From NCBI RefSeq assembly GCF_902497555.1, contig NZ_CABVGP010000003.1, positions 1,364,001 to 1,428,000 of the forward strand: a DNA stretch of 64,000 bases. The letters run 5' to 3'. The first letter of the stretch is position 1. Every line of letters begins with the position of its first letter. This DNA is from Amycolatopsis camponoti. Lineage in GTDB: Bacteria; Actinomycetota; Actinomycetes; Mycobacteriales; Pseudonocardiaceae. The notes under the pieces were generated by a model. The model had not been told where the DNA came from and searched no databases. It worked only from the letters and a program-made list of their open reading frames with translations. Both the position numbers and the translations under genes were made by a program. Below, in pieces: positions 1-64,000 of this stretch.

Positions 1-2
1 AG

Positions 3-512
3 CGGTTCGTGCCGAAGGTCGATCCCGGCGGCGACCCGAGCGGCGCCATCGAGCGCGTCTACGGCCGCTACACCGACCGGGCCCGGCACGTGATCGTCGA
101 GGCCCAGAAGGCCGCCGTCGCGCACGCCAGCCCGGAGATCGAAACCGTGCACATCGTGCTGGGCCTGCTCACCGAGCCCGCCGCGCTGGCGGCCGGAGCG
201 ATCCTGGCCCAGGGCGTGTCGCTGGACGCCGTTCGCGAAGCCGCCGAAGCGCGGCTACCCGAGCCGATCGACCCGGTGCCGAACGTGGTTCCCTTTTCTG
301 CCGCCGCGAAGAAGACCCTTGAGCTGACCATGCGCGAAGGCCTGCGGCTCGGGCACAACTACATCGGCACCGAGCACCTGCTGCTGGCGCTGCTGGAACA
401 GGGCGAAGGCGTCGGCTTCGAGGTGCTCGACGGCCTCGGCGTCAAGAAGGACAAGGCCGAGGCGAAGATCGTGGAGGTGCTGGCGGAACTCCTCGCCGCA
501 CGGGGGCAGTGA
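3..512 (+). CDS. Clp N-terminal (Clp_N) domain protein, 5' end outside window
   Basis: The frame is open from the left edge, so the true start is probably outside the window; the first internal start is a GTG at 9. The visible 167 residues carry two Clp_N-type helical repeats. One begins near YGRYTDRARHVIVEAQ, the other near FSAAAKKTLELTMREG, followed by the family signature HNYIGTEHLLLALL. In ClpA/ClpC such repeats bind adaptors and substrates, but no AAA+ module follows here, so this is a stand-alone Clp_N protein. It ends in a highly charged helix and is followed by a terminator. A second stand-alone Clp_N protein lies at 18585-19112. Its role is not known; stress sensing or chaperone-adaptor work is a guess. 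Confidence 0.8.
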   Translation, partial: RFVPKVDPGGDPSGAIERVYGRYTDRARHVIVEAQKAAVAHASPEIETVHIVLGLLTEPAALAAGAILAQGVSLDAVREAAEARLPEPIDPVPNVVPFSAAAKKTLELTMREGLRLGHNYIGTEHLLLALLEQGEGVGFEVLDGLGVKKDKAEAKIVEVLAELLAARGQ

Positions 513-565
513 GACTGCTCCTGGCGGCCGCGCTCCTCGCGTTGGTGCTGGTGACGCTGCTCTGA
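509..565 (+). CDS. possible 18-residue hydrophobic peptide
   Basis: A GTG overlaps the stop of the Clp_N gene (GTGA) and opens an 18-codon frame coding for MRLLLAAALLALVLVTLL, which would form one membrane helix. Translational coupling is the only support. The last codons overlap the left arm of the terminator, which argues for caution. It may simply be the start of the 3' untranslated region. Confidence 0.25.
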   Translation: MRLLLAAALLALVLVTLL

Positions 566-602
566 TCGGGATGTACCAGGGGGTTTTCCCGATCAGAGCA
601 GC
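556..602. terminator. 15-bp perfect stem terminator between convergent genes
   Basis: GCTGCTCTGATCGGG (556-570) is exactly complementary to CCCGATCAGAGCAGC (588-602), with a 17-nt loop containing TTTT. It lies between the rightward Clp_N gene and the leftward gnd gene and can serve both. Confidence 0.75.
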
Positions 603-608
603 ATCGGC

Positions 609-2048
609 TCAGGCTTCGGACTCCGGGCGGCCGTCGGCGGCCCAAGCCGTGTGGAACGAGCCTTCGCGGTCCACGCGGCGGTACGTGTGGGCCCCGAAGA
701 AGTCACGCTGACCCTGGACCAGCGCCGCCGGCAGCCGGTCCGCGCGGAGGCCGTCGTAGTACGCCAGCGCCGTCGAGAAGCCCGGCGTCGGGATGCCGAG
801 CTGGACCGCCGTCGAGATCACCGAACGCCACGAGTCCTGCGCGTCTTCGACGGCCTTGCGGAAGCCGCCCGAGGTGAGCAGCGTCGGCAGGCCCGGCTCC
901 TCGGCGTAGGCCGAGGTGATGTCGTTGAGGAACTTCGCGCGGATGATGCAGCCGCCGCGCCAGATCGAGGCGACCTTGCCGAGGTCGATGTCCCAGCCGT
1001 ACTCCGTCGCGCCGGCCTGGATCTGGTTGAAGCCCTGCGCGTACGCGACGACCTTCGACGCGTACAGCGCCTGCTCGACGTCGTCGGCGAAGCGCTCCAA
1101 CGAGGAACCCGTCAGCGGCGCCCGCGAAGGACCGCCGAGGCCACGGGCGGCCGCGCGCAGCGACTTCGACCCGGACAGCGAACGCGCGAAGACGGCTTCG
1201 GCGATGCCCGAGATCGGGACGCCCAGGTCGAGGCCGATCTGCACGGTCCAGCGGCCGGTGCCCTTCTGCTCGGCGGCGTCCTCGACGACGTCGACGAACG
1301 GCTTGCCCGTCGACTTGTCGACGTGGGCCAGCACCTCGGCGGTGATCTCGATCAGGTAGGAGTCCAGCCGGCCGGTGTTCCAAGTGCGGAACACGTCGGC
1401 GATCTCGGCGGGGGAGTAGCCGCCCGCGCCGCGCAGCAGGTCGAACGACTCCGCGATCAGCTGCATGTCGGCGTACTCGATGCCGTTGTGCACCATCTTG
1501 ACGAAGTGGCCGGCGCCGTCCGCGCCGATGTGCGTGCAGCACGGCTCGCCGTCGACCTTCGCCGAGATGTCCTCGAACAGCGGGCCGAGCGACTCGTACG
1601 ACTCCTTCGAACCGCCGGGCATTATGCTAGGCCCGTGCAGTGCGCCTTCCTCGCCGCCGGAGACGCCGCTGCCGACGAAGTGCAGCCCGCGCTCGCGCAG
1701 CGCCTTCTCGCGGCGGCGCGTGTCGGCGAAGTGCGCGTTGCCGGCGTCGATGATCACGTCGCCCTCTTCGAGCAGCGGCGCGAACTCGTCGATGACGGCG
1801 TCGGTCGGGCCGCCCGCCTTGACCATGATCACGACCTGCCGGGGCCGCTCCAGCGCGTTGACGAAGTCCTGCGCCGAGTACGCCGGGATGAAGTCGCCTT
1901 CGTCGCCGAACTGCTCCACCAGCGCGCGGGTCCGCTCCTCGGACCGGTTGTGCAGGGCCACCGTGTGGCCGTGCCGCGCCAGGTTGCGGGCCAGGTTGCG
2001 GCCCATGACCGCCAGGCCGGTGACCCCGATGCTCGCCTTCTTGCTCAT
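609..2048 (-). CDS. gnd: 6-phosphogluconate dehydrogenase, decarboxylating
   Basis: Oxidises 6-phosphogluconate to ribulose 5-phosphate with release of CO2 and NADPH in the oxidative pentose phosphate pathway; cytosolic. The N-terminal Rossmann motif GVTGLAVMGRN is at about residues 8-18. The substrate motif GSGVSGGEEGALHGPSIMPG is near 126-145 and the catalytic region GAGHFVKMVHNGIEY near 178-192. The all-helical C-terminal domain is complete. About 479 residues is the length of the long (E. coli-like) family. Two ATGs lie 6 nt apart. GGAAGG sits directly against the outer one (2054) but 6 nt before the inner one (2048), so the inner start is preferred. It stands alone, convergent with the Clp_N gene. 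Confidence 0.95.
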   Translation of the reverse strand: MSKKASIGVTGLAVMGRNLARNLARHGHTVALHNRSEERTRALVEQFGDEGDFIPAYSAQDFVNALERPRQVVIMVKAGGPTDAVIDEFAPLLEEGDVIIDAGNAHFADTRRREKALRERGLHFVGSGVSGGEEGALHGPSIMPGGSKESYESLGPLFEDISAKVDGEPCCTHIGADGAGHFVKMVHNGIEYADMQLIAESFDLLRGAGGYSPAEIADVFRTWNTGRLDSYLIEITAEVLAHVDKSTGKPFVDVVEDAAEQKGTGRWTVQIGLDLGVPISGIAEAVFARSLSGSKSLRAAARGLGGPSRAPLTGSSLERFADDVEQALYASKVVAYAQGFNQIQAGATEYGWDIDLGKVASIWRGGCIIRAKFLNDITSAYAEEPGLPTLLTSGGFRKAVEDAQDSWRSVISTAVQLGIPTPGFSTALAYYDGLRADRLPAALVQGQRDFFGAHTYRRVDREGSFHTAWAADGRPESEA

Positions 2049-2133
2049 CCGCATCCTTCCGAAGACTCTCTCGATTCAGACAGTAGTCCGATCGACGCCT
2101 CAAGGGAGGGCACGGAGGAGCAGCTCACTCAGT

Positions 2134-3054
2134 TCAGGAGAAGCAGCGGATCGGGCCGCGGTTGATCGCGAGCATGTCGGTGATCGCCGCGACCAGGTCG
2201 ATCTGCGCGCCCCACTCGGCGCCGTCCAGCTCGGCGTACGCGCGGTGCAGGTTCCCCGGCAGCCGCTCCTGCTCGCTCAGCGACGCGAACTCGCCCAGGT
2301 CGGTCTCCTTCGCGACCTCCAGCGGCGACAGCCCGGCGGCCTTCCCGCGCTCCGCTGTCTCCTGGACGAACCTCAGGTACGCGTCCACTGTGTCCACCAC
2401 CGAGAGGTCGCACGGGCCGCCGTGACCAGGCAAGATCACTTCCGGTTCGAGTTCCCGGATGACGTCGAGGCCCTTGCGCCACCCGGCCACCGAGCCCATC
2501 AGCGCGAACGGGCTGCCGCCGTTGAACACCAGGTCGCCGGCGTAGAGGACGCGCTGCTCCGCCAGCCAGACCAGGACGTCGTTGGTCGTGTGGGCCGCGT
2601 GGCCGGGGTGGATCAGCTCGAGGGTGACGTCGCCGGCGTGCACGGTCAGCCGGTCGTCGAACACGACCTCCGGCGGCCGCGACCGCAGCTCGCCCCAGTC
2701 GCTGCCGACGAAGATCCCCTCGAACGTCTGGATGCCCTCGGCGACCATCAGCTCGCGCGTCTTGCGGTGCCCGATGATCGTCGCGGCCCCGACGAGGTAG
2801 TTGCCGTTGGTGTGGTCGCCGTGGTGGTGGGTGTTCACCAGCGTCGTCACCGGGCTGCCGGTGGCGGCTTCGACCGTCTCGAGCAGCGCGCGCGTGCGGC
2901 GCTCGGTCGAGCACGTGTCGATCAGCACGGTGTGGTCGCCGGCGTCGACGAACCCGCAGTTGTTGATGTACCAGGAGCCGTCCGGCTGGACGTACCCGTG
3001 GACCCGGTCGGCCAGGCGGGTGACGGCGGCGGCGGAGGGCGAGCGATCGGTCAC
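2134..3054 (-). CDS. metallo-beta-lactamase-fold hydrolase
   Basis: A 306-residue MBL-fold protein. The dinuclear metal motif THHHGDHT is at residues 75-82. Further ligand regions are HPGHAAHTTND, VLYAGDLVFNGGSPF and VILPGHGG. It resembles the glyoxalase II/alkylsulfatase-like hydrolases of unknown substrate that are common in actinobacteria. The GTG start is preceded by CAGACT with 6 nt between, the pattern of a leaderless promoter. It is downstream of, and separate from, the WhiJ-like gene at 3289. The substrate cannot be told from the sequence. Confidence 0.85.
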   Translation of the reverse strand: MTDRSPSAAAVTRLADRVHGYVQPDGSWYINNCGFVDAGDHTVLIDTCSTERRTRALLETVEAATGSPVTTLVNTHHHGDHTNGNYLVGAATIIGHRKTRELMVAEGIQTFEGIFVGSDWGELRSRPPEVVFDDRLTVHAGDVTLELIHPGHAAHTTNDVLVWLAEQRVLYAGDLVFNGGSPFALMGSVAGWRKGLDVIRELEPEVILPGHGGPCDLSVVDTVDAYLRFVQETAERGKAAGLSPLEVAKETDLGEFASLSEQERLPGNLHRAYAELDGAEWGAQIDLVAAITDMLAINRGPIRCFS

Positions 3055-3235
3055 CGGCCCAGTCTGCCCGAGACCGGGCTCCGCCGGTTGGCCGAATAAT
3101 TCGGAATTTCACTGGTCCAGGCGAGTGATAGCGCAGGTGACTGGCATTCTGCGGCGTTTCCTGGAACGCTGCGCGATGTCATCATCGAGATCCGCAAGGT
3201 GAAGCACTAACCTGGGTGGGTTCGGTAGTTCGTGT

Positions 3236-3262
3236 GTGACGGCGGCCGGTGGCCGCCGTCAC
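3236..3262 (+). promoter_or_regulatory. 12-bp perfect hairpin in the leader of the WhiJ-like gene
   Basis: GTGACGGCGGCC (3236-3247) and GGCCGCCGTCAC (3251-3262) form a perfect 12-bp stem with a 3-nt loop. It ends 26 nt before the ATG at 3289. A possible -10 (TAACCT, 3208-3213) lies upstream, so the hairpin would be in the 5' leader; it could be an operator, an attenuator or an RNA-stability element. Confidence 0.5.
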
Positions 3263-3288
3263 TTGTAGTGGTCCGGGAGAGCAGGGCG

Positions 3289-4152
3289 ATGGCCAGCACC
3301 GTCACCTCGCGCCGGAAGCAGCTCGGGAACGAGCTCCGGCATGCCCGCACCGCGGCGCGGATGACACAGCAGCAGGTCGCCGAGGTCCTCGGCTGCACCC
3401 AGGGCAAGGTCAACAAGATCGAGTCCGGTGCCGTCGGGGTGAAACTCGGGGATGTGCGATCCATGCTGAACGCATTCGGGATCAACGGCGAAGAAGCCGA
3501 CACGCTGATGAACCTGGCGCGCGCGGCCGCCGGGCAGCGCGGCCACTGGTCCGGCTACCGCTCGGTGGTGCCGCACTGGTTCCGCACCTTCACCGACCTG
3601 GAGCCCGCGGCCGCGGAGATCCTCACCTGGCACGGCGAGCGCATCCCGGGTCCGCTGCAGTCCGAGCACTACATGCTCAAGCAGTTCACCGAAGCCGGCG
3701 CGACGGACGTGACGTCCCTGGTGCGCAACCGGCTCGACCGCAAGGCGGTGTTCGAGCAGCAGCAGCCGCCCTACTACCGGTTCATCATCAGCGAGGGCGC
3801 GCTGCGCCGGGCTCCCGGCGGGTACGCGCCCGCGGTGATGCTCGACCAGGTCGAGCACCTGCTCTCGCTCGAACGGCACCCGCGGGTCTACGTCCACGTG
3901 CTGCCGTTCGGGGCGCGGCTGGCCGCGGTGCCCAACGACTTCACGATCATGCGCTTCCCGGACCGCACCCGGGACTTCGTCTACATCGAGCACTCCGCCG
4001 GCGGCCTGTACCTCGACGACGTCAAGGACTTCAACATCTTCGTCGACTCGTGGGACCGGCTGCGGGGAGCGGCGCTGGAGCGGCAGGAGACCCGGCAGTT
4101 CCTGAAGGAGCTCGCGGAGGGTTACCGCGGCCAGATGCAGCAGCTCCAATAG
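3289..4152 (+). CDS. XRE-family regulator with DUF5753 (WhiJ-like)
   Basis: A 287-residue protein with an N-terminal cro/XRE helix-turn-helix (about 9-65, including RMTQQQVAEVLGCTQGKVNKIE). The C-terminal DUF5753 domain is recognisable from QSEHYMLKQF, VRNRLDRKAVF, HVLPFGARLAAVPNDFTIM and DFVYIEHSAGGLYLDD. Such proteins usually pair with a small DUF397 protein and affect development or antibiotic production in streptomycetes. Here the next genes are DUF574 methyltransferases; the nearest DUF397 gene is 3 kb away. The ATG at 3289 fits the family start and has GGGAGA upstream; the frame is open further upstream but that part is not family-like. Confidence 0.85.
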   Translation: MASTVTSRRKQLGNELRHARTAARMTQQQVAEVLGCTQGKVNKIESGAVGVKLGDVRSMLNAFGINGEEADTLMNLARAAAGQRGHWSGYRSVVPHWFRTFTDLEPAAAEILTWHGERIPGPLQSEHYMLKQFTEAGATDVTSLVRNRLDRKAVFEQQQPPYYRFIISEGALRRAPGGYAPAVMLDQVEHLLSLERHPRVYVHVLPFGARLAAVPNDFTIMRFPDRTRDFVYIEHSAGGLYLDDVKDFNIFVDSWDRLRGAALERQETRQFLKELAEGYRGQMQQLQ

Positions 4153-4252
4153 GGCGAACGGCGGCCTCAGGGGTCCCGAGTGGTGAACAACTGTCGGTAG
4201 AGTGGCTCTGTTGTGCCCTAAGCCACCGGAAGTGCCGCCCGAAGGGGACATC

Positions 4253-5080
4253 GTGGACCCCGACTTCCTCCCCGACGCCGTCGACCTCGACCGGCCGAAC
4301 GTGGCGAGGATCTACGACTGGGCGCTCGGCGGCACCGCGAACTGGGCGGTCGACCGGCAGTACGGCGAGCTGGCCGTGAAAGCGTTCCCGCTGGCGAAGA
4401 CCCTGGCGCGCGGCAACCGCGACTTCCTCGGCCGGGCCGTGCGCCACTGCGTCACCGAAGGCATCACGCAGTTCCTCGACCTCGGGTCCGGCATCCCCAC
4501 CGCCGGCAACGTCCACGAGGTGGCCGACGAGTACGCCGAAGACAGCCGCTGCGTCTACGTCGACAACGAGCCGGTGGCCGTCGCGCACGGCCGGATCCTG
4601 CTCGAAGAGGAGGGTGATCCCGAGCGGCACGCCGTGCTGCACGCCGATCTCCGGGACGCCGAGGAGGTCTGGGAGGCCGCGCTCGCCACCGGCGTGCTCG
4701 ACCCCGAGCGGCCGATCGGCCTGCTCAGCGTGGCCGTGCTGCACTTCCTGCCGGACGTCACCGGTGTCCGCGAAGCGATCCGCGACTACCGGACGCTGCT
4801 GGCGCCGGGATCGGCGTACGTCCTCTCGCACGCGACCGAGTCCGGTGTCGAAGGTGACGAGCTGGCGCAGATCCGGCGGCTCGTGCAGCTGTCCGAACGG
4901 TCGAGCTCGCCGGCGGTGTCCCGGTCGCTCGACGAGATCGCCTCGTTCTTCGGTAACTTCGAGGTCGTCGACCCCGGGATCGTGCCTGTGGGAGAGTGGC
5001 GCCCCGAGCCCGGCACCGCCCCGGTCCCCCTCGCGAGCGTGGTCGGCGGTGTCGGCCGCAAGCCTGGAGGAAGCGCATGA
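4253..5080 (+). CDS. SAM-dependent methyltransferase, DUF574 family (first of a tandem pair)
   Basis: A 275-residue member of the actinobacterial S-adenosylmethionine methyltransferase family (DUF574). The family opening DRPNVARIYDWALGGTANWA is at 13-32, the SAM motif FLDLGSGIPTAGNVHEVAD at about 74-92, then VYVDNEPVAVAHG. The GTG at 4253 has GAAGGGG 5 nt upstream and gives the usual N-terminus; a longer frame from 4202 lacks such support. Its stop overlaps the ATG of the next gene (ATGA). The substrate is unknown for this family. It is about 100 nt downstream of a WhiJ-like regulator, which may control it. Confidence 0.85.
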   Translation: MDPDFLPDAVDLDRPNVARIYDWALGGTANWAVDRQYGELAVKAFPLAKTLARGNRDFLGRAVRHCVTEGITQFLDLGSGIPTAGNVHEVADEYAEDSRCVYVDNEPVAVAHGRILLEEEGDPERHAVLHADLRDAEEVWEAALATGVLDPERPIGLLSVAVLHFLPDVTGVREAIRDYRTLLAPGSAYVLSHATESGVEGDELAQIRRLVQLSERSSSPAVSRSLDEIASFFGNFEVVDPGIVPVGEWRPEPGTAPVPLASVVGGVGRKPGGSA

Positions 5081-5925
5081 CCACGCAGGACCCCGAAGCC
5101 CCCGAAGGCGTCGACCTCGAGCGGCCGAACGCGGCCCGCATCTACGACTGGTTCCTCGGCGGCGACGCCAACTGGGCCATCGACCGCCAGTTCGGCGAGC
5201 AGGCGGTCAAGACGTTCCCGATGATCAAGACGGTCGCCCGTGTCGGCCGCGACTTCCTCGGCCGGGGCGTCCGGTACCTGGCGCGCAACGGCATCGACCA
5301 GTTCCTCGACCTGGGATCGGGCGTGCCGACGGTCGGGAACGTCCACGAGGTCGCGGCGGAGGTGAACCCGAACGCGCGGTGCGTGTACGTCGACAACGAG
5401 CCGGTCGCGGTGGCGCACTCGCAGGTCCTGCTGGAGAAGGAGGGCGTCGCGGACCGGCACGCCGTGCTGCAGGGCGACCTGCGCGACCCGGCCGACATCT
5501 GGAAGCGGGCGCTCGAGACCGGTGTCCTCGACACGAACCGGCCGATCGGCCTGATCATGGTCGGCGTCCTGTACTTCCTCGGCCCGGACGAGCCGGTGGC
5601 CCAGACCATCCAGAAGTACCTGTCGCTGCTGCCCGCCGGCTCGTACTTCCTGTCCTCGCACCTGACCACCGAAGGCCTCGACGCGATGGCCGACGCCGAA
5701 AGCCGCGAGTCGATCGTGGCGCAGTACCAGCGGTCGAGCACCCCGCTGCACCTGCGCAGCAAGGCGGAGTTCACGACGTTCTTCGAGGGCCTGGAGCTCG
5801 TCGAGCCGGGCATCGTCTACCTGCCGGAGTGGCACCCGGAGGAGATCGAATCCCGCGCCACGAAGAAGATGGCGAACGACCCGTCGTTCGTCGGCCACAT
5901 CTGCGGCCTCGGCCGCAAACCGTGA
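5077..5925 (+). CDS. SAM-dependent methyltransferase, DUF574 family (second of a tandem pair)
   Basis: A 282-residue paralogue of the preceding gene with the same signatures: ERPNAARIYDWFLGGDANWA, then FLDLGSGVPTVGNVHEV near 76-92, then VYVDNEPVAVAHS and a C-terminal GHICGLGRKP. The start overlaps the previous stop by ATGA and has GGAGG 8 nt upstream. The two copies are clearly homologous along their whole length but diverged, which points to an old duplication. Its stop overlaps the start of a third methyltransferase (GTGA). Confidence 0.85.
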   Translation: MTTQDPEAPEGVDLERPNAARIYDWFLGGDANWAIDRQFGEQAVKTFPMIKTVARVGRDFLGRGVRYLARNGIDQFLDLGSGVPTVGNVHEVAAEVNPNARCVYVDNEPVAVAHSQVLLEKEGVADRHAVLQGDLRDPADIWKRALETGVLDTNRPIGLIMVGVLYFLGPDEPVAQTIQKYLSLLPAGSYFLSSHLTTEGLDAMADAESRESIVAQYQRSSTPLHLRSKAEFTTFFEGLELVEPGIVYLPEWHPEEIESRATKKMANDPSFVGHICGLGRKP

Positions 5926-6527
5926 CAGCGGCCTACGACGCGGTCGCCGTCCGGTACGCGGAGTTCGTCCGCGGGATCTGGGACGGCGACCCGCTGGACC
6001 GGGCCGCGTGGGCCGCGTTCGCGGACTTCGCGCGCGGCCGCGGCCCGGTCGCCGACCTCGGCTGCGGGCCCGGCCACCTGACGGCGCACCTGCGTTCGCT
6101 CGGGCTCGACGCGTTCGGCGTCGACGTGTCGCCGGAGATGGTTTCACTGGCGCGGGCCGCGCAGCCGGAGCTGCGGTTCGAGGTGGGTTCCATGGCGGCG
6201 CTGGACCTGCCCGACGAGTCGCTCGCCGGGATCCTGTCGTGGTATTCGGTGATCCACGCGCCGCCGTCGGAGGTAGCGGGGTACTTCGCCGAATTCACCC
6301 GGACGTTGGCGTCGGGTGGTCACGTTCTGTTGGGGTTCTTCGAGGCCGGGGACGGCCCGGTTTCGGAGTTCGACCACAAGGTGACGACGGCGTACCGGTG
6401 GCCCCTCGGCGAACTGGTGGACATCGCGGCGGCCGCGGGGCTCGCCGAGGTGGGGCGGATGTACCGCGAGCCCGTCGAAGGGGAACGCCCCTTCCGTCAG
6501 GGCCGGCTGCTGCTGCGGAAACCGTAG
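5922..6527 (+). CDS. class I SAM-dependent methyltransferase
   Basis: A 201-residue Rossmann methyltransferase of the methyltransf_11/25 type, unrelated in detail to the two DUF574 genes before it. Motif I VADLGCGPGHLTAHL is at about 43-57, the acidic residue of motif II in FGVDVSPEMV, and a motif IV-like stretch around ILSWYSVIH. The GTG start overlaps the stop of the upstream gene, so the three methyltransferases are almost certainly one coupled operon ending at the hairpin at 6540-6570. The substrate is unknown. Confidence 0.85.
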   Translation: MTAAYDAVAVRYAEFVRGIWDGDPLDRAAWAAFADFARGRGPVADLGCGPGHLTAHLRSLGLDAFGVDVSPEMVSLARAAQPELRFEVGSMAALDLPDESLAGILSWYSVIHAPPSEVAGYFAEFTRTLASGGHVLLGFFEAGDGPVSEFDHKVTTAYRWPLGELVDIAAAAGLAEVGRMYREPVEGERPFRQGRLLLRKP

Positions 6528-6539
6528 CCGGAGACAGCG

Positions 6540-6570
6540 AGAGCCCCGGTCCGCGCTGGACCGGGGCTCT
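6540..6570 (+). terminator. 13-bp stem terminator of the methyltransferase operon
   Basis: AGAGCCCCGGTCC (6540-6552) pairs perfectly with GGACCGGGGCTCT (6558-6570) around a 5-nt loop, followed by TCTCG. It lies between the rightward operon and the leftward small genes, so it can act in both directions. Confidence 0.8.
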
Positions 6571-6590
6571 TCTCGTGGTGGGACAGCAGT

Positions 6591-6845
6591 TCAGACGCGG
6601 GAACCGATTCGCCCGCGCAGGAGCGGGGTCAGGTCGATCGCGGCCTCCAGCGGGCGGGTGGTCCGGAACCCGTCGGAGTGGCGCTGCAGCGGCAGGTCCT
6701 GGTCGGCGGCCCACGTCGTCGTCTTGCGCAGCGGCGCCTGGATCAGGCTGAAGCCGAAGCGGTTCCTCAGCTCGTCGCCGATCCCGCGGCGGCCGCGGTG
6801 CTCTTCTTCCTCGCGGCGGAAGAGCGAGTTCAGCCGGACGGCCAT
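6591..6845 (-). CDS. small protein of unknown function
   Basis: An 84-residue, arginine-rich, soluble-looking protein (MAVRLNSLFRREEEEHRGRR at the N-terminus) with no domain I recognise. The start lies 3 nt after the stop of the upstream gene at 6849, so the two are probably co-transcribed. Its codon third positions are as GC-rich as those of its neighbours, which supports it being real. No function can be given. Confidence 0.5.
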   Translation of the reverse strand: MAVRLNSLFRREEEEHRGRRGIGDELRNRFGFSLIQAPLRKTTTWAADQDLPLQRHSDGFRTTRPLEAAIDLTPLLRGRIGSRV

Positions 6846-6848
6846 CGT

Positions 6849-7118
6849 CTACACCCCCAGCTCTCGTCGCGGTGACCTGGCGCGTTCGCCGCCGGTCAGT
6901 CCGAGACAGGGTTCACACGGCATGCCGGCCCCGGGGGCCAGCCACTCCACTTGGGCGCGGGAAAGCGCTTCCCCGCACTTGGTTCGGACCAGCTCGCTCG
7001 TACTCCCGGCGACGTCCAGCCCGAAGACGTGGACGACCCGGCGGGCCTCACCGGCGGTTCCCCTGGCGAGCCTGCCCACGATCAGAACGCCCGGTGGCGC
7101 ACTGTCCTCGACGATCAC
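6849..7118 (-). CDS. small conserved-looking protein with CxPC-like motif
   Basis: About 89 residues, no known domain. The C-terminal half has TKCGEALSRAQVEWLAPGAG followed by MPCEPC, a small Cys arrangement that could bind metal. I believe similar short proteins are common in Pseudonocardiaceae, but this was not checked. GTG at 7118 is preferred because GGGGAGG lies 5 nt upstream; an in-frame ATG exists at 7133. It is followed at 3 nt by the 84-residue gene. Confidence 0.55.
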   Translation of the reverse strand: MIVEDSAPPGVLIVGRLARGTAGEARRVVHVFGLDVAGSTSELVRTKCGEALSRAQVEWLAPGAGMPCEPCLGLTGGERARSPRRELGV

Positions 7119-7401
7119 GCTGTCCTCCCCCATGAGGTCCTGCGGTGGTGGTTGGCCGGTCGTCAGCCAGTGGTCCGCGGTCGGGGACCGCCCGCCGCAT
7201 GCAGGCAGTCATTCACCGACACCAGCGCCCCGGCCGATGCGATTAATCCTACTCCTGGAATAATCTTCATGTCGAGGCCGGACCTAGTTGATCACCCGCT
7301 TGGCCGTGCGGCGTACTCCATTGAGACACTGAGTAGCCGGACGCGGGTACTTTTGACCTGGTCCCGGCCGCGCCCCCCATCGATGCTCGGAGGTACGACC
7401 C

Positions 7402-7656
7402 ATGGCGGATTATCCGTCGTTCGCGGATTACGATCCGAACACGGCCGTGTCCCTGTTCCAAGAGGCTGCCTGGGAGAAGTCGTTCGCCAGCGAGCCCAAC
7501 GGTGGGAGCTGCGTCGAGGTCAACCTCGGCCGCGAAGGCCTGATCGGTGTCCGCGACACGAAGCTCGCGACCAGCCCGGTCTTCGTTTTCGACAGCGCCG
7601 AATGGGAAGCGTTCCTGGTCGCCGTGAAAGCCGGGCAGTTCGACCTGCCCGCTTGA
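7402..7656 (+). CDS. DUF397 domain protein
   Basis: An 84-residue DUF397 protein: AAWEKSFASEPNGGSCVEV, then GLIGVRDTK, then a C-terminal FVFDSAEWEAFLVAVKAG. DUF397 proteins are small partners of WhiJ-like HTH/DUF5753 proteins. This copy has no such gene next to it; the nearest is at 3289-4152. The ATG has CGGAGGT upstream and a TACTTT at 7348-7353 could be its -10. A stem-loop follows at 7720. Confidence 0.85.
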   Translation: MADYPSFADYDPNTAVSLFQEAAWEKSFASEPNGGSCVEVNLGREGLIGVRDTKLATSPVFVFDSAEWEAFLVAVKAGQFDLPA

Positions 7657-7719
7657 TCCGTCCCCCGCGGCGGTGATCGTGATCACCCGCCGGTGCACAG
7701 TTGCGTCCGATAAAAGATG

Positions 7720-7761
7720 GCGAAGGCCCCCTTCCCGTTCTCTGGAGAAGGAGGCCTTCGC
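7720..7761. terminator. bidirectional terminator
   Basis: GCGAAGGCC (7720-7728) pairs with GGCCTTCGC (7753-7761), with a smaller inner stem (CCTTC/GAAGG) inside the loop. It lies between the convergent DUF397 gene and the leftward exported-protein operon. Confidence 0.7.
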
Positions 7762-7802
7762 GACGGCGCGGATACGCGTGGACGCCGATTGTGAGGGCAA
7801 TC

Positions 7803-8348
7803 TCACCCGATTGCCGGAAGCTCACCCCCGCGCAGCCGGCCCCGGGTCCGCCGCCAGGCCAGCACGACCAGCACGACGAGCCCGATCAACGGCAGCGTGC
7901 TGATCGCCCAGCTCAAGCCCATCGGTGGCCCCGGTTGTTCGAGCACCGGCAGAGCGCGCAGGTCGCCGGTGCCGGACCCGGCCGGACCGTTGACCGTGAA
8001 GCGGAACGTCCATTCCCCCGGCCGCGGCATCGAGCGGACGTCGAGCCCCCACACGTCGAGCTTGCGCGGGTGCCGGACCAGCGGCTGCGTGCGGTTCTTC
8101 CCGCCCTCCGGGTTGATCATCGTGAGCGTGCCGGACTTGTCCTCGATCCCGCCGTCGGGGATGAACGTGAAGTCCAGCGACTGCATGGCTTTCAGCGGCC
8201 AGGTGCTGAACCCGATCGTCATCCCGTACGGCCCGGCCTGGACGTGCTCGGTGTGCACGATGTTGACCGGCTCGTAGGCGTTCGCCGGTGCCGCGGTGGC
8301 GAACAGCAGCCCGGCGACGGCGGCTAAGGCCAGAAGTGTCTTACGCAT
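7803..8348 (-). CDS. exported protein with C-terminal membrane anchor, last gene of a putative metal-related operon
   Basis: A 181-residue protein with a Sec signal peptide (about 1-24, ending ANA before YEPVN), an extracytoplasmic domain and one C-terminal membrane helix (about 147-166) followed by a basic tail. No catalytic motif is visible. It overlaps the upstream multi-helix membrane gene by 8 nt, so it is translated with it. By its position it is probably an outer-face subunit of the same complex. I do not recognise the domain. Confidence 0.7.
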   Translation of the reverse strand: MRKTLLALAAVAGLLFATAAPANAYEPVNIVHTEHVQAGPYGMTIGFSTWPLKAMQSLDFTFIPDGGIEDKSGTLTMINPEGGKNRTQPLVRHPRKLDVWGLDVRSMPRPGEWTFRFTVNGPAGSGTGDLRALPVLEQPGPPMGLSWAISTLPLIGLVVLVVLAWRRTRGRLRGGELPAIG

Positions 8349-9483
8349 CAGCGGTTTCCCCCTTCTTCGCGGGCGCCAGCAGACAGAGCATCCCGCCGAA
8401 CCGCCACCCGGCGAACCCGCCGAGCAGCCCGAGCAGGCCGCTGAACACGGCCGTCGTCGCCAGGTACCAGGCCGGCGGCAGGTGCGCGCCGGTGTAGAGC
8501 AGGAAGCGCTGGACCGGCAGGCTCAGCCCGATCAGCAGCCCGGCGATCCCGCCCGCGACCACGGACACGCGGCCCGCGGACCACCCCCGGCGACGGCCGG
8601 CGAGGTAGGCCAGCTCCATCAGCGCGGCCACCGGCAGCAACGCCATCGGCGTCAGCGACGGCATTTCCGGCACCCCGGAGATCGCGTCGCGCATCGGCAG
8701 GCCGACGAGGTCCGCGTAGGCCTGGGCCGCCCACGGCGAGAACCACCAGAAGACCGCCTGCACGGCCGCGACCATCGCCGCGGTGCCGACCGCGCCGCCC
8801 GGCCGGCGCAGGAACCCGGCGCCGACCGTGACGAGCAGCACCGCCATCATCGAGCAGCCGATCGCGACGGCGTCGGCGTAGTCGTCGGGTACCTGCTGCA
8901 GCCCGAGCGCCAGCACCGGCCCGAACGTTAGCAGCACGGTCAGCGAAGCCAGCGTGCCGAGCCGGCCCCACCGGTGCTCCCGCGCCGCGGCGAACACCGC
9001 GGTCGTGCCGATCAGCGACACCGTGATCGACAGCAGCAACCCGATGTGCGGCGGCGAGTCGATGACCGCGTCGAAGCCGTAGAGCCCGTGCCACCACTGG
9101 TCCCACAGGCCGTACAGCAGGAACGTCGCCGCGCCGACCCCCGAAACGAGGTAGCCCAGCGGCGCCGCGAACGTCTTGCCGAACACGTTGACGACGCGCC
9201 CGCCGATCCGCGGGTCGACTTCGCGGCCCGCGCGGCGCGCCGCCGTCGTCAGCAGCACGACGGCGAGGCTCGCCAGGCCGACGACCGCGCTGCCCGCGTA
9301 CAGGAACAGGTGCGGCAGCGTGAAGAACGTGTCCGGCCCGACGTCGCTGTGCCACTGGATGTCCCAGGTCAGCCCGACCAGTGACAGCAGTGACCCCCCG
9401 AGCACGACGTTCGCGGGCAGCAAGCCCGTTCGCGCCGGTTTCGCGACCGCGGTCGTCCTGACCCCGGATGCGGTGAGATCCAT
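8341..9483 (-). CDS. polytopic membrane protein with duplicated WDxxWH...PH motif
   Basis: A 380-residue integral membrane protein with about nine or ten hydrophobic segments. Two related stretches stand out: W40-D-x-x-W44-H45 ... D51 ... P57-H58 and W127-D-x-x-W131-H132 ... D138 ... P145-H146. These look like an internal duplication that could place four histidines near the membrane surface. The ATG at 9483 follows GGGTCGGGGG. It sits in a four-gene operon with exported histidine-rich proteins, so a role in copper or another metal is a fair inference, but the family is not one I can name. Confidence 0.7.
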   Translation of the reverse strand: MDLTASGVRTTAVAKPARTGLLPANVVLGGSLLSLVGLTWDIQWHSDVGPDTFFTLPHLFLYAGSAVVGLASLAVVLLTTAARRAGREVDPRIGGRVVNVFGKTFAAPLGYLVSGVGAATFLLYGLWDQWWHGLYGFDAVIDSPPHIGLLLSITVSLIGTTAVFAAAREHRWGRLGTLASLTVLLTFGPVLALGLQQVPDDYADAVAIGCSMMAVLLVTVGAGFLRRPGGAVGTAAMVAAVQAVFWWFSPWAAQAYADLVGLPMRDAISGVPEMPSLTPMALLPVAALMELAYLAGRRRGWSAGRVSVVAGGIAGLLIGLSLPVQRFLLYTGAHLPPAWYLATTAVFSGLLGLLGGFAGWRFGGMLCLLAPAKKGETADA

Positions 9484-9497
9484 TCCCCCGACCCTTT

Positions 9498-9890
9498 CTA
9501 CTTGACGAGCAACGGAAAAACGACTTGGGCGGGCCCGCCGGGCCCGTGCAGGGACACCGTGATCTCCCACTGCCCGGACATCGGCAGCCCGACGCCGGTG
9601 GCGCGGAACCGGCCGGAACCGTCCGGCACGGCGAGCACCGGCGCGAACGCGTGCCCCATCTGCGCCATGACCGGCTCGACCGACACGCTGTCGGGCGCGG
9701 GTCCGGTGACGGCCACCGCGAACGTGTTGCCGCCGATGCGCGGTGGGTCGGCGGAGAACTGGACCGTGTAGGGCCCGGAAACCGCTTGCTGCGTCGTGGC
9801 CTTGGCGTCGCCGGCCGGCCAGAGCAGCCAGGCGACACCGGCCACGACCACCAGCGCGACGACCGCGATCAGCACCTTGGGGCGTTTCAT
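9498..9890 (-). CDS. FixH/YtkA-like exported domain protein
   Basis: A 130-residue protein with an N-terminal membrane anchor or signal (about 5-25) and a compact beta-rich domain. The domain contains EPVMAQMGHAFAPV, then the ending GQWEITVSLHGPGGPAQVVF typical of FixH/YtkA-like domains. MxxMGHxF is the kind of Met/His site seen in copper-handling proteins. Its ATG overlaps the stop of the preceding gene (ATGA). Confidence 0.7.
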   Translation of the reverse strand: MKRPKVLIAVVALVVVAGVAWLLWPAGDAKATTQQAVSGPYTVQFSADPPRIGGNTFAVAVTGPAPDSVSVEPVMAQMGHAFAPVLAVPDGSGRFRATGVGLPMSGQWEITVSLHGPGGPAQVVFPLLVK

Positions 9891-11284
9891 CGTCCGGCTC
9901 CTGTCGTCGGGACGTCGACCACGGCGGGGATGGTGAGCACGCGGTAGCCGCGTTCGGCCTGCAGCCAGATCCGGTACCGGCCGGGCGCGGCGAAGGTGTA
10001 GGTGAAGCCGACGTCCGGCCCGTACGCGGCGACGGTCTCGTCGGGGCGGTCGACCTGGCCCGCGACGGGCGGGATCATCGCGTGGACGTGCGCCCAGGTC
10101 GGTGCCTTCGCGGCGCTCTCGCCGACCGGCCCGTCGATCGGGCCCGCGATGATCAGGTGGCCGAGCATCCCCAGCCACGGCTGGAGGTCCTGGGTCTTGA
10201 AGTGCGCGGTGACGGTCGTCGGCGTGCCTGGGGTGATCGTGAGGTCGACCGGGGTGCCGTCGACCGTCCGCGGTCCGGCGCCGGCCGGCTCGGGCGCGGG
10301 CACGGCGGTGCCGGCCAGGTCCACAGTGGACCGGAGGAGCTGCGTCCCGCCGCCGCGCCGGACGAGCTCCGCGGCGACGGCGTACGTGCCCGCCTCCGGA
10401 TCGGCGACGGCGACGCGGTAGTCGCCGGGGGCGACCCGCACCGGGTGCAGGTGGCTCAGCCGGCCGGACGGCGACACCAGCACCAGGTGCACGAGCGCGT
10501 TGTCGTGGACGAGCAGGTCGTCGACCGGGCGGCCGGTGGCGCCGTCGGTGAGGCTCAGCCGCAGGCCACCGGGCTCCGCGCGCGCCGCGAGGTTCACCGG
10601 CGGCCGCGTGTAGTCCATTGTGGACAACTGCGCGTTGGCGTACGGGTCGGTGACGTTGTCGTACGTCGGGTCGAGCTGGCTGCCGGGCGCGGGCGGCGGG
10701 GGAGTGTTCGCCGACAGCAGGGCGCCGGTGACGGCGACGGCGAGCGCGGCGACCACGCCGCCGGCCGGGATCAGCGCGAAGGCGGTTCGTCTCGCCCGCA
10801 TGCCGACCACGAGCGCGAGCAACAGGAGCACGCCCGCGGCGACGAACCCGCCGTAAGTCGCCTTCTCCCACGGCGGCACCACCCGCGCGGGGACGATGAA
10901 CGGGATGGTCGCGGTGGTTCCGCCGCCGTCGTTCAGCGACAGCTCCCACGGCCCCGGCTTGTCGACTTGGAGATTTCCCGGGTACACGCCCGGTTCGGCG
11001 CCGAGGACGACGTCACCCCTTGACGTGACGACGCCGTCCGCGGCGACGGCCAGGTGCAGCGTCCCGGGCGCGGTGCCCTGGTGCGTCACGACGTCGACCC
11101 GCAGCGGTGACGGCGTGACGTCGACCCGGCGGATGATCACGGTCAGCTCACGCGCGCCGAGAGTCTGCGCCACCTGGACGTCGGTGCCGGACGGCGCGCC
11201 GTCGGCGTGCGCGGTCCCGCCGCCCAGTGCGATTCCCAGCACGGCCAGCAGCATCAGCAGCGCGGCTTTCGATTTGGTCCCCAT
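9887..11284 (-). CDS. exported copper-related protein (CopC/FixH-like domains)
   Basis: A 465-residue exported protein that heads the leftward operon. It has a signal peptide (1-27, ending AHA), a CopC-like beta domain (about 30-140), two membrane helices (about 145-195), and a large extracytoplasmic C-terminal part. The last part holds HDNALVHLVLVSPSGRLSHL and later GMLGHLIIAG and WAHVHAM, repeated His/Met clusters fit for copper. A TAGGTT lies 9 nt before the ATG. Four genes overlap or nearly overlap from here to 7803, so it is one transcription unit. Copper binding is an inference. Confidence 0.75.
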   Translation of the reverse strand: MGTKSKAALLMLLAVLGIALGGGTAHADGAPSGTDVQVAQTLGARELTVIIRRVDVTPSPLRVDVVTHQGTAPGTLHLAVAADGVVTSRGDVVLGAEPGVYPGNLQVDKPGPWELSLNDGGGTTATIPFIVPARVVPPWEKATYGGFVAAGVLLLLALVVGMRARRTAFALIPAGGVVAALAVAVTGALLSANTPPPPAPGSQLDPTYDNVTDPYANAQLSTMDYTRPPVNLAARAEPGGLRLSLTDGATGRPVDDLLVHDNALVHLVLVSPSGRLSHLHPVRVAPGDYRVAVADPEAGTYAVAAELVRRGGGTQLLRSTVDLAGTAVPAPEPAGAGPRTVDGTPVDLTITPGTPTTVTAHFKTQDLQPWLGMLGHLIIAGPIDGPVGESAAKAPTWAHVHAMIPPVAGQVDRPDETVAAYGPDVGFTYTFAAPGRYRIWLQAERGYRVLTIPAVVDVPTTGAGR

Positions 11285-11379
11285 CGTGGTCCGAACCTAG
11301 CGACGGCGGACCGTGGCGGGCGTCACGGCGGGGAGGGAACTCCGGTCCCCAGCGCGGGGGACCGGAGCCCCCGGGGGTC

Positions 11380-12216
11380 TCAGGGGTCAAGGAACTTCCG
11401 CAGGTGGGAGACGACTTCGTCCGGCTGCTCCTCGGGCAGGAAGTGGCCGCATTCGGCCAGGGCCGCGCCCGTGACGTCGTTCGCGTACTCCTGCCAGATC
11501 TCCAGTGTCGGCAGGGTGCCGAGCAGGCCGTTCGCGCCCCAGAGAGCGAGAAGTGGCTGGGTGACGCGCTTTCCGGCGGCGAAGTCGGCGTCGTCGAGCT
11601 CGGCGTCGTCCGGGAAGGAGGCGCGGTAGTCGTCGAAACCGGCGCGGAGGGCGCCGGGCTGGGAGAAGGCGCGGACGTACTCGGCGACGGCCTCGGGGTC
11701 GAGGCTGTGGCGCTGGTAGGTCCAGCGTTCGTAGAAGTAACCGAGGTAGGCGGCGATGTTCTGGCCGGCGAGCAGTTCCGGAAGATCGGGCTGGAGGTGG
11801 AAGAGCCAGTGCCAGTAGGCCTGCGCGACGCCGGTGTCGAGGCGCTGCCACATCGCGCGGGTGGGAGCGATGTCGAGGACGGCGACGCGTTCGACCTGGT
11901 CCGGGCGGTCGAGGGCCCAGCGGTGGGCGACGCGGCCACCGCGGTCGTGCCCGGCGACGGCGACCTTCGGGTACCCGAGGTGCTCGGCGAGGGCGGCGAT
12001 GTCGGCGGCCATCGTGCGCTTGTCGTAGCCGGTGCGGGGCTTGTCGGTGCGGCCGTAGCCGCGCAGGTCGGGGGTGATGACGGTGTGCGTCTCGGCGAGC
12101 GGCCCGACGACCCGGTGCCAGCAGTGCGACGTCTGCGGCCAGCCGTGGAGGAGGAACAGCGGCGGCCCCTCGCCGGCTTTGACGAAGTGCATCCGGATGC
12201 CGTTGACCGTGGCCAT
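11380..12216 (-). CDS. alpha/beta hydrolase, epoxide-hydrolase type
   Basis: A 278-residue alpha/beta hydrolase. The HGWP oxyanion motif is at 24-27. The nucleophile elbow GHDRGG is at 89-94, so the nucleophile is Asp91, not Ser, as in epoxide hydrolases and haloalkane dehalogenases. The catalytic His is in AECGHFLPEEQPDEV. GRTDKP and cap-domain aromatic residues also fit soluble epoxide hydrolases. ATG 12216 is chosen because CAGGTT lies 7 nt before it (leaderless pattern) and because it begins the family N-terminus; another ATG is at 12234. It is divergent from a CGNR regulator across a pair of inverted repeats. Confidence 0.85.
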   Translation of the reverse strand: MATVNGIRMHFVKAGEGPPLFLLHGWPQTSHCWHRVVGPLAETHTVITPDLRGYGRTDKPRTGYDKRTMAADIAALAEHLGYPKVAVAGHDRGGRVAHRWALDRPDQVERVAVLDIAPTRAMWQRLDTGVAQAYWHWLFHLQPDLPELLAGQNIAAYLGYFYERWTYQRHSLDPEAVAEYVRAFSQPGALRAGFDDYRASFPDDAELDDADFAAGKRVTQPLLALWGANGLLGTLPTLEIWQEYANDVTGAALAECGHFLPEEQPDEVVSHLRKFLDP

Positions 12217-12219
12217 GCT

Positions 12220-12278
12220 TTCTAACCTGTCCATGCGGTTAGAAGGTAGCGGTTCCTCTAACCGTTCGCAACGGTTAG
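12220..12278. promoter_or_regulatory. two inverted-repeat operators between hydrolase and CGNR regulator
   Basis: IR1: TTCTAACC (12220-12227) and GGTTAGAA (12237-12244). IR2: CTAACCGTT (12258-12266) and AACGGTTAG (12270-12278). The hydrolase -10 (CAGGTT on the minus strand, 12224-12229) overlaps IR1. The regulator -10 (TAGGGT, 12276-12281) overlaps IR2. This is the layout of a repressor site controlling both genes. Confidence 0.65.
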
Positions 12279-12287
12279 GGTGAAGGT

Positions 12288-12839
12288 ATGGAGTGGGCTT
12301 TCGACGGCGGACGGCCGTGCCTCGACCTGGTCAACACGCTGCGCTCCCGGTACGCCGAGGGTGTCGAGCTGCTGACCGGGCCCGAAGCGCTGGCGGAGTG
12401 GTTGTCCCTGGCGGGTTTCACGACGGGCCCGGTGCCGGTGACGGCGGGGAACGTGCTGGCGGCGAAGGCGTTGCGGGAAGCGGTGGACCGCGTCCTGCTC
12501 GCGGACGGGCTGCCGGCCGAGATGGACGTCGACCTGGTCAACAACGCGGCGGCCGCGGCGCCGGCACCCCCGCCCCGCCTGGTCACGGCGGGCGGCCGCC
12601 TCCGCCGCGAGGTCCCGGCGGCGAAGGACCCGGTGGCGGTGGCGTTCGCGGCCTTGGCGGCGGACGCGATCGACCTGGCGGCGAGCGACGCGGCGGTCCG
12701 CGTCTGCGCGGCGGACGACTGCGGGATCCGGTTCTGCGACGCTTCGCCGCGGCGGAACCGGCAGTGGTGCTCGATGGCCCGCTGCGGGAACCGGGCCAAG
12801 GCCCGCGCGCACTATGCCCGGGTCAGCGGTCGTGAGTGA
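12288..12839 (+). CDS. CGNR zinc-finger protein with ABATE domain, probable regulator
   Basis: A 183-residue protein with an N-terminal ABATE-type domain (FDGGRPCLDLVNTLRSRYAE) and a C-terminal CGNR zinc finger. The Cys residues are C145, C150, C161 and C166, with WCSMARCGNRAKARAHY. The finger is thought to bind DNA. TAGGGT lies 6 nt before the ATG, so the mRNA is probably leaderless and the promoter lies inside an inverted repeat, consistent with autoregulation. The last codons (GRE-stop) are supplied by the palindromic repeat at 12828. A second CGNR gene is at 26492. Confidence 0.85.
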   Translation: MEWAFDGGRPCLDLVNTLRSRYAEGVELLTGPEALAEWLSLAGFTTGPVPVTAGNVLAAKALREAVDRVLLADGLPAEMDVDLVNNAAAAAPAPPPRLVTAGGRLRREVPAAKDPVAVAFAALAADAIDLAASDAAVRVCAADDCGIRFCDASPRRNRQWCSMARCGNRAKARAHYARVSGRE

Positions 12840-12875
12840 GAAACAGTGTTAGAACACTGTTTCTCACTCACGACC
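12828..12875. repeat. 48-bp perfect palindrome, copy 1 of 3
   Basis: Two 23-nt arms beginning GGTCGTGAGTGAGAAACAG (12828-12850) and its exact complement (12853-12875), separated by AG. The same element recurs at 15721 and 44508. It lies between convergent genes, and both genes take their stop codon from it (TGA at 12837-12839 on the plus strand, TGA at 12868-12870 on the minus strand). It could form a strong terminator-like hairpin. Confidence 0.9.
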
Positions 12876-13734
12876 CTTGCGCCGAGCCGGGGCCGTTGCC
12901 GCCCACCAGGCGCTCGTAGACCTTCGGGTGGGCGCGGAGCCAGACGTTGAGCTTGCCGATCCACCGCATGTGCGCCGTTCGCAATCCCGCCGGGAGCGGG
13001 GTGGCGAGAGTCCGCACCACCCGGGTGAAACGCCGGAAGCGCCGCTGGTCGCGGAGAGTCCACTGGAGACCCAGGCGGTCGCGGAGTCCGGGTGGCAGCG
13101 TCGCCCGGATCAGGAACATCTGGGTCCGGGCGTGCCACCGCCACCACGAGCCGGGCAGCCACCGCACCGGCTTCGGGACGGTGTGGATCGTCTCGAAGAG
13201 CTCCTCGATCGCCGGATTCCCCGCGAAACCGGCCACCATGTCGTCGTAGTAGCGTTCGAAAGCCGCCCAGTCCGGCGGCAGATCGCGTTCGCGCACGCCG
13301 AGCAGCCGTCCGACGTCGCACATCTGCGCGTAGTACTCCTCAAGCTCCACATCGGACAGTGGGCGGCCGAAGAACTGTTGTGCGTCAACGGGAACCTTCA
13401 CCAGGGTCGCGTGCACCCAGGCGTAAGCCGCCGGGTTGAGCGCGCTGTACCGGCGTCCGTCCAGGGAACCCGTGAACGTGCGATGCAAGGCACGCAACCG
13501 TTCCGCCTCCACCCGGGCCCCGGCCGGACCGCCGTAGACGTAGATCGACAGCGACGCGCCCGTCCGCATCAGCCGCGTCCAGGGATCCGACTTGTAGTCC
13601 GAGTGGTCGCGCACCCCCGCCGCGACGACCGGGTGCGCCACCTGCAGCACCAGCACCTGCCCGGCCAGCAGCCCGTCGCGGAAGTCGCCGAAGTACTTCC
13701 ACGCCGCCGTGCCGCGGACGATCGGCCGCGCCAT
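12868..13734 (-). CDS. oxygenase MpaB family protein (DUF2236)
   Basis: A 288-residue DUF2236 protein. Family marks are LAGQVLVLQVAHPVVAAGVR, SDPWTRLMRTG, NPAAYAWVHATLVK, EYYAQMCDVG and PKPVRWLPGSW. The family includes latex-clearing protein and the mycophenolic acid oxygenase MpaB, and likely binds b-type haem; the substrate is not known here. The ATG overlaps the stop of the TetR gene (TGATG), so it is the third gene of an amidase-tetR-mpaB operon. The C-terminus runs into the palindromic repeat at 12828-12875. Confidence 0.85.
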   Translation of the reverse strand: MARPIVRGTAAWKYFGDFRDGLLAGQVLVLQVAHPVVAAGVRDHSDYKSDPWTRLMRTGASLSIYVYGGPAGARVEAERLRALHRTFTGSLDGRRYSALNPAAYAWVHATLVKVPVDAQQFFGRPLSDVELEEYYAQMCDVGRLLGVRERDLPPDWAAFERYYDDMVAGFAGNPAIEELFETIHTVPKPVRWLPGSWWRWHARTQMFLIRATLPPGLRDRLGLQWTLRDQRRFRRFTRVVRTLATPLPAGLRTAHMRWIGKLNVWLRAHPKVYERLVGGNGPGSAQGS

Positions 13735-14309
13735 CAAGCCCCGCGGAGCAGCATCATCAGCGGTTCGGCCACCGGCGTGTCCGTCTCGCCGGTCGCCAGC
13801 CGGCGCAGCTGCAGCCCGGCGATCAGCGCGACCACGGGCCCGGCCAGCCGCTGCGGCTCCGGCACGCCGACCGCCGACAGGATCGTCACGGCCAGCTCGT
13901 CGTACGCCGCGAAGCAACGTGACGACGCTTCCTGCAACTCGGGATCCCGGGCGGACTGGAGGTACAGCTCGTGCGCGCCGAGCTCGTCGGCGCCGAACGG
14001 CAGCTGCGCGATCACGTGCTCGACGACCGACGCCGCCTGCTCGACGCTGAGGCCTTCCGAGCGGTAGCCGTCGACGATCGCGCCCAGCTTCGCCGTTTCT
14101 TCTTCGACGAACAACAGCATCGCTTCGCGCAGCAACGCCGTCTGGCTGGGGAAGTGGTAGGTGAGCGTGCCGAGCGAAACGCCGGCGGCGGCCACGATCC
14201 GGCGGTTCGTCAGACCGCCGACGCCGTGCTCGCCGACGACCGTCAGCGCGCCGCGCAGGATGGCGTCCCGGGTGCTTACCAGCTTGTCTCGGGATGCCGC
14301 TCCGGCCAC
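13734..14309 (-). CDS. TetR/AcrR-family regulator
   Basis: A 191-residue TetR protein: N-terminal helix-turn-helix in the first 55 residues (TRDAILRGAL, then NRRIVAAAGVSLGTLTYHFP), and a helical ligand-binding domain after it. The GTG at 14309 has GAAGAGG 7 nt upstream and lies 34 nt inside the end of the amidase gene. It is therefore co-transcribed with the amidase. An 18-bp palindrome at 15672-15689, in front of the amidase, is a good candidate for its operator. Confidence 0.85.
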   Translation of the reverse strand: MAGAASRDKLVSTRDAILRGALTVVGEHGVGGLTNRRIVAAAGVSLGTLTYHFPSQTALLREAMLLFVEEETAKLGAIVDGYRSEGLSVEQAASVVEHVIAQLPFGADELGAHELYLQSARDPELQEASSRCFAAYDELAVTILSAVGVPEPQRLAGPVVALIAGLQLRRLATGETDTPVAEPLMMLLRGA

Positions 14310-15652
14310 CGTTCGACCTCTTCCAGTTGCGCGGCGAGCGAAACCAGCCGCTCCTCGGCGTGCGAGGGGCCGAGCAGCTGCGCGCCCAGCGGCAGCCCGT
14401 CTTCCGTCAGCCCGGCCGGGACGTTGACCCCCGGCCAGCCCAGCACGTTCCACGGCCAAGCGTACGGGCAGGCGGCGATCATGGCCTGGTCGGTCTCCCA
14501 GCCGGACAGCCCGTCGAACGTGCCGATCGGCGGCGGCGGGGTCGCGGTGGTCGGGGTCAGCAGCACGTCGACGCGGCCGAACACCGAGCCGATCCGGCGG
14601 TGCAGCCCCGGCTCCAGCGCGCGGGCGAGCCGCAGCGCGGGCCCGGCCAGCAGGCGGCCGTGGCCGGCGTTGCTGCGCGTGCGCGGGTCGAGCCCGGTGC
14701 GGTCGGGCACGCGCAGCGTCCAGTCGCGGACGCCGGTGAGCGAGCGCGGCAGGAACGTGAGGCCGATCAGCCCGTAGTCCGGCTCGACCTCGACGATCTC
14801 GTGGCCCAGCCCGGCGAGCGACTCGGCGAGCCGCCGCACGTTCGCTTCGACGACCGGGTCGAGCCGGGTCTTGGTGGCGGTGAAGGGAATCCGCGTCGAC
14901 AGCCCGATCCGCAGCCGGCCTGGTTCACGCGCCGCGGCGGTCCGGAAGGTGGTGCCGGTGTCCGCGACGACGTCCAGCAGCAGGGCGGCGTCTTCGACGG
15001 TCCGGGCGAGCGGGCCGAGCACGGTCAGGCCGTGGAACAGCTCGCTTTCGGTCGGGATCCGGCCGCGCTGGGTCTTGATGCCGACGAGCCCGGTCCACGC
15101 GGCCGGGATGCGCACCGAGCCGGCGCCGTCGGAACCGAGCGCGGCCGCGATGGCCCCCGACGCCACCGCGGCCGCGCTCCCGCCCGAAGAACCCCCGGGG
15201 GTGTGGCCGGTGTGCCACGGGTTGCGCGTCACGCCGAAGGCCGGGCCTTCGGTGAACGGCCACTGGCCCAGCTCGGGGGTGTTCGTCTTGCCGATGATGA
15301 TCGCGCCGGCCTCGCGCAGCAGCGCGACGGCGGGGGCGTCGGTGGTCGCGCACGGGAAGTCGCCGACGCAGCCGAACGACGTGGGCAGGCCGGTGAGGTC
15401 GACGTCGTCCTTGATCGCGACGGGCACGCCGAGCAGGGGTTTCCGGTCGCCGGTCCGGAGCCGCTGGTCGGCATCGGCCGCTTCGGCGAGGGCCGCGTCG
15501 TCGCGCAGGTGCCGGAACGCGTTGAGCGTGGGCTGGCTGGCGTGCGCGCGTCCGAGGGCGGTGGCGGTCAGCTCGGCGGACGTGACTTCGCCGGCGGCGA
15601 GCTGCGCGGCCTGCTGGGCGAGACCGGTGAAGTCCAGGCTCGTAGCTGTCAT
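14276..15652 (-). CDS. amidase (amidase signature family)
   Basis: A 458-residue amidase signature enzyme, which hydrolyses a carboxamide to acid and ammonia. The Ser-cisSer-Lys triad is visible: Lys81 in VAIKDDVD, Ser155 in GGSSGGSAAA and Ser179 in DGAGSVRIPA. ATG at 15652 fits the family start. It is the first gene of a leftward operon with tetR and mpaB and has a palindromic operator 20 bp upstream. The physiological amide is unknown. Confidence 0.9.
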   Translation of the reverse strand: MTATSLDFTGLAQQAAQLAAGEVTSAELTATALGRAHASQPTLNAFRHLRDDAALAEAADADQRLRTGDRKPLLGVPVAIKDDVDLTGLPTSFGCVGDFPCATTDAPAVALLREAGAIIIGKTNTPELGQWPFTEGPAFGVTRNPWHTGHTPGGSSGGSAAAVASGAIAAALGSDGAGSVRIPAAWTGLVGIKTQRGRIPTESELFHGLTVLGPLARTVEDAALLLDVVADTGTTFRTAAAREPGRLRIGLSTRIPFTATKTRLDPVVEANVRRLAESLAGLGHEIVEVEPDYGLIGLTFLPRSLTGVRDWTLRVPDRTGLDPRTRSNAGHGRLLAGPALRLARALEPGLHRRIGSVFGRVDVLLTPTTATPPPPIGTFDGLSGWETDQAMIAACPYAWPWNVLGWPGVNVPAGLTEDGLPLGAQLLGPSHAEERLVSLAAQLEEVERWPERHPETSW

Positions 15653-15671
15653 GTCGGCCCCCGGAGGTCCT

Positions 15672-15689
15672 CGTTCGTTCGAACGAACG
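15672..15689. promoter_or_regulatory. 18-bp palindromic operator, probably TetR
   Basis: CGTTCGTTCGAACGAACG is a perfect palindrome located 20 bp upstream of the amidase start. Its size and symmetry are usual for TetR operators, and the operon encodes a TetR protein. Confidence 0.65.
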
Positions 15690-15720
15690 TTACCGGATAC
15701 CCGCAGTCTTTGGCCACCCC

Positions 15721-15767
15721 GGTCGTGAGTGAGAAACAGGGTTAGAACACTGTTTCTCACTCACGAC
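15721..15767. repeat. palindromic repeat, copy 2 of 3 (one mismatch)
   Basis: The same palindrome as at 12828, with CAGGGTT instead of CAGTGTT in the left arm, so one base pair of the stem is lost. Here it lies between divergent genes (amidase leftward, deaminase homologue rightward), so it is not acting as a plain terminator. It ends 20 bp before the ATG at 15788. Confidence 0.9.
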
Positions 15768-15787
15768 GGCTGCGGCAGACTGGGCTC

Positions 15788-16816
15788 ATGACGTTCGACT
15801 TCGCCGGATTCCCCGCCGCCGCTCTCGACGCGGTCCCCCGCGTCGACCTGGGCGGCTGGCCGACGCCGCTGCACGAGGCACCCCGGCTCGGCGAAGCCCT
15901 CGGCCTGCGGAACCTGTGGCTCAAGCGCGACGACGTCCACCCGCTCGGCGCCGGCGGCAACAAGCTCCGCAAGCTCGAATTCCACCTCGGCGCGGCCCGG
16001 GAAGCCGGCGCGGACACCGTGATCACCTTCGGCGCCCTCCAGACCAACCACGGCCGCCAGACCGCCGCCGCGTGCGCGAAGCTCGGCCTGCGCTGCGAAC
16101 TCGTCCTCACCGCGAAGGTCCCGCGCGACGGCGAAGCGTACGAGCGTGGCGGAAACGTCCCGCTCGACAAGCTCTTCGGCGCGACGGTCCACGTCTGCGA
16201 AGACGGCGAGGAGACCGGCCGCGCCTACGACCGGCTCGTCGCCGAAGCCGCCGCCGAAGGCCGGAAGGTCGCCACCGTCCCGGTCGGCGGGTCCAACGAC
16301 CTCGGCGCGCTCGGTTACGTCCGCGCCACGTACGAACTCGCGAAGCAGCTCGAAGAACGCGGTGTCGAGCGCGCCCACCTGATCGTCCCGCACGCCAGCG
16401 GCGGGACGGCGGCCGGCGTGGCGCTGGCCGCCGGGCTCCTCGGGAACCTCGGCGTCGGCATCGCCTGCGTCAGCCACCCGCTCGACGAGGCCACGGAGAA
16501 CCTCCACGACCTCGTCGCCGGCGCGGCCAAGCTGCTTGGCGTCGAACCGCCGCCGCTCACGCACACCAAGATGAGCGACTCCACCCTCGGCCCCGGCTAC
16601 GGCATCCCGACCGACGCGGTCTGGAGCGCGCTACGGCTTTTCGGCCGCACCGAGGGAGTTGTGCTCGATCCGGTTTACACCGGCAAGGTGGCCGCCGCGC
16701 TGATCGAATGGGCGGGCCACTTCGCCCCGGACGACCACGTGGTGTTCCTGCACACCGGCGGGATGCCCGGCCTGTACGGCTACACGCCCGAATTCGCGGC
16801 GGCCGTCGAAAGCTGA
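15788..16816 (+). CDS. PLP-dependent D-cysteine desulfhydrase / ACC deaminase family
   Basis: A 342-residue fold-type II PLP enzyme. The Schiff-base Lys59 is in GAGGNKLRKLEF, the phosphate-binding region in HASGGTAAG, and the C-terminal THTKMSDSTLGPGYGIP and HTGGMPGLYGY are typical of the D-cysteine desulfhydrase/1-aminocyclopropane-1-carboxylate deaminase family. Products are pyruvate (or 2-oxobutyrate) plus ammonia, with sulfide in the D-cysteine case. The two activities cannot be told apart here. CAGACT is 6 nt before the ATG (leaderless pattern). Its 3' end is overlapped by a convergent gene. Confidence 0.8.
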   Translation: MTFDFAGFPAAALDAVPRVDLGGWPTPLHEAPRLGEALGLRNLWLKRDDVHPLGAGGNKLRKLEFHLGAAREAGADTVITFGALQTNHGRQTAAACAKLGLRCELVLTAKVPRDGEAYERGGNVPLDKLFGATVHVCEDGEETGRAYDRLVAEAAAEGRKVATVPVGGSNDLGALGYVRATYELAKQLEERGVERAHLIVPHASGGTAAGVALAAGLLGNLGVGIACVSHPLDEATENLHDLVAGAAKLLGVEPPPLTHTKMSDSTLGPGYGIPTDAVWSALRLFGRTEGVVLDPVYTGKVAAALIEWAGHFAPDDHVVFLHTGGMPGLYGYTPEFAAAVES

Positions 16817-17461
16817 CTCGAGCCGCGTCGCGACCTGGAGCAGCGTGAGCAGCAGCACCACGTCGGCGAGCAGCAGCAGCCGCTGCATGACGCCGATCGG
16901 GAACGCGTCCGAAATCTCCGGGAACGGCCCGACACCCGCCTCGCTCAGCCGCACGAACACGAAACTGACCGCGAACAGCCCGAACGCGCCCGCGCTCAGC
17001 CGGATCGCGCGCACGACGGCGAGCCGCTCCGGCCGTCCCCGCAACGGTTCCAGCAGCGAGATCGCCGCGCCGGGCAGGCTCAGGAACGCGACCAGGCACG
17101 CGTAGAGGTGGATCTCGCCGCTCACCGGGTCGGGCGCCTCCGGGTAGCTCGCCGGGAACACCGCGGCCGCGGCCATCCCGAGCGACCAGAGCGTGAGCAG
17201 CAGCCGGGTCGTGCGCGACAGCGGGACACCGGCGGCGTGCAGCGCGCCGAGCACCGCCAGCGAGCCGATGGCCAGCGACAACACGCTCGCGGCGAGCATG
17301 CCCTCGCCCCGGTCGGTCACGGTGTAGCTCGACAGCGTGTCGTACACCGGGTCGTGCGAGCTGATGATGTGCAGCACCACGGCCGTGAACAGCCCCCAGC
17401 CGATCGCGCCCAGCGCCACGAGCCGCCACGGTCTCGTGCGCTTCCCCTGTTCCATCCCCAT
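16631..17461 (-). CDS. DUF998-like membrane protein, 3' end antisense to neighbour
   Basis: A 276-residue protein with six or seven hydrophobic segments in the first 215 residues, of the DUF998 type (LSSYTVTDRGEGMLAASVLS, FPASYPEAPDPVSGEIHLYA). The last 60 residues are hydrophilic, contain no family feature, and lie antisense to the end of the deaminase homologue (186-bp overlap). A natural end would be near ATRLESAFDG, so an ancestral stop may have been lost. The start is ATG 17461, with a second ATG 6 nt downstream. Confidence 0.7.
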   Translation of the reverse strand: MGMEQGKRTRPWRLVALGAIGWGLFTAVVLHIISSHDPVYDTLSSYTVTDRGEGMLAASVLSLAIGSLAVLGALHAAGVPLSRTTRLLLTLWSLGMAAAAVFPASYPEAPDPVSGEIHLYACLVAFLSLPGAAISLLEPLRGRPERLAVVRAIRLSAGAFGLFAVSFVFVRLSEAGVGPFPEISDAFPIGVMQRLLLLADVVLLLTLLQVATRLESAFDGRREFGRVAVQAGHPAGVQEHHVVVRGEVARPFDQRGGHLAGVNRIEHNSLGAAEKP

Positions 17462-17496
17462 GCCATCCAGGTTCTCGAAGAACCGGACGGCCGTGA

Positions 17497-18282
17497 TCAG
17501 GGAAGACCCTGAATTCCCCCGGATGCGAAGTCGATCAGCACCAGGGCCTGGTCGTCGTGGCGCTTCGGACGCGGCCAGCGCTCGCCGTCCGGGTCCTGCT
17601 TTTCCGCGGTCCGGACGGCGTCCAGCACGGCGTCCGGACCGTCGGCGCGGGTGATCGCCAGCACTTCCCGCCAGTCGAACAGCTCGTACTGGTCGACGCC
17701 GATGGAGACACCGTCGCTGGCGAGCACGACGGCGTCGACGTCGGTCCTCCGCCAGCTCCGGCGGACGGCGTGCGCGGCGGCGCCGGGATCGGCTTCGGCG
17801 ACCCAGAAGCCGTCGTGGGCGTTGCGCCGGCGCCGGACGTCGGCGCCGGTCTGGAGCATCCCGCGCCGCCGCAGCCGCGCGAGCCGGTCGTCCGAGACGA
17901 CGTCGACACCGAAGTCACCGAACCCGACGACCGGGCTGTCGGCCAGCACCAGCGCTTCGACGCGGTCTTCGAGCCACCGAACGGCGGCGACGGTGCTCGA
18001 CGGCGACTGCTGCGGACGCAGGGCGTTCTCGGTCGTCACGACGGCGATCGCGCTGGTCAGGAGGTCGGTCAGGTCGGCTTCGGGGGCTGCGCCGAGGTCG
18101 TCGGCGAGACGCTGGGCCAGCCGTTCGGCGTACCAGCCGCCCGGGGGCAGCGCGGGGTCCGGCGAGGTGGCGCCGTCGAGGAGGAGCACGGCGTTGTCGA
18201 GGACGACGACGTGGTCTTCGGTCGGGCGGGGGTGGCCGTCGGCGCCCACCCCGGCCCGCTCGGCGATCACGATCTCGGGCAT
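17497..18282 (-). CDS. PP2C-like serine/threonine phosphatase domain protein
   Basis: A 261-residue protein with the outline of a PP2C phosphatase: TEDHVVVLDNAVLLLDGATS at 22-41 (the DG pair of motif 2), LVLADSPVVGFGDFGV, VVLASDGVS and a terminal KRHDDQALVLIDF that matches the metal-binding DD motif. It is shorter than signalling PP2Cs. TACAGT lies 6 nt before the ATG (leaderless pattern). The target is unknown. Confidence 0.7.
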   Translation of the reverse strand: MPEIVIAERAGVGADGHPRPTEDHVVVLDNAVLLLDGATSPDPALPPGGWYAERLAQRLADDLGAAPEADLTDLLTSAIAVVTTENALRPQQSPSSTVAAVRWLEDRVEALVLADSPVVGFGDFGVDVVSDDRLARLRRRGMLQTGADVRRRRNAHDGFWVAEADPGAAAHAVRRSWRRTDVDAVVLASDGVSIGVDQYELFDWREVLAITRADGPDAVLDAVRTAEKQDPDGERWPRPKRHDDQALVLIDFASGGIQGLP

Positions 18283-18326
18283 TGCCCGACTGTACGTCGC
18301 CCGTCCGGGAGCTTCGCGCTGGAGAC

Positions 18327-18372
18327 TGTCAACTCAGGTTGACAACACCGCACCTGTCAACGTAGGTTGACA
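18327..18372. promoter_or_regulatory. duplicated operator TGTCAAC-N4-GTTGACA
   Basis: Two copies of the same 18-bp palindrome: 18327-18344 (spacer TCAG) and 18355-18372 (spacer GTAG), 28 bp apart centre to centre. The second ends 3 bp before the ATG of the HTH gene and contains its likely -10 (TAGGTT, 18363-18368). This is a strong candidate for autoregulation by the HTH protein. Confidence 0.75.
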
Positions 18373-18375
18373 AGC

Positions 18376-18585
18376 ATGACGGAAGCGACGGACCTGGCCG
18401 CCCGGGCCGGCGACCGCGATCCCCGGGTGGGGCTTCGCGCGGTCGCCGCGCTCCGGCGGCTGGTGGAACAACTGGAGGCCGTGCAGGTCCGCAGTGCGCG
18501 GATCGACGGCTGGTCGTGGCAGGAGATCGCCGCCGAGCTGGGGGTCAGCCGGCAGGCCGTGCACAAGAAGTACGGGAGGCACTGA
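18376..18585 (+). CDS. small helix-turn-helix protein coupled to a Clp_N protein
   Basis: A 69-residue protein with a C-terminal helix-turn-helix (SWQEIAAELGVSRQAVHKKY) after an N-terminal helix (LRAVAALRRLVEQLEAVQV). TAGGTT lies 7 nt before the ATG, inside the second operator, so the transcript is probably leaderless and repressed by binding there. Its stop overlaps the ATG of the Clp_N gene (TGATG). A regulator coupled to a Clp_N protein suggests a protein-quality or stress sensing pair; this is inference. Confidence 0.8.
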   Translation: MTEATDLAARAGDRDPRVGLRAVAALRRLVEQLEAVQVRSARIDGWSWQEIAAELGVSRQAVHKKYGRH

Positions 18586-19112
18586 TGTTCGAGCGGTTCA
18601 CGGCGGACGCGCGGCTCGCGGTCGTCGAAGCGCAGATGACGGCGCGGCAGTCCGGCTCGGTGGAAGTCGGGCCGGTGGACCTGCTGGCCGGGTTGCTCAA
18701 GACCGGGGTCCCCCTGCTCACCGAGCTGGGCGTCGCCACCGACGACCTGGCCGCGGAACTGGAGCGGACGAGACGGCGGGGCGGGGTCAGCGACGCCGAC
18801 GCCGAGGCGCTCACCGAGTTCGGCATCGACGTCGAGCAGATCGTCGAAAGCGTCGAGCGGACCCACGGCGAGGGCGCGCTGGCCGGCCGGCTCGGCCCGG
18901 CCAAGCGGGGGCACGTCCCGTTCACGTCCCAGTCGAAGAAGACCCTGGAGCTGAGCCTCAAGGAGGCCGTCCGGCTGGGGGACAAGCACCTCGGGCAGGA
19001 GCACATCCTGCTCGCGCTGGCCCAGCAGCGCGGCACCGACGACGTCCTCGCCCGGCGCGGCGCCGACTACCTGACGCTGCGCCGGGCGGTGCAGCAGCGC
19101 AAAGCGGGTTAG
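18585..19112 (+). CDS. stand-alone Clp N-terminal (Clp_N) domain protein
   Basis: A 175-residue protein with two Clp_N repeats: residues 1-70 (MFERFTADARLAVVEAQ) and about 105-150 (FTSQSKKTLELSLKEAVRLG, then KHLGQEHILLALAQQ). A charged linker joins them. There is no AAA+ domain. It is translationally coupled to the HTH gene by TGATG and convergent with yczE, overlapping it by 4 nt. It is related to the Clp_N protein at the left edge of the window. It may modulate the HTH protein or act as a ClpC adaptor; neither is shown. Confidence 0.8.
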   Translation: MFERFTADARLAVVEAQMTARQSGSVEVGPVDLLAGLLKTGVPLLTELGVATDDLAAELERTRRRGGVSDADAEALTEFGIDVEQIVESVERTHGEGALAGRLGPAKRGHVPFTSQSKKTLELSLKEAVRLGDKHLGQEHILLALAQQRGTDDVLARRGADYLTLRRAVQQRKAG

Positions 19113-19729
19113 CTCTCACGCCAGGTGGTCAGCGGCAGCAGCGCCTGGGTGAGCGGTCCGATGGCCAGTGCGTAGAGCACGGTGCCGATGCCGACGGTCC
19201 CGCCGAGCAGGAAACCGATGCCGACCACGGTGACCTCGATGCCGGTGCGCACCAGCCGGACCGACCAGCCGGTGCGTCCCGCGAGCCCGGTCATCAGGCC
19301 GTCGCGGGGGCCTGGGCCGAGCCGCGCGCCGACGTACGTGGCGGTGGCGACGCCGTTCAGGAGCACTCCGCCGGCCAGCAGCGCGATCTGCCACACCAGG
19401 TCGTGCTGGTCCGGGAGGAAGGCCCGGACGACGTCGACCATCACCGAGATGACCACGACGTTCGCGATCGTGCCGATCCCGGGGCGCTGGCGCAGCGGGA
19501 TCCACAGCAGGAGCACGACCACGGAAATCAGCCCGGTGATCGTGCCGAACGTCAGCCCGGTGTGCTTCATGACGCCTTCGGCGAGCACGCTCCACGGCTC
19601 GAGGCCGAGGCCCGCGCGGGTCACGAAGGCGACGCTGGTGCCGTAGAGGGCGAGGCCCACGAGCAGCTGGGTACTGCGGCGGACGGGGTCGCGGGAGATC
19701 CGGACGGGCCGGAGATCGATCTGAGCCAC
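19109..19729 (-). CDS. yczE: membrane protein of the YczE/YitT type
   Basis: A 206-residue integral membrane protein with five hydrophobic segments. Marks are ALYGTSVAFVTRAGLGLEPW, GVLLNGVATATYVGARLGPG and PRDGLMTGL. The family has unknown transport function. It is divergent from a MocR-type regulator of the kind annotated as YczR, which supports the assignment. The GTG at 19729 has GATAGT 6 nt upstream on the minus strand, a leaderless promoter pattern. Confidence 0.8.
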   Translation of the reverse strand: MAQIDLRPVRISRDPVRRSTQLLVGLALYGTSVAFVTRAGLGLEPWSVLAEGVMKHTGLTFGTITGLISVVVLLLWIPLRQRPGIGTIANVVVISVMVDVVRAFLPDQHDLVWQIALLAGGVLLNGVATATYVGARLGPGPRDGLMTGLAGRTGWSVRLVRTGIEVTVVGIGFLLGGTVGIGTVLYALAIGPLTQALLPLTTWRES

Positions 19730-19735
19730 GTCTTC

Positions 19736-19789
19736 ACTATCAGGGCAAGGTGGTCTGGTAAACCATAGCCACTTCGAGGATATTGGTCT
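19736..19789. promoter_or_regulatory. yczE/yczR divergent promoters with direct repeat
   Basis: Both genes show a leaderless -10: GATAGT (minus strand, 19736-19741) for yczE and GATATT (19779-19784) for yczR. Between them is TGGTAAACCA (19756-19765). A direct repeat TGGTCT occurs at 19751-19756 and 19784-19789, 33 bp apart, about three helical turns. MocR regulators commonly bind direct repeats. Confidence 0.5.
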
Positions 19790-19790
19790 T

Positions 19791-21236
19791 ATGGAATCCG
19801 TCATCCCGGTAGGTGGACGCATCTCCGGCCCTCGATTGGCCGTCATGCTGGGCTCGTGGCGGCAAGGATCGCGGCAGGGGGCGGCCGACCTGGCCGGGGC
19901 CATCGAGCTGCAGGTGCTGGACGGCCAGCTCCCGCTCGGCACCCGGCTGCCCGCCGAGCGCGAGCTGGCCGACGCGCTCGGCGTCAGCCGGACGCTCATC
20001 GGCGCGGCCCTGGACCGGTTGCGGGAGAACGGGTTCGTCGCGAGCCGCCGCGGCGCGGGGTCGTGGATCGCCGCGCCCGGACGTCGTCGCCGCGGACCGC
20101 TCGCGCCGGTGCACGACGGTGCGATCGACTTCACCCACGCGTCTTCGCCGGCCATCGCGGGCCTGGCCGCGGCGGTCGACGCGGCCCGCGTCGGGCTGGC
20201 CGACCACCTCGGTGACCACGGCTACCAGGAACGCGGCCTGCTCGGCCTGCGAGAGAAGATCGCGCGGCGCTACACCGAACGCGGCCTGCCGACGACGCCC
20301 GCGCAGGTCATGGTCACCAACGGCGCGCACCACGCGTTCGTCCTGGTCCTGCGGATGCTCGCGGGCCCCGGCGACCGCGTGCTCGTCGAGCAGCCGACGT
20401 ACCCGAACGCGCTCGAGGCGATCCGCGCCGCGCACGCGATCCCGGTGCCGGTGGCGCTCGACCCGACCGGGGCCCGCGGCTGGGACATCGCGGGCGTCGA
20501 CGCCGCGCTGCGCCAGGCGAACCCGCGGTTCGCCTACCTCGTCGTCGACTTCCAGAACCCGACCGGCCTGCGCCTGGACACCGAAGGCCGCCGGCGGCTC
20601 GGCACCGTGCTGGCCCGCGCCCGGACGCCGGTGGTCGTCGACGAGACGCTCGTCGAGCTGGACCTGGAAGGCGACCCGCTCCACGGGCCGCCGCCGCTGG
20701 CCGCGTTCGCCGGCGACCTGGCGATCTGCGTCGGCTCGGCGTCGAAGACGCACTGGGGCGGGCTGCGGCTCGGCTGGATCCGGGCGTCGGAGGACCTGCT
20801 CGGCCGGCTGGTTTCGGCGCGCTACGCGGTCGACCTCGGGTCACCGGTGTTCGAGCAGATCGTGCTGACCGAGCTGCTGGCCGACGAGGCCGCTCTGGCC
20901 CGGCGGCGGGAGGAGCTGCGCGGCTACCGCGACGCGCTGGCCGGCGCGGTGCACCGGTACCTGCCGGACTGGACGTTCACCCTGCCGAAGGGCGGCCTGT
21001 CGCTGTGGTGCCGCATGCCGGAGCCGGTGAGCTCACGGCTGGCGGTGGCGGCGGCGAGCCACGGCGTCCAGGTGGCGCCCGGTTCCCGCTTCGGCGTCCA
21101 CGGTGGTCTGGAGCGGTGGATCCGGCTGCCGTTTTCCTTGCCGCCGGACAAGATCGACGAAGCGGTCCGGCGGCTGAGCGCCGCCGCGGCGTCGGTCAGT
21201 GGCACGCCGGCCTCGCTGGACGCGCCGATCGCCTAG
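19791..21236 (+). CDS. yczR: MocR-family transcription factor (YczR-like)
   Basis: A 481-residue fusion of a GntR winged helix (about 30-95: LPLGTRLPAERELADALGVS, then SRRGAGSWIA) and a class I aminotransferase-like domain (about 105-470). The PLP region is intact: VTNGAHHAFVL, FQNPTGLRLD and the lysine motif SASKTHWGGLRLGW. It probably senses a PLP-bound effector and controls the divergent yczE. The ATG follows GATATT by 6 nt, so a leaderless transcript is likely. Confidence 0.85.
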   Translation: MESVIPVGGRISGPRLAVMLGSWRQGSRQGAADLAGAIELQVLDGQLPLGTRLPAERELADALGVSRTLIGAALDRLRENGFVASRRGAGSWIAAPGRRRRGPLAPVHDGAIDFTHASSPAIAGLAAAVDAARVGLADHLGDHGYQERGLLGLREKIARRYTERGLPTTPAQVMVTNGAHHAFVLVLRMLAGPGDRVLVEQPTYPNALEAIRAAHAIPVPVALDPTGARGWDIAGVDAALRQANPRFAYLVVDFQNPTGLRLDTEGRRRLGTVLARARTPVVVDETLVELDLEGDPLHGPPPLAAFAGDLAICVGSASKTHWGGLRLGWIRASEDLLGRLVSARYAVDLGSPVFEQIVLTELLADEAALARRREELRGYRDALAGAVHRYLPDWTFTLPKGGLSLWCRMPEPVSSRLAVAAASHGVQVAPGSRFGVHGGLERWIRLPFSLPPDKIDEAVRRLSAAAASVSGTPASLDAPIA

Positions 21237-21248
21237 GTCCGGACAGAA

Positions 21249-21321
21249 CGAACCGGTGCGCTGGATGCGAGCCTGCTCCCAGGGATGGGCGGCGTTCGTG
21301 AGCATCCAGCGCACCGGTTCG
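21249..21321 (+). repeat. 20-bp perfect inverted repeat with 33-nt loop
   Basis: A 20-bp arm ending GCGCTGGATGC (21249-21268) is repeated in inverse as GCATCCAGCGC... (21302-21321). It starts 12 bp after the yczR stop. The long loop is unusual for a terminator. The function is unknown; see also the two hairpins that follow. Confidence 0.8.
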
Positions 21322-21370
21322 GTGTTCACACCCCCGTTCGCGGACGTGACCCCGCTCGCGGGTAACCGCT

Positions 21371-21523
21371 GGCTTCCCGGCACAGCCCCTCGACGTGCCG
21401 GGAAGCCCGCGGTTCAGGCGCGCTCTCGGTACTGCGAGATCTCGCTCGGCGCGGTGAGCGAAAACTCCCGGAGCACGCCCGGTGTGGGTCCCGGCGCCAC
21501 GGGGGCAGCGCGGCGCCGGGACC
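21371..21523. terminator. two further hairpins in the 507-bp gap after yczR
   Basis: GGCTTCCCGGCAC/GTGCCGGGAAGCC (21371-21383 and 21395-21407) and GGTCCCGGCGCC/GGCGCCGGGACC (21487-21498 and 21512-21523). The gap 21237-21743 between the convergent yczR and low-complexity genes holds no credible gene. It holds three strong stem-loops instead of the usual one. Confidence 0.6.
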
Positions 21524-21743
21524 GGGATCCGACCCGGCCGGGCGCGGTCGGCCGGTCGGAAAGACTGTGGTTTCGCATGGGTTTACGCCCCTGGGGTACG
21601 TCGGACGCGGGCGAGCGTCACGAGACGTGAAAGAGTCACGAATTTCGTACTGGAGCTGGGGGAATCGTCACGCGATCACCGCGTGGCCGTGCGTCGAGTT
21701 GATCTTGTTTTGGACGCAGTTCTCCCCGGCTGCCCGGTTTGGG

Positions 21744-23027
21744 TCAGTCGGGAGAGGTGGTGGGCAGGGCGGCTTCCCTGCCCGCGCCGTCGACGTCGTG
21801 GTCGCGGCTGGCGCCGATGAGCTTCAGCTGGGTGGTAGTGGCGTCGTCGGTGTGGACGGCGAACTGGTGGCGGACGCCACCGGGGCCGTCGTGGCCGGGA
21901 GCGGCGGTCGGGGCCGGCGCGCTCGGGGCGCTGGTGCCGCCGGGCAGGCCCGGGGTGCTGTCACCGCCGCCGTTGCGGGCGTGCACGCCGGAGTCACGCG
22001 GCTGCTCCTGCTGGGCGGGCCGGGTGTTCTGCACCTCGACGAGGTGCACGACCGCGACCCGGGAGGTCTGCTGGGTCGTCGTGGGCGTCTCGGTGGACGC
22101 GGTCTCAGCGACGGCCGGGGTGGTGGTCGGCTGGGTGACGGTTTCGCCGGTGACGACGCCGGGCACGGTGACCGTGACGCCGCCCGAGTTCGAGCTGCCG
22201 CCCAGGATCGGGTCGAGGATGTCGTCGAGGGGGAGCAGGACGGGCGCGTCCGGGTTGTTCGCGGGCGGCTGGGTGAGCGGCGCGAGAACGGTGTGGGACA
22301 GCGTGTCCGTGACGGTGCTGACCGTCTGCAGGGTCCCGCTGACGGTCGTGGTGACCGTGTTCAGCGTGCCGCCGACCACGTTGAGGACGCCGCCGAGGAG
22401 CCCGCCGAGCAGGCCGTCGCCGGAGGAGGAGGTCGTCTTGGTGGTCGTCGACTTGGCTGCGGGTTCGGTGACGAGCTTCGTCGCGGAGGTGACGGTGCCG
22501 ACGAGCCCGTTCAGCAGTCCGCCGCCGGAGGAGGTGGCCTTCGTCGTGGTCGCGGGTGCGGCCGCCGGCTCTTCGGCGGGCTGAGTGTCCTTCGTGGACT
22601 CGGTCGCGGTCGTTCCGGGTGCCGCGGCGGTCTCGTCGGCCACGGTCTCGTCGGCCTTGGTCTCGTCGGACTGGGCCTTGTCGGACGGCTGCGCGCACCG
22701 GTCGGCGGCTTCGCGGTGGCTCTTGTGGTGCTTGCCGTGCGCGAAGAGCTTCGCGGAGTGGTCCACAGTGGAGGAGACGGCGGGGGCGGCCGGGCAGCTC
22801 GCCGTCTCGGCGGCCGAAGCGGCGCTCCCGGACAGCGCGCCGGTGAGCAGCCAGCCCGCCAGCGTCAGGCCGCCGGCGATCACGATCTTGGCCGCGGGAC
22901 GATGCAGGGCCGCAGTCCACGGGCGGGGCGTGCGCACGCGCGCACGAGGGGACTCACCCGCTGTGAGCGCAGGCCGTGCGAGGACGCTGCGGCACGCGTT
23001 CGCCGTGCTCCCCACCGCCACCACCAC
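21744..23027 (-). CDS. exported low-complexity protein, Thr/Ser/Pro/Ala-rich
   Basis: A 427-residue protein of unknown function. There is a basic N-terminus and one hydrophobic segment (about 47-68, IVIAGGLTLAGWLLTGALSG) that is likely an uncleaved or late signal. Then follow a Cys pair (ASCPAAPAV and ADRCAQ), a Thr/Ala/Glu-rich linker, and a Gly/Val/Thr-repetitive centre (LLGGLLGGVLNVVGG, TLQTVSTVTDTL). The C-terminal 120 residues are His/Gly/Pro-rich and disordered. It may be a cell-wall or surface protein. The start is uncertain because GTG codons are common here. Confidence 0.55.
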   Translation of the reverse strand: MVVAVGSTANACRSVLARPALTAGESPRARVRTPRPWTAALHRPAAKIVIAGGLTLAGWLLTGALSGSAASAAETASCPAAPAVSSTVDHSAKLFAHGKHHKSHREAADRCAQPSDKAQSDETKADETVADETAAAPGTTATESTKDTQPAEEPAAAPATTTKATSSGGGLLNGLVGTVTSATKLVTEPAAKSTTTKTTSSSGDGLLGGLLGGVLNVVGGTLNTVTTTVSGTLQTVSTVTDTLSHTVLAPLTQPPANNPDAPVLLPLDDILDPILGGSSNSGGVTVTVPGVVTGETVTQPTTTPAVAETASTETPTTTQQTSRVAVVHLVEVQNTRPAQQEQPRDSGVHARNGGGDSTPGLPGGTSAPSAPAPTAAPGHDGPGGVRHQFAVHTDDATTTQLKLIGASRDHDVDGAGREAALPTTSPD

Positions 23028-23707
23028 CGTCCGCGCCTGAAACTCTCGCGATGCCCGCTCGAGTCTGTTCTTGCTGGGGTCTTTCTCCGGCCAGGTCGCA
23101 GTTCCCTCGGGGCTGCACTCTTTCTAGCACCGCTCGGGAGTCTTTCATCTCTCCCGCTTTCGATCCAGCCCGTAAGGCGGAACGGCCCTACCGGGCAAGG
23201 TATCTGCGGCCGACAAGTTGATCACTCTCAGTGCCGTTCGGGTGCTCCGCTGCGGCCATTCGGACGAGTACTGCAACTTGCACATTCGAGCGTTGACCTG
23301 ATGTTTCCGGCACCGCGGTCGCTTTCCGTGCCGACACAGTGGCTTTGGGTGCGCGCACCCGCTTTTCGGCCGGATGGCCGGGAAGGCGTCCGGAGGGTGC
23401 GACCCGCACTGGGCCGAATGGGTCCACAGTGGTCGGTCCACCGGGATCCGCGCCGGTCGGGCCACTCCGGTCCGTGATCGTCGACGGCCGGATGCCCGCT
23501 GGTCCGGACCGGGCTCGCCAGGCGGCGCCGCAGACACGGAATCGCCTTCATGATCGCGGAGCGTGACTGCCCGCTACGGCAACCGGTCGACCCCCGCCGC
23601 GCGTGCCGCGCCGGTCACCGGACGCGTCCGGCCTCGGCGCGCGCGGTTCGCCGGCTTTTCTCTCCCGAATTCCCCGCCGGAAAGTTTCCGTCTCGTCTCC
23701 GCGGTCG
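23028..23707. other. 680-bp stretch without a recognisable gene
   Basis: Short open frames occur on both strands but none has a recognisable protein or start signal. Visible structure: the 14-bp palindrome GGGTGCGCGCACCC at 23347-23360 and one copy of the TCCACAGTGG word at 23423-23432. It lies upstream of the low-complexity gene and downstream of dapC, so the left side probably holds the promoter of the former. Confidence 0.5.
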
Positions 23708-24880
23708 TCAGACCAGTTTGCGCAACCGGGTGACGCCTTCGTCGATGACGTCGTTGCGCTTGCAGAACGCGAAACGCAGGAGGTGTTTCCACTCGTCCGG
23801 GTGATCGGTGAACACCTTGACGGGGACCGCGGCGACGCCGACCCGGCCGGGCAGTTCCCACGCGAGGTCGGCGGCGTCGGTGAAGCCCAGCGGCCGCACG
23901 TCGACGCAGACGAAGTACGTGCCCGCCGTCGGCCGCACCGCGAACCCGGCGTCGGCCAGCCCGGCCGACAGCCGGTCGCGCTTCTCCTCCAGCGACGACC
24001 GCAGGCCGTCGACCCAGGCCAGTTCGTGGTCGAGCGCGTGCGCGACGGCCGGCTGCAGCGGCCCGCCGGACACGAAGGTGATGAACTGCTTCGCCGCCTT
24101 CACCGCCGCGACGAGCTCCGGTGTCGAGCAGACCCAGCCGATCTTCCAGCCGGTGCAGTTGAACGTCTTCCCGGCGCTGGAGATGCTGACCGTCCGCGGC
24201 CGCATGCCGGGCAGCGTGACCAGCGGGATGTGCTCGTTGTCGTCGAAGACCAGGTGCTCGTAGACCTCGTCGCAGATCGCGATGAGGTCGTGCTCGACGC
24301 ACAGCGCGGCGAGCGACTCCAGCTCGGCGCGGGTGAACACGGTGCCGGTCGGGTTGTGCGGCGAGTTGACCAGGATCGCCCGCGTCCGCGGCGTGACGGC
24401 GGCCCGCAGGCCCTCGACGTCCAGGCCGAACCGGCCGTCTTCGCCCTCGACCAGCCCGACGACCTTGCGTTCGGCGCCCGCCATCGCGACCGCGGCGGCG
24501 TAGGAGTCGTAGTAGGGCTCGATGACGATGACCTCGTCGCCGGGCTCGGTCAGCGCGATCAGCGCAGCGGTGATGGCCTCGGTGGCGCCGGCGGTGACCA
24601 GGATCTCCGTGTCCGGGTCGTACTCGGTGCCGTAGCGCTGCCGGTGCCGCGCGATCGCCGCGCGCAGCTCGGGCCGCCCGGGCCCCGGCGGGTACTGGTT
24701 GGCCCCGCCGAACAGCGCGTTCTTGGCCGCTTCGAGCATGCCGGCCGGGCCGTCGGTGTCCGGGAAGCCCTGGCCGAGGTTGACGGCGTCGTGCTTGACC
24801 GCGAGCGCCGTCATCTCGGCGAAGATGGTCGAGGTGAACGGCCGGAGACGGGGGACGAGAGCAGGTTCGCGCACGATCAC
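23708..24880 (-). CDS. dapC: PLP aminotransferase, N-succinyldiaminopimelate aminotransferase type
   Basis: A 390-residue class I aminotransferase that follows M. tuberculosis DapC (Rv0858c) closely from memory: AVNLGQGFPDTDGPAGMLEA, NQYPPGPGRPELRAAIA, NSPHNPTGTVFTRAEL, CDEVYEHLVFDDN and the PLP lysine K238 in SISSAGKTFNCTGWKIGW. It would transfer an amino group from glutamate to N-succinyl-2-amino-6-oxopimelate in lysine and peptidoglycan biosynthesis. Other aminotransferases of this subgroup act on methionine or kynurenine, so the substrate is likely rather than certain. GTG start; divergent from the DUF445 gene with 23 bp between. Confidence 0.8.
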   Translation of the reverse strand: MIVREPALVPRLRPFTSTIFAEMTALAVKHDAVNLGQGFPDTDGPAGMLEAAKNALFGGANQYPPGPGRPELRAAIARHRQRYGTEYDPDTEILVTAGATEAITAALIALTEPGDEVIVIEPYYDSYAAAVAMAGAERKVVGLVEGEDGRFGLDVEGLRAAVTPRTRAILVNSPHNPTGTVFTRAELESLAALCVEHDLIAICDEVYEHLVFDDNEHIPLVTLPGMRPRTVSISSAGKTFNCTGWKIGWVCSTPELVAAVKAAKQFITFVSGGPLQPAVAHALDHELAWVDGLRSSLEEKRDRLSAGLADAGFAVRPTAGTYFVCVDVRPLGFTDAADLAWELPGRVGVAAVPVKVFTDHPDEWKHLLRFAFCKRNDVIDEGVTRLRKLV

Positions 24881-24903
24881 CGATCCTCGCGGACAATGGC
24901 AGG

Positions 24904-26202
24904 GTGGAGCAACTGACCCCCGCCAAGGTGACGCCCGCCGACCCGCCGGGCGGCGCCGCCGGCGAAGAGGAAAAGCGGCGCGCGCTGCGCAAGATGAAGC
25001 TGGTCGCGCTGTCGTTCCTGATCGGCGCCACCGTCGTGTTCCTGCTGACGAGCTGGGCGCAGTCGGCCGGCTGGCCGGGCTGGGTCGGCTACGTGCGAGC
25101 CGCGGCCGAGGCCGGCATGGTCGGCGCGCTGGCCGACTGGTTCGCCGTCACGGCGCTCTTCCGCCACCCGCTCGGGCTGAAGATCCCGCACACGGCGATC
25201 ATCCCGAACAAGAAGGACGCGCTGGGCAACAGCCTCGGCGACTTCGTCGGGTCGAACTTCCTGTCCGAGGAGGTCGTCCGCGACAAGCTGAAGCGCGTCG
25301 AGCTTTCGCGGCGTCTCGGCGGCTGGCTGGCGCAGGAGGACAACGCCGAGCGCGTGACGTCCGAGCTGGCGACGATGGTCCGGGCGGCGGTCCGGGTCCT
25401 GCGCGACGAGGACGTCCAGGCGATCATGGAGCAGGCCGTCGCGCGCCGGATCATCGACAAGCCGTGGGGCCCGCCGCTGGGCAAGATCCTGCAGGGCGTG
25501 TTCGCCGACGGCGCGCACCACAAGCTGGTCGACCTCATGTGCGACCGCGGCTACGAGTGGGTCCGCGACAACCACACGACGATGCTGCGCGTGGTGTCCG
25601 ACCGCGCGCCGAGCTGGTCGCCGAAGTTCGTCGACGAGATGCTCGCGGACAAGGTCTACGGCGAGGTGCTGTCGTTCGCGTGGGCGGTCAAGACCGACGT
25701 GAACCACCCGATGCGGCTGGCGCTGGACAAGTTCCTCGGCGAGTTCGCGCAGGACCTGCAGACCGACCCGGAGGTGATGGCCCGCGCCGAGCAGGTGAAG
25801 GGCCAGATCGTGCACCACGAGGAGGTCCAGCGCCTGATCGGCTCGGCGTGGAGCACGGCGAAGGAGATGCTGCTGACGGCGGCGGAGGACCCGTCGAGCG
25901 AGCTGCGCCGGCGCGTCCGCCTCGGCCTGACCTCGCTGGGCACGCGCCTGGTGTCGGACGACCAGCTCCGAGCGAAGGCCGACGGCTGGGTCGAGGGCGC
26001 GGCTGCGTACCTGGTGAAGAACTACTCCCACGAGATCACGACGATCATCACGGACACGGTCGAGCGCTGGGACGCCGAGGAGACGTCGCGCAAGATCGAG
26101 CTCCAGGTGGGCCGTGACCTGCAGTTCATCCGCATCAACGGCACGGTGGTGGGTGCGCTGGCCGGGCTGGTCATCTACGCGGTGGCGGAGCTGCTGTTCT
26201 GA
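24904..26202 (+). CDS. DUF445 membrane protein (YjiN-like)
   Basis: A 432-residue DUF445 protein. It has an N-terminal membrane helix (about 33-50, KLVALSFLIGATVVFLLTSW) and the family block AAAEAGMVGALADWFAVTAL, then FRHPLGLKIPHTAIIPNKKD. A long helical domain and a C-terminal membrane helix (NGTVVGALAGLVIYAVAELL) follow. The function is unknown. GACAAT lies 6 nt before the GTG, a leaderless promoter pattern that sits against the divergent dapC start. Confidence 0.85.
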   Translation: MEQLTPAKVTPADPPGGAAGEEEKRRALRKMKLVALSFLIGATVVFLLTSWAQSAGWPGWVGYVRAAAEAGMVGALADWFAVTALFRHPLGLKIPHTAIIPNKKDALGNSLGDFVGSNFLSEEVVRDKLKRVELSRRLGGWLAQEDNAERVTSELATMVRAAVRVLRDEDVQAIMEQAVARRIIDKPWGPPLGKILQGVFADGAHHKLVDLMCDRGYEWVRDNHTTMLRVVSDRAPSWSPKFVDEMLADKVYGEVLSFAWAVKTDVNHPMRLALDKFLGEFAQDLQTDPEVMARAEQVKGQIVHHEEVQRLIGSAWSTAKEMLLTAAEDPSSELRRRVRLGLTSLGTRLVSDDQLRAKADGWVEGAAAYLVKNYSHEITTIITDTVERWDAEETSRKIELQVGRDLQFIRINGTVVGALAGLVIYAVAELLF

Positions 26203-26243
26203 CGGCTGAGGCGTATACCACAGCTGGGGGAGGTTCAAACGAG

Positions 26244-26380
26244 TTGTCCACAGGAAGCTGAGTTATCCCCGGGGTTATCCACAGGTTTTCACGGTGATGG
26301 CCTAATGGGTGTCCACAACGTATGGGGGCGGGGCTCTCTGGGGCGTGGATATGTGGGGGGTTGCGGCTGAGTTGTCCACA
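26244..26380 (+). other. cluster of DnaA boxes in a convergent gap
   Basis: The 289-bp gap 26203-26491 contains TTGTCCACA at 26244-26252, TTATCCACA at 26275-26283, GTGTCCACA at 26309-26317 and TTGTCCACA at 26372-26380, with a weak TTATCCCCG at 26263-26271. All are in the same orientation. TTGTCCACA is the actinobacterial DnaA-box consensus and TTATCCACA the general one. No dnaA, dnaN, rpmH, recF, gyrB or parAB is near, so this is not the standard oriC. Confidence 0.75.
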
Positions 26381-26491
26381 GCCGTTCGTGGGTCCGCCGC
26401 TCGGATGAGAGCGACTTGCCAGGGGCTTGAGGGGGCTTGAGGCCGCCGCTCAGCCCGCCGCGGTTGGCGCCTGCCGGGAGACGGCCGACCC

Positions 26492-26962
26492 TCAGCCCGC
26501 CGCGGTCTCCGCCGCCCGGGCTCGCCAGCCGCGGGCCTTCTCGCGGTTTCCGCACACCCTCATCGAGCACCACGTGCGGGACCTGTTCCTGGACTCGTCG
26601 TAGAACGCCCACAGGCACGTGTCGGCCGGGCAGATCTTCAGCCGGATCCACTCGCCGCGGACCACCAGCCGGGCGCAGGCCGCGAACACCGCCCCCACGA
26701 CGTCGTCCGCCACCAGCTCCGGGCCGTCGTCCGTCAACGAGATCCGCGTGCCCACGTCGAGGCTTCCGCCGGGCAGCCGGGGGTCGCCGACAGCGGCTCG
26801 CAGCGCGTCTCGGGCCGCGCGGGCCTCGGGGGCCGGATTGGCCGTCAACGCCCTCCCGGCCGCCCACCTGTGCCACTGCCCGGGATCTTCGAGCAGGTCA
26901 GTGCCCTCTTCGACGTTGACCGTGTTGAGGAACTCCACGACGAGAGACGCGTCGGTGTGCAC
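26492..26962 (-). CDS. CGNR zinc-finger protein, probable regulator
   Basis: A 156-residue ABATE/CGNR protein: N-terminal VVEFLNTVNVEEGTDLLEDP and C-terminal zinc finger C-x4-C...WCSMRVCGNREKARGWRAR. It resembles the protein at 12288 in layout. TACACT lies 6 nt before the GTG at 26962 on the minus strand (leaderless). It is divergent from a VOC protein with the inverted repeat AGTAACC/GGTTACT between them, so it probably regulates that gene. The DnaA-box gap lies downstream. Confidence 0.8.
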   Translation of the reverse strand: MHTDASLVVEFLNTVNVEEGTDLLEDPGQWHRWAAGRALTANPAPEARAARDALRAAVGDPRLPGGSLDVGTRISLTDDGPELVADDVVGAVFAACARLVVRGEWIRLKICPADTCLWAFYDESRNRSRTWCSMRVCGNREKARGWRARAAETAAG

Positions 26963-26968
26963 CCACCC

Positions 26969-27032
26969 AGTGTACGGCGGTCGGTGGTTGCTCCCGCGCG
27001 CAGTAACCCACATACTACGAACAATGGTTACT
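26969..27032. promoter_or_regulatory. CGNR/VOC divergent promoter with inverted repeat
   Basis: AGTAACC (27002-27008) and GGTTACT (27026-27032) form a 7-bp inverted repeat with 17 bp between. A possible -10 for the VOC gene (CATACT, 27011-27016) lies inside it. The CGNR -10 is at 26969-26974 on the minus strand. The TAACC/GGTTA core is the same as in the 12220-12278 operators of the other CGNR gene. Confidence 0.55.
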
Positions 27033-27052
27033 CGCGATCGAAGGGAGCGACG

Positions 27053-27421
27053 ATGAGTGCGGTACCGACGCTGGGTGTGGTGGCGCTGGACTGCCCCGAC
27101 CCGGTGGCACTCGCCGGGTTCTACCGGGCCGTGCTGGAGTGGGACGCGCCCGATGTCGCCGACGACGGCCACTGGGTCACGCTCGCCAACCCGCTCGGGG
27201 GCGCCGGCCTCGCCTTCCAGCGGGTGGCCGACTACCGGCCGCCGGCCTGGCCGTCCGCCGAGAACCCGCAGCAGCTGCACCTGGACCTCACCGTCACCGA
27301 CCTCGAAGCGGCGCACGAGCGCGTCCTCGGTCTCGGCGCGAAACTGCTGGACGACGCGCCGGAGACGTTCCGCGTCTACGCCGATCCGGCGGGCCACCCG
27401 TTCTGCCTCTGCGCCTGCTGA
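27053..27421 (+). CDS. VOC (glyoxalase-like) family protein
   Basis: A 122-residue vicinal oxygen chelate protein: two beta-alpha-beta-beta-beta units, with LDCPDPVALAGFYRAVLEWD in the first and QLHLDLTVTDLEAAHERVLG in the second, ending VYADPAGHPFCLCAC. Possible metal ligands are the His in QLHLDL and a C-terminal acid, as in many VOC proteins. AAGGGAG is 5 nt before the ATG. Control by the divergent CGNR protein is likely. The reaction is unknown. Confidence 0.85.
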   Translation: MSAVPTLGVVALDCPDPVALAGFYRAVLEWDAPDVADDGHWVTLANPLGGAGLAFQRVADYRPPAWPSAENPQQLHLDLTVTDLEAAHERVLGLGAKLLDDAPETFRVYADPAGHPFCLCAC

Positions 27422-27446
27422 CCGATTTGTGCGTAGGCTCGCATGT

Positions 27447-27791
27447 GTGATTTGTCCGAAGTGTCAGAACCAGATGCGGACCGTGGACAAGAACGGCGTC
27501 CACATCGAGCAGTGCGAGGGCTGTCGCGGGATCTTCCTGGACCGCGGTGAGCTCGAAGCGATCGCCGGTGCGGAAAGTTCGTTCTACGGCCGCCAGCCAC
27601 CGCCCTACCAGGGCGGCCACGGCCGTCCCGACTCGCCGCGCCCCTACCGCGGCGGCCATCCGGACTCGCCCAAGGCGTACCGCGGCGGGTACGCGGACTC
27701 GCCGCGGCCGCACCGCGGGTACTCGGATTCGCCGAGGCCGTACGGGCACGGCAACCGCAAGCGCGGCTTCCTCGAGAACCTCTTCGACTGA
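27447..27791 (+). CDS. TFIIB-type zinc-ribbon protein with repeated tail
   Basis: A 114-residue protein with a zf-TFIIB ribbon (CPKC at 3-6, CEGC near 26-29, then GIFLDRGELEAI), followed by a Pro/Arg/Tyr/Gly tail. The tail repeats a DSPRPYRGG-like unit of 9-12 residues four or five times and ends RKRGFLENLFD. TAGGCT lies 7 nt before the GTG (leaderless). It is 1 nt from the next gene, so the two form an operon. Confidence 0.8.
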   Translation: MICPKCQNQMRTVDKNGVHIEQCEGCRGIFLDRGELEAIAGAESSFYGRQPPPYQGGHGRPDSPRPYRGGHPDSPKAYRGGYADSPRPHRGYSDSPRPYGHGNRKRGFLENLFD

Positions 27792-27792
27792 G

Positions 27793-28404
27793 GTGGGTCT
27801 CGACCTGCGGATCTGCCCGGCGTGCGGCGATCTGGCGGAGCGTCCCATCGTCGCGGGCACGGTCCTCACGTGCCGCCGGTGCGGCCACGAGTGGCCGTTC
27901 CGGAAGCTGCCGCTGTTCGCGCTGACCGGCCCGAGCGGAGCCGGGAAGTCGACGGTGGGGCCGCTGCTGGCGGCCCGGCTCGGTGGTGACGTCGTCGTGC
28001 TGGACCAGGACATCCTCTGGGTCGGTGCCCTGCGCGACGAGGTCGGCACGTTCCGGTCGGTGTGGCTGCGGATGGCGGCGATGCTCCACCAGAACGGCCG
28101 GCCGGTCGTGCTGTGCGGCACGGTCGCGCCACCGGAGTTCGAGCCGCTGCCGGAGAGGGCGTTCTTCAGCGAGATCCACTACCTGGCGCTGGTCGGCACG
28201 CCGGAGTCGCTGGGCAGGCGGCTGCGGGCGCGCCCGGCGTGGCGGGAGTGGGACGAGCCGCGGATCGAGGAGATGCTGGAGTTCAACGAGTGGCTCCGGA
28301 AGTCGGCACCGGAGCTGGGTGTCGACCTCTTCGACACCACGGACGTCTCTAGGGAGGCGACGGCCGACCACGCCGAGAAGTGGATCCGCGACCGGCTGCC
28401 TTAG
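27793..28404 (+). CDS. P-loop kinase/ATPase with N-terminal zinc ribbon
   Basis: A 203-residue protein with a zinc ribbon at the N-terminus (C8-x2-C11 and C27-x2-C30), then a Walker A motif GPSGAGKST at 46-54 of the AAA/small-molecule kinase type. A possible Walker B is VVVLDQDILW. It may phosphorylate a small substrate, but the substrate is not evident. The GTG start is 1 nt after the stop of the zinc-ribbon gene. It converges with the PIMT-type gene, overlapping by 4 nt. Confidence 0.75.
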   Translation: MGLDLRICPACGDLAERPIVAGTVLTCRRCGHEWPFRKLPLFALTGPSGAGKSTVGPLLAARLGGDVVVLDQDILWVGALRDEVGTFRSVWLRMAAMLHQNGRPVVLCGTVAPPEFEPLPERAFFSEIHYLALVGTPESLGRRLRARPAWREWDEPRIEEMLEFNEWLRKSAPELGVDLFDTTDVSREATADHAEKWIRDRLP

Positions 28405-29573
28405 CCGAGCGGCCAGGTGCGGCCGCCCGGTTCGTCGAGCCAGAACTCCTGGCGGTCGGCGGTGACCGTCACCCCGAACCGGTCGCGGTCCGGCTTGTCC
28501 AGCTCGCACCACTCGACGTAGGCCGCTTCGGCGAGCTCCCACAGGGCTCGCGGGCCGCCCTGGGCCACCTCGTCCGCGCCCGCGCGCTTGCGGTGGCGGA
28601 CCCACGAGCCGTCCGGGTGGACGAGCGCGACGCCGCTGTCGCCCGGGCCGCCCGCCGCGTGCGGGTCCGTGCCGTCGCCGTCGCGCACCGGCCGCACGCC
28701 CGGCATCGCCAGCCCGGCGAAGAACTCGAACTGCCGGCGCGGCTGGAGCACCGACGCCATCGGCAGCCGCGTCTGCTCCCAGTCGTCGCGTGACGGCATC
28801 GGCAGCGGATCGGCCTGCGCCAGCCGATGTGCGCGAAGCGGCATGAAACGGCCGTCGCGCGCGAGGACGCGGCCCTGCGCGGTGCCGTCCTCGCCGGCGA
28901 CGAGCCGGACCAGCCCGGCGCCGATCGGCCGGTTCAGCGTCGTCACGATCAGCCCGTCCGGGGTGGTCTGCGCCAGCCACGCGAGCGGGATCGAAGAAAC
29001 CGAAGCGGTGCACAGCACCCGGTCGAACAGCGTGCCCGCCGGGAAGCCGAGCGCGCCGTCGCCCACCGCGCACGTCGGCCGGTAGCCCGCCGCGGCCAGC
29101 CGCTCGCGCGCCTCGCCGGCGATCACCGGGTCTATGTCCACAGTGGACACCAGGCCGGCGCCGCAGCGGTGGCTCAGCAGCGCGGCGTTGTAGCCGGTGC
29201 CGGTACCGATCTCGAGCACGCGCTGCCCGTCCCGGACCCGCAGCTCCTCGAGCATGATCGCCATGATCGACGGCATGCTCGACGAGCTGGTCGGCGTGCC
29301 CGCCACCGGCCCGGTGCGCCGGGCGAGCTCCCAGCGGTCCGGGTCGTCGTCCAGCTGCGTGACCAGCACCTCGCGCGAGTAGACGGTCTCCAGCCAGCCC
29401 GGGTCGTCCCGGTCGACCGCCGCCCACAGCCCGCCCGCGGGTGCGAAGAACCGCGGCAGGAAGACGTGGCGCGGTACCGCTCGGAACGCGGCGATCCATT
29501 CCGGGGCGTGCAGGACGTCCTCGTCGAGCAGGTGCTCGACGAGGCGCCGCCGCAGCCGGGCCGAGCGCGTCAT
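28401..29573 (-). CDS. protein-L-isoaspartate O-methyltransferase-like methyltransferase
   Basis: A 390-residue PCMT/PIMT-type protein: the N-terminal AFRAVPRHVFLPRFFAPAGG, then SSSSMPSIMAIMLEELRVRD and motif I VLEIGTGTGYNAALLSHRCG. The C-terminal 180 residues form an extra domain with VHPDGSWVRHRK. Long PCMT proteins of this kind occur in actinobacteria, sometimes with ATP-grasp peptide maturation systems, but no ATP-grasp gene or precursor is visible here. TAACGT is 6 nt before the ATG (minus strand) and lies at the edge of the 96-bp repeat. Confidence 0.8.
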   Translation of the reverse strand: MTRSARLRRRLVEHLLDEDVLHAPEWIAAFRAVPRHVFLPRFFAPAGGLWAAVDRDDPGWLETVYSREVLVTQLDDDPDRWELARRTGPVAGTPTSSSSMPSIMAIMLEELRVRDGQRVLEIGTGTGYNAALLSHRCGAGLVSTVDIDPVIAGEARERLAAAGYRPTCAVGDGALGFPAGTLFDRVLCTASVSSIPLAWLAQTTPDGLIVTTLNRPIGAGLVRLVAGEDGTAQGRVLARDGRFMPLRAHRLAQADPLPMPSRDDWEQTRLPMASVLQPRRQFEFFAGLAMPGVRPVRDGDGTDPHAAGGPGDSGVALVHPDGSWVRHRKRAGADEVAQGGPRALWELAEAAYVEWCELDKPDRDRFGVTVTADRQEFWLDEPGGRTWPLG

Positions 29574-29582
29574 GCGACCACG

Positions 29583-29678
29583 TTACTGATCCGACCACGA
29601 GTAGGCCGACCCCCGAGCGGTGCGTAATCAAAGCTTCGAAGTCATCGGCCGTGACTGTGGTCGGATTGGTAACCATCG
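29583..29678 (+). repeat. 96-bp element with terminal inverted repeats, copy 1
   Basis: It begins with TTACTGATCCGACCAC (29583-29598) and carries the near-complement GTGGTCGGATTGGTAA at 29657-29672. By eye alignment it matches the reverse complement of 30979-31076 at about 75 of 98 positions. It contains the -10 of the leftward PIMT gene and lies upstream of the HTH gene. The two copies bracket the HTH-hbhA pair in inverted orientation. Confidence 0.75.
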
Positions 29679-29710
29679 AGCCCGGTAGCGGGTGAGGACG
29701 GCCACAGCGG

Positions 29711-29757
29711 CTATTGCAAGCAGAGTGCTTGCAATAGCTAGCACCCGCGCGTACCGT
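29711..29757 (+). promoter_or_regulatory. 12+12 bp operator and promoter of the HTH-hbhA operon
   Basis: CTATTGCAAGCA (29711-29722) and TGCTTGCAATAG (29726-29737) form a perfect inverted repeat with a 3-nt centre. A promoter TTGCAA (29729-29734) -N17- TACCGT (29752-29757) overlaps its right arm. A near-ideal Shine-Dalgarno AGGAGGTGA (29771-29779) precedes the ATG at 29784. The layout suggests repression by the HTH protein itself. Confidence 0.7.
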
Positions 29758-29783
29758 CGAAAGGGTCGCGAGGAGGTGACCGG

Positions 29784-30260
29784 ATGGCAGAGACCGGTGG
29801 GACGTCAGGATCCGGCAGCCCCATGGACAAGGTCGCGGACATCGCCTCCGACATCGGCGAGTACATCCGCCAGCAGCGCAACACCGCGAAGATCTCGTTG
29901 CGCCAGCTGTCGAAGCTCGCCGGCGTGTCCAACCCGTACCTGAGCCAGATCGAGCGCGGGGTGCGCAAGCCCAGCGCGGAGATCCTGCAGCAGATCGCGA
30001 AGGGCCTGCGCATTTCGGCGGAAGCGCTGTATGTGCAAGCCGGGATCCTCGATCTGCCGACGGGTGGTCCGGTGGGCGACGCGATCCGCGCCGACGCCGA
30101 GCTGACCGAACGGCAGAAGCAGGTCCTGCTCGACGTCTACGAGTCCTTCCGCCGGGAGAACGCCGCGGCACGGCCGGCCGCCGAGTCGTCTCCCGCTCCG
30201 GACACCGTGGACACCTCAGACACCCCAGACACCACTCCAGCCGCCAACACCAGGGAGTAA
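29784..30260 (+). CDS. XRE-family regulator, Rv0474-like
   Basis: A 158-residue protein with an XRE helix-turn-helix at about 25-85 (SLRQLSKLAGVSNPYLSQIE, then RGVRKPSAEILQQIAKGL) and an acidic, Pro/Thr-rich disordered tail. It is placed directly before the hbhA homologue, as Rv0474 is in M. tuberculosis. The strong Shine-Dalgarno and the palindromic operator upstream point to tight control, probably autoregulation. It ends 2 nt before hbhA. Confidence 0.85.
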   Translation: MAETGGTSGSGSPMDKVADIASDIGEYIRQQRNTAKISLRQLSKLAGVSNPYLSQIERGVRKPSAEILQQIAKGLRISAEALYVQAGILDLPTGGPVGDAIRADAELTERQKQVLLDVYESFRRENAAARPAAESSPAPDTVDTSDTPDTTPAANTRE

Positions 30261-30262
30261 CC

Positions 30263-30952
30263 ATGACCACGCCCAAGACCGAAGACGTCAAGAAGGCCGT
30301 CACCACCGCCCTCGACCAGGTCCGCACCCCGCTGCTCGCCGCGCTCGGCGCCGGCAACCTGGCCGGGCAGGCCGTCACCGACGCCGTGGCGAAGGCCCGC
30401 GAGAACGTGACCAAGAGCGGCGAGACCGCCCGCAAGAACCTGCAGGAGCTGCCGACCGACGTCGAGAGCCTGCGCGAGAAGCTGGACCCGGCCGAGCTGC
30501 GCAAGGTCATCGACGAGTACACCGAGGCCGCGCTCAAGCTGTACAACAAGCTGGCCGAGTCGGGCGAGCAGGCGTGGGACAAGTTCTCCACGCAGCCGCA
30601 GGTCAAGAAGGCCATCGAGCAGCTCGAGGAGGCCCTGACCACCGCGCAGGGCCAGGTCGAGGGTGTGACCTCCGAGGTCCGCGAGCGCGTCGACGGCGTG
30701 CTGGGCACCTTCACCAAGCGCACCCGCTCGGTCGGCGAGAAGACCGCCCGCAAGGTGACCGAGGTCGCCGGCGACGCCGCCGAGGCCATCGAGGAGCTGG
30801 GTGACGACGTCGCCCACGAGACCCGTTCCGCGAGCCGCAAGGTCGCGAACAAGACCGCTCCGAAGACGGCCACCCCGGCCCGTCGCACGACCACCGGCAC
30901 CACCACCAGCGCCGCCGCGAAGAAGCCGGCCGCGCCGAAGACCGACAAGTAA
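30263..30952 (+). CDS. hbhA: heparin-binding haemagglutinin homologue
   Basis: A 229-residue protein. A long helical, coiled-coil-forming region (about 1-185, e.g. LYNKLAESGEQAWDKFSTQP, LEEALTTAQGQVEGVTSEV) is followed by a Lys/Ala/Thr/Pro-rich basic tail that ends AAKKPAAPKTDK. This matches the design of mycobacterial HbhA, an adhesin and lipid-associated protein. In a free-living actinomycete the role may be in cell envelope or lipid-body organisation rather than adhesion. The Rv0474-Rv0475-Rv0476 gene order is kept. The tail is shorter in KKAAPA repeats than in mycobacteria. Confidence 0.85.
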   Translation: MTTPKTEDVKKAVTTALDQVRTPLLAALGAGNLAGQAVTDAVAKARENVTKSGETARKNLQELPTDVESLREKLDPAELRKVIDEYTEAALKLYNKLAESGEQAWDKFSTQPQVKKAIEQLEEALTTAQGQVEGVTSEVRERVDGVLGTFTKRTRSVGEKTARKVTEVAGDAAEAIEELGDDVAHETRSASRKVANKTAPKTATPARRTTTGTTTSAAAKKPAAPKTDK

Positions 30953-30978
30953 AGCCGAAGGCCGACCGGTAACCGAGC

Positions 30979-31076
30979 CGATGTTTACCAATCCGACCAC
31001 AGCCACGGCCGCATGGCTTCGCAGCGACGGTCACGTGCCGCGTGAGGGGCGGCCTGCTTTTGGCCGGATTGGTAAA
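30979..31076 (-). repeat. 98-bp element with terminal inverted repeats, copy 2 (inverted)
   Basis: Reverse-complement relative of 29583-29678. Its ends are TTTACCAATCCG (30984-30995) and CGGATTGGTAAA (31065-31076), a perfect 12-bp inverted repeat. It lies between hbhA and its terminator. Matching internal blocks include AGGCCG, TTCG/CGAAG and CGGCCGTG. Confidence 0.75.
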
Positions 31077-31088
31077 TAAGCCGTGAAC

Positions 31089-31129
31089 ACCCCGGCCCCG
31101 CCACCGCACCCCGGTGGCGGGGCCGGGGT
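31089..31129 (+). terminator. 17-bp stem terminator after hbhA
   Basis: ACCCCGGCCCCGCCACC (31089-31105) pairs perfectly with GGTGGCGGGGCCGGGGT (31113-31129), loop 7 nt. It separates the HTH-hbhA operon from the DUF2516 gene. Confidence 0.85.
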
Positions 31130-31159
31130 CGTTCGGGCGGTTTGCCGTAAGCTGTCGCT

Positions 31160-31453
31160 GTGCTGGTTGCCATCTGGATCCTCGAAGTAGTCCACTGGGG
31201 CAGCGCGCTGGTCGGGCTCTTCGCGTTCGTGCACGCGCTCCTGCAGCGCGCCGACGCCTACTCGGCGGCCGACCGCAAGACCAAGCCCATCTGGATGCTC
31301 ATCACCGGCGGCGCGACGCTCGCCATGGCGCTGTTCAGCGTGATGGGCCCGGGGATGATCTTCTGGGTGCCGGCCATGGCCGCGGCCCTGGTCTACATCG
31401 TGGACGTCCGCCCCAAGCTCATCGAGGTCCAGCGCGGCGGCTCCAACTGGTAG
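31160..31453 (+). CDS. DUF2516 small membrane protein, Rv0476-like
   Basis: A 97-residue protein with three hydrophobic segments (EVVHWGSALVGLFAFVHALL, WMLITGGATLAMALFSVM, MIFWVPAMAAALVYIVDVRP). It is the DUF2516 family that follows hbhA in mycobacteria. TAAGCT is 6 nt before the GTG (leaderless), so it has its own promoter after the hbhA terminator. The function is unknown. Confidence 0.85.
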   Translation: MLVAIWILEVVHWGSALVGLFAFVHALLQRADAYSAADRKTKPIWMLITGGATLAMALFSVMGPGMIFWVPAMAAALVYIVDVRPKLIEVQRGGSNW

Positions 31454-31499
31454 TCGCCGATGCCGGATCGGCGGCGATCGGCACGGTTAGGGTGGCGAG

Positions 31500-32042
31500 G
31501 TGACCTGGACGATTGCCGGGAGCCTCACCGTGGTTCCCGCCCCCACGCGTACCGACCTGCTCGCCGACCCCGTCGCCAAGGCCCTGGAAGCGCTGGCCGA
31601 CCCGGACGCCGTCGGCGTCGCCGAGATCGACCCGGCGCTGGCCGACACCGCCGCCTTCTGCGAGACCTACGGTTCGCCGCTCGACGCGTCCGCGAACTGT
31701 GTCGTCGTCGCCGGCAAGCGCGCCGGTGAAGTCCGGTTCGCGGCCGCGCTCGTGCTCGCGACGACCCGCGCCGACGTCAACGGCGTGATCAAGCGCCGCC
31801 TCGACGTCCGCAAGGCGTCGTTCGCGCCGATGGACGAGGCCGTCTCGCTGACCGGGATGGAGTACGGCGGCATCACGCCCGTCGGCCTTCCCGCCGACTG
31901 GCCGATCCTGATCGACCAGCGCGTCGCCGACGCTCCCGAGCTGGTCATCGGCAGCGGGATCCGCGGCAGCAAGCTGCTGATCTCCGGCGCCGCGCTGGCC
32001 TCGCTGCCCGGCGCCGAGGTCATCGAGGACCTCGCCAAGTGA
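31500..32042 (+). CDS. YbaK/EbsC-type aminoacyl-tRNA deacylase domain protein
   Basis: A 180-residue YbaK-like protein: ANCVVVAGKRAGEVRFAAAL, DVNGVIKRRLDVRKASFAPM, LTGMEYGGITPVGLPADWPI and VIGSGIRGSKLLISGAAL are all family stretches. Homologues hydrolyse mischarged tRNAs (for example Cys- or Ala-tRNA-Pro). The lysine in RRLDVRKASF corresponds to the usual active-site lysine. TAGGGT is 6 nt before the GTG, a leaderless start. The next gene overlaps by 4 nt, so it heads an operon with OCD and ammonia-lyase-like genes. Confidence 0.85.
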   Translation: MTWTIAGSLTVVPAPTRTDLLADPVAKALEALADPDAVGVAEIDPALADTAAFCETYGSPLDASANCVVVAGKRAGEVRFAAALVLATTRADVNGVIKRRLDVRKASFAPMDEAVSLTGMEYGGITPVGLPADWPILIDQRVADAPELVIGSGIRGSKLLISGAALASLPGAEVIEDLAK

Positions 32043-33046
32043 CGTCCGTCTGGCTCCGGTACCTCACCGGTGCCGACATCGACTCGCTCGGCGTCACCGA
32101 AGCGGACATCGTCGGCGCGGTCGAGGACGTCCTCGGCGACCACGGCCGCGGCCAGGTCGTCTTCGAGCCGCGTACGCACCTGGTGCCGGACAACGGCGGC
32201 AAGGGCCACTTCAACATCCTTCGCGGCCACTTGTCCGCGAAGCAGGTCAGTGGCGTGAAGGTCGTCGGTGACTTCGTGGGGAACTTCGAACGGGGCCTCC
32301 CTTCCGAAATGGCGTTGATCCTGCTGCTCGACCCGGACACGGGCATGCCGCGGGCCATCGTCGACGGCACGATGATCACCGAGGCCCGCACCGGCGCGAT
32401 GACCGCCGTCGGCGCGAAGTACCTGGCGCGCCCGGACTCGCGGGTGCTCGGGCACATCGGCGCCCGCGGCACCGCCTGGTGGAACGTCGTCCTCCTCGAC
32501 TCCTTGTTCGACTTCGCCGAAATCCGCGTGACCAGCAAGCGCCCGGAGTCCCGCGAGGACTTCGGCCGCCGGCTCTCCGAACGGCTCGGCAAGGACGTCC
32601 GCGTCTGCGCCACGGCCGAGGAGACCCTGGACGGCGCGGACATCCAGGTCGAGGCCTCCCGGCTGGTCGAACCCGAACCGCTGGTGCGGCGCGAGTTCCT
32701 CCGGCCGGGCACCTTCCTGGTGCCCTACGGCACGATCAGCGCGCTGGAGCTCACGCTGCTCGACGACGTCGACAAGGTCGTCGTCGACGACTGGCGCGAA
32801 TCGCAGTCCGGCAACCCGCGGTTCGGCGCCCTGCGCCCGCAGCTCAACGCCGGCCTCCTCACCGCGGACGGGGTCCACGCCGAGATCGGCGACATCGTGG
32901 CCGGGAAGAAGCCGGGCCGCGAGCACGACGCCGAGCGGATCCTGTTCTGGCACCGCGGACTGTCCACAACGGACGTCGCGGTGGCGAACATGATCCTGGC
33001 CCGTGCCGAGGCTTCCGGCGTCGGCACCATGCTGCCGTACCGATGA
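32039..33046 (+). CDS. ornithine cyclodeaminase/mu-crystallin family protein
   Basis: A 335-residue OCD-family protein. The NAD(P)-binding region is near VLGHIGARGTAWWNVVLLDS; the substrate arginine region is in DGTMITEARTGAMTAVGAKY. Members are ornithine cyclodeaminases, ketimine reductases, alanine dehydrogenases and subunits of unknown role (one subgroup is labelled tyramine oxidase subunit B). The activity cannot be fixed here. GTG start overlaps the YbaK stop and its own stop overlaps the next ATG (ATGA), so it is tightly coupled with an ammonia-lyase homologue. A joint role in making or degrading an unusual amino acid is inferred. Confidence 0.8.
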   Translation: MTSVWLRYLTGADIDSLGVTEADIVGAVEDVLGDHGRGQVVFEPRTHLVPDNGGKGHFNILRGHLSAKQVSGVKVVGDFVGNFERGLPSEMALILLLDPDTGMPRAIVDGTMITEARTGAMTAVGAKYLARPDSRVLGHIGARGTAWWNVVLLDSLFDFAEIRVTSKRPESREDFGRRLSERLGKDVRVCATAEETLDGADIQVEASRLVEPEPLVRREFLRPGTFLVPYGTISALELTLLDDVDKVVVDDWRESQSGNPRFGALRPQLNAGLLTADGVHAEIGDIVAGKKPGREHDAERILFWHRGLSTTDVAVANMILARAEASGVGTMLPYR

Positions 33047-34491
33047 TCGTCACCGGAAGCGAGTTCGCCGACGGTGAACGGTTGGAATTGGCCGATTCGC
33101 TGCTGGAGACGCTTTTCCAACGCCGGAAGGCGCTCTTGACGGCGCTCGAAAGCCGCGAAAAGCCCGTCTACGGCGTCAACACCGGGATGGGACGGCTGGC
33201 GGGCGTCGCGCTCGACGCGCGGCAGCAGGCGGACCACCAGCGCGGCCTGCTGATCGGCCGCGCGGTCGGCGGCCCGCCGTGGCTCCCGCCGGAGGACGTC
33301 CGCGCGCTGCTCGTCGCGCGGCTGCGCGACTTCCTGCAGCCGTGGTCCGGGGTGAGTGCGGAGCTGGTGCAGTTCCTCGTGGACCGCCTGAATGACGGCT
33401 TCACGCCCGCGGTGCCGCGCTCCGGCCTCGGCAGCTCGGGCGAGATCATCCCGCTGTCCCACGCCTTCCAGACTTTCCTCGGCATCGGCACGGTCCTCGA
33501 AGACGGCATCGAGACCCCCGCGGCGGACGCGCTCGCGAGGCGCGGCGTAGCGCCGTACGTGTTGGGGCCCAAGGAAGGTGCTTCGCTGCTTCAGGGTTCG
33601 CCGCTGGCGATGGTGCACGCGCAGCGCGGCTGGGCCGAAACGCGGCAGCTCATCGCCCTGCAGACGCTCACCGAGGCGATGGCGATCGACGTCCTCGGGG
33701 CGCCGCGCGAGGTGTTCTCGCCGGTGATGGCCGGCAGCGACGACCACCTGAGCTCCGTGCTGGTTTCCCTGGGCGGCTTGATCGGCCCGGGCCCGGTGCG
33801 GCCGGGCGTCGTGCAGGCGCCGCTGTCGGTCCGGGTCGCGCCACGGGCGCTGGCCCACGCGTCCCGCGTGCACGCCGACCTGCGGGAAACCGTGCGGCGC
33901 TGGGAATCGATGCCCGGCGACTCCCCGTCGTTCATCGACGGGGCGTTCATCCCGGGGACGGGTTACCACGCGGTCGACCTCGGCCTGCGGATGGACGCGG
34001 TGACGGCGGCGCTGGTGCACCTCGGCGAGATCTCGGTGCAGCGGATGCACCGCCTGCTCGACGAGCGCTTCAGCGGCCTCCCGGCGCAGCTCACCGCGGA
34101 TCCGGGGCCGCGGGCGGGGTTGGTGCCGCTGCACAAGAGGGCGGTGGGCGAGCTGCACGCGCTGCGTCGCCTCGCGACGCCCGCGACGCTCGGTTCGATC
34201 GACACATCGGCCGGTCAGGAGGACGTGCAAGCGTTTGCGTGGGCGGCCGGCGAGCAACTCCGCGCGGCGTCTTCGCACCTTTTCGCGATCACCGCTTGCG
34301 AGCTGGTCGCGGGTTCGCAAGGGCGGTATCTGGCTTCCGGTGACGGCGTTCCCGACCTGCGCGCGGGGTACGAGTGGGTGCGGTCGATCGTGCCGCCGGT
34401 CGACGAGGACCGCCCGCTGGGACCCGAGGTCGAGCGCTTGGTTTCCGCTTGCCGGGCCGCGCGGTTCACCGAACTCTCGACGCTGGAGTGA
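33043..34491 (+). CDS. aromatic amino acid ammonia-lyase-like protein with SSG in place of ASG
   Basis: A 482-residue member of the HAL/PAL family. VYGVNTGMGRLAG (42-54) carries the catalytic Tyr, and LGSSGEIIPLSHAF occupies the position of the MIO loop. The usual Ala-Ser-Gly that cyclises to MIO is Ser-Ser-Gly here (131-133). Whether this still forms the cofactor is open. Downstream, QAPLSVRVAPRALAHASRVH replaces the canonical QDxYSxRCxPQ block, so the enzyme is divergent. The ATG overlaps the OCD stop (ATGA). It is shorter than typical HAL (about 510). It may be an aminomutase, an ammonia-lyase for an odd substrate, or inactive. Confidence 0.75.
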   Translation: MIVTGSEFADGERLELADSLLETLFQRRKALLTALESREKPVYGVNTGMGRLAGVALDARQQADHQRGLLIGRAVGGPPWLPPEDVRALLVARLRDFLQPWSGVSAELVQFLVDRLNDGFTPAVPRSGLGSSGEIIPLSHAFQTFLGIGTVLEDGIETPAADALARRGVAPYVLGPKEGASLLQGSPLAMVHAQRGWAETRQLIALQTLTEAMAIDVLGAPREVFSPVMAGSDDHLSSVLVSLGGLIGPGPVRPGVVQAPLSVRVAPRALAHASRVHADLRETVRRWESMPGDSPSFIDGAFIPGTGYHAVDLGLRMDAVTAALVHLGEISVQRMHRLLDERFSGLPAQLTADPGPRAGLVPLHKRAVGELHALRRLATPATLGSIDTSAGQEDVQAFAWAAGEQLRAASSHLFAITACELVAGSQGRYLASGDGVPDLRAGYEWVRSIVPPVDEDRPLGPEVERLVSACRAARFTELSTLE

Positions 34492-35045
34492 GCCTGGACC
34501 TGGGCCTGATCGGGCAGGCCGCGGCGATGTTCGCCGTGACGAACGTCGACGACCTCGTGCTGCTCGCCGTGTTCTTCGGGCAGGCCACCGCGCTGACGGT
34601 CGTGGCCGGGCAGTTCCTCGGCTTCGGCGCGATCCTGGCCGTCTCGGTCGCGGGCGCGCTAGGGGCCGGGTTGCTGCCCGACGGCGCCGTCCGCTGGCTC
34701 GGCGTGCTGCCGGTGCTGCTCGGGATCCGGGCGGTCTGGCAGGCGCGGCGCTCCGGAGACGGCGGGCCGCCGCCGGCCACCGGAGTGCTCGGCATCGCGG
34801 CCGTGTGCTTCGCCAACGGTGGCGACAACGTCGGTGTCTACGTGCCCGCCTTCGCCGCGACCGGGCCCGGCGGCCTGGTCGGCTACAGCGTGGTGTTCCT
34901 GGTGGGCGTGGCCGTGTGGTGCCTCGCCGGGCGGTTCCTCGCGACGCGGCCGGGTGTCGCGCGGGTGCTCGCGCGGTGGGGGCACGTCGTGCTGCCCGTG
35001 GTGCTGATCGCGCTCGGCGTGCTGATCCTGCTCGGGGCGTTCTAG
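34488..35045 (+). CDS. CadD-family (cadmium resistance) transporter-like membrane protein
   Basis: A 185-residue protein with five or six membrane segments. [20 protein letters not shown] and [18 protein letters not shown] are the duplicated NxDD/NGGDN motifs of the CadD/LysE-like family. Members are linked to cadmium resistance in firmicutes, but the substrate of actinobacterial members is not settled. GTG overlaps the stop of the ammonia-lyase-like gene, so it may export the product of that operon. It converges with a DUF397 gene, overlapping by 4 nt. Confidence 0.8.
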
Positions 35046-35221
35046 CGGGCGATTTCGCCGATGTGGCGCCAGGTTTCGGGCGACACGGTCAGCGTGCCGG
35101 ACGTCGGCGCCTTCGAGTCCCGGACCGCGACCGAGCCGGGCGTGAACGCAACCTCGACGCAGGCACCCTGGGAACCTTCGCCGGAACTGTAGCTGCTCTT
35201 GCGCCAGCTGAGGTCGGACAC
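35042..35221 (-). CDS. DUF397 domain protein (small partner of WhiJ-like regulator)
   Basis: A 59-residue DUF397 protein read directly from the sequence: it starts [18 protein letters not shown], continues [19 protein letters not shown] and ends [14 protein letters not shown] at 35221 has GAGGTGA 6 nt upstream, and an in-frame stop lies just before it, so the start is firm. It is 16 nt downstream of the WhiJ-like gene at 35238, forming the usual HTH-DUF397 pair. Confidence 0.85.
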
Positions 35222-35237
35222 GATCGTTCACCTCGAG

Positions 35238-36074
35238 TCAGGTCTCGGTGATCACCTGCCGGATCAGCCGGATCGAGTCCGGTTCGTCGTACGCGAGATC
35301 GGCGAGGTGGCGGAAAGCCAGCCTAGCAGTGTGGACGTCCTTGGCTTTCTCGAACTGAAGCGAGCCGAAGCCGTGTTCGATGTAGGCGATGTCCGGCTCC
35401 CGCAGGCGCGGATAGCTGAGGATGATGAAGCTGCCGTTCCGCCCGGAGTGGATGCCGTGGTTGATGGGCACGACCTGCACCGTCACGTTGGGCAGTTCGG
35501 CGCGCTTGATGATCTGCTCGAGCTGTGCGCACTGGTCATCGGGGAGGAGATCGGGGCGCCGGAGCACGGATTCGTCGATGATGGCGTGGTACTCGAGCGG
35601 CGGGTCCTCGGTCAGCCTGGCCTGGCGACGCAGGCGGACCGCGATCTCGTTCTCCAGCCTGCGACCGGACAACGGGTCCCGCGCATCGGCGAACGCGGCG
35701 CGCATCCCGGCCTCGGTCTGCAGCAGTCCGGGCACGAAGCCGAGCTGGTACTCGCGGACCTCATCAGCGTCGGCTTCCAACGCGATATAGCCCTGGTCGT
35801 TGAGGCCGTAGGCGTGCCACCAGCCCTTCTCCCACGCGCGGTCGTACTGGCGGACCCAGTCGTCGTAGTCCGACACGATCACGCCGTAGCGGTCGAGCAG
35901 CGCCAAGAAGCCGTTGTAATCCGGCAAGTGACCCAGCTCGATGCGGCTCATCTTGTTCTTGTTGAACCGCATGGGCTCGCCGGCTTCGACCTGCGTGAGC
36001 CCGGCGTCCTCACGCAGCCGTCGGAGCTTGTTCGCGAGCAGGCGCTTGCGGGCGTTGGGCTTCGGCCGATCCAT
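35238..36074 (-). CDS. XRE-family regulator with DUF5753 (WhiJ-like)
   Basis: A 278-residue protein with an N-terminal XRE domain (RRLREDAGLTQVEAGEPMRF, then NKNKMSRIELGHLPDYNGFL) and DUF5753 (LGFVPGLLQTEAGMRAAFAD, VRLRRQARLTEDPPLEYHAI, VVPINHGIHSGRNGSFIILS, PDIAYIEHGFGSLQFE). TACGAT lies 6 nt before the ATG (leaderless). Together with the DUF397 gene downstream it forms the typical pair, which in Streptomyces tunes development and secondary metabolism, possibly in a toxin-antitoxin-like way. Confidence 0.85.
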   Translation of the reverse strand: MDRPKPNARKRLLANKLRRLREDAGLTQVEAGEPMRFNKNKMSRIELGHLPDYNGFLALLDRYGVIVSDYDDWVRQYDRAWEKGWWHAYGLNDQGYIALEADADEVREYQLGFVPGLLQTEAGMRAAFADARDPLSGRRLENEIAVRLRRQARLTEDPPLEYHAIIDESVLRRPDLLPDDQCAQLEQIIKRAELPNVTVQVVPINHGIHSGRNGSFIILSYPRLREPDIAYIEHGFGSLQFEKAKDVHTARLAFRHLADLAYDEPDSIRLIRQVITET

Positions 36075-36112
36075 GCACGGATCGTAAGGTGTGACTGCGC
36101 AGGGTGAGATTC

Positions 36113-36826
36113 CTACGACTCGCGGCGGGCGTTCTGCAGGGCCAGGCCTCGGGGTGTGGCCAAACGGGTGATCAGCGCGAACAGGCCGTCGCACGCGAGC
36201 GCCAGGACCACCGCGGCCAGACCACCCGCGAAGATCTCGCCGTAGCCCGCCGCGCCCAGCGCGAAGCCGTCGACGATGTAGCGGCCGAGACCGCCGCCGT
36301 CGTTGACGATCGCGCCGATGGCGACCGTCGCGATCAGCTGCAGGAACGCCACCCGCGCGCCGGCCAGGAGCACCGGGGACGCCAGCGGCAGCTCGACGCG
36401 GAACATGATCTGCCACTCGCGGTACCCCGTGCCGCGGGCCGCGTCGACCGTTTCCTGTTCCAGGGACACCACACCCGCGTACGTGTTCGTGAACAGCGGC
36501 GGCATCGCCAGCGCGACGAGCGCGAGCAGCAGGGGCCAGAACGTCGTGTCGAACTCCCAGCGGCTGGCCAGGAACCAGAACAGGATGATCAGGCCGAAGC
36601 TGGGGATCGCGCGGCCGATGTTCACCGCGCTGCTCGCGAGGAACGCGCCCTTGCGGTAGTGGGCCAGCCACAGCGCCGCCGGGATCGTCAGTACCGCCGC
36701 GATCACCAGCGCCAGCACCGAAAACCGGAGGTGCTCCAGCGTCCGGTACGGGATGCCGGCCTTGTCCGTCCAGCTCCAGCGGTTCGGGTCCGAGAGCCAC
36801 GCGTTCAGCTGGTCGAGGAAGCTCAT
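36113..36826 (-). CDS. osmoprotectant ABC transporter permease (OpuC/ProZ type)
   Basis: A 237-residue permease with five or six membrane segments. The EAA loop is in ARGTGYREWQIMFRVELPLA and IGRAIPSFGLI is typical of OpuCB/OpuCD. It overlaps the upstream permease by 4 nt. Betaine, choline or a related compatible solute is the expected substrate. No ATPase gene is nearby. Confidence 0.85.
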   Translation of the reverse strand: MSFLDQLNAWLSDPNRWSWTDKAGIPYRTLEHLRFSVLALVIAAVLTIPAALWLAHYRKGAFLASSAVNIGRAIPSFGLIILFWFLASRWEFDTTFWPLLLALVALAMPPLFTNTYAGVVSLEQETVDAARGTGYREWQIMFRVELPLASPVLLAGARVAFLQLIATVAIGAIVNDGGGLGRYIVDGFALGAAGYGEIFAGGLAAVVLALACDGLFALITRLATPRGLALQNARRES

Positions 36827-37521
36827 CGCGTCCGCACCTTCCGCGACCAGGGCGCCAGCAGGCGTTCGCTGAGCCACAGCACCAGATCCACGACCACCGC
36901 CAGCACCACCGAGAGCACCACGCCGACGAGGATCTCCGTCGGGTTGGGCGTCGCCGTCTGGATGCCCGCGCGGATGAAGTAGCCCAGGCCGCCGAGGCCG
37001 AGCATCGACGTGACCGTGACCAGGCCGATCGTCGTCACCGCGGCGACGCGCAGCCCGGCGATCACCACCGGCAGCGCGAGCGGCAGCTCGATCTGCCAGA
37101 GCAGCTTGCCGCGCGTGTAGCCCATGCCGACCGCGGCCTCGCGGACCTCGTTCGGCACCTGGTCGACGCCCGTGACGATGTTGCGGACCAGGATGAGCAG
37201 CGTGTACGTCGCGAGCGGGATCATCGCGGTGAGGAACGTCAGCCCGAAGAACGGCACCAGCACGGCGAACGCGCCGAGGCTCGGGATCACGTACAGCGCG
37301 CCGGCCGTGCCCAGGATGACCGGGTACGACCAGCGGTACCGCAGTGAGAGCACCGCGAGCGCGATCGAGACGACCAGCCCGACGCCGAGCGCGGCGGCGG
37401 TCAGCGAGATGTGTTCGCCGAGGCGCTGGACGATGTCGTCCGCGTTGCGGTCCACCCACTTCCACTGGAAGATCGGGGGTCCGCTATCGGCGGCCAGCGG
37501 GGTCACCGCGGTCACGTGCAC
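36823..37521 (-). CDS. osmoprotectant ABC transporter permease (OpuC/ProW type)
   Basis: A 232-residue permease with about six membrane segments. The EAA loop is VREAAVGMGYTRGKLLWQIE, LPLALPV, and YVIPSLGAFAVL matches the family N-terminal half. It starts with GTG at 37521 and is divergent from the binding-protein gene at 37659, so both sides are probably controlled from the same 137-bp region. The second permease overlaps its 3' end. Confidence 0.85.
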   Translation of the reverse strand: MHVTAVTPLAADSGPPIFQWKWVDRNADDIVQRLGEHISLTAAALGVGLVVSIALAVLSLRYRWSYPVILGTAGALYVIPSLGAFAVLVPFFGLTFLTAMIPLATYTLLILVRNIVTGVDQVPNEVREAAVGMGYTRGKLLWQIELPLALPVVIAGLRVAAVTTIGLVTVTSMLGLGGLGYFIRAGIQTATPNPTEILVGVVLSVVLAVVVDLVLWLSERLLAPWSRKVRTR

Positions 37522-37658
37522 CCGGCGACCCTACCCCGATTGGACGGATGTATTCCGAAGACTGGGAAATCGAGGGGTTTTCTCCCAAGATGTGGGCGAT
37601 TGTCGGTGGGCGGCGCTAGGGTCCTTTCGTCTGTTCGAGTGACGAGGGAGTGGGATTC

Positions 37659-38582
37659 GTGCGCTGGTTCCGGAACGCGTCCGTGGTGGCGGTGGCCGTC
37701 GCGGCGACGCTCGGTTTGGCCGCCTGTGGGGGTGGCAGCGACAGCGGTGACAAGCCCGCCGCGCAGGGCAAAGGTGGGGCGCCGATCGTCGTCGCGTCCT
37801 TCAACTTCACCGACAGCCAGATCCTCGCCGAGATCTACGCGCAGGCGCTGGAGGCCAAGGGCTACCCGGTGACGCGCAAGCTGAACCTGGGCTCGCGGGA
37901 GCTGATCTACCCGTCGCTGAAGTCCGGTGAGCTGCAGTTCATCCCGGAGTACCAGGGTGCGGCGATCACCACGGGCTTCGGCAAGGAGGCCGGGAAGACC
38001 GCGCAGGAGGAGCACGACCAGCTGGCCAAGCTGTTCGAGCCCAGCGGCGTCGGCCTGCTGAACTTCGCCGCGGCGGAGGACAAGAACACCTACATCGTCA
38101 AGTCCGACCTGGCCAAGGAAAAGGGCATCGCGTCCATCAGCGACCTCAAGAAGCTGGACAAGGTCGTCATGGCGGGGCCGCCGGAGTGCGAGAAGCGGCT
38201 GCCGTGCTTCCAGGGCTTCAAGGACGTCTACAAGCTGACGAACGCGACGTTCCAGACGATCCAGGAAGCCGGGCCGCGGGTCGAGCAGCTGAAGTCGGGC
38301 GCCGTCACGGTGATCCCGGTCGACTCGGTCAGCCCGCTGACCGGCGACTCGAACTACACGGTGCTCAAGGACGACCTGAACATCGTGCCGACCGAGAACG
38401 TCGTGCCGGCGGTGAACAAGAAGGTCCTCGACGAGCGCGGCGCCGACTTCGCGACCGCGGTCAACGCGGTGAGCGCGAAGCTGACGACGGACGTCATGCG
38501 CGACCTGAACAAGAAGGTCGACTCGGACGGCGAGAAGGCCGCCGACGTCGCGAAGGACTGGCTCTCGCAGGCCGGTCTCTAA
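37659..38582 (+). CDS. glycine betaine-type substrate-binding lipoprotein (OpuCC/ProX)
   Basis: A 307-residue lipoprotein: signal peptide with lipobox LAAC at 20-23, then a OpuAC/QAT domain (VVASFNFTDSQILAEIYAQA, LKSGELQFIPEYQGA, FAAAEDKNTYIVKSDLA, PECEKRLPCFQGFKDVY). It captures a quaternary-amine osmoprotectant outside the cell for the two permeases encoded divergently. GTG at 37659 has GAGGGA about 9 nt upstream; another GTG is at 37650. TAGGGT at 37616-37621 is a possible -10. Confidence 0.85.
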   Translation: MRWFRNASVVAVAVAATLGLAACGGGSDSGDKPAAQGKGGAPIVVASFNFTDSQILAEIYAQALEAKGYPVTRKLNLGSRELIYPSLKSGELQFIPEYQGAAITTGFGKEAGKTAQEEHDQLAKLFEPSGVGLLNFAAAEDKNTYIVKSDLAKEKGIASISDLKKLDKVVMAGPPECEKRLPCFQGFKDVYKLTNATFQTIQEAGPRVEQLKSGAVTVIPVDSVSPLTGDSNYTVLKDDLNIVPTENVVPAVNKKVLDERGADFATAVNAVSAKLTTDVMRDLNKKVDSDGEKAADVAKDWLSQAGL

Positions 38583-39352
38583 GCGGTTCCGCGGACCACC
38601 CAGGCTCGGGCCGACAACGGGATCGAGCCGTCCGGGCTGGTCGGCAGGCGGCTGCGCAGGAGTTCACGGATCTGGTCCCGGCGGGCCTCGGGGAGTGTCG
38701 CGAGGTACGCCGGGGCCGGGCCCTGCGCGCCGAGGAACGGCTGCCAGTAGTCGTCGAAATCCGTGAACACGGTCGGGACCTTGATCTCGTCGACGGACAC
38801 CCCGGTCAGGCCCGCGTCCGTCCACAAGCGACCGAGCGGCTCCGGGCGGCACAGCGTGAACCGGCGGCCTTCGTCCAGCTCGGCGACCTTCGCCGGATCC
38901 AGCTCGGCGGCGGCCTCCCAGAAGTGCCGGATCAGCTGCATGCCTTCGGCGAGGTCCCAGAGGTACGCCGCGGCCACGCCGCGTGTCACGCGGGCGATCT
39001 CCGCCGCCGCGCGCGCCGGATCGGGGACGAAGTTCAGGACCAGGCCGGAAACCACGACGTCGAAGTGGTCGTCCGGGAAGGGCAGCTCACGGGCGTCGGC
39101 GACCGAGAACGACGCGCGCGGATCGGGCACGCTCGCGCGGGCGGTCTTCAGGAATCCCTCGGACGGGTCGACGCCGACGACCTCCGCCGGGGCGCCCGCT
39201 TCGAGCACCGCCGACGTCAGCGCGCCGGTTCCGCAGCCGACGTCGAGCCAGCGCCGGCTCGCCGGGACGCCCAGCCGCCGGACGAACACCGGCGCGACCC
39301 GGCGGCTCCACCGGCCGATGTAGGACTCGTACGCGTCGCCCGTCTGCCACAT
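38579..39352 (-). CDS. class I SAM-dependent methyltransferase
   Basis: A 257-residue methyltransferase of the UbiE/Methyltransf_11 type: motif I RWLDVGCGTGALTSAVLEAG, motif II VVGVDPSEGFL and motif IV-V VVVSGLVLNFVPDPARAAAE. It converges with the betaine-binding gene, overlapping by 4 nt. The substrate is unknown. Confidence 0.85.
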   Translation of the reverse strand: MWQTGDAYESYIGRWSRRVAPVFVRRLGVPASRRWLDVGCGTGALTSAVLEAGAPAEVVGVDPSEGFLKTARASVPDPRASFSVADARELPFPDDHFDVVVSGLVLNFVPDPARAAAEIARVTRGVAAAYLWDLAEGMQLIRHFWEAAAELDPAKVAELDEGRRFTLCRPEPLGRLWTDAGLTGVSVDEIKVPTVFTDFDDYWQPFLGAQGPAPAYLATLPEARRDQIRELLRSRLPTSPDGSIPLSARAWVVRGTA

Positions 39353-39382
39353 GCCTGGGAGTACAGCACAAAGAACCGCTGG

Positions 39383-39865
39383 TCAGCCGTTAGCCAGGTC
39401 ACCCGTCGCCGCGTTGCCCGCTGACGTCGCGCGCCGCAGGAAGCCGGCGATCAGGGCCAGCTCCTCCTCGCTGTAGCCGGCGCAGAGGTCGTCCATGGCC
39501 GTGTTCATCCCCGCGTACAGCCGGAACAGCTCCGCGTTGCGGCCGCGGACCGCGCGCACCGCGACCGCGCGGCGGTCGGCCGCCTCCGGGTCGCGCTCGC
39601 GGACGATCCAGCCGCCCTTCTGCAGCCGGTCGAGGATGCCGGTCATCGTCGCCGGGTGCAGCCCGGCGCGGCGGGCGAGCGCGCTCGGGCTCAGCGGACC
39701 GTGCCTGCCGATCAGCTCCAGGCAGTCGAGGTCGACGTCCTTGAGCGCGAGGTGGGCGCTGACCTGGTGGTTCAGCAGCGAAAGCTGGTTGCGCAGGTCG
39801 CGCAGCGACTCCTTGACCTCGACCGTCGACCGGCGCCGACGGGTGGCGTCCGGCGTGGCTGTCAT
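39383..39865 (-). CDS. MarR-family regulator
   Basis: A 160-residue winged-helix protein: PLSPSALARRAGLHPATMTG is the recognition region and RERDPEAADRRAVAVRAVRG the wing with the conserved DxRxxxV pattern. TAGGCT lies 7 nt before the ATG (leaderless). It is divergent from the SRPBCC gene at 39950 and may regulate it. Confidence 0.85.
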   Translation of the reverse strand: MTATPDATRRRRSTVEVKESLRDLRNQLSLLNHQVSAHLALKDVDLDCLELIGRHGPLSPSALARRAGLHPATMTGILDRLQKGGWIVRERDPEAADRRAVAVRAVRGRNAELFRLYAGMNTAMDDLCAGYSEEELALIAGFLRRATSAGNAATGDLANG

Positions 39866-39949
39866 GCACGTCAGCCTAACGCGGTGCACTGCCTCCGGGG
39901 CGGTGGTGGAATCGTGGGTCAGGATCGGTACCTCGGGCAAAGGAGTGAA

Positions 39950-40384
39950 ATGGGAAAGGTCACGGCCACCGCGGAGCGCACCATCGAGGCCCCGGCCGAC
40001 AAGGTCCGCGCGCTCGTCGCCGACTACGCCGAAACGCGCCCGAAGCTGCTCACCGAGCACTACCGCGACTACGAGGTGACCGAGGGCGGCGTCGGCGCCG
40101 GGACCAAGGCCGGCTGGAAGCTGCAGGCGACGTCCAAGCGCGTGCGCGACGTCAAGGCGACGGTCAGCGAGCCGAAGCCCGGCACGCTGGTCGAGACCGA
40201 CGCGAACTCGAGCATGGTCACCACCTGGTCGGTCACCGAGGCCGGCGAGCGCAGCGTCGTGAAGATCGAGACCACCTGGGAGGGCGCCGGCGGCATCGGC
40301 GGCTTCTTCGAGAAGACCTTCGCGCCCGGTGGGCTCAAGAAGATCTACGACGGCGTTCTCGGCAAGCTCGCCGAGATCGTGTGA
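39950..40384 (+). CDS. SRPBCC-family (START-like) protein
   Basis: A 144-residue SRPBCC/polyketide cyclase-like protein: ATAERTIEAPADKVRALVAD starts the fold, and FEKTFAPGGLKKIYDGVLGK is the C-terminal helix that covers the ligand cavity. AGGAGTGA lies 1-2 nt before the ATG. The ligand is unknown. The divergent MarR gene suggests control by a small lipophilic molecule. Confidence 0.8.
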   Translation: MGKVTATAERTIEAPADKVRALVADYAETRPKLLTEHYRDYEVTEGGVGAGTKAGWKLQATSKRVRDVKATVSEPKPGTLVETDANSSMVTTWSVTEAGERSVVKIETTWEGAGGIGGFFEKTFAPGGLKKIYDGVLGKLAEIV

Positions 40385-40479
40385 CGCCTCACAATCGGAA
40401 TGTGCGCCCCGGTTAGTAGGTTGCAGCCAGAGGAATCCGGGGCGCCTGCCCCGCTTCGACAGACTTGAGGAGTTCGACG

Positions 40480-41496
40480 GTGAACGCACCCACCCAGGCG
40501 ACCGAAATCCGGCTGGCTTCGCGTCCGGACGGTGTCCCGACGCAGGACAACTTCGAGGTCGTCGACACCGAGATCCCCACCCCCGGTGAGGGGCAGATCC
40601 TGGTGCGCAACCTGATCATGAGCGTCGACCCGGCCATGCGTGGCCGCATGCGCGACGTCAAGTCGTACGCGCCGCCCTTCGCGGTCGGCGAGGTCATGTC
40701 CGGTGGGGCGGTCGGCGAGGTCGTCGAGTCGAACGTCGACGACGTCAAGCCGGGCGACCACGTGCTGCACCAGGCCGGCTGGCGCACCCACGCCGTCCTC
40801 GACGCCCAGCGCTACGTCAAGGTCGACGCTGCCGCGGCCCCGCTTTCGACGTACCTCGGCGTGCTCGGCATGCCGGGCCTGACCGCGTACGCGGGCCTGC
40901 TGGAGTCGGCCGAGTTCAAGCCGGGCGACACGGTGTTCGTCTCGGGCGCGGCCGGCGCGGTCGGCTCGCTCGTCGGGCAGCTCGCGAAGCTGAAGGGCGC
41001 CAAGCGCGTCATCGGCTCGGCGGGTTCGGCGGAGAAGGTGCGGCACCTGGTCGAGGACCTCGGCTTCGACGCGGCCTTCAACTACAAGGACGGCCCGGTC
41101 GCCGCGCAGCTGGCCGAGGCCGCGCCCGAGGGCATCGACGTCTACTTCGACAACGTCGGCGGCGAGCACCTCGAAGCGGCGATCAACTCGATCACCGTGC
41201 ACGGCCGGATCGCCGTCTGCGGCATGATCTCGCAGTACAACGCCACCGAGCCGACGCCGGCGCCGCGCAACCTCGCGCAGATCATCGCCAAGCGGCTCAC
41301 CATCCGCGGCCTGCTGGTGATCGACCACTGGCACCTGCAGGAGCAGTTCGTCAGCGAGATCGCGCCGCTGGTGAAGTCCGGCGAGATCAAGTACTCGGAG
41401 ACCTTCGTCGACGGCATCCGCAACGCGCCGGAGGCGTTCCTGGGCCTGCTGTCCGGGGCCAACACCGGCAAGATGCTGGTCCGGATCGCGGACTAG
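40480..41496 (+). CDS. NADP-dependent oxidoreductase, MDR superfamily (prostaglandin/leukotriene reductase type)
   Basis: A 338-residue medium-chain reductase without zinc ligands, of the YncB/CurA/prostaglandin reductase group: LIMSVDPAMRGRM, YLGVLGMPGLTAYAGLLESA, VFVSGAAGAVGSLVGQLAKL (NADPH motif), DVYFDNVGGEHLEAAINSI and RGLLVIDHWH. It would reduce activated C=C double bonds of enones. The GTG follows GAGGAG by 7 nt. It converges with the HAD gene, overlapping by 4 nt. Confidence 0.85.
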   Translation: MNAPTQATEIRLASRPDGVPTQDNFEVVDTEIPTPGEGQILVRNLIMSVDPAMRGRMRDVKSYAPPFAVGEVMSGGAVGEVVESNVDDVKPGDHVLHQAGWRTHAVLDAQRYVKVDAAAAPLSTYLGVLGMPGLTAYAGLLESAEFKPGDTVFVSGAAGAVGSLVGQLAKLKGAKRVIGSAGSAEKVRHLVEDLGFDAAFNYKDGPVAAQLAEAAPEGIDVYFDNVGGEHLEAAINSITVHGRIAVCGMISQYNATEPTPAPRNLAQIIAKRLTIRGLLVIDHWHLQEQFVSEIAPLVKSGEIKYSETFVDGIRNAPEAFLGLLSGANTGKMLVRIAD

Positions 41497-42122
41497 AGGA
41501 CGCCGGCCAGCTCGGTCAGCGACGAGATCGTGTACGTCGGCTCGGGCGAGCCGGGCAGCGGGCGGACGCCGGGGCGGGCGAGCAACGCCGTCCGCAGCCC
41601 GGCCGCCTGCGCGCCCGCGATGTCCCAGTCGTGGGCGGCGATCATCACCGCGTTCCGGCCTTCGACGGAGTAGGCGTCCAGCACCTGCCGGTACGGCTCC
41701 GGCGCGGGCTTGAGCCGGCCGGCCTGCTCGGCCGAGAAGATCCGGTCGAAGAGCTTGGCCAGGCCGGAGTTCTGCAGCTGCGCCTCGGCGGTGGCGAGCG
41801 GCGAGTTCGTCAGCGCGACGACGTCGTGGCCGGCTTCGCGCAGCTTGGCGAGGCCGGCTTCGGCGTCCGGGTGGGCGGGGAGGTGCCGGAGTCCTTCGCC
41901 GATCTCGGCGAGGTCCACGGCGTGCCCGTGCCGGGCGGCGACCTCGGTGGCGGCTTCGCCCGCGATGCCCGCGAAATCGCGGTAGCCGCCGGTCGCCGTC
42001 ACCGTCAGGACGGTGTGGATGGCCAGCCCGAACCACTCGCGCCGCAGTGCGGGCCCGCCGATCAGCGGGTCCATGGCGCTGAGGTCGAGCAGGGTCTCGT
42101 TGACGTCGAACACGCAGAGCAT
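41493..42122 (-). CDS. haloacid dehalogenase type II family hydrolase
   Basis: A 209-residue HAD protein: nucleophile Asp6 in VFDVNETLLD, motif II VVALTNSPLA, motif III lysine in GRLKPAPEPYRQVLDAY and motif IV MIAAHDWDIAGAQAAGLRTA. The HDWD and FDVNET patterns fit L-2-haloacid dehalogenases (type II). In soil actinomycetes such proteins may also act as phosphatases. AATACT lies 6 nt before the ATG (leaderless). Confidence 0.85.
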   Translation of the reverse strand: MLCVFDVNETLLDLSAMDPLIGGPALRREWFGLAIHTVLTVTATGGYRDFAGIAGEAATEVAARHGHAVDLAEIGEGLRHLPAHPDAEAGLAKLREAGHDVVALTNSPLATAEAQLQNSGLAKLFDRIFSAEQAGRLKPAPEPYRQVLDAYSVEGRNAVMIAAHDWDIAGAQAAGLRTALLARPGVRPLPGSPEPTYTISSLTELAGVL

Positions 42123-42126
42123 GGGT

Positions 42127-42741
42127 TCAGTATTGCGAGTTCAGCGCGCCTTCGGTGAGTCTCGCGTCCAGTTCTTCCGCCGACGTCGGCAGGGACATCT
42201 GGTCGCGCAGGATGGTGCCCATGGTCGGCAGCGCCGCGCGCTCCGGCCAGGTTTCCGGCTGCCACAGCGAAGACCGCAGGAACGCCTTCGCGCAGTGCAT
42301 GAACAGCTCTTCGACCTCGACGACCACCGCGAGCTTCGGCCGCTTCCCCCGCACCACCAGCTCGTCGAAGTACGGCGCGTCCGCCACCAGCTTCGCGCGG
42401 CCGTTGACCCGCAGCGTCTCGTTCATCCCCGGTACCAGGAACAGCAGGCCGGCGTGCGGATTGTCGATGATGTTGCGGAAGCTGTCGATCAGCTTGTTGC
42501 CCGGCCGGTCGGCCAGCACCAGCGTCCGGTCGTCGAGCACCAGCACCGAACCCGCCGGGTCGCCGCGGGGTGAGACGTCACAGCTGCCGTCCGGCGCCGA
42601 CGTCGCCAGCAGCACGAACGGCGAGTGCGCGATCAGCGTTCGCGCGTGCTCGTCGATGCGGTCGATGATCTTCCGCCGCGTGGTCGGCTTCGGCTCACCC
42701 AGCAGTTCGCGCAAGGCCTCGTGCGTGTCGATGGTCCCCAT
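42127..42741 (-). CDS. pyridoxamine 5'-phosphate oxidase-like FMN protein (MSMEG_1061 type)
   Basis: A 204-residue flavin-binding split-barrel protein: SPFVLLATSAPDGSCDVSPR, GDPAGSVLVLDDRTLVLADR, PGNKLIDSFRNIIDNPHAGL, FLVPGMNETLRVNGRA and CAKAFLRSSLWQPETWPERA are recognisable stretches of this PPOX subgroup. It binds FMN or F420; the substrate is not known. TAGCTT lies 6 nt before the ATG (leaderless). It is followed at 4 nt by the HAD gene. Confidence 0.85.
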   Translation of the reverse strand: MGTIDTHEALRELLGEPKPTTRRKIIDRIDEHARTLIAHSPFVLLATSAPDGSCDVSPRGDPAGSVLVLDDRTLVLADRPGNKLIDSFRNIIDNPHAGLLFLVPGMNETLRVNGRAKLVADAPYFDELVVRGKRPKLAVVVEVEELFMHCAKAFLRSSLWQPETWPERAALPTMGTILRDQMSLPTSAEELDARLTEGALNSQY

Positions 42742-42750
42742 GTCTTCAAG

Positions 42751-43362
42751 CTAGCGCGCACCACCGACAGTCCGGCCCGCGATCGCGATCCGGGCGGCCT
42801 CCGTCGACTTCTTCACCACGAGGTCCACCGAGTAGCCGTGCTTCACGAAAACGCCGTCGAGCTGGAACGTGCCGTAGCCGTGGGCCTGGGTGAACAGCTG
42901 CTCCATCAGCTCCAGCGCCGTCGCCGGGTCGGGGGCGACCGCCAGGCAGCGCATCAGGAACTCGTCGGTGAGCCGGCGGGTCTGTTCGACCAGTTCCACG
43001 TGGTCCGGGCTGTGGAGGCCGTCGGCGTAGATGACGTTCATCCCGGCCCGGCGCTCGATCAGGTACCGCGTGTACGCGCCTGCCCCCGCGGCCAGTGCGT
43101 CCGCCGGGTCGTCGTGCTCGGCCGCCGCCGCAGCGACGCGTTCGGCCAGCTGGCAGGCGATGTGGCAGGCGACCTCGGCGAGCAGGCTCTCGCGGGTCGG
43201 GAAGTGCCTGTACGGCGCGCCGGGGCTGACGTTCGCGAGCTTCGCGACCTTCGCCACCGAGAAGCCCTCGAGGCCCTGCTCGGCGATCAGGTCGAGTGAG
43301 ACGCGCACGAGCTCGCCCCGGAGGTCGCCGTGGTGGTACTTGCCGCCCATGACCTGGATCAC
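42751..43362 (-). CDS. TetR/AcrR-family regulator
   Basis: A 203-residue TetR protein: the helix-turn-helix lies in [20 protein letters not shown] and [20 protein letters not shown], followed by the TetR_C_33-like domain. GTG 43362 is used; ATG 43350 (MGGKYHHG) is an alternative and fits the family equally well. It faces the alcohol dehydrogenase across two palindromes and probably represses it, with release by an aldehyde or alcohol. Confidence 0.85.
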
Positions 43363-43380
43363 GTCTCCCGATCGAAATAT

Positions 43381-43420
43381 GTAAGACCCCTCTTACGTAG
43401 ACATGTAAGAGGCCTCTTAC
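43381..43420. promoter_or_regulatory. duplicated TetR operator GTAAGA-N4-TCTTAC
   Basis: Two 16-bp palindromes, GTAAGACCCCTCTTAC (43381-43396) and GTAAGAGGCCTCTTAC (43405-43420), with centres 24 bp apart. They lie between the divergent TetR and alcohol dehydrogenase genes. The second is perfect. Confidence 0.8.
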
Positions 43421-43452
43421 TGAAGCAACGGTACTTGAACCTGGAGGGTTCC

Positions 43453-44502
43453 ATGAGCACCACCACGCACGCCATCGCCGCACCGGCGCCGGGTGCGCCG
43501 CTCGCACCGACCACGATCGAGCGCCGCGACCTGCGCGCCGACGATGTCCTGATCGACATCGCCTACGCGGGCATCTGCCACAGCGACATCCACCAGGCCA
43601 AGGAAGACTGGGGCCAGGCGATCTTCCCGATGGTCCCGGGCCACGAGATCGCCGGCGTGGTCGCCGCGGTGGGCTCGGACGTCACGAAATACCAGGTCGG
43701 CGACCGCGTCGGCGTCGGCTGCATGGTCGACTCCTGCGGCGAGTGCGAGTACTGCAAGGCCGGCACCGAGCAGTTCTGCGTCAAGGGCAACATCCAGACG
43801 TACAACGGCGTCGGCTTCGACGGCGAGAACACCTACGGCGGCTACAGCAACCAGATCGTCGTGAAGGACGCCTTCGTCTGCCGCATCCCCGAGGGCATCA
43901 GCCTCGACATCGCCGCGCCGCTGCTGTGCGCGGGCATCACCACCTACTCGCCGCTGCACCACTGGGGCGCCGGGCCGGGCAAGAAGGTCGCCGTGATCGG
44001 CCTCGGCGGGCTCGGGCACATGGGCGTGAAGATCGCCGCCGCCATGGGCGCCGAGGTGACGGTGCTGAGCCAGAGCCTCAAGAAGCAGGAAGACGGCCTC
44101 AAGCTCGGCGCGACCGACTACTACGCGACCAGCGACGAGGCGACGTTCGACGTCCTGCGCGGCAAGTTCGACGTCATCCTCAACACCGTGTCGGCCAAGC
44201 TGCCGATCGACGCCTACCTGAGCCTGCTCAAGGTCGGCGGCGCGATGGTGAACGTCGGCGCGCCCGGCGAACCGCTGTCGTACAACGCTTTCTCGCTCCT
44301 CGGCGGCAACAAGGTCCTGGCCGGGTCGATGATCGGCGGCATCGCCGAGACCCAGGAGATGCTGGACTTCTGCGCCGAGCACGGCATCGGCGCCGAGATC
44401 GAGACCATCTCGGCGGACAAGGTCAACGAGGCCTACGAGCGCGTCGAGAACTCGGACGTGCGGTACCGCTTCGTCATCGACGCCTCGACCATCGGGGCGT
44501 GA
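43453..44502 (+). CDS. zinc-dependent NAD(P)-dependent alcohol dehydrogenase (YahK/AdhC type)
   Basis: A 349-residue MDR alcohol dehydrogenase. Catalytic zinc ligands are Cys42 (GICHSDIH) and His64-Glu65 (PGHEIAG); structural zinc ligands are C95, C98, C101 and C109. The NADP motif [20 protein letters not shown] is intact. It belongs to the cinnamyl alcohol dehydrogenase/aldehyde reductase group. GGAGGG lies 4 nt before the ATG. Two TetR-type operators are immediately upstream, so it is inducible. Confidence 0.9.
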
Positions 44503-44507
44503 CCACC

Positions 44508-44555
44508 GGTCGTGAGTGAGAAACAGTGTTCTAACACTGTTTCTCACTCACGACC
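44508..44555. repeat. 48-bp perfect palindrome, copy 3 of 3
   Basis: The same 23-bp arms as at 12828, with centre CT instead of AG, so it is inserted in the opposite orientation. It lies between the convergent alcohol dehydrogenase and purU genes, 5 bp after one stop and 6 bp after the other. Confidence 0.9.
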
Positions 44556-44561
44556 GCCGGG

Positions 44562-45428
44562 TCAGAAGACCACGGTGCGGTTGCCGTGCACCAGCACCCG
44601 GTTCTCCAGGTGCCAGCGCAGCCCGCGGGCGAGGGTGACCTTTTCGATGTCCCGGCCCTTGCGGACCATGTCCTCGACCGAGTCGCCGTGGTCGACGCGG
44701 ATGACGTCCTGGTCGATGATCGGCCCCGCGTCGAGGTCCGCCGTCACGTAGTGGCAGGTCGCGCCGACCAGCTTCACCCCGCGCGTGTGCGCCTGGTGGT
44801 ACGGCTTCGCGCCGATGAACGACGGCAGGAAGCTGTGGTGGATGTTGATCGCGCGGCCGGCCCATTCGCGGCACAGGTCCGCGGGCAGGATCTGCATGAA
44901 CCGGGCCAGCACCACCGCGTGCGGCTCGTGCTCGTCGACCAGCTTGCGGACCTCTTCGAACGCTTCTTCCTTGCCGCCGGCCGGGAACGGCACGTGGTGG
45001 AACGGGATGCCGTGCGCGCGGGTGATGTCGGCGAGCGACTCGTGGTTGCCGATCACGGCCGCGATGTCGACGTCCAGCTCGCCGGACGCGACGCGGCCGA
45101 GCAGGTCGTACAGGCAGTGCCCGGCCTTCGAGACGAGCACCACCGCGCGGCGCCGCTCACCGGTGTCGCTGACCTGCCAGCTCGACTCCGCGGACAGGTC
45201 CGCCGCCACCTCGCCGAAGCGGGCGCGCAGCTCGGCGGCGTCGAACGGCAGCGAGTCGGCCCGGACGACCTGGCGCGTGAAGAACCAGCCCGTGTCCGGG
45301 TCGGTGTGGTAGGCCGCTTCGACGATCCAGCCGCCGTGCTCGGCGAGGAACCCGGAGATCCGGGCGATGATGCCGGTGCGGTCGGGGCAGCCGAAGGTGA
45401 TGACGTAGCGGCGTTCGGGAGCGGTCAC
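44562..45428 (-). CDS. purU: formyltetrahydrofolate deformylase
   Basis: A 288-residue PurU: N-terminal ACT domain (YVITFGCPDRTGIIARISGF, at about 8-80) and C-terminal formyltransferase-like hydrolase (VVLVSKAGHCLYDLLGRVAS, IGNHESLADITRAHGIPFHH, INIHHSFLPSFIGAKPYHQA, RGVKLVGATCHYVTADLDAG). It releases formate from 10-formyl-tetrahydrofolate to balance one-carbon units and feed PurT. GTG 45428 is chosen because GAGAAT lies 7 nt upstream (leaderless); the ATG at 45437 falls in that -10. Confidence 0.93.
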   Translation of the reverse strand: MTAPERRYVITFGCPDRTGIIARISGFLAEHGGWIVEAAYHTDPDTGWFFTRQVVRADSLPFDAAELRARFGEVAADLSAESSWQVSDTGERRRAVVLVSKAGHCLYDLLGRVASGELDVDIAAVIGNHESLADITRAHGIPFHHVPFPAGGKEEAFEEVRKLVDEHEPHAVVLARFMQILPADLCREWAGRAINIHHSFLPSFIGAKPYHQAHTRGVKLVGATCHYVTADLDAGPIIDQDVIRVDHGDSVEDMVRKGRDIEKVTLARGLRWHLENRVLVHGNRTVVF

Positions 45429-45452
45429 GCCGGACATTCTCCCCCGCGCTGG

Positions 45453-46076
45453 TCAGGGCGCCGCGAGCGGTGCGAGGTCACCCGTCACCGACGCCTGGTG
45501 CGGGCGGCCCCACAACGCCCGGTAGACGTCGTCGGCGGCGCCGTCCAGTTCGGCTTTCGGCTCGCCGAAGGCCCACGACCGCTCCGGTGTCGTGACGCGC
45601 ACGTCGGGCGTGATGCCGCGGCGCGGAGTGAGGTACGTCAGGTACTCGTCGACGCCGTCGTTGGCGAACCCGGGGGAGAAGCGCGTTTCCGGGACGTCGG
45701 CGAGCGCCGATTCGGCGTCGAGGCGGTGGATCGCCGTCTCGTGCGCCATCCGCCGCGTCCAGTCGCCGACCGTCTCGGCGAAGCCCGGGTACGGCGAAAA
45801 CGCGGCCGTTTCCGGGTTCCCGCCCAGTGCTTCGCGCAAGGCCAGGCGCTGGCCGTCCCACCAGCCGAGGACGTCGTCCCAGTCCGGTGGCGGAGTCGGC
45901 CTCGCCGGCCGGTTCAGCGCCAAGCCGACGGCGAAGCCGTGCACGAACGCGATGTGCGACACCAGGTCATGGACAGTCCACTTCGGACAGTTCCGGACCG
46001 GTGCCGTCGGACCCGCTTCCAGTGCCGCCCGCTTCAGTCCGTCGGCGTGGACGTCGATCGCCTCCAGCAGCTGCAT
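45453..46076 (-). CDS. maleylpyruvate isomerase/DinB-type mycothiol-dependent protein
   Basis: A 207-residue protein with the MDMPI N-terminal domain: CPKWTVHDLVSHIAFVHGFA and WTRRMAHETAIHRLDAESAL hold the three metal-binding histidines typical of the DinB-like fold. Such proteins use mycothiol as cofactor, and mshA is in this window. The substrate is unknown. The start is firm by family match and lies 110 bp inside the end of the DedA gene. Confidence 0.8.
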   Translation of the reverse strand: MQLLEAIDVHADGLKRAALEAGPTAPVRNCPKWTVHDLVSHIAFVHGFAVGLALNRPARPTPPPDWDDVLGWWDGQRLALREALGGNPETAAFSPYPGFAETVGDWTRRMAHETAIHRLDAESALADVPETRFSPGFANDGVDEYLTYLTPRRGITPDVRVTTPERSWAFGEPKAELDGAADDVYRALWGRPHQASVTGDLAPLAAP

Positions 46077-46674
46077 GGGCCGACCGTAGCCGCCGTCCCG
46101 CTTCGATGGCGAAGACCAGGCCCAAGCCGAGGCTGAACGACAGGAGCAGGCCCTTCACCGGCTCGTCCGCGAAGGCGGCTCCACCGGCCAGGCCGATCAG
46201 CACGCTGTACACCGCCCAGATCGCCGCGCCCGCCAGGTCGAGCGGGACGAACCGGCGCAGCGGGTAGCCGAGGCTGCCGTTGGCGAGCGCGCTGGCGACG
46301 CGTCCGCCGGGCAGGTACCGCGCGGCGATGATCAGCAGCCCGCCGTTGCGCCGCACCTGGTCACGCGCCCATTCGTAGCGCCGGCGCCCGTCCGCCCCGC
46401 GCTGCAGCCGCGCGATCGCCCGCGGCCCGGCGGCCCGTCCGACGGCGTAGCCGAGGCAGTCGCCCGCCCACGCACCCGCCGCGGCGACGGCGGCGAGCAG
46501 CGTCAGGTCCGCGAGATCCGGCCCGAGCAGCACGGCGACGGTCACGACGGTCGTCTCACTGGGCATGAACGGCAGCAGCGCGTCCAACCCGGACACGGCG
46601 AAGACGAGCACCCACAGCCACGGCGAGCCCAAGGCGTCGCGCAGCAGCTCGGTGACGTGCGCCAGCAGTTCCAC
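45967..46674 (-). CDS. DedA-family membrane protein
   Basis: A 235-residue DedA/SNARE-associated protein: LDALLPFMPSETTVVTVAVL, then GAWAGDCLGYAVGRAAGPRA, ARYLPGGRVASALANGSLGY and PLRRFVPLDLAGAAIWAVYS. These proteins take part in membrane lipid and proton-motive-force homeostasis, and some are undecaprenyl phosphate or phosphatidylethanolamine flippases. The last 40 residues are Gly/Arg-rich and lie in another frame of the MDMPI gene (110-bp overlap). CACCAT is 6 nt before the GTG. Confidence 0.85.
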   Translation of the reverse strand: MELLAHVTELLRDALGSPWLWVLVFAVSGLDALLPFMPSETTVVTVAVLLGPDLADLTLLAAVAAAGAWAGDCLGYAVGRAAGPRAIARLQRGADGRRRYEWARDQVRRNGGLLIIAARYLPGGRVASALANGSLGYPLRRFVPLDLAGAAIWAVYSVLIGLAGGAAFADEPVKGLLLSFSLGLGLVFAIEAGRRLRSAHAAAGGDRRPRRRTEAGGTGSGSDGTGPELSEVDCP

Positions 46675-46742
46675 GGCTCAATGGTGATCACCGCAGGTCA
46701 CTTCGGGGTGACGCAGTGGGGGTGGCCCGGTGAACGTTCGCT

Positions 46743-47543
46743 TCAGGCAGGGGCGACCGAGTCCCAGGGGACCGTCAGCTCACCCAGCCGGATGCGCGAC
46801 GGTGGCCCCGACACCGGCCAGCCCCGCGCCGCCAGCAGCCGGACCGTCTCCAGCCACCGCGACCGGACCCCGAACGCCTGGTGCGGCGCGGCCGTCGCCC
46901 AGCAGGCGTCGAGAGCGGACAGCAGCGTGTGGACCCGCTCGCCCGGGACGTTCCGGTGGATCAGCGCCTTCGGCAGCCGCTCCGCGATCGTCGACGGCTT
47001 CTCGAGCCCCGCCAGCCGCAGCGAGAGCGTCAGGGAAACCGGACCGGACGCGGCGACCAGCACCCACGTCGACAGCCGGCCGATCTCGTCGCACGTGCCC
47101 TCGACCAGAAGGCCGCCCGAAGCCATCGAGTCCAGCACCAGCCCCCACGCGCCCGGGACCTCGTCCTCCGCGTACTGCCGCAGGACGTTGAACGCGCGCA
47201 CCAGCACCGGGCGCGTCCCGGCCAGCTCGAACCCGCCGCGGCGGAAGTCCAGCATCGGCGGGGACGCGGCGTACTGCGCGAAGGCCACGCGAGCGGGGTC
47301 CAGCTCGAGGCCCAGCACCCGCACGTCCGGCCGGACGCGGCGCACCCACCGGGCCAGCTCGATCGTCGTCACCGGGGACGCGCCGTACCCGAGGTCGACG
47401 ACCAGCGGGTCCGCCGCCGCGCGCAGCAGCCGCGAAGTGCGTGGCGAGGAAGCGATCCACCGGTCCACCCGGCGGAGGCGGTTCGGGTTGGTCGTGCCGC
47501 GGGTCGGGGCGCCGACCGGGCTCAGTTTGCTTCGGTGAGCCAC
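46743..47543 (-). CDS. class I SAM-dependent methyltransferase-like protein
   Basis: A 266-residue protein with an SAM-binding-like motif PLVVDLGYGASPVTTIELAR and acidic motif II VRVLGLELDPARV; the rest is not characteristic. DLGYGAS instead of DxGxGxG is a known variant in actinobacterial relatives. The start is GTG 47543, overlapping the end of the DUF2505 gene by 22 bp, so it is the second gene of that leftward operon. M. tuberculosis has a similar gene near Rv0480-Rv0481. Confidence 0.7.
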   Translation of the reverse strand: MAHRSKLSPVGAPTRGTTNPNRLRRVDRWIASSPRTSRLLRAAADPLVVDLGYGASPVTTIELARWVRRVRPDVRVLGLELDPARVAFAQYAASPPMLDFRRGGFELAGTRPVLVRAFNVLRQYAEDEVPGAWGLVLDSMASGGLLVEGTCDEIGRLSTWVLVAASGPVSLTLSLRLAGLEKPSTIAERLPKALIHRNVPGERVHTLLSALDACWATAAPHQAFGVRSRWLETVRLLAARGWPVSGPPSRIRLGELTVPWDSVAPA

Positions 47544-48028
47544 TTCGCCGTGAATTCGGACTCGTGCTCCAGCAGCTTCGTGACCTGCTCGGCGATCACG
47601 CTCTCCAGCTTCCCGCCGAACAGCGGGATCCGGACCGTCACCTCGCCGCTGATCCGCAGCACCGTCTTGTCGCCGTTCGCCAGCAACGCCGTCCGTGCGG
47701 AGATCTCGCCCGGGACGCCGCCGACCGAGACCGTCGCCTGGCCCTGCCGGCCGGTGCCGTCGTTGCTCACGCGCCAGGTCTGCGTGCGCGTCACCACCAG
47801 GTCGCCCTTGTGCAGGGTCCGCACCGCCTGTGGCAGCTTGTCCGCGCTGATCCCCTGCTGCAGCTCGTACCGGAGGTCCGTGCCGGAGACCTCGTACGAC
47901 AGCAGCGCCGCGCCGTGCCCGCCGAGCTGCTCGAGCCGCGCTCGCAGCGCCGCTTCGCCGGCGACCGCCGCGTACGTCGCGGCGACGTCGGCGGAGAACT
48001 CAGCACGGTGCTCGATCCGGGATCCCAT
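47522..48028 (-). CDS. DUF2505 protein, Rv0481c-like
   Basis: A 168-residue DUF2505 protein (SRPBCC-like fold): SRIEHRAEFSADVAATYAAV opens the domain and GGKLESVIAEQVTKLLEHES closes it, with FTAKWL at the end. In mycobacteria it is divergent from murB, as here. TACTGT lies 7 nt before the ATG (leaderless). The function is unknown. Confidence 0.85.
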   Translation of the reverse strand: MGSRIEHRAEFSADVAATYAAVAGEAALRARLEQLGGHGAALLSYEVSGTDLRYELQQGISADKLPQAVRTLHKGDLVVTRTQTWRVSNDGTGRQGQATVSVGGVPGEISARTALLANGDKTVLRISGEVTVRIPLFGGKLESVIAEQVTKLLEHESEFTAKWLTEAN

Positions 48029-48035
48029 GAGCCGG

Positions 48036-48045
48036 ACAGTACCGT
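48036..48045. promoter_or_regulatory. overlapping divergent -10 elements of DUF2505 and murB
   Basis: TACTGT (minus strand, 48036-48041) and TACCGT (plus strand, 48040-48045) share two base pairs. Each lies 7 nt from its start codon. RNA polymerase probably cannot occupy both at once, so the two genes would compete for initiation. Confidence 0.55.
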
Positions 48046-48052
48046 CAGACGC

Positions 48053-49108
<1,056 letters not shown>

Positions 49109-49268
49109 GCCGAATCGGGCAACCTGCACGTGTACAGGACGTCTTTGTCGACATAGGCGGTGCCACCTGATCGGATGGTCTTTACCTTTCGACAGGTAAC
49201 GTCGAGCGCGTCACCAGCGCTAAGGGCGTGTGCCTCGCTGGTCGGTGGGGGAAACTCGGGAGGTTTCG

Positions 49269-50450
49269 GTGATCGAACGGCGTACGGTCTTCAAGGCCGC
49301 TCTGGCAGCGGGGGCTGCCCTGGTCGCCGCGGCGTGTTCGAGCACGAACGACGGCACGGCGTTCCCGACCGGCGCGGCGAACTCGGACGGCGAGGGCGGT
49401 GGCGCCCAGCCCGTGGCGAAGATCACGGCCGAGCCCGCCGTCAACGCCAAGGACGCTTCGGTCCTCAAGCCGGTCACCATCAAGGTCGCCGACGGCAAGC
49501 TCACCGAGTGCAAGGTGACCGCCGACGGCGGCAAGGCCGTCAAGGGCGACACCGCGCCGGACGGGCTCACCTGGACCAGCTCCGAGCCGCTCGGCTACGG
49601 CAAGACCTACACGTACGCGGCCAAGGCCACCGGCACCGACGGGAAGCCGGTCGAGCTCGCCGGCACGTTCAGCACGGTCAACCCGGCCAAGCAGGTCCGC
49701 GCCACGCTCAACCCGGCCGACAACCAGCAGGTCGGCGTGGCCATGCCGATCAGCGTCAAGTTCCAGTCGCCGGTCAAGGACCGCAAGGCGGTCGAGAAGG
49801 CCCTGTCCGTGAAGACGGACAAGGACGTCGAAGGCGCCTGGGGCTGGCTGTCCGACAGTCAGGTCGACTACCGGCCGAAGGAGTACTGGCCGCAGAACAT
49901 CACCGTGAGCGTCGAGGCGAAGCTGTACGGCGTCGAGCTGGGCGGCGGCGCGTACGGCAAGGCCGACGTCACCACGAAGTTCAAGATCGGCCGCAACCAG
50001 GTGGTCAAGGTCAACACCCCCGAGCACCAGATGCACGTCTACCGCGGTGGCGCGCAGTACAAGAGCTACCCGTGCGCGAACGGGCTGGACGCCGAGGTCG
50101 ACCGCAACACCCCGAACGGCACCTACATCGTCATGAGCAAGGAGCCGACGGCGGTGTTCGACAACGCCCGCTACGGCTACACGAACGTCAACAAGAAGTG
50201 GGCCTGCCGGTTCTCCAACCACGGCGAGTACATCCACGAGAACCAGGACAACGCGGCCAACATCGGGAAGAACAACAACTCCCACGGCTGCGTCAACCTC
50301 CTCGAGGCCGACGCCAAGGACTTCTTCGACTCCGCGCTGGTCGGCGACCCGGTCGAGATCACCGGCTCCAAGCTGAGCGCGCCGATGGCCTCGGACGTCA
50401 AGGACTGGAACTACAGCTGGGCGGCCTGGCAAGGGCTGGGTGCGAAGTAA
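49269..50450 (+). CDS. L,D-transpeptidase lipoprotein (LprQ/Ldt type)
   Basis: A 393-residue lipoprotein: lipobox AAAC at 20-23, two Ig-like domains (about 55-150 and 150-245), and a YkuD catalytic domain (about 250-380). The motif NNNSHGCVNLLEAD holds the catalytic Cys341 and nearby His. It makes 3-3 cross-links in peptidoglycan or attaches proteins. GTG 49269 has GGGAGG upstream. An inverted repeat TTACCT/AGGTAA (49182-49199) lies 70 bp upstream. It corresponds in place to Rv0483 (LprQ). Confidence 0.88.
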   Translation: MIERRTVFKAALAAGAALVAAACSSTNDGTAFPTGAANSDGEGGGAQPVAKITAEPAVNAKDASVLKPVTIKVADGKLTECKVTADGGKAVKGDTAPDGLTWTSSEPLGYGKTYTYAAKATGTDGKPVELAGTFSTVNPAKQVRATLNPADNQQVGVAMPISVKFQSPVKDRKAVEKALSVKTDKDVEGAWGWLSDSQVDYRPKEYWPQNITVSVEAKLYGVELGGGAYGKADVTTKFKIGRNQVVKVNTPEHQMHVYRGGAQYKSYPCANGLDAEVDRNTPNGTYIVMSKEPTAVFDNARYGYTNVNKKWACRFSNHGEYIHENQDNAANIGKNNNSHGCVNLLEADAKDFFDSALVGDPVEITGSKLSAPMASDVKDWNYSWAAWQGLGAK

Positions 50451-50453
50451 CCC

Positions 50454-51269
50454 GTGCGCACCGAGGTCGTCGGGTACGGCGGGGTCCGGCTCGGCCTGCG
50501 GGTCGAGGGCGCGGAGAACAGCGGGCCGATCGTCTTCGTGCACGGCTGGGCGCAGTCGTCCGGCTGCTGGGCCGCGCAGCTCGCCGACCCGGGCCTGACC
50601 GAGCGGTTCCGGCTGGTCGCGATGGACCTGCGCGGCCACGGCGCGTCCGACGTCCCCGCGGAGGGCTACGACGACCCGGTGGCCTGGGCCGACGACCTCG
50701 CCGCGGTGCTCGACTTCGCCGGACCGGACGCGATCGTCGTCGCCTGGTCCTACGGCGGCCTGGTGCTCGCCGACCACATCCGGGTGCACGGCACCGCACG
50801 CTTGCGCGGGATCGTGCTCGTCGGCGCGATCACCGAGATCGGCCGCGACCGCGCGGGCGGGCGCGTCGGCCCGCTGATGCGCGAGCACATGCGGGCGATG
50901 CTTTCGGACGATCCGGACATCGCGGTCCCGGCGCTCACGGCGTTCAGCCGTGACATGGCCGGCGGCCCGGTGCCGGGAACGCAGGTCCAGGCCCTGCTCG
51001 GGGCTTCTCTGAGCGTGCCACCCGCGGTCCGCGCGGCCCTGTTCCGCCGCGACATCGGCAGCGAAGAAGTGCTGGCCGCGGTCGACAAACCCACGCTGGT
51101 CGTGCACGGCTCCCACGACCGTGTGATCGACCCCGCGGCCGCGGAACACACGATCGGGAAGATTCCGGGTGCCACCGGACGTTGGTTCCTTGACGGGGGG
51201 CATGCGCCCTTCGCCGAGTCCGCGGAGGAGTTCGACGCGGTACTCCGGCAGTTCGCCGAAGAATGCTGA
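50454..51269 (+). CDS. alpha/beta hydrolase
   Basis: A 271-residue hydrolase: oxyanion HGWAQS, nucleophile Ser in VVAWSYGGLVL, acid in VVHGSHDRVIDPA and His in LDGGHAPFAESAEEFDAVLR. It resembles serine esterases and arylesterases. The GTG is 3 nt after the transpeptidase stop, so they are co-transcribed. The substrate is unknown. Confidence 0.85.
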   Translation: MRTEVVGYGGVRLGLRVEGAENSGPIVFVHGWAQSSGCWAAQLADPGLTERFRLVAMDLRGHGASDVPAEGYDDPVAWADDLAAVLDFAGPDAIVVAWSYGGLVLADHIRVHGTARLRGIVLVGAITEIGRDRAGGRVGPLMREHMRAMLSDDPDIAVPALTAFSRDMAGGPVPGTQVQALLGASLSVPPAVRAALFRRDIGSEEVLAAVDKPTLVVHGSHDRVIDPAAAEHTIGKIPGATGRWFLDGGHAPFAESAEEFDAVLRQFAEEC

Positions 51270-51292
51270 CGTAACGCGGGAGACGAGACCAG

Positions 51293-52597
51293 GTGACCAG
51301 CTCCATCCGGGGGTTCAGTGCTGCGCCGCGCCGGGTCGCGGTGTTCTCCGTGCACACTTCGCCGCTCGAGCAGCCGGGGACCGGCGACGCGGGCGGGATG
51401 AACGTCTACGTCAGCCAGACGGCGACGGAGATGGCCCGCCAAGGCGTCGAGGTCGAGGTGTTCACCCGCGCGACGGCGTCGGACCAGCCGCCGGTGGCCG
51501 AGCTCGCCCCGGGCGTCACCGTCCGGCACGTGCAGGCGGGCCCGTTCGAGCCGCTGAGCCGCGACGAGCTGCCCGCGCAGCTGTGCGCGTTCACCTCCGG
51601 CGTGCTGCGCACCGAGGCGTTCCACGAGCCCGGGTACTACGACCTCATCCACTCGCACTACTGGCTTTCGGGCCAGGTCGGCTGGCTGGCCCGCGACCGC
51701 TGGTCGGTGCCGCTGGTGCACACCGCGCACACCCTCGCGAAGGTGAAGAACGCCGCGCTCGCCGAGGGCGACAAGCCCGAGCCGCGCACCCGCGTGATCG
51801 GCGAGGAGCAGGTGGTCGCCGAGGCCGACCGGCTGGTCGCCAACACCGCCGTCGAGGCGCGTCAGCTCATCGACCTCTACGACGCCGAGCCGCACGCGGT
51901 GCACGCCGTGCCGCCGGGCGTCGACCTCGAACGCTTCACGCCGGGCTCGCAGGCCGTCGCCCGTGCTTCCCTCGGCCTCGCCGACGACGACGTCGTGCTG
52001 GCCTTCGCCGGCCGGATCCAGCCGCTGAAGGCGCCGGACGTCCTGCTGCACGCCGCGGCGGCCCTGCTGCGCCGCCGTCCCGAGCTGGCGCCGCGCCTGG
52101 TCGTGCTGATCGTCGGCGGGCCGTCGGGCACCGGGCTGGAACAGCCGCAGGCCCTGCGCGAGCTGGCGGTTTCGCTGGGCATCGAGCGGCAGGTCCGGTT
52201 CCTGCCGCCGCAGCCGGGCGAGGCGCTGGCCCGGGTCTTCCGCGCCGCCGACGTCGTCGCGGTGCCCAGCTACAACGAGTCGTTCGGCCTGGTCGCGCTG
52301 GAGGCGCAGGCCTGCGGGACGCCGGTGGTCGCGGCCGAGGTCGGCGGGCTGCCGGTGGCGGTGCCGCACGGCGTGTCCGGCCTGCTCGTCCCGGGCCACG
52401 GCGCCGAGGAGTGGGCGGACGCGCTGGCCGCGGTCGCCCTGCGCCCGGACCGGCGCGCCGAGCTCGGCGCCAACGCCGTCGTGCACGCCGGCCGGTTCTC
52501 CTGGCGTCGCACGACCGACGCGCTCCTGGACATCTATGCTCAGGCCACCAGCGCTTTCCGGCACGCGCTGGACCTGCGCACGGAGGTGGCGGTGTGA
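51293..52597 (+). CDS. mshA: D-inositol-3-phosphate glycosyltransferase
   Basis: A 434-residue GT-B glycosyltransferase: N-terminal [68 protein letters not shown], and C-terminal [20 protein letters not shown] and [20 protein letters not shown]. It transfers GlcNAc from UDP-GlcNAc to 1L-myo-inositol 1-phosphate, the first step of mycothiol biosynthesis. The YbjN gene overlaps its 3' end. It corresponds to Rv0486. Confidence 0.95.
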
Positions 52598-53097
52598 GCC
52601 TGGACGAGCTGATCCAGTCTACTTTGGACTCTTCGGACCTGAAGTACGACAAGCGCGGTCCCGGCAAGTACTTCGTCACGTTGCCGGGGACGAAGAAGCT
52701 GCAGACCAACGCGTGGCTCGTCGATGGCGACCACGCGTTTTCGGTCGAGGCCTTCGTGTGCCGGCGCCCGGATGAGTCCCATGAGGACGTTTACCGGTTC
52801 CTGTTGCAGCGCAACGCGAAGCTGTACGGTGTGCACTACACAGTGGACAGTCTCGGTGACATCTACCTGGTCGGCCGGTTCGGCAAGGACACGATGTCGG
52901 CCGACGAGCTCGACAAGGTGCTCGGCCAGGTGCTGGAAGCCGCCGACGGCGACTTCAACACGCTGCTGGAGATCGGCTTCGCGACGTCGATCAAGCGCGA
53001 GTGGGACTGGCGCGTCTCCCGCGGCGAGTCCCTGGCGAACCTGCAGGCGTTCAAGCACCTCGCGGAGCCGCGCGAACCGGGCTTGACCGAGTCGTGA
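52594..53097 (+). CDS. YbjN-domain protein, Rv0487-like
   Basis: A 167-residue YbjN/sensory-transduction-like protein: [60 protein letters not shown] and [20 protein letters not shown]. It is coupled to mshA (4-nt overlap) as in mycobacteria. YbjN proteins resemble type III secretion chaperones in fold; the role here is unknown. Confidence 0.88.
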
Positions 53098-53167
53098 CCC
53101 GGGCCGTGCAACGGTCCTGATCCGGACATCCGTCTCACCGCCAGTCGAACCTGGAGGGAGACCCACG

Positions 53168-54034
53168 ATGCGGACTCGATGGAGAGCGGCGCTGGCGATC
53201 ACGGCGGTGGCGTTCGCGCTGGCCGGCTGCTCGGCGGCGGAGAACGGGGCATCGTCCACGGCGGACAGTGCCGGTGGGGTGGCGAAGGTCCCGGCCGCGC
53301 CGCAGCAAGGCACCGGGGCCAAGGGCGAGTCGAAGGTGACACCGCCGCAGGCCGGCGCCACCGATCGCAAGCTTTCGCGCAGTGCCCGGCTGGACCTGAC
53401 GGCCACCAAGGTCGTCGACGTCGTCGCGCAGGCCCGCGGGATCGCGCTGGGCGCCGGCGGCTACACCGGGCAGGAAAGCACGGGCGAAGACGCGGCGACG
53501 CTGTCGCTCGCGGTGCCCTCGGACAAGCTCGACCCGGTGCTCGACCAGCTTTCGCATTTGGGCACGTCGCTGGTCAAGCGAGAGTTGAACACCCAGGACG
53601 TGACCGAGCAGGTCGTCGATGTCGAGGCGCGGTTGACGACGCAGCGCAAGTCGGTCGAGCGGATTCGCGCGCTGCTTTCACAGGCGACTTCGGTGTCGGA
53701 CATCACGTCGATCGAGAGTGAGCTGACCAGTCGCGAGTCGGCGCTGGAGTCGTTGGAGCAGCAGCGGAACTCCCTCGCTGGGAGTGTGGCGATGGCGACT
53801 GTGGCGATGAGTATTCGTAGCGTGGCCGCGCCGCCGCCGCCGTCTGAGGATCACAGCGGTTTTCTGGGTGGGTTGGCTGGTGGCTGGGATGCTTTCTTGA
53901 CCTTTGGGGGCGGGTTGCTGACGGTGCTGGGGGCTGTTGCGCCGTTTTTGCTGATCGTGGTGCCGCTGGCGTGGGTCGGCTGGTGGGTGAACCGGCGTCG
54001 CCGTTCGGTGCGGCCGGAGCCTTCCGAGGGGTGA
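53168..54034 (+). CDS. DUF4349 lipoprotein with C-terminal membrane helix
   Basis: A 288-residue protein with lipobox LAGC at 18-21, a linker, then the DUF4349 domain (ARLDLTATKVVDVVAQARGI, LAVPSDKLDPVLDQLSHLGT, DVEARLTTQRKSVERIRALL, IESELTSRESALESLEQQRN). A coiled-coil part follows, then a C-terminal membrane helix (about 250-270). It is not part of the mycobacterial order. GGAGGG lies 9 nt upstream of the ATG. The function is unknown. Confidence 0.85.
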   Translation: MRTRWRAALAITAVAFALAGCSAAENGASSTADSAGGVAKVPAAPQQGTGAKGESKVTPPQAGATDRKLSRSARLDLTATKVVDVVAQARGIALGAGGYTGQESTGEDAATLSLAVPSDKLDPVLDQLSHLGTSLVKRELNTQDVTEQVVDVEARLTTQRKSVERIRALLSQATSVSDITSIESELTSRESALESLEQQRNSLAGSVAMATVAMSIRSVAAPPPPSEDHSGFLGGLAGGWDAFLTFGGGLLTVLGAVAPFLLIVVPLAWVGWWVNRRRRSVRPEPSEG

Positions 54035-54619
54035 GCGGTGTTCTCCCGCTTCGCGAGGAGCTTCGCTCACCCTTGACCCCGGGTCTCCGGTGCTGACTGC
54101 GGCGGGGACGAGGGGCGGGGGAGGTCTGGGGCGGCCTGTTTGCGCGGCCTGTTTGCGCGGCAGGGGTGAGGGCGGCGAGGTCTGGGGCGGCCCGTTGCGG
54201 AACAGGCGGGACGGCTCGAGGGAGGGGGGAGTCGCGATCTCGAGCCGCCCCGCTGAAGTTCCCGCCGATCAGGACCCGGTGACGAGGGGGGTGCCATCGG
54301 GGCCGGCGGGCCGCGGCTCGGCAGGGGGGAGACGAGCCGCGGTCGAAGCCCGAAACCGGCCGGGGAGTGCGTGGAATCCGGCCGCTCGGGACGTAAGTCA
54401 ACCTGTCAGATCTCGACCTGTAATCACAAGACTACTCGCTAGTCCGTTCGAGTGAATTTTAGTTGTGGCGATAACGGTGCGCAGTCCGATGCCCGGATTT
54501 TGCGCGTTGTTGGCACTTGGACTTGTGTAAGAGTGAAGGTGTTACTGCGCGGTAACACACTCTGTGTAGGACGCGAGGTCACCAGTCGATCGAGTGGTCC
54601 CGTCTGGCAGGCTGTCGGC
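54035..54619. other. 585-bp intergenic region with repeats and twin G-tract hairpins
   Basis: No credible gene is seen. Features: direct repeat GAGGTCTGGGGCGGCC at 54121-54136 and 54177-54192; tandem GGCCTGTTTGCGC twice at 54133-54158; hairpin CGGCTCGAG/CTCGAGCCG (54212-54220 and 54239-54247); hairpin CCGCGGCTCG/CGAGCCGCGG (54311-54320 and 54333-54342). Each loop contains GGGGGGA. The frame of gpmA stays open upstream to 54452, but the leaderless -10 at 54608 argues for the start at 54620. Confidence 0.65.
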
Positions 54620-55369
54620 ATGGCCGAGATTGGGACGTTGGTGCTGCTCCGCCACGGGCAGAGCACGTGGAACGCGGAAAACCTGTTCACCGGCTGGGTG
54701 GACGTGCCGCTGTCGGAACAGGGCGAGGGCGAAGCGCGCCAGGGCGGGCAGCTGCTGTCCGACGCCGGGCTGCTGCCGGACGTGGTGCACACCTCGCTGC
54801 TGCGCCGGGCGATCTCCACCGCGAACATCGCGCTGGACGCCGCCGACCGGCATTGGATCCCGGTCAAGCGCGACTGGCGCCTCAACGAGCGCCACTACGG
54901 CGCGCTGCAGGGCAAGGACAAGAAGCAGACCCTGGCCGAGTTCGGCGAAGAGCAGTTCATGCTCTGGCGCCGCTCCTACGACACCCCGCCGCCGCCGATC
55001 GACCCGAAGGACGAGTGGAGCCAAGCGGACGACCCCCGCTACGCGAACCTCGGCGACAAGGCGCCGCTGACCGAGTGCCTCAAGGACGTCGTCGAGCGGC
55101 TGCTGCCGTACTGGGAGTCCGAGATCGTGCCCGACCTGCGCGCGGGCAAGACCGTGCTGGTCGCCGCGCACGGCAACTCGCTGCGTGCGCTCGTCAAGCA
55201 CCTCGACGGGATCTCCGACGCCGACATCGCCGGCCTCAACATCCCGACCGGCATCCCGCTGCGCTACGACCTCACGGCCGACCTGAAGCCGGTCAAGGCC
55301 GGCGGCGAGTACCTCGACCCCGAAGCCGCCAAGGAAGCCGCCGCCGCGGTGGCGAACCAGGGCCGCTGA
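54620..55369 (+). CDS. gpmA: 2,3-bisphosphoglycerate-dependent phosphoglycerate mutase
   Basis: A 249-residue glycolytic mutase that interconverts 3- and 2-phosphoglycerate through a phosphohistidine. Catalytic motif [20 protein letters not shown] with His12; [31 protein letters not shown] block [26 protein letters not shown] lies 6 nt before the ATG (leaderless). It corresponds to Rv0489 (gpm1). A DUF4349 lipoprotein gene and a 585-bp gap separate it from the mshA operon here. Confidence 0.95.
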
Positions 55370-55370
55370 C

Positions 55371-56249
55371 TCACGCCGCGGTGACCGGCCGGACGGCCGT
55401 CGCCTTCCAGCTCGCCCCTTCACGGACGATGTCGAATTCGGCCGTGAAGGGCTTGCCGGTGGCCTGGCCCGTCGCGTCGGTCACCTGCAGCGTCGTGAAG
55501 AACAGCACGACCGCTCGCGCGCCGGTGAGTGTGACGACGCCTGCCATCGGGTCCGGCCCGAGCGCCACCTTCGTGCCGCTCTTGCGGATCGCCTCGACGT
55601 AGGTGCCCTTCTTGGCGCGGTACTCGCTCAGCATCGGGTCGGCGATGACGGCCTCGGCCCGCGCGTACGAGCCGTCCGGGTCGGCGCTGTCGGTCGTGAA
55701 CAGGCCGCCGCCGATCGCCCGCGCGCCGGCCAGCGCCGCGTCACGGGTGCCCGCGGGGGTGCCATCGTCCTGGTGTGGCGCGGGCGGTGGCTGGGCCGGG
55801 CTCACCGCGATGTCCGAGAGCTGCCAGTGCCCCCCGGCTTTCTGCGCGGTGAACGCGACCGTGGCCAGCCCCTTCGTGGTGCCGCTGTCCTGCTCGAGCA
55901 CGGCCAGTTCGCGGATCCGGTCGCCGGTGAACTCCAGCGCGGCCGCTTCCCGCACCCGCGTCGCCAGCCGTACCTGCTGCGGGCTCTTCCTGACCACGTC
56001 GAACAACGTCGCGAGCTGCTGCTTCGCGGCGCCGGTGACGTTCGCCGCGACGGCCTGGTCGAACGCGGCCGGGTTCGCGGAGTCGTAGCTGAAGACCGCC
56101 TCGGCCGCCGTCTTCACCGCGTCGAGCGCGGCGGCCGTCCCCGGCCCGTTGACGAGCGCGAGGTTGCCGCTGAGCGGGGTAGCCGTGCCGGAGACCGGCG
56201 CGGAGCACGCCGACACCACCAGGAGCAGTCCCAGCAGCGCGAGCTTCAC
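55371..56249 (-). CDS. lipoprotein of unknown function
   Basis: A 292-residue lipoprotein with lipobox VSAC at 12-15, then two domains of NTF2/SnoaL-like appearance (DAVKTAAEAVFSYDSANPAA, VLEQDSGTTKGLATVAFTAQ; later SEYRAKKGTYVEAIRKSG, EFDIVREGASWKATAVRPV). It is like the Mce-associated or ARC-type exported proteins of actinobacteria but not clearly so. GTG overlaps the stop of the LuxR gene (GTGA). It converges with gpmA. Confidence 0.7.
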   Translation of the reverse strand: MKLALLGLLLVVSACSAPVSGTATPLSGNLALVNGPGTAAALDAVKTAAEAVFSYDSANPAAFDQAVAANVTGAAKQQLATLFDVVRKSPQQVRLATRVREAAALEFTGDRIRELAVLEQDSGTTKGLATVAFTAQKAGGHWQLSDIAVSPAQPPPAPHQDDGTPAGTRDAALAGARAIGGGLFTTDSADPDGSYARAEAVIADPMLSEYRAKKGTYVEAIRKSGTKVALGPDPMAGVVTLTGARAVVLFFTTLQVTDATGQATGKPFTAEFDIVREGASWKATAVRPVTAA

Positions 56250-56884
56250 AAGAGCCCGGCCTCGCGGGCCCGCGCCCCGGCCTGGAACCGCGACGACGCG
56301 CCGAGGATCTCCATCACCTCCGCCACCCGCCGCCGGTAGGTCCGCAGGCCGACGCCGAGAGCGCGGGCCGCCGTCTCGTCCTTGCAGCCGGATGCCAGCT
56401 GCTCGAGGATCTCGCGCGCGCCCAGCTCGGTGAACCGGGCTTGGTACGACTCGAGGTCGGTGCCGCCGGCCCAGGCCGCCTCGAACAGCGACTGGATGCC
56501 CTGGACCAGCTCCGGGCTGCTGACGACGGTGTAGCTGCGGACGCCGCCGACGTGGTCGCCCGCCACGATCGCGATCCGGCGGTCCAGCAGGATCGTCTCG
56601 TTGACCTCGCGCTCGGTGATCCGGATGCGCGCGCCGTGGGTCGCCATGAACCGCAGGTGCTCCGCCAGCGCCGGGTCGAACAGGACCCCGGGCAGGTACA
56701 TCTTGCGCACCGACGTGGTGCGCACCGCCTGCTCCCGTTCGGGCGCGCTCGGGTGCGCCACCGACCAGGTGTGCAGGTCGCGGGCCGCGCACGAGATCTC
56801 CGTCGCGGTCGCGAACAGGTGGGCCGTCCGCTCGAACAGCTCGGCCTCGCCCCGCACCACCACGACGTCGCTGACTCTCTCCAC
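56246..56884 (-). CDS. LuxR-type transcriptional regulator
   Basis: A 212-residue protein: N-terminal PLD/TrmB-like sensor region (RKMYLPGVLFDPALAEHLRF, RITEREVNETILLDRRIAIV) and a C-terminal LuxR-like helix-turn-helix (REILEQLASGCKDETAARAL, GVGLRTYRRRVAEVMEILGA). GTG 56884 is the first in-frame start after an upstream stretch without any; the promoter faces that of the aldo/keto reductase at 56951, which it may control. A lipoprotein gene is translationally coupled downstream. Confidence 0.75.
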   Translation of the reverse strand: MERVSDVVVVRGEAELFERTAHLFATATEISCAARDLHTWSVAHPSAPEREQAVRTTSVRKMYLPGVLFDPALAEHLRFMATHGARIRITEREVNETILLDRRIAIVAGDHVGGVRSYTVVSSPELVQGIQSLFEAAWAGGTDLESYQARFTELGAREILEQLASGCKDETAARALGVGLRTYRRRVAEVMEILGASSRFQAGARAREAGLL

Positions 56885-56950
56885 GTATTCCAGTGTGGCA
56901 GCTAAATGCCAAACCCGGCGCCGCTCGCGCCGGATCGCGAGGCTGGAGCC

Positions 56951-57823
56951 ATGACCACGAACACCACTCTCCCCGCCGCCGCGGCGGGCACCTGGAAGCT
57001 CGGCTCCTTCGAAGTCAACCGGCTCGGCTTCGGCGCCATGCGCCTGATGTCCACTTCGGACGGCGGCATCCGCGACCGCGAGACGTCGATCGCCGTGCTC
57101 CGCCGCGCCGTCGAGCTCGGCGTCAACCACATCGACACCGCCGTCTTCTACTTCGCCGGCCCGCGCTCGGCGAACGAGCTGATCAACCGGGCCCTCGCGC
57201 CGTACGGCGACCTGACGATCACCACCAAGGTCGGACCGGGCCGCGACTTCACCGGCGCGTTCTACACCGCCCGGCCGGACCAGCTGCGGGCCCAGGTCGA
57301 AGAGAACCTGCGCGAGCTGGGCCTCGAGCACCTCGATGTCGCCAACTACCGGATCGGCCAGGGCCTCGACCGCGGGGAGGGCTCGCTCGCCGACGGCTTC
57401 GGCGCGCTCGCCGAGCTGCGTGAGCAGGGCCTCATCCGCGAGCTGGGCATCTCCAACGTCGCGCCGCACCACCTGACCGAAGCCCTGGAGATCGCGCCGG
57501 TCGTCTGCGTCCAGAACCAGTACGGCCTCACCGCCCGCCGGGAGGACGACGAGATCGTCCGGATGTGCGCCGAGCGGGGGATCGCCTTCGTGCCGTTCTT
57601 CGCCGTCGCGAGCGGGACGGGCGAGGACGCCCGCGTCGCCGAGGTCGCCCGCCGGCACGACGCCACCCCGGCCCAGGTGCGGCTCGCGTGGACCCTCCAC
57701 CAAGGACCGCACGTGCTCGCCATTCCGGGCACCGGGGACGTCGAGCACCTCGAGCAGAACGTCGCCGCCGCGGCGCTGCGGCTCACCGAGGAGGACTTGA
57801 AGACCCTTGACGGCGATGCGTGA
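56951..57823 (+). CDS. aldo/keto reductase family oxidoreductase
   Basis: A 290-residue TIM-barrel AKR: LGFGAMRLMSTSDGGIRDRE, LGVNHIDTAVFYFAGPRSAN, ITTKVGPGRDFTGAFYTARP, IRELGISNVAPHHLTEALEI, HVLAIPGTGDVEHLEQNVAA. Catalytic Asp, Tyr and Lys can be placed, but the usual YG is YF and the usual His (LHW) position reads NYR, so it belongs to the NADP-oxidoreductase-like branch rather than classical sugar reductases. GAGGCT lies 6 nt before the ATG. The substrate is unknown. Confidence 0.85.
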   Translation: MTTNTTLPAAAAGTWKLGSFEVNRLGFGAMRLMSTSDGGIRDRETSIAVLRRAVELGVNHIDTAVFYFAGPRSANELINRALAPYGDLTITTKVGPGRDFTGAFYTARPDQLRAQVEENLRELGLEHLDVANYRIGQGLDRGEGSLADGFGALAELREQGLIRELGISNVAPHHLTEALEIAPVVCVQNQYGLTARREDDEIVRMCAERGIAFVPFFAVASGTGEDARVAEVARRHDATPAQVRLAWTLHQGPHVLAIPGTGDVEHLEQNVAAAALRLTEEDLKTLDGDA

Positions 57824-57852
57824 TTCACCCGGAATGTCTCGCCGCGGAATCG

Positions 57853-57885
57853 ATCGGGTGAACGCGGGCTGAAGCACCGGCGAAC
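57853..57885 (-). promoter_or_regulatory. PHO-box-like triplet upstream of senX3
   Basis: On the minus strand three consecutive 11-nt units read GTTCGCCGGTG, CTTCAGCCCGC and GTTCACCCGAT. This matches the 11-nt direct-repeat layout of actinobacterial PHO boxes (GTTCACC type) bound by PhoP/RegX3. It lies 84 bp before the senX3 start, in the only gap that could hold its promoter. Confidence 0.55.
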
Positions 57886-57968
57886 ATGTCTGCCCCAGGT
57901 GTCGCGGTGCTCACGACAAGGCGGACAACGCTAGGCCGAAGGGCCACTTCTCAGCTTACGATCGGCCT

Positions 57969-59210
57969 GTGACCACGCCTGTTTCCCTCGCACTGGCCAT
58001 CGGAACGTTGGTGGCCGGTGCGGTGGTCGGCTACCTCCTCGCGCGGGCCCGGACCCGTCGCGAAGAGGCCCGGCCGCCGGGTCCGACCGTCGCGGAGCTC
58101 CTCGAACGCCTGGTCCGCTCGTCCCACAACGGCGTCGTCGTGCTCAACAGATTCGGCGACATGGTGCTGCACAACCCGCGGGCCTACGAGCTGGGCCTGG
58201 TGAAGGTCAACCAGGCCGACTCGCGGGCCCGCAAGGCCGCCGAGCAGGTCGTCGAGACCGATGAGCCGATGGAGATCGACCTATCGCCGCTCGAAGCGCG
58301 CGGCCGCCAGCCGGAGGCGGTGCTCGGCGAGGTCCGGCCGCTCGGCGACGGCTTCACCGTCGTCGAGGCCGTCGACCACTCCGAGGCCATCCGGCTGGAG
58401 GCCGTCCGCCGCGACTTCGTCGCCAACGTCAGCCACGAGCTCAAGACCCCGGTCGGCGCGATCGCGCTGCTCACCGAGGCCGTGCTCGACGCCGCCGAGG
58501 ACGTCGAGGAGGTCCGCCGCTTCGGCGGCAAGATCCTGCGCGAGTCCACCCGGCTCGGCCAGCTCGTCACCGAGCTGATCGCGCTTTCGCGGCTGCAGGG
58601 CGCCGAGCGGCTGCCGGACCTCAACGTCGTCGAGGTCGACGCGGTCGTCCGCGAAGCGCTCGGCCGCACGACGCTCTCGGCCGAGTCGGCCGACATCCGG
58701 ATCACCACCGACACCCCCAGCGGCCTGCTCATCGAGGGTGACCGGACGCTGCTGGTCACCGCGCTTTCGAACCTGCTGGAGAACGCCGTCGCGTACTCGC
58801 CGGCCGGCAGCCCGGTCTCGATCAGCAGGCGGCTCGCCGACGGGATGGTCGAGGTCGCCGTCACCGACCGCGGCATCGGCATCCCCGAGGACGAGCAGAC
58901 ACGCGTGTTCGAGCGGTTCTACCGCGCCGACAAGGCCCGTTCGCGCGCCACCGGCGGCACCGGGCTGGGCCTGGCGATCGTCAAGCACGTCGCGGCCAAC
59001 CACGGCGGCTCGGTCGGGCTGTGGAGCCGCCCCGGCACCGGCTCGACCTTCACGCTGCGCATCCCCGCGCACGTCCGCCCCGAACCGGCCCTCGAGCCGG
59101 CGCGGACCACCAAGACCTCGCCGGCACCACGGCAGGAGAAGACCCCCGAGCGCACCCCGAGGCTCGTGGTTACCGGGCAGGACAGCCCAGATCATGGAGG
59201 AAACCTGTGA
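57969..59210 (+). CDS. senX3: sensor histidine kinase, SenX3/PhoR type
   Basis: A 413-residue kinase. One N-terminal membrane helix (about 5-25), a PAS-like domain (about 40-135, LLERLVRSSHNGVVVLNRFG), HisKA with His156 in FVANVSHELKTPVGAIALL, and HATPase_c (NLLENAV, DRGIGIPEDEQTRVFERFYR, GGTGLGLAIVKHVAANHGGS). It senses phosphate limitation with the Pst system in mycobacteria. TACGAT lies 6 nt before the GTG (leaderless). Its stop overlaps regX3 by 4 nt. It corresponds to Rv0490. Confidence 0.93.
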   Translation: MTTPVSLALAIGTLVAGAVVGYLLARARTRREEARPPGPTVAELLERLVRSSHNGVVVLNRFGDMVLHNPRAYELGLVKVNQADSRARKAAEQVVETDEPMEIDLSPLEARGRQPEAVLGEVRPLGDGFTVVEAVDHSEAIRLEAVRRDFVANVSHELKTPVGAIALLTEAVLDAAEDVEEVRRFGGKILRESTRLGQLVTELIALSRLQGAERLPDLNVVEVDAVVREALGRTTLSAESADIRITTDTPSGLLIEGDRTLLVTALSNLLENAVAYSPAGSPVSISRRLADGMVEVAVTDRGIGIPEDEQTRVFERFYRADKARSRATGGTGLGLAIVKHVAANHGGSVGLWSRPGTGSTFTLRIPAHVRPEPALEPARTTKTSPAPRQEKTPERTPRLVVTGQDSPDHGGNL

Positions 59211-59896
59211 CCAGGGTTCTCATCGTCGAGGACGAGGAGTCGTTCGCCGACCCCCTCGCCTTCCTGCTGCGCAAGGAAGGGTTCACCGCGGCCGTCGCCG
59301 GTACCGGCCAGGCCGCGCTGGAGGAGTTCGACCGCAACGGCGCCGACATCGTGCTGCTCGACCTCATGCTGCCCGGGATGAGCGGCACCGACGTCTGCAA
59401 GCAGCTGCGCCAGCGCTCGGCCGTGCCGGTGATCATGGTGACGGCGCGCGACAGCGAGATCGACAAGGTCGTCGGCCTGGAACTGGGTGCGGACGACTAC
59501 GTGACGAAGCCGTACTCGGCGCGTGAGCTGATCGCGCGCGTGCGGGCGGTGCTGCGCCGCGGCGGCGAGCCGGGCTCGGAAGGCGAGCTGGCGCCGCTGG
59601 TGCTCTCGGCGGGCCCGGTGCGGATGGACGTCGAGCGGCACGTGGTGACGGTGGACGGCGCCGAGGTTTCGCTGCCGCTCAAGGAGTTCGACCTGCTGGA
59701 GTACCTGCTCCGCAACGTCGGCCGGGTGCTCACGCGCGGCCAGCTGATCGACCGGGTGTGGGGCGCTGACTACGTCGGCGACACGAAGACGCTGGACGTC
59801 CACGTGAAGCGGCTGCGCTCGAAGATCGAGCCGGACCCGGGCTCGCCGCGGCACCTGGTGACGGTCCGCGGCCTGGGCTACAAGTTCGAGACGTAA
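59207..59896 (+). CDS. regX3: response regulator, RegX3/PhoP type (OmpR family)
   Basis: A 229-residue response regulator: receiver domain with Asp52 in IVLLDLMLPGMSG, Thr/Lys switch VTARDSEIDKVVGLELGADD and Lys101, then an OmpR-type winged helix (LKEFDLLEYLLRNVGRVLTR, DTKTLDVHVKRLRSKIEPDP, LVTVRGLGYKFET). It controls phosphate-starvation genes. GGAGGA lies 6 nt before the GTG. A terminator follows at 59917. Confidence 0.95.
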   Translation: MTRVLIVEDEESFADPLAFLLRKEGFTAAVAGTGQAALEEFDRNGADIVLLDLMLPGMSGTDVCKQLRQRSAVPVIMVTARDSEIDKVVGLELGADDYVTKPYSARELIARVRAVLRRGGEPGSEGELAPLVLSAGPVRMDVERHVVTVDGAEVSLPLKEFDLLEYLLRNVGRVLTRGQLIDRVWGADYVGDTKTLDVHVKRLRSKIEPDPGSPRHLVTVRGLGYKFET

Positions 59897-59916
59897 GCGG
59901 GCTTTTCGGGCGGTGA

Positions 59917-59943
59917 CGCCCCGGTGGGAGGCGCGCCGGGGCG
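59917..59943 (+). terminator. terminator after regX3
   Basis: CGCCCCGG (59917-59924) and CCGGGGCG (59936-59943) form an 8-bp GC-only stem with an 11-nt loop, 20 nt after the regX3 stop. Confidence 0.6.
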
Positions 59944-60010
59944 GTACCGCACCGAGTGTTGTTGGTTACATGTTCGAGACCTGGCGCTGGGCCCGGTACG
60001 CTGGACCCCC

Positions 60011-60994
60011 GTGCGCCTAGGGGTACTCGACGTCGGTTCCAACACCGTCCACCTTCTCGTGGTCGATGCCCACCGTGGCGCCCACCCGACGCCGATGCAT
60101 TCCGAGAAGTCCGTGCTCCGGCTGGCCGAGCAGCTCACCCCCGGTGGCGAGCTCAGCAAGGCCGGTGCCGACGACCTCGTGACCGCCGTCGAATCCGCGA
60201 AGGACGCCGCCGCCCGGCTGGGCTGCGAAGAGGTCATGGCCTTCGCCACCTCCGCGGTCCGCGAAGCTAAGAACTCCGCCAAGGTGCTGGCCCGCGTGGC
60301 CGACCGCACCGGCGTCGAGCTGCGGGTCCTCTCCGGGACCGACGAAGCCCGGCTCACCTTCCTCGCCGTCCGCCGCTGGTACGGCTGGTCGGCCGGGCAG
60401 CTGCTGGTGCTCGACATCGGCGGTGGCTCGCTGGAGATCGCGATGGGCCGCGACGAAGAGCCCGTCCTGGCCGAGTCGCTTCCCCTGGGCGCGGGCCGGA
60501 CCACGCGAACCCGCTTCAAGCACGACCCGCCGACGCGCTCCGAGCTCGTCGCGACGTCGGCGTGGCTCGACGACCAGCTCACCGAGCTCGCGCGGAAGGT
60601 CACCAAATGGGGTGAACCCGATCGTGTCGTGGCGACGTCGAAGACGTTCCGGTCGCTCGCCCGGCTGACCGGCGCCGCCCCCTCGGCGGCGGGCCCGCGC
60701 GTGCGACGTACGCTCACGGACACCGCATTGCGCCAGCTCCTGGCGTTCATCTCGCGGATGCCGTCGGCCGACCTCGCCCAGCTCGAGGGCGTCAGCTCGA
60801 GCCGGTCGCACCAGCTGGTGGCCGGCGCGCTCGTCGCGCAGGCCACGATGCGGGCGCTCGGTTTGCCCGAACTCGAGATCTGCCCGTGGGCTCTGCGAGA
60901 AGGTGTCATCCTGCGGCGGCTGGACCATTCCAACGGCGCGGATGAAACTGGAGCCGGTCTCGTGGGGCGCTTCGGCGCACAGGAGGACCGGTGA
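60011..60994 (+). CDS. Ppx/GppA-type phosphatase, Rv0496-like
   Basis: A 327-residue protein of the exopolyphosphatase/GppA family with the ASKHA fold: phosphate loop 1 VLDVGSNTVHLLVVDAH, loop 2 VLDIGGGSLEIAMGRDEEPV, and catalytic TDEARLTFLAVRRW. Homologues in mycobacteria hydrolyse short polyphosphate. TACGCT (59997-60002) lies 8 nt before the GTG 60011 (leaderless). Location after regX3 fits phosphate metabolism. Confidence 0.88.
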   Translation: MRLGVLDVGSNTVHLLVVDAHRGAHPTPMHSEKSVLRLAEQLTPGGELSKAGADDLVTAVESAKDAAARLGCEEVMAFATSAVREAKNSAKVLARVADRTGVELRVLSGTDEARLTFLAVRRWYGWSAGQLLVLDIGGGSLEIAMGRDEEPVLAESLPLGAGRTTRTRFKHDPPTRSELVATSAWLDDQLTELARKVTKWGEPDRVVATSKTFRSLARLTGAAPSAAGPRVRRTLTDTALRQLLAFISRMPSADLAQLEGVSSSRSHQLVAGALVAQATMRALGLPELEICPWALREGVILRRLDHSNGADETGAGLVGRFGAQEDR

Positions 60995-61151
60995 AAGCAC
61001 GCGGCTGGACTTCCCGGAAGGTGGACGGGCACGGTGGAGAGGTGACGGACATGCAGAGGTCGGCGTACAGCGCGCGCGGCGCCGCCGGCGTACCGTCGGA
61101 TACCGCTTCGCCGAGTGCCGAGGACCCGGAGCGCGCAGGGGATTGCCAGGT

Positions 61152-62807
61152 ATGACGGACCAGACCGGAGACGGCCAGCCCCAGAAGACCGTGGCTGAGC
61201 TGCTCGCCCAGCACGGTGCCCAGGTCGACGGCGGCAACCGCCGTCGGCGCCGTCGCGCGGCCGAGGACGACGACGAGCCCGGCACCCCGGAGACCCCGCC
61301 CGGCGCGACCGGTTCCCACCGGCGTCCCGGCGTCAGCGACACCGGCCCGCAGGCGATCATCGACCGGGTCGCCGGCGAAGGCACCCCGCCGCCGCCGAAC
61401 CGGCCCGCCGGCCGGCGCCGCGCCGAGCCGTCGTCCCCGCCGCCGCCCGCACCCCGCGCCGTCCCGCAGGACTCCCAGCCGCTGCCGCGGCCGGTCCCGC
61501 CGCCCCCGGCCCGGCCCGCCCCCGGCGGCGCCGAGTCCGGCCAGTACGCGCGCCCCCCGGCGCCGCCGCAGCCGTCGGGCCAGTTCAGCCGGCCGCCCCA
61601 GGAGTCCGGGCAGTTCGCCGGCCCGCCGTCCGCGCCGCAGCCGTCGGGGCAGTACCCGAGCCCGCAGGAGTCGGCGCAGCTGCCGGTGCCGCCGCGCGCG
61701 CCCCGGCGCCAGCCGCCGCCCCCGCAGCCGTCGCAGCAGCTGCCGACCCCGCCGCCGCCCGCGGCCGAGGAGACCCGCGCGGCCGTCCCGCCGGTCCGGC
61801 GCCGTCCGCCCCCGCAGGCTTCGCAGCAGCTGCCCACCCCGCCGCCGCAGCCGTCGCAGCAGCTGCCGACGCCGCCGCCGAGCGGACCGCTGTCGGCGCG
61901 TCTCGACGGCCTCAACGGCACCCCGGACGCCGAAATCGACCCGCCGCCGGGCCCGATGGCCAGCGGCACGTTCGCGCCGCCGCCCGCCGCACCCGGCCGC
62001 CCGCGCCGGGGCCCGGCGCGCCGGCCGCAGCAGGAGGCCTACACCGAGCAGTTCGACGCGGTGAAGGGCGGACCGCCGGTCCCGCCCGCGCCGAGCAAGA
62101 AGCCCGACGCGGCCGAGCCGCCGCCGTCGTCACCGGGCGGGCTCGCGAACTGGCGCAAGCGCCGGCAGAAGGAGCAGCTGGAGGACACCGAGATCGGCGT
62201 CATGCCGGTGGTGCCCACCGACGCCCCGGCCGACGGCTACCCCGACGACGACTTCGAGCCCGAGGGCTTCGCGCCGGAGAGCAGCGGCTACCAGGCCGCC
62301 TACGACGCCGGCCCGCCGACCGGGACGTACCCGCCGCCGATGCCGTTCGCGCCCGGCGACCGCCCCTCGCGGGCGCCGATCCCGGACGACCTCGAGCCCT
62401 ACGAGCGCGAGTTCACCGACGGCTACCCGGCGGGCGGCCCGGACTTCGAGCAGGACGAGTACGGCTACGAGCAGGGCGACGGCTACGAGGACGACGAATA
62501 CGACGACGTCCCCGAGCCGGTCGCGGAGCCGGAGCCCACGACGTCGCCCGGCAAGGCTTGGCTGGCGCTCGCCGGGCAGCTGGCGCTGGGTGTCGTCGGT
62601 GGCGCGGCCGTGTGGCTGGGCTTCAACTGGCTGTGGGTGAACATCCCCGCGGCCGCCCTGGTGGCGGCGCTGCTGGTGGTCGTCGCGCTGGTCTGGATCG
62701 TGCGGAAGATCCGCCGGGCCGAGGACCTGCAGACCACGGTGCTGGCCGTGCTGGTCGGCCTGGTCGTGACGGTGTCCCCGGCGGCGCTGCTGCTCGTCGG
62801 CCGCTGA
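61152..62807 (+). CDS. proline-rich protein with C-terminal membrane helices, Rv0497-like
   Basis: A 551-residue protein. The long N-terminal part is disordered and Pro/Gln/Ser-rich, with repeated motifs QPSQQLPTPPP and QPSGQ, and an acidic stretch near 400-470 (QDEYGYEQGDGYEDDEYDD). Two or three C-terminal membrane helices follow (AWLALAGQLALGVVGGAAVW, VNIPAAALVAALLVVVALVW, VLAVLVGLVVTVSPAALLLV). It stands where Rv0497 stands in mycobacteria. The role is unknown; an envelope scaffold is possible. Confidence 0.8.
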   Translation: MTDQTGDGQPQKTVAELLAQHGAQVDGGNRRRRRRAAEDDDEPGTPETPPGATGSHRRPGVSDTGPQAIIDRVAGEGTPPPPNRPAGRRRAEPSSPPPPAPRAVPQDSQPLPRPVPPPPARPAPGGAESGQYARPPAPPQPSGQFSRPPQESGQFAGPPSAPQPSGQYPSPQESAQLPVPPRAPRRQPPPPQPSQQLPTPPPPAAEETRAAVPPVRRRPPPQASQQLPTPPPQPSQQLPTPPPSGPLSARLDGLNGTPDAEIDPPPGPMASGTFAPPPAAPGRPRRGPARRPQQEAYTEQFDAVKGGPPVPPAPSKKPDAAEPPPSSPGGLANWRKRRQKEQLEDTEIGVMPVVPTDAPADGYPDDDFEPEGFAPESSGYQAAYDAGPPTGTYPPPMPFAPGDRPSRAPIPDDLEPYEREFTDGYPAGGPDFEQDEYGYEQGDGYEDDEYDDVPEPVAEPEPTTSPGKAWLALAGQLALGVVGGAAVWLGFNWLWVNIPAAALVAALLVVVALVWIVRKIRRAEDLQTTVLAVLVGLVVTVSPAALLLVGR

Positions 62808-62890
62808 CCGCGGCGGGGGCGCGGTGATCCGCGTCCCCCTTCCGGCCCGGCGATTCCACCCACCCTCGGTGACGAGGCAGGATGGCGCGC

Positions 62891-63694
62891 GTGACAGACG
62901 AGAAGCCGGTCCCCGTCGGGCTCAGCACGGCGTCCGTGTGGCCCCTCAAGGCCGGGACCGCCTTCGAGCTCGCGGCCGAGCTGGGGTACGACGGCGTCGA
63001 GGTCATGGTGTGGGCCGACCCGGTCAGCCAGGACGTCAGCGCCCTGCGCCGGTGGTCGCGCCGCACCGGGGTGCCCGTGCTGTCCGTCCACTCGCCGTCG
63101 CTGCTGATCACCCAGCGGATCTGGTCGCCCGACCCCGTGGTCCGGCTGCGGATGTCCGTCGAGGCCGCGGCCGAGCTCGGCGCGCGGACCGTCGTCGTCC
63201 ACCCGCCGTTCCGGTGGCAACGGCGGTACGGCGACGCGTTCGGTGATCTGGTCGACGAGCTGGAGGAGTCCAGCGGGATCGAAATCGCCGTCGAGAACAT
63301 GTTCAAGGTGCGCCCACCGGGTGGTTCGAAGAATTCCCGGGTCTCCGCGTTCCGGCCGTCGATCGACCCGACGGACGTCGGTTTCCGGCACTACACGCTC
63401 GACCTGTCCCACACAGCGGCAGCCCGGATGGACGCACTCGCGCTCGCGCAGCGGATGGGTGAGGGCCTCTCGCACGTCCATCTGGCGGACGGCACCGGCC
63501 TCCCGAAGGACGAACACCTGGTACCCGGCCGCGGTGGCCAGCCCTGCGCCGAGATCCTGGAGAAGCTGGTCAGCGGCGGTTTCGCCGGGCAGATCGTGCT
63601 GGAGATCAACACCCGGCACGCCGGGACGGGTGCCCAGCGGGTCCGGGACCTGGCCGAGGCATTGCTGTTCGCGCGATTCCACCTAGGGCAGTAA
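62891..63694 (+). CDS. TIM-barrel sugar phosphate isomerase/epimerase-like protein, Rv0498-like
   Basis: A 267-residue AP endonuclease family 2 (xylose isomerase-like) protein: VGLSTASVWPLKAGTAFELA, ELGYDGVEVMVWADPVSQDV, VHSPSLLITQRIW, RTVVVHPPFRWQRRYGDAFG, IEIAVENMFKV, HYTLDLSHTAAARMDALALA, HVHLADGTGLPKDEHLVPGR and IVLEINTRHAG. Metal ligands Glu, Asp, His are in these strands. GTG 62891 is chosen because CAGGAT lies 7 nt upstream; an ATG at 62882 is the alternative, and sits in that -10. Confidence 0.85.
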   Translation: MTDEKPVPVGLSTASVWPLKAGTAFELAAELGYDGVEVMVWADPVSQDVSALRRWSRRTGVPVLSVHSPSLLITQRIWSPDPVVRLRMSVEAAAELGARTVVVHPPFRWQRRYGDAFGDLVDELEESSGIEIAVENMFKVRPPGGSKNSRVSAFRPSIDPTDVGFRHYTLDLSHTAAARMDALALAQRMGEGLSHVHLADGTGLPKDEHLVPGRGGQPCAEILEKLVSGGFAGQIVLEINTRHAGTGAQRVRDLAEALLFARFHLGQ

Positions 63695-63828
63695 TTGCGC
63701 GCTGGCGGCGCGGACACGACTACTCCCGGGTCCATTTACCGGGACCGAACACGTAAAGTCCCGACTGTGAAACCGTCGCGCTCGTTGATCGTCACCTTGC
63801 CGGATTCCTCCATTGGTACGGCGCGTTC

Positions 63829-64000
63829 GTGAGCGGAACGGACGGCACCGCCTTGTCCTTCGACACGGCGAGTGTGGCGCGGTCGCTGGGGGACGGCACC
63901 TTCACCGCGGTGCTGCGTGCGGAGTGGGCCATCGGCTCGCACCCGCACGGGGGTTTCCTGCTGGCCCTGCTGGCCAAGGCGGCGATCGCCGCGCTGCACG
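63829..64000 (+). CDS. thioesterase-family protein, 3' end outside window
   Basis: The visible 57 residues read LSFDTASVARSLGDGTFTAV, then AEWAIGSHPHGGFLLALLAK. This is the N-terminus of an acyl-CoA thioesterase-like hot-dog protein, as in Rv0499. GTG at 63829 begins the family start. It continues past the window edge, so only the beginning can be judged. Confidence 0.7.
   Translation, partial: MSGTDGTALSFDTASVARSLGDGTFTAVLRAEWAIGSHPHGGFLLALLAKAAIAALH

Follow-up and report, generated by a model that had tools for sequence, protein, structure and literature searches.

Two copies of a dispersed, MITE-like hairpin element of Amycolatopsis, very probably inserted independently on either side of an HTH-hbhA operon

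Introduction

Among the described bacterial repeats that come closest to the element reported here, NEMIS (Correia), RUP and ERIC have TA targets, REP elements are 20-40 bp long and carry a GTAG or CGTC tag, and integron attC sites have end boxes of the form RYYYAAC and GTTRRRY. NEMIS (Correia), RUP and ERIC are named as MITEs in PMC3733652.

In this work we describe an element of about 106 bp, two copies of which bracket a small operon of Amycolatopsis camponoti in a stretch of 64,000 nucleotides; "the window" denotes this whole 64-kb stretch. The element resembles NEMIS, RUP and ERIC in size and in being non-coding, palindromic, intergenic, dispersed and limited to a lineage, and differs from them in that a tail of 13 nt extends beyond the palindrome at one end. 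It differs from them also in that its covarying outer stem takes in target bases, and in that no parent IS was found. With integron attC sites it shares an imperfect palindrome, an outer stem in which pairing is kept more than the letters, and insertion beside GTT/AAC, but its end boxes do not fit RYYYAAC/GTTRRRY, it has no cassette ORF and it occurs mostly as single dispersed copies. Unlike REP elements of 20-40 bp, it is 106 bp long, no GTAG or CGTC tag was seen in its consensus, and a Y1 transposase was found in none of the 20 genomes searched. What it has in common with REP and the RAYT/IS200-IS605 systems (see also PMC3733652) is a hairpin that carries a conserved tail at one of its sides and has target bases at its foot, and the want of a clear duplication.

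Our literature search on MITEs or intergenic repeats of Amycolatopsis and Pseudonocardiaceae, on compensatory change in MITEs and on hairpin repeats found no description of the family among the papers listed, and none of the actinobacterial names looked for occurs in the text of PMC3733652. The family looks undescribed so far. It adds a family of mobile elements to a genus of antibiotic producers, and the present analysis provides a set of element sites with known empty alleles.

Results and discussion

The two copies in the window

An earlier reading of the same DNA, the first-pass annotation, had reported an inverted match of roughly 75 of 98 positions around the operon, and recomputation bore this out: the reverse complement of 29583-29678 is identical to 30979-31076 at 75 of 98 aligned columns, with a local score of 48, against a maximum of 19 among 1,944 random 93-mers of the same window. 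By BLAST the two copies are 77% identical across 91 bp, and each one is a palindrome by itself. The limits derived from the family are wider than those given before: each window copy continues past its palindrome for another 13 nt, a tail that had gone unseen. Copy A lies at 29582-29686/7 on the minus strand, in the canonical orientation (palindrome 29582-29673, tail 29674-29686), and scores 92.6 bits with the covariance model; copy B lies at 30971-31076 on the plus strand (tail 30971-30983, palindrome 30984-31076) and scores 117.9 bits. They are the only two strong covariance-model matches in the 64-kb window, and two weaker rows are reverse-strand echoes of their palindromes.

The insertion that constitutes copy A measures about 105 bp and ends, in sense direction, 8 bp upstream of the ATG of a PCMT-type methyltransferase gene (28401-29573, minus strand, PF01135), between this gene and upstream sequence that is present in relatives. 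The bracketed operon consists of the gene of an HTH protein (29784-30260, plus strand, PF01381) and an hbhA-like gene (30263-30952, plus strand) with a sub-threshold Pfam match only, which takes its name from the first-pass annotation and from synteny. Copy B starts 18 bp past the stop of the hbhA-like gene and fills the space between this gene and an 18-bp stem at 31089-31129; the next gene encodes a DUF2516 protein (31160-31453, plus strand, PF10724). The two insertions would have altered the spacing and the transcript structure around the HTH-hbhA operon, copy A placing a strong predicted hairpin ahead of the methyltransferase and copy B another one 3' of hbhA.

Make-up and distribution of the family

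The comparison started from at least 80 loci that encode proteins related to the HTH protein, the best of which belong to Amycolatopsis. When 20 Amycolatopsis genomes were searched with a 92-bp query, some of them gave many full-length matches (the tally of 20/20 genomes at E 10 includes chance matches). The alignment of 63 matches defines a unit of about 106 bp, made up of a 13-nt tail (TACTGTGCCGATC), which is conserved and present on one side only, and an imperfect palindrome of about 92 bp. Alignment A1 contains 58 of the 63 copies, without L110, whose right half is degraded, and without four orthologues of copies that were kept; alignment A2 contains 62. No coding capacity was seen, there being stop codons, frame-shifting gaps between copies and no conserved ORF, and with its length of about 106 bp the element falls within the 70-300 bp, non-coding, that we used to define a MITE.

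The covariance model, with which 150 candidates per genome were scored, found matches in 11 of the 20 Amycolatopsis genomes, 5-19 apiece, a few of the rows being reverse-strand echoes of the palindrome. There was no match in the other nine (L007, L008, L010, L012, L013, L014, L016, L018 and L020), which include A. orientalis. When 49 further genomes, from 50 of the remaining 60 loci, were scanned with stricter filters, strong matches were obtained in three, namely 11 in the genome of L032 (A. acididurans), 40 in that of L037 (A. acidicola) and 34 in that of L049 (A. sp. GM8); a fourth genome, an Actinophytocola MAG, gave one weak match (E 0.006), and 45 gave none. The outcome that the first-pass annotation had named as refuting its reading, an element without further family members, did not occur: the genome-wide search in relatives turned up many dispersed copies. 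Phages, plasmids and viral contigs searched for the element gave no match.

The family is not uniform. A second subfamily has the core GGCGGA/TCCGCC instead of GGCCGA/TCGGCC, and a third (L336-L339, in G006) has the plan of tail and hairpin in common but a different core, and the superfamily may be wider than covariance model R1 shows. L277, in an Actinophytocola MAG, is a distant relative of the element. Two loci have adjoining copies. At L334 (G015:C5:16566-16881) three copies stand head-to-tail with a 105-bp period; this array apparently arose by local tandem duplication, and repeated targeting was set aside as its source. At L335 (G048:C1:801449-801627) two elements abut, the second seemingly inserted in the right junction of the first.

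Empty sites and independent insertion

Whether the element is found at the same place in relatives had been proposed as a check, and the answer is negative: both window sites are empty in all six close relatives compared (L001-L005 and L015). For 37 other copies the 80-bp flanks were joined and sister genomes were queried with them. The queries recovered empty sites for 17 of 18 copies (none for L130) and for 15 of a further 19 (none for L085, L108, L132 and L146), together 32 of 37, although some of these are ragged and some come from a single distant relative. L081 and L101 have, letter for letter, the same 92-bp palindrome at two places in one genome, amid unrelated flanks, and this points to recent movement.

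Among the loci compared, the nearest copies elsewhere are 82.6% identical to copy A and 87-88% identical to copy B, whereas A and B are only 77% identical to one another. As each is closer to copies in other genomes than to its partner, local duplication is an improbable origin of the pair. The occurrence of occupied and empty sites in relatives indicates that the element is mobile and MITE-like, and since both window sites are empty in relatives, the bracketing is due to two independent insertions. We therefore consider it highly probable that A and B were inserted independently of each other and belong to an approximately 106-bp, non-coding, MITE-like mobile element that is dispersed in part of the genus Amycolatopsis. 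The bracketing of the operon is best put down to chance, or else A and B are two out of several insertions that a tolerant stretch has taken up. The suggestion of the first-pass annotation that the element is of MITE type holds with respect to dispersed copies, empty sites, palindromic make-up and the absence of visible coding sequence, whereas proof of two other MITE hallmarks, clean duplication of the target site and a parent transposon, was not obtained.

Insertion sites and the search for a mobilising enzyme

The copies are mainly intergenic (59 of 63), four extend over the end of a gene and no copy is internal to one, as judged with a crude codon-based gene caller and with orthologous copies included in the 63. 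Insertion occurs chiefly at T^AAC or T^AAA, the element sitting between the first and the second base of the core. In the 17 clean empty sites with a 4-bp core the first base is T in 16 and G in one, the second is A in 15, the third A in 13, and the fourth A in eight, C in seven and T in two. In six copies the offset is the same and agrees with insertion into the upstream gene's stop codon, a new stop then following in frame six codons on; the consensus of these insertions is YCADRY followed by the stop. The element apparently supplies an in-frame stop at some of the stop codons that it interrupts, which may explain why it is tolerated.

The length of the target-site duplication, another check that had been recommended, came out as 0 to 2 bp. 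TA stands at the right side of 38 and at the left side of 40 of the 58 copies, but on both sides together in only 25, and for this reason duplication of TA must be regarded as unproven. These counts bear on the strongest of the alternatives, according to which the element is a conventional MITE of the IS630 (Tc1/mariner-like) type that duplicates TA, with the ends CTGTGCC...TTAG between two TA dinucleotides and an IS630 transposase as its mobiliser. The frequency of TA at either single side is what such a MITE would show, TA is also found at the start of 14 of the 17 clean empty sites, and the short ends, TACTGTGCCGATC on the left and TACTAATCCGACC for the inverted right end, agree at 9 of 13 positions, as read off the alignment without a chance estimate; the long inverted repeat begins 13 nt inside one element end. 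Besides the 25 of 58 copies, two individual sites are at odds with it. L118 occupies a G-AAA site (G in three relatives) and has GA at the left and TA at the right, and L114, the top-scoring copy in the scan of the 20 genomes, has CA at the right although its empty site is TAAC in three relatives. IS630-type transposase genes are present in the genus, as described below, but at their 14 loci the end scores are far under those of real copies. Taking the two sides together, we regard an IS630 origin as possible, but lean against it.

Four enzyme families were searched, PF01797 (Y1), PF00078 (RVT_1), PF13358 (DDE_3) and PF04986 (IS91-type Y2). PF01797 was detected in none of the 20 genomes and in 5 of 14 control genomes, and an IS200/IS605 mobiliser was rejected on this ground. 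PF00078 was found in 21 of 26 genomes; the carriers G001, G003 and G005 lack it, and 11 of the 13 non-carriers searched have it. The reverse transcriptase does not track the element, and a link with it was dropped. PF04986 gave a single match in the 20 genomes, slightly above the cut-off and at a locus without element ends, and an IS91-type mobiliser was likewise discarded. PF13358 was found in 8 of the 20 genomes, at 14 loci. None of the 25 enzyme loci (14 DDE_3, 10 RVT_1 and one Y2) has element ends: the best end scores there were -8.5 on the left and 3.9 on the right, at most slightly above ten shuffles, as compared to 33 to 60 and 28 to 47 in real copies. When 14 genomes were searched with left- and right-end patterns for an autonomous long copy, no pair of ends that was clearly far apart appeared among the matches listed, and ten right-end strays that were inspected belonged to another subfamily, were truncated copies or were due to chance. 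Of 187 predicted neighbour proteins 98 were scanned; they fell in 132 families, the commonest being TetR_N with five, and the 25 of the 132 that were listed include no transposase or integrase.

Host bases in the stem

The partners of a triplet in the inner-left arm of the palindrome are as a rule host bases, and the same triplet is present in the empty site at 11 of the 17 clean sites. It is conceivable that the element moves as a single strand, similarly to IS200/IS605 or REP elements, and that pairing of the internal triplet with the target triplet helps in the choice of the site. Between the arm and the empty-site triplet 37 of 51 pairs are complementary, compared to 29.8 after shuffling (p 0.0006), and between the arm and the present flank 139 of 174 (58 copies), compared to 105.5, with none of 10,000 shuffles as high. 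Moreover, the arm has the matching base at L141, L122, L150, L145 and L143, whose unusual targets are, in that order, TACA, TACC, TACC, TACT and TGAA. Against this, the standard arm GTT is found despite an unusual target in L081 (TAGA), L084 (TCAC), L121 (TACT, one relative) and window copy A (TACC), the AAA sites L118, L125, L128, L129 and L142 have arms that are one base off, and in L089 (TAAG) the arm is mismatched at two bases. The enzymes expected for such a mechanism did not come to light either: no Y1 transposase was found in the 20 genomes, 11 of which are carriers (G032, G037 and G048 being outside this search), and the one IS91-type Y2 match was barely above the cut-off, the control genomes giving none. 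It must be noted that correction of the arm or the flank after insertion would yield the same complementarity. The present flank is shifted toward the arm, relative to the empty site, in L081, L084, L134, L088, L145 and window copy A, and in the opposite direction in L124; with cases on both sides, pairing before insertion and later correction cannot be told apart. Single-strand mobility of the IS200/IS605 or REP kind is thus, in our opinion, unlikely. We think it rather improbable, too, that a mobile hairpin chooses or stabilises its site by pairing of the internal and the target triplet, with host bases forming the foot of the stem and an enzyme other than Y1 moving the element. The covarying stem and the target bases nevertheless raise a testable question, namely whether hairpin pairing, beyond the end sequence, can guide insertion without Y1 transposases.

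Covariation of the stem

In the structure of 21 pairs 89.9% of the cells pair, compared to 82.2% in shuffles, the cells changed on both sides number 110 against a shuffled mean of 38.9, and none of 500 shuffles reaches any of the five covariation measures. If the partners are slid by one to three columns, pairing falls to 46% or less. Variation is concentrated in the outer stem (A1 columns 19-25 paired with 113-119); in the inner stem most letters are nearly fixed. Eight predicted folds have z values of -2.8 to -5.0, those of the window copies, on both strands, being -2.8 to -4.8. At orthologous sites 216 stem pairs are unchanged, 16 have a one-sided change with pairing kept, nine are compensated (these are not independent), 35 are broken and six are other; one pair of the L127 site, for example, occurs as G-C, C-G and A-T. 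The excess of broken over compensated pairs (35 versus 9) indicates that single copies decay, with some compensation.

To judge from these alignments, we infer that pairing of the stem is selected mainly for movement of the MITE-like element. An enzyme supplied in trans would recognise the hairpin and the conserved ends and put the element into TA-containing gene ends, sometimes into stop codons, and the stem would change in step across the family because pairing is required for mobility. The strong covariation, the stable predicted folds, the gene-adjacent position and the compensated pairs at shared sites are also what would be expected of a cis-acting RNA element, i.e. a terminator, a stabiliser or a regulator held by selection at each place. 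However, such an element should not be missing from its sites in relatives, nor should broken pairs outnumber the compensated ones in orthologous copies. The orientations relative to the flanking genes, 21 same/same, 20 opposite/opposite, nine and eight among 58 scorable copies, show no strand preference, and Rfam yielded no family at the gathering score in 10 loci and, in the surroundings of the window copies, no match even at E values up to 1. We consider selection for a local RNA function very improbable.

The operon and its flanks

The inverted arrangement of the window copies had also led to the proposal that conserved regulatory structures frame the HTH-hbhA operon, which is practically untenable, as L001-L005 and L015 have neither copy at either place and no second pair was seen in the homologous loci of the 80 genomes scanned. 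The first-pass annotation had further placed the promoter of the methyltransferase in one of the copies. Relatives without the element have the same methyltransferase start, hence this claim is unsupported and copy A need not contain the promoter; a search for a sigma-70-like promoter of the methyltransferase, which is a weak test, found none.

Where the DUF2516 gene reaches its stop codon there is a weak covariance-model match (31453-31488, 21.1 bits, E 0.0036), probably the remnant of a third element copy (31453-31493, minus strand). At the corresponding place L004 and L015 have longer degenerate copies (43.5 and 22.6 bits, respectively) and L002 a short remnant, the site is empty in L001 and L005, and L003 has other sequence there.

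Two further inverted repeats flank the operon. Ahead of the HTH gene, at 29710-29738, there is a 13-bp inverted repeat, GCTATTGCAAGCA/TGCTTGCAATAGC, whose core TTGCAAGC..GCTTGCAA is conserved among six relatives, so that the repeat may serve the HTH protein as an operator of its own gene. On the 3' side of the hbhA-like gene, the perfect 18-bp stem with a 5-nt loop at 31089-31129 is largely conserved among relatives and is a probable native terminator.
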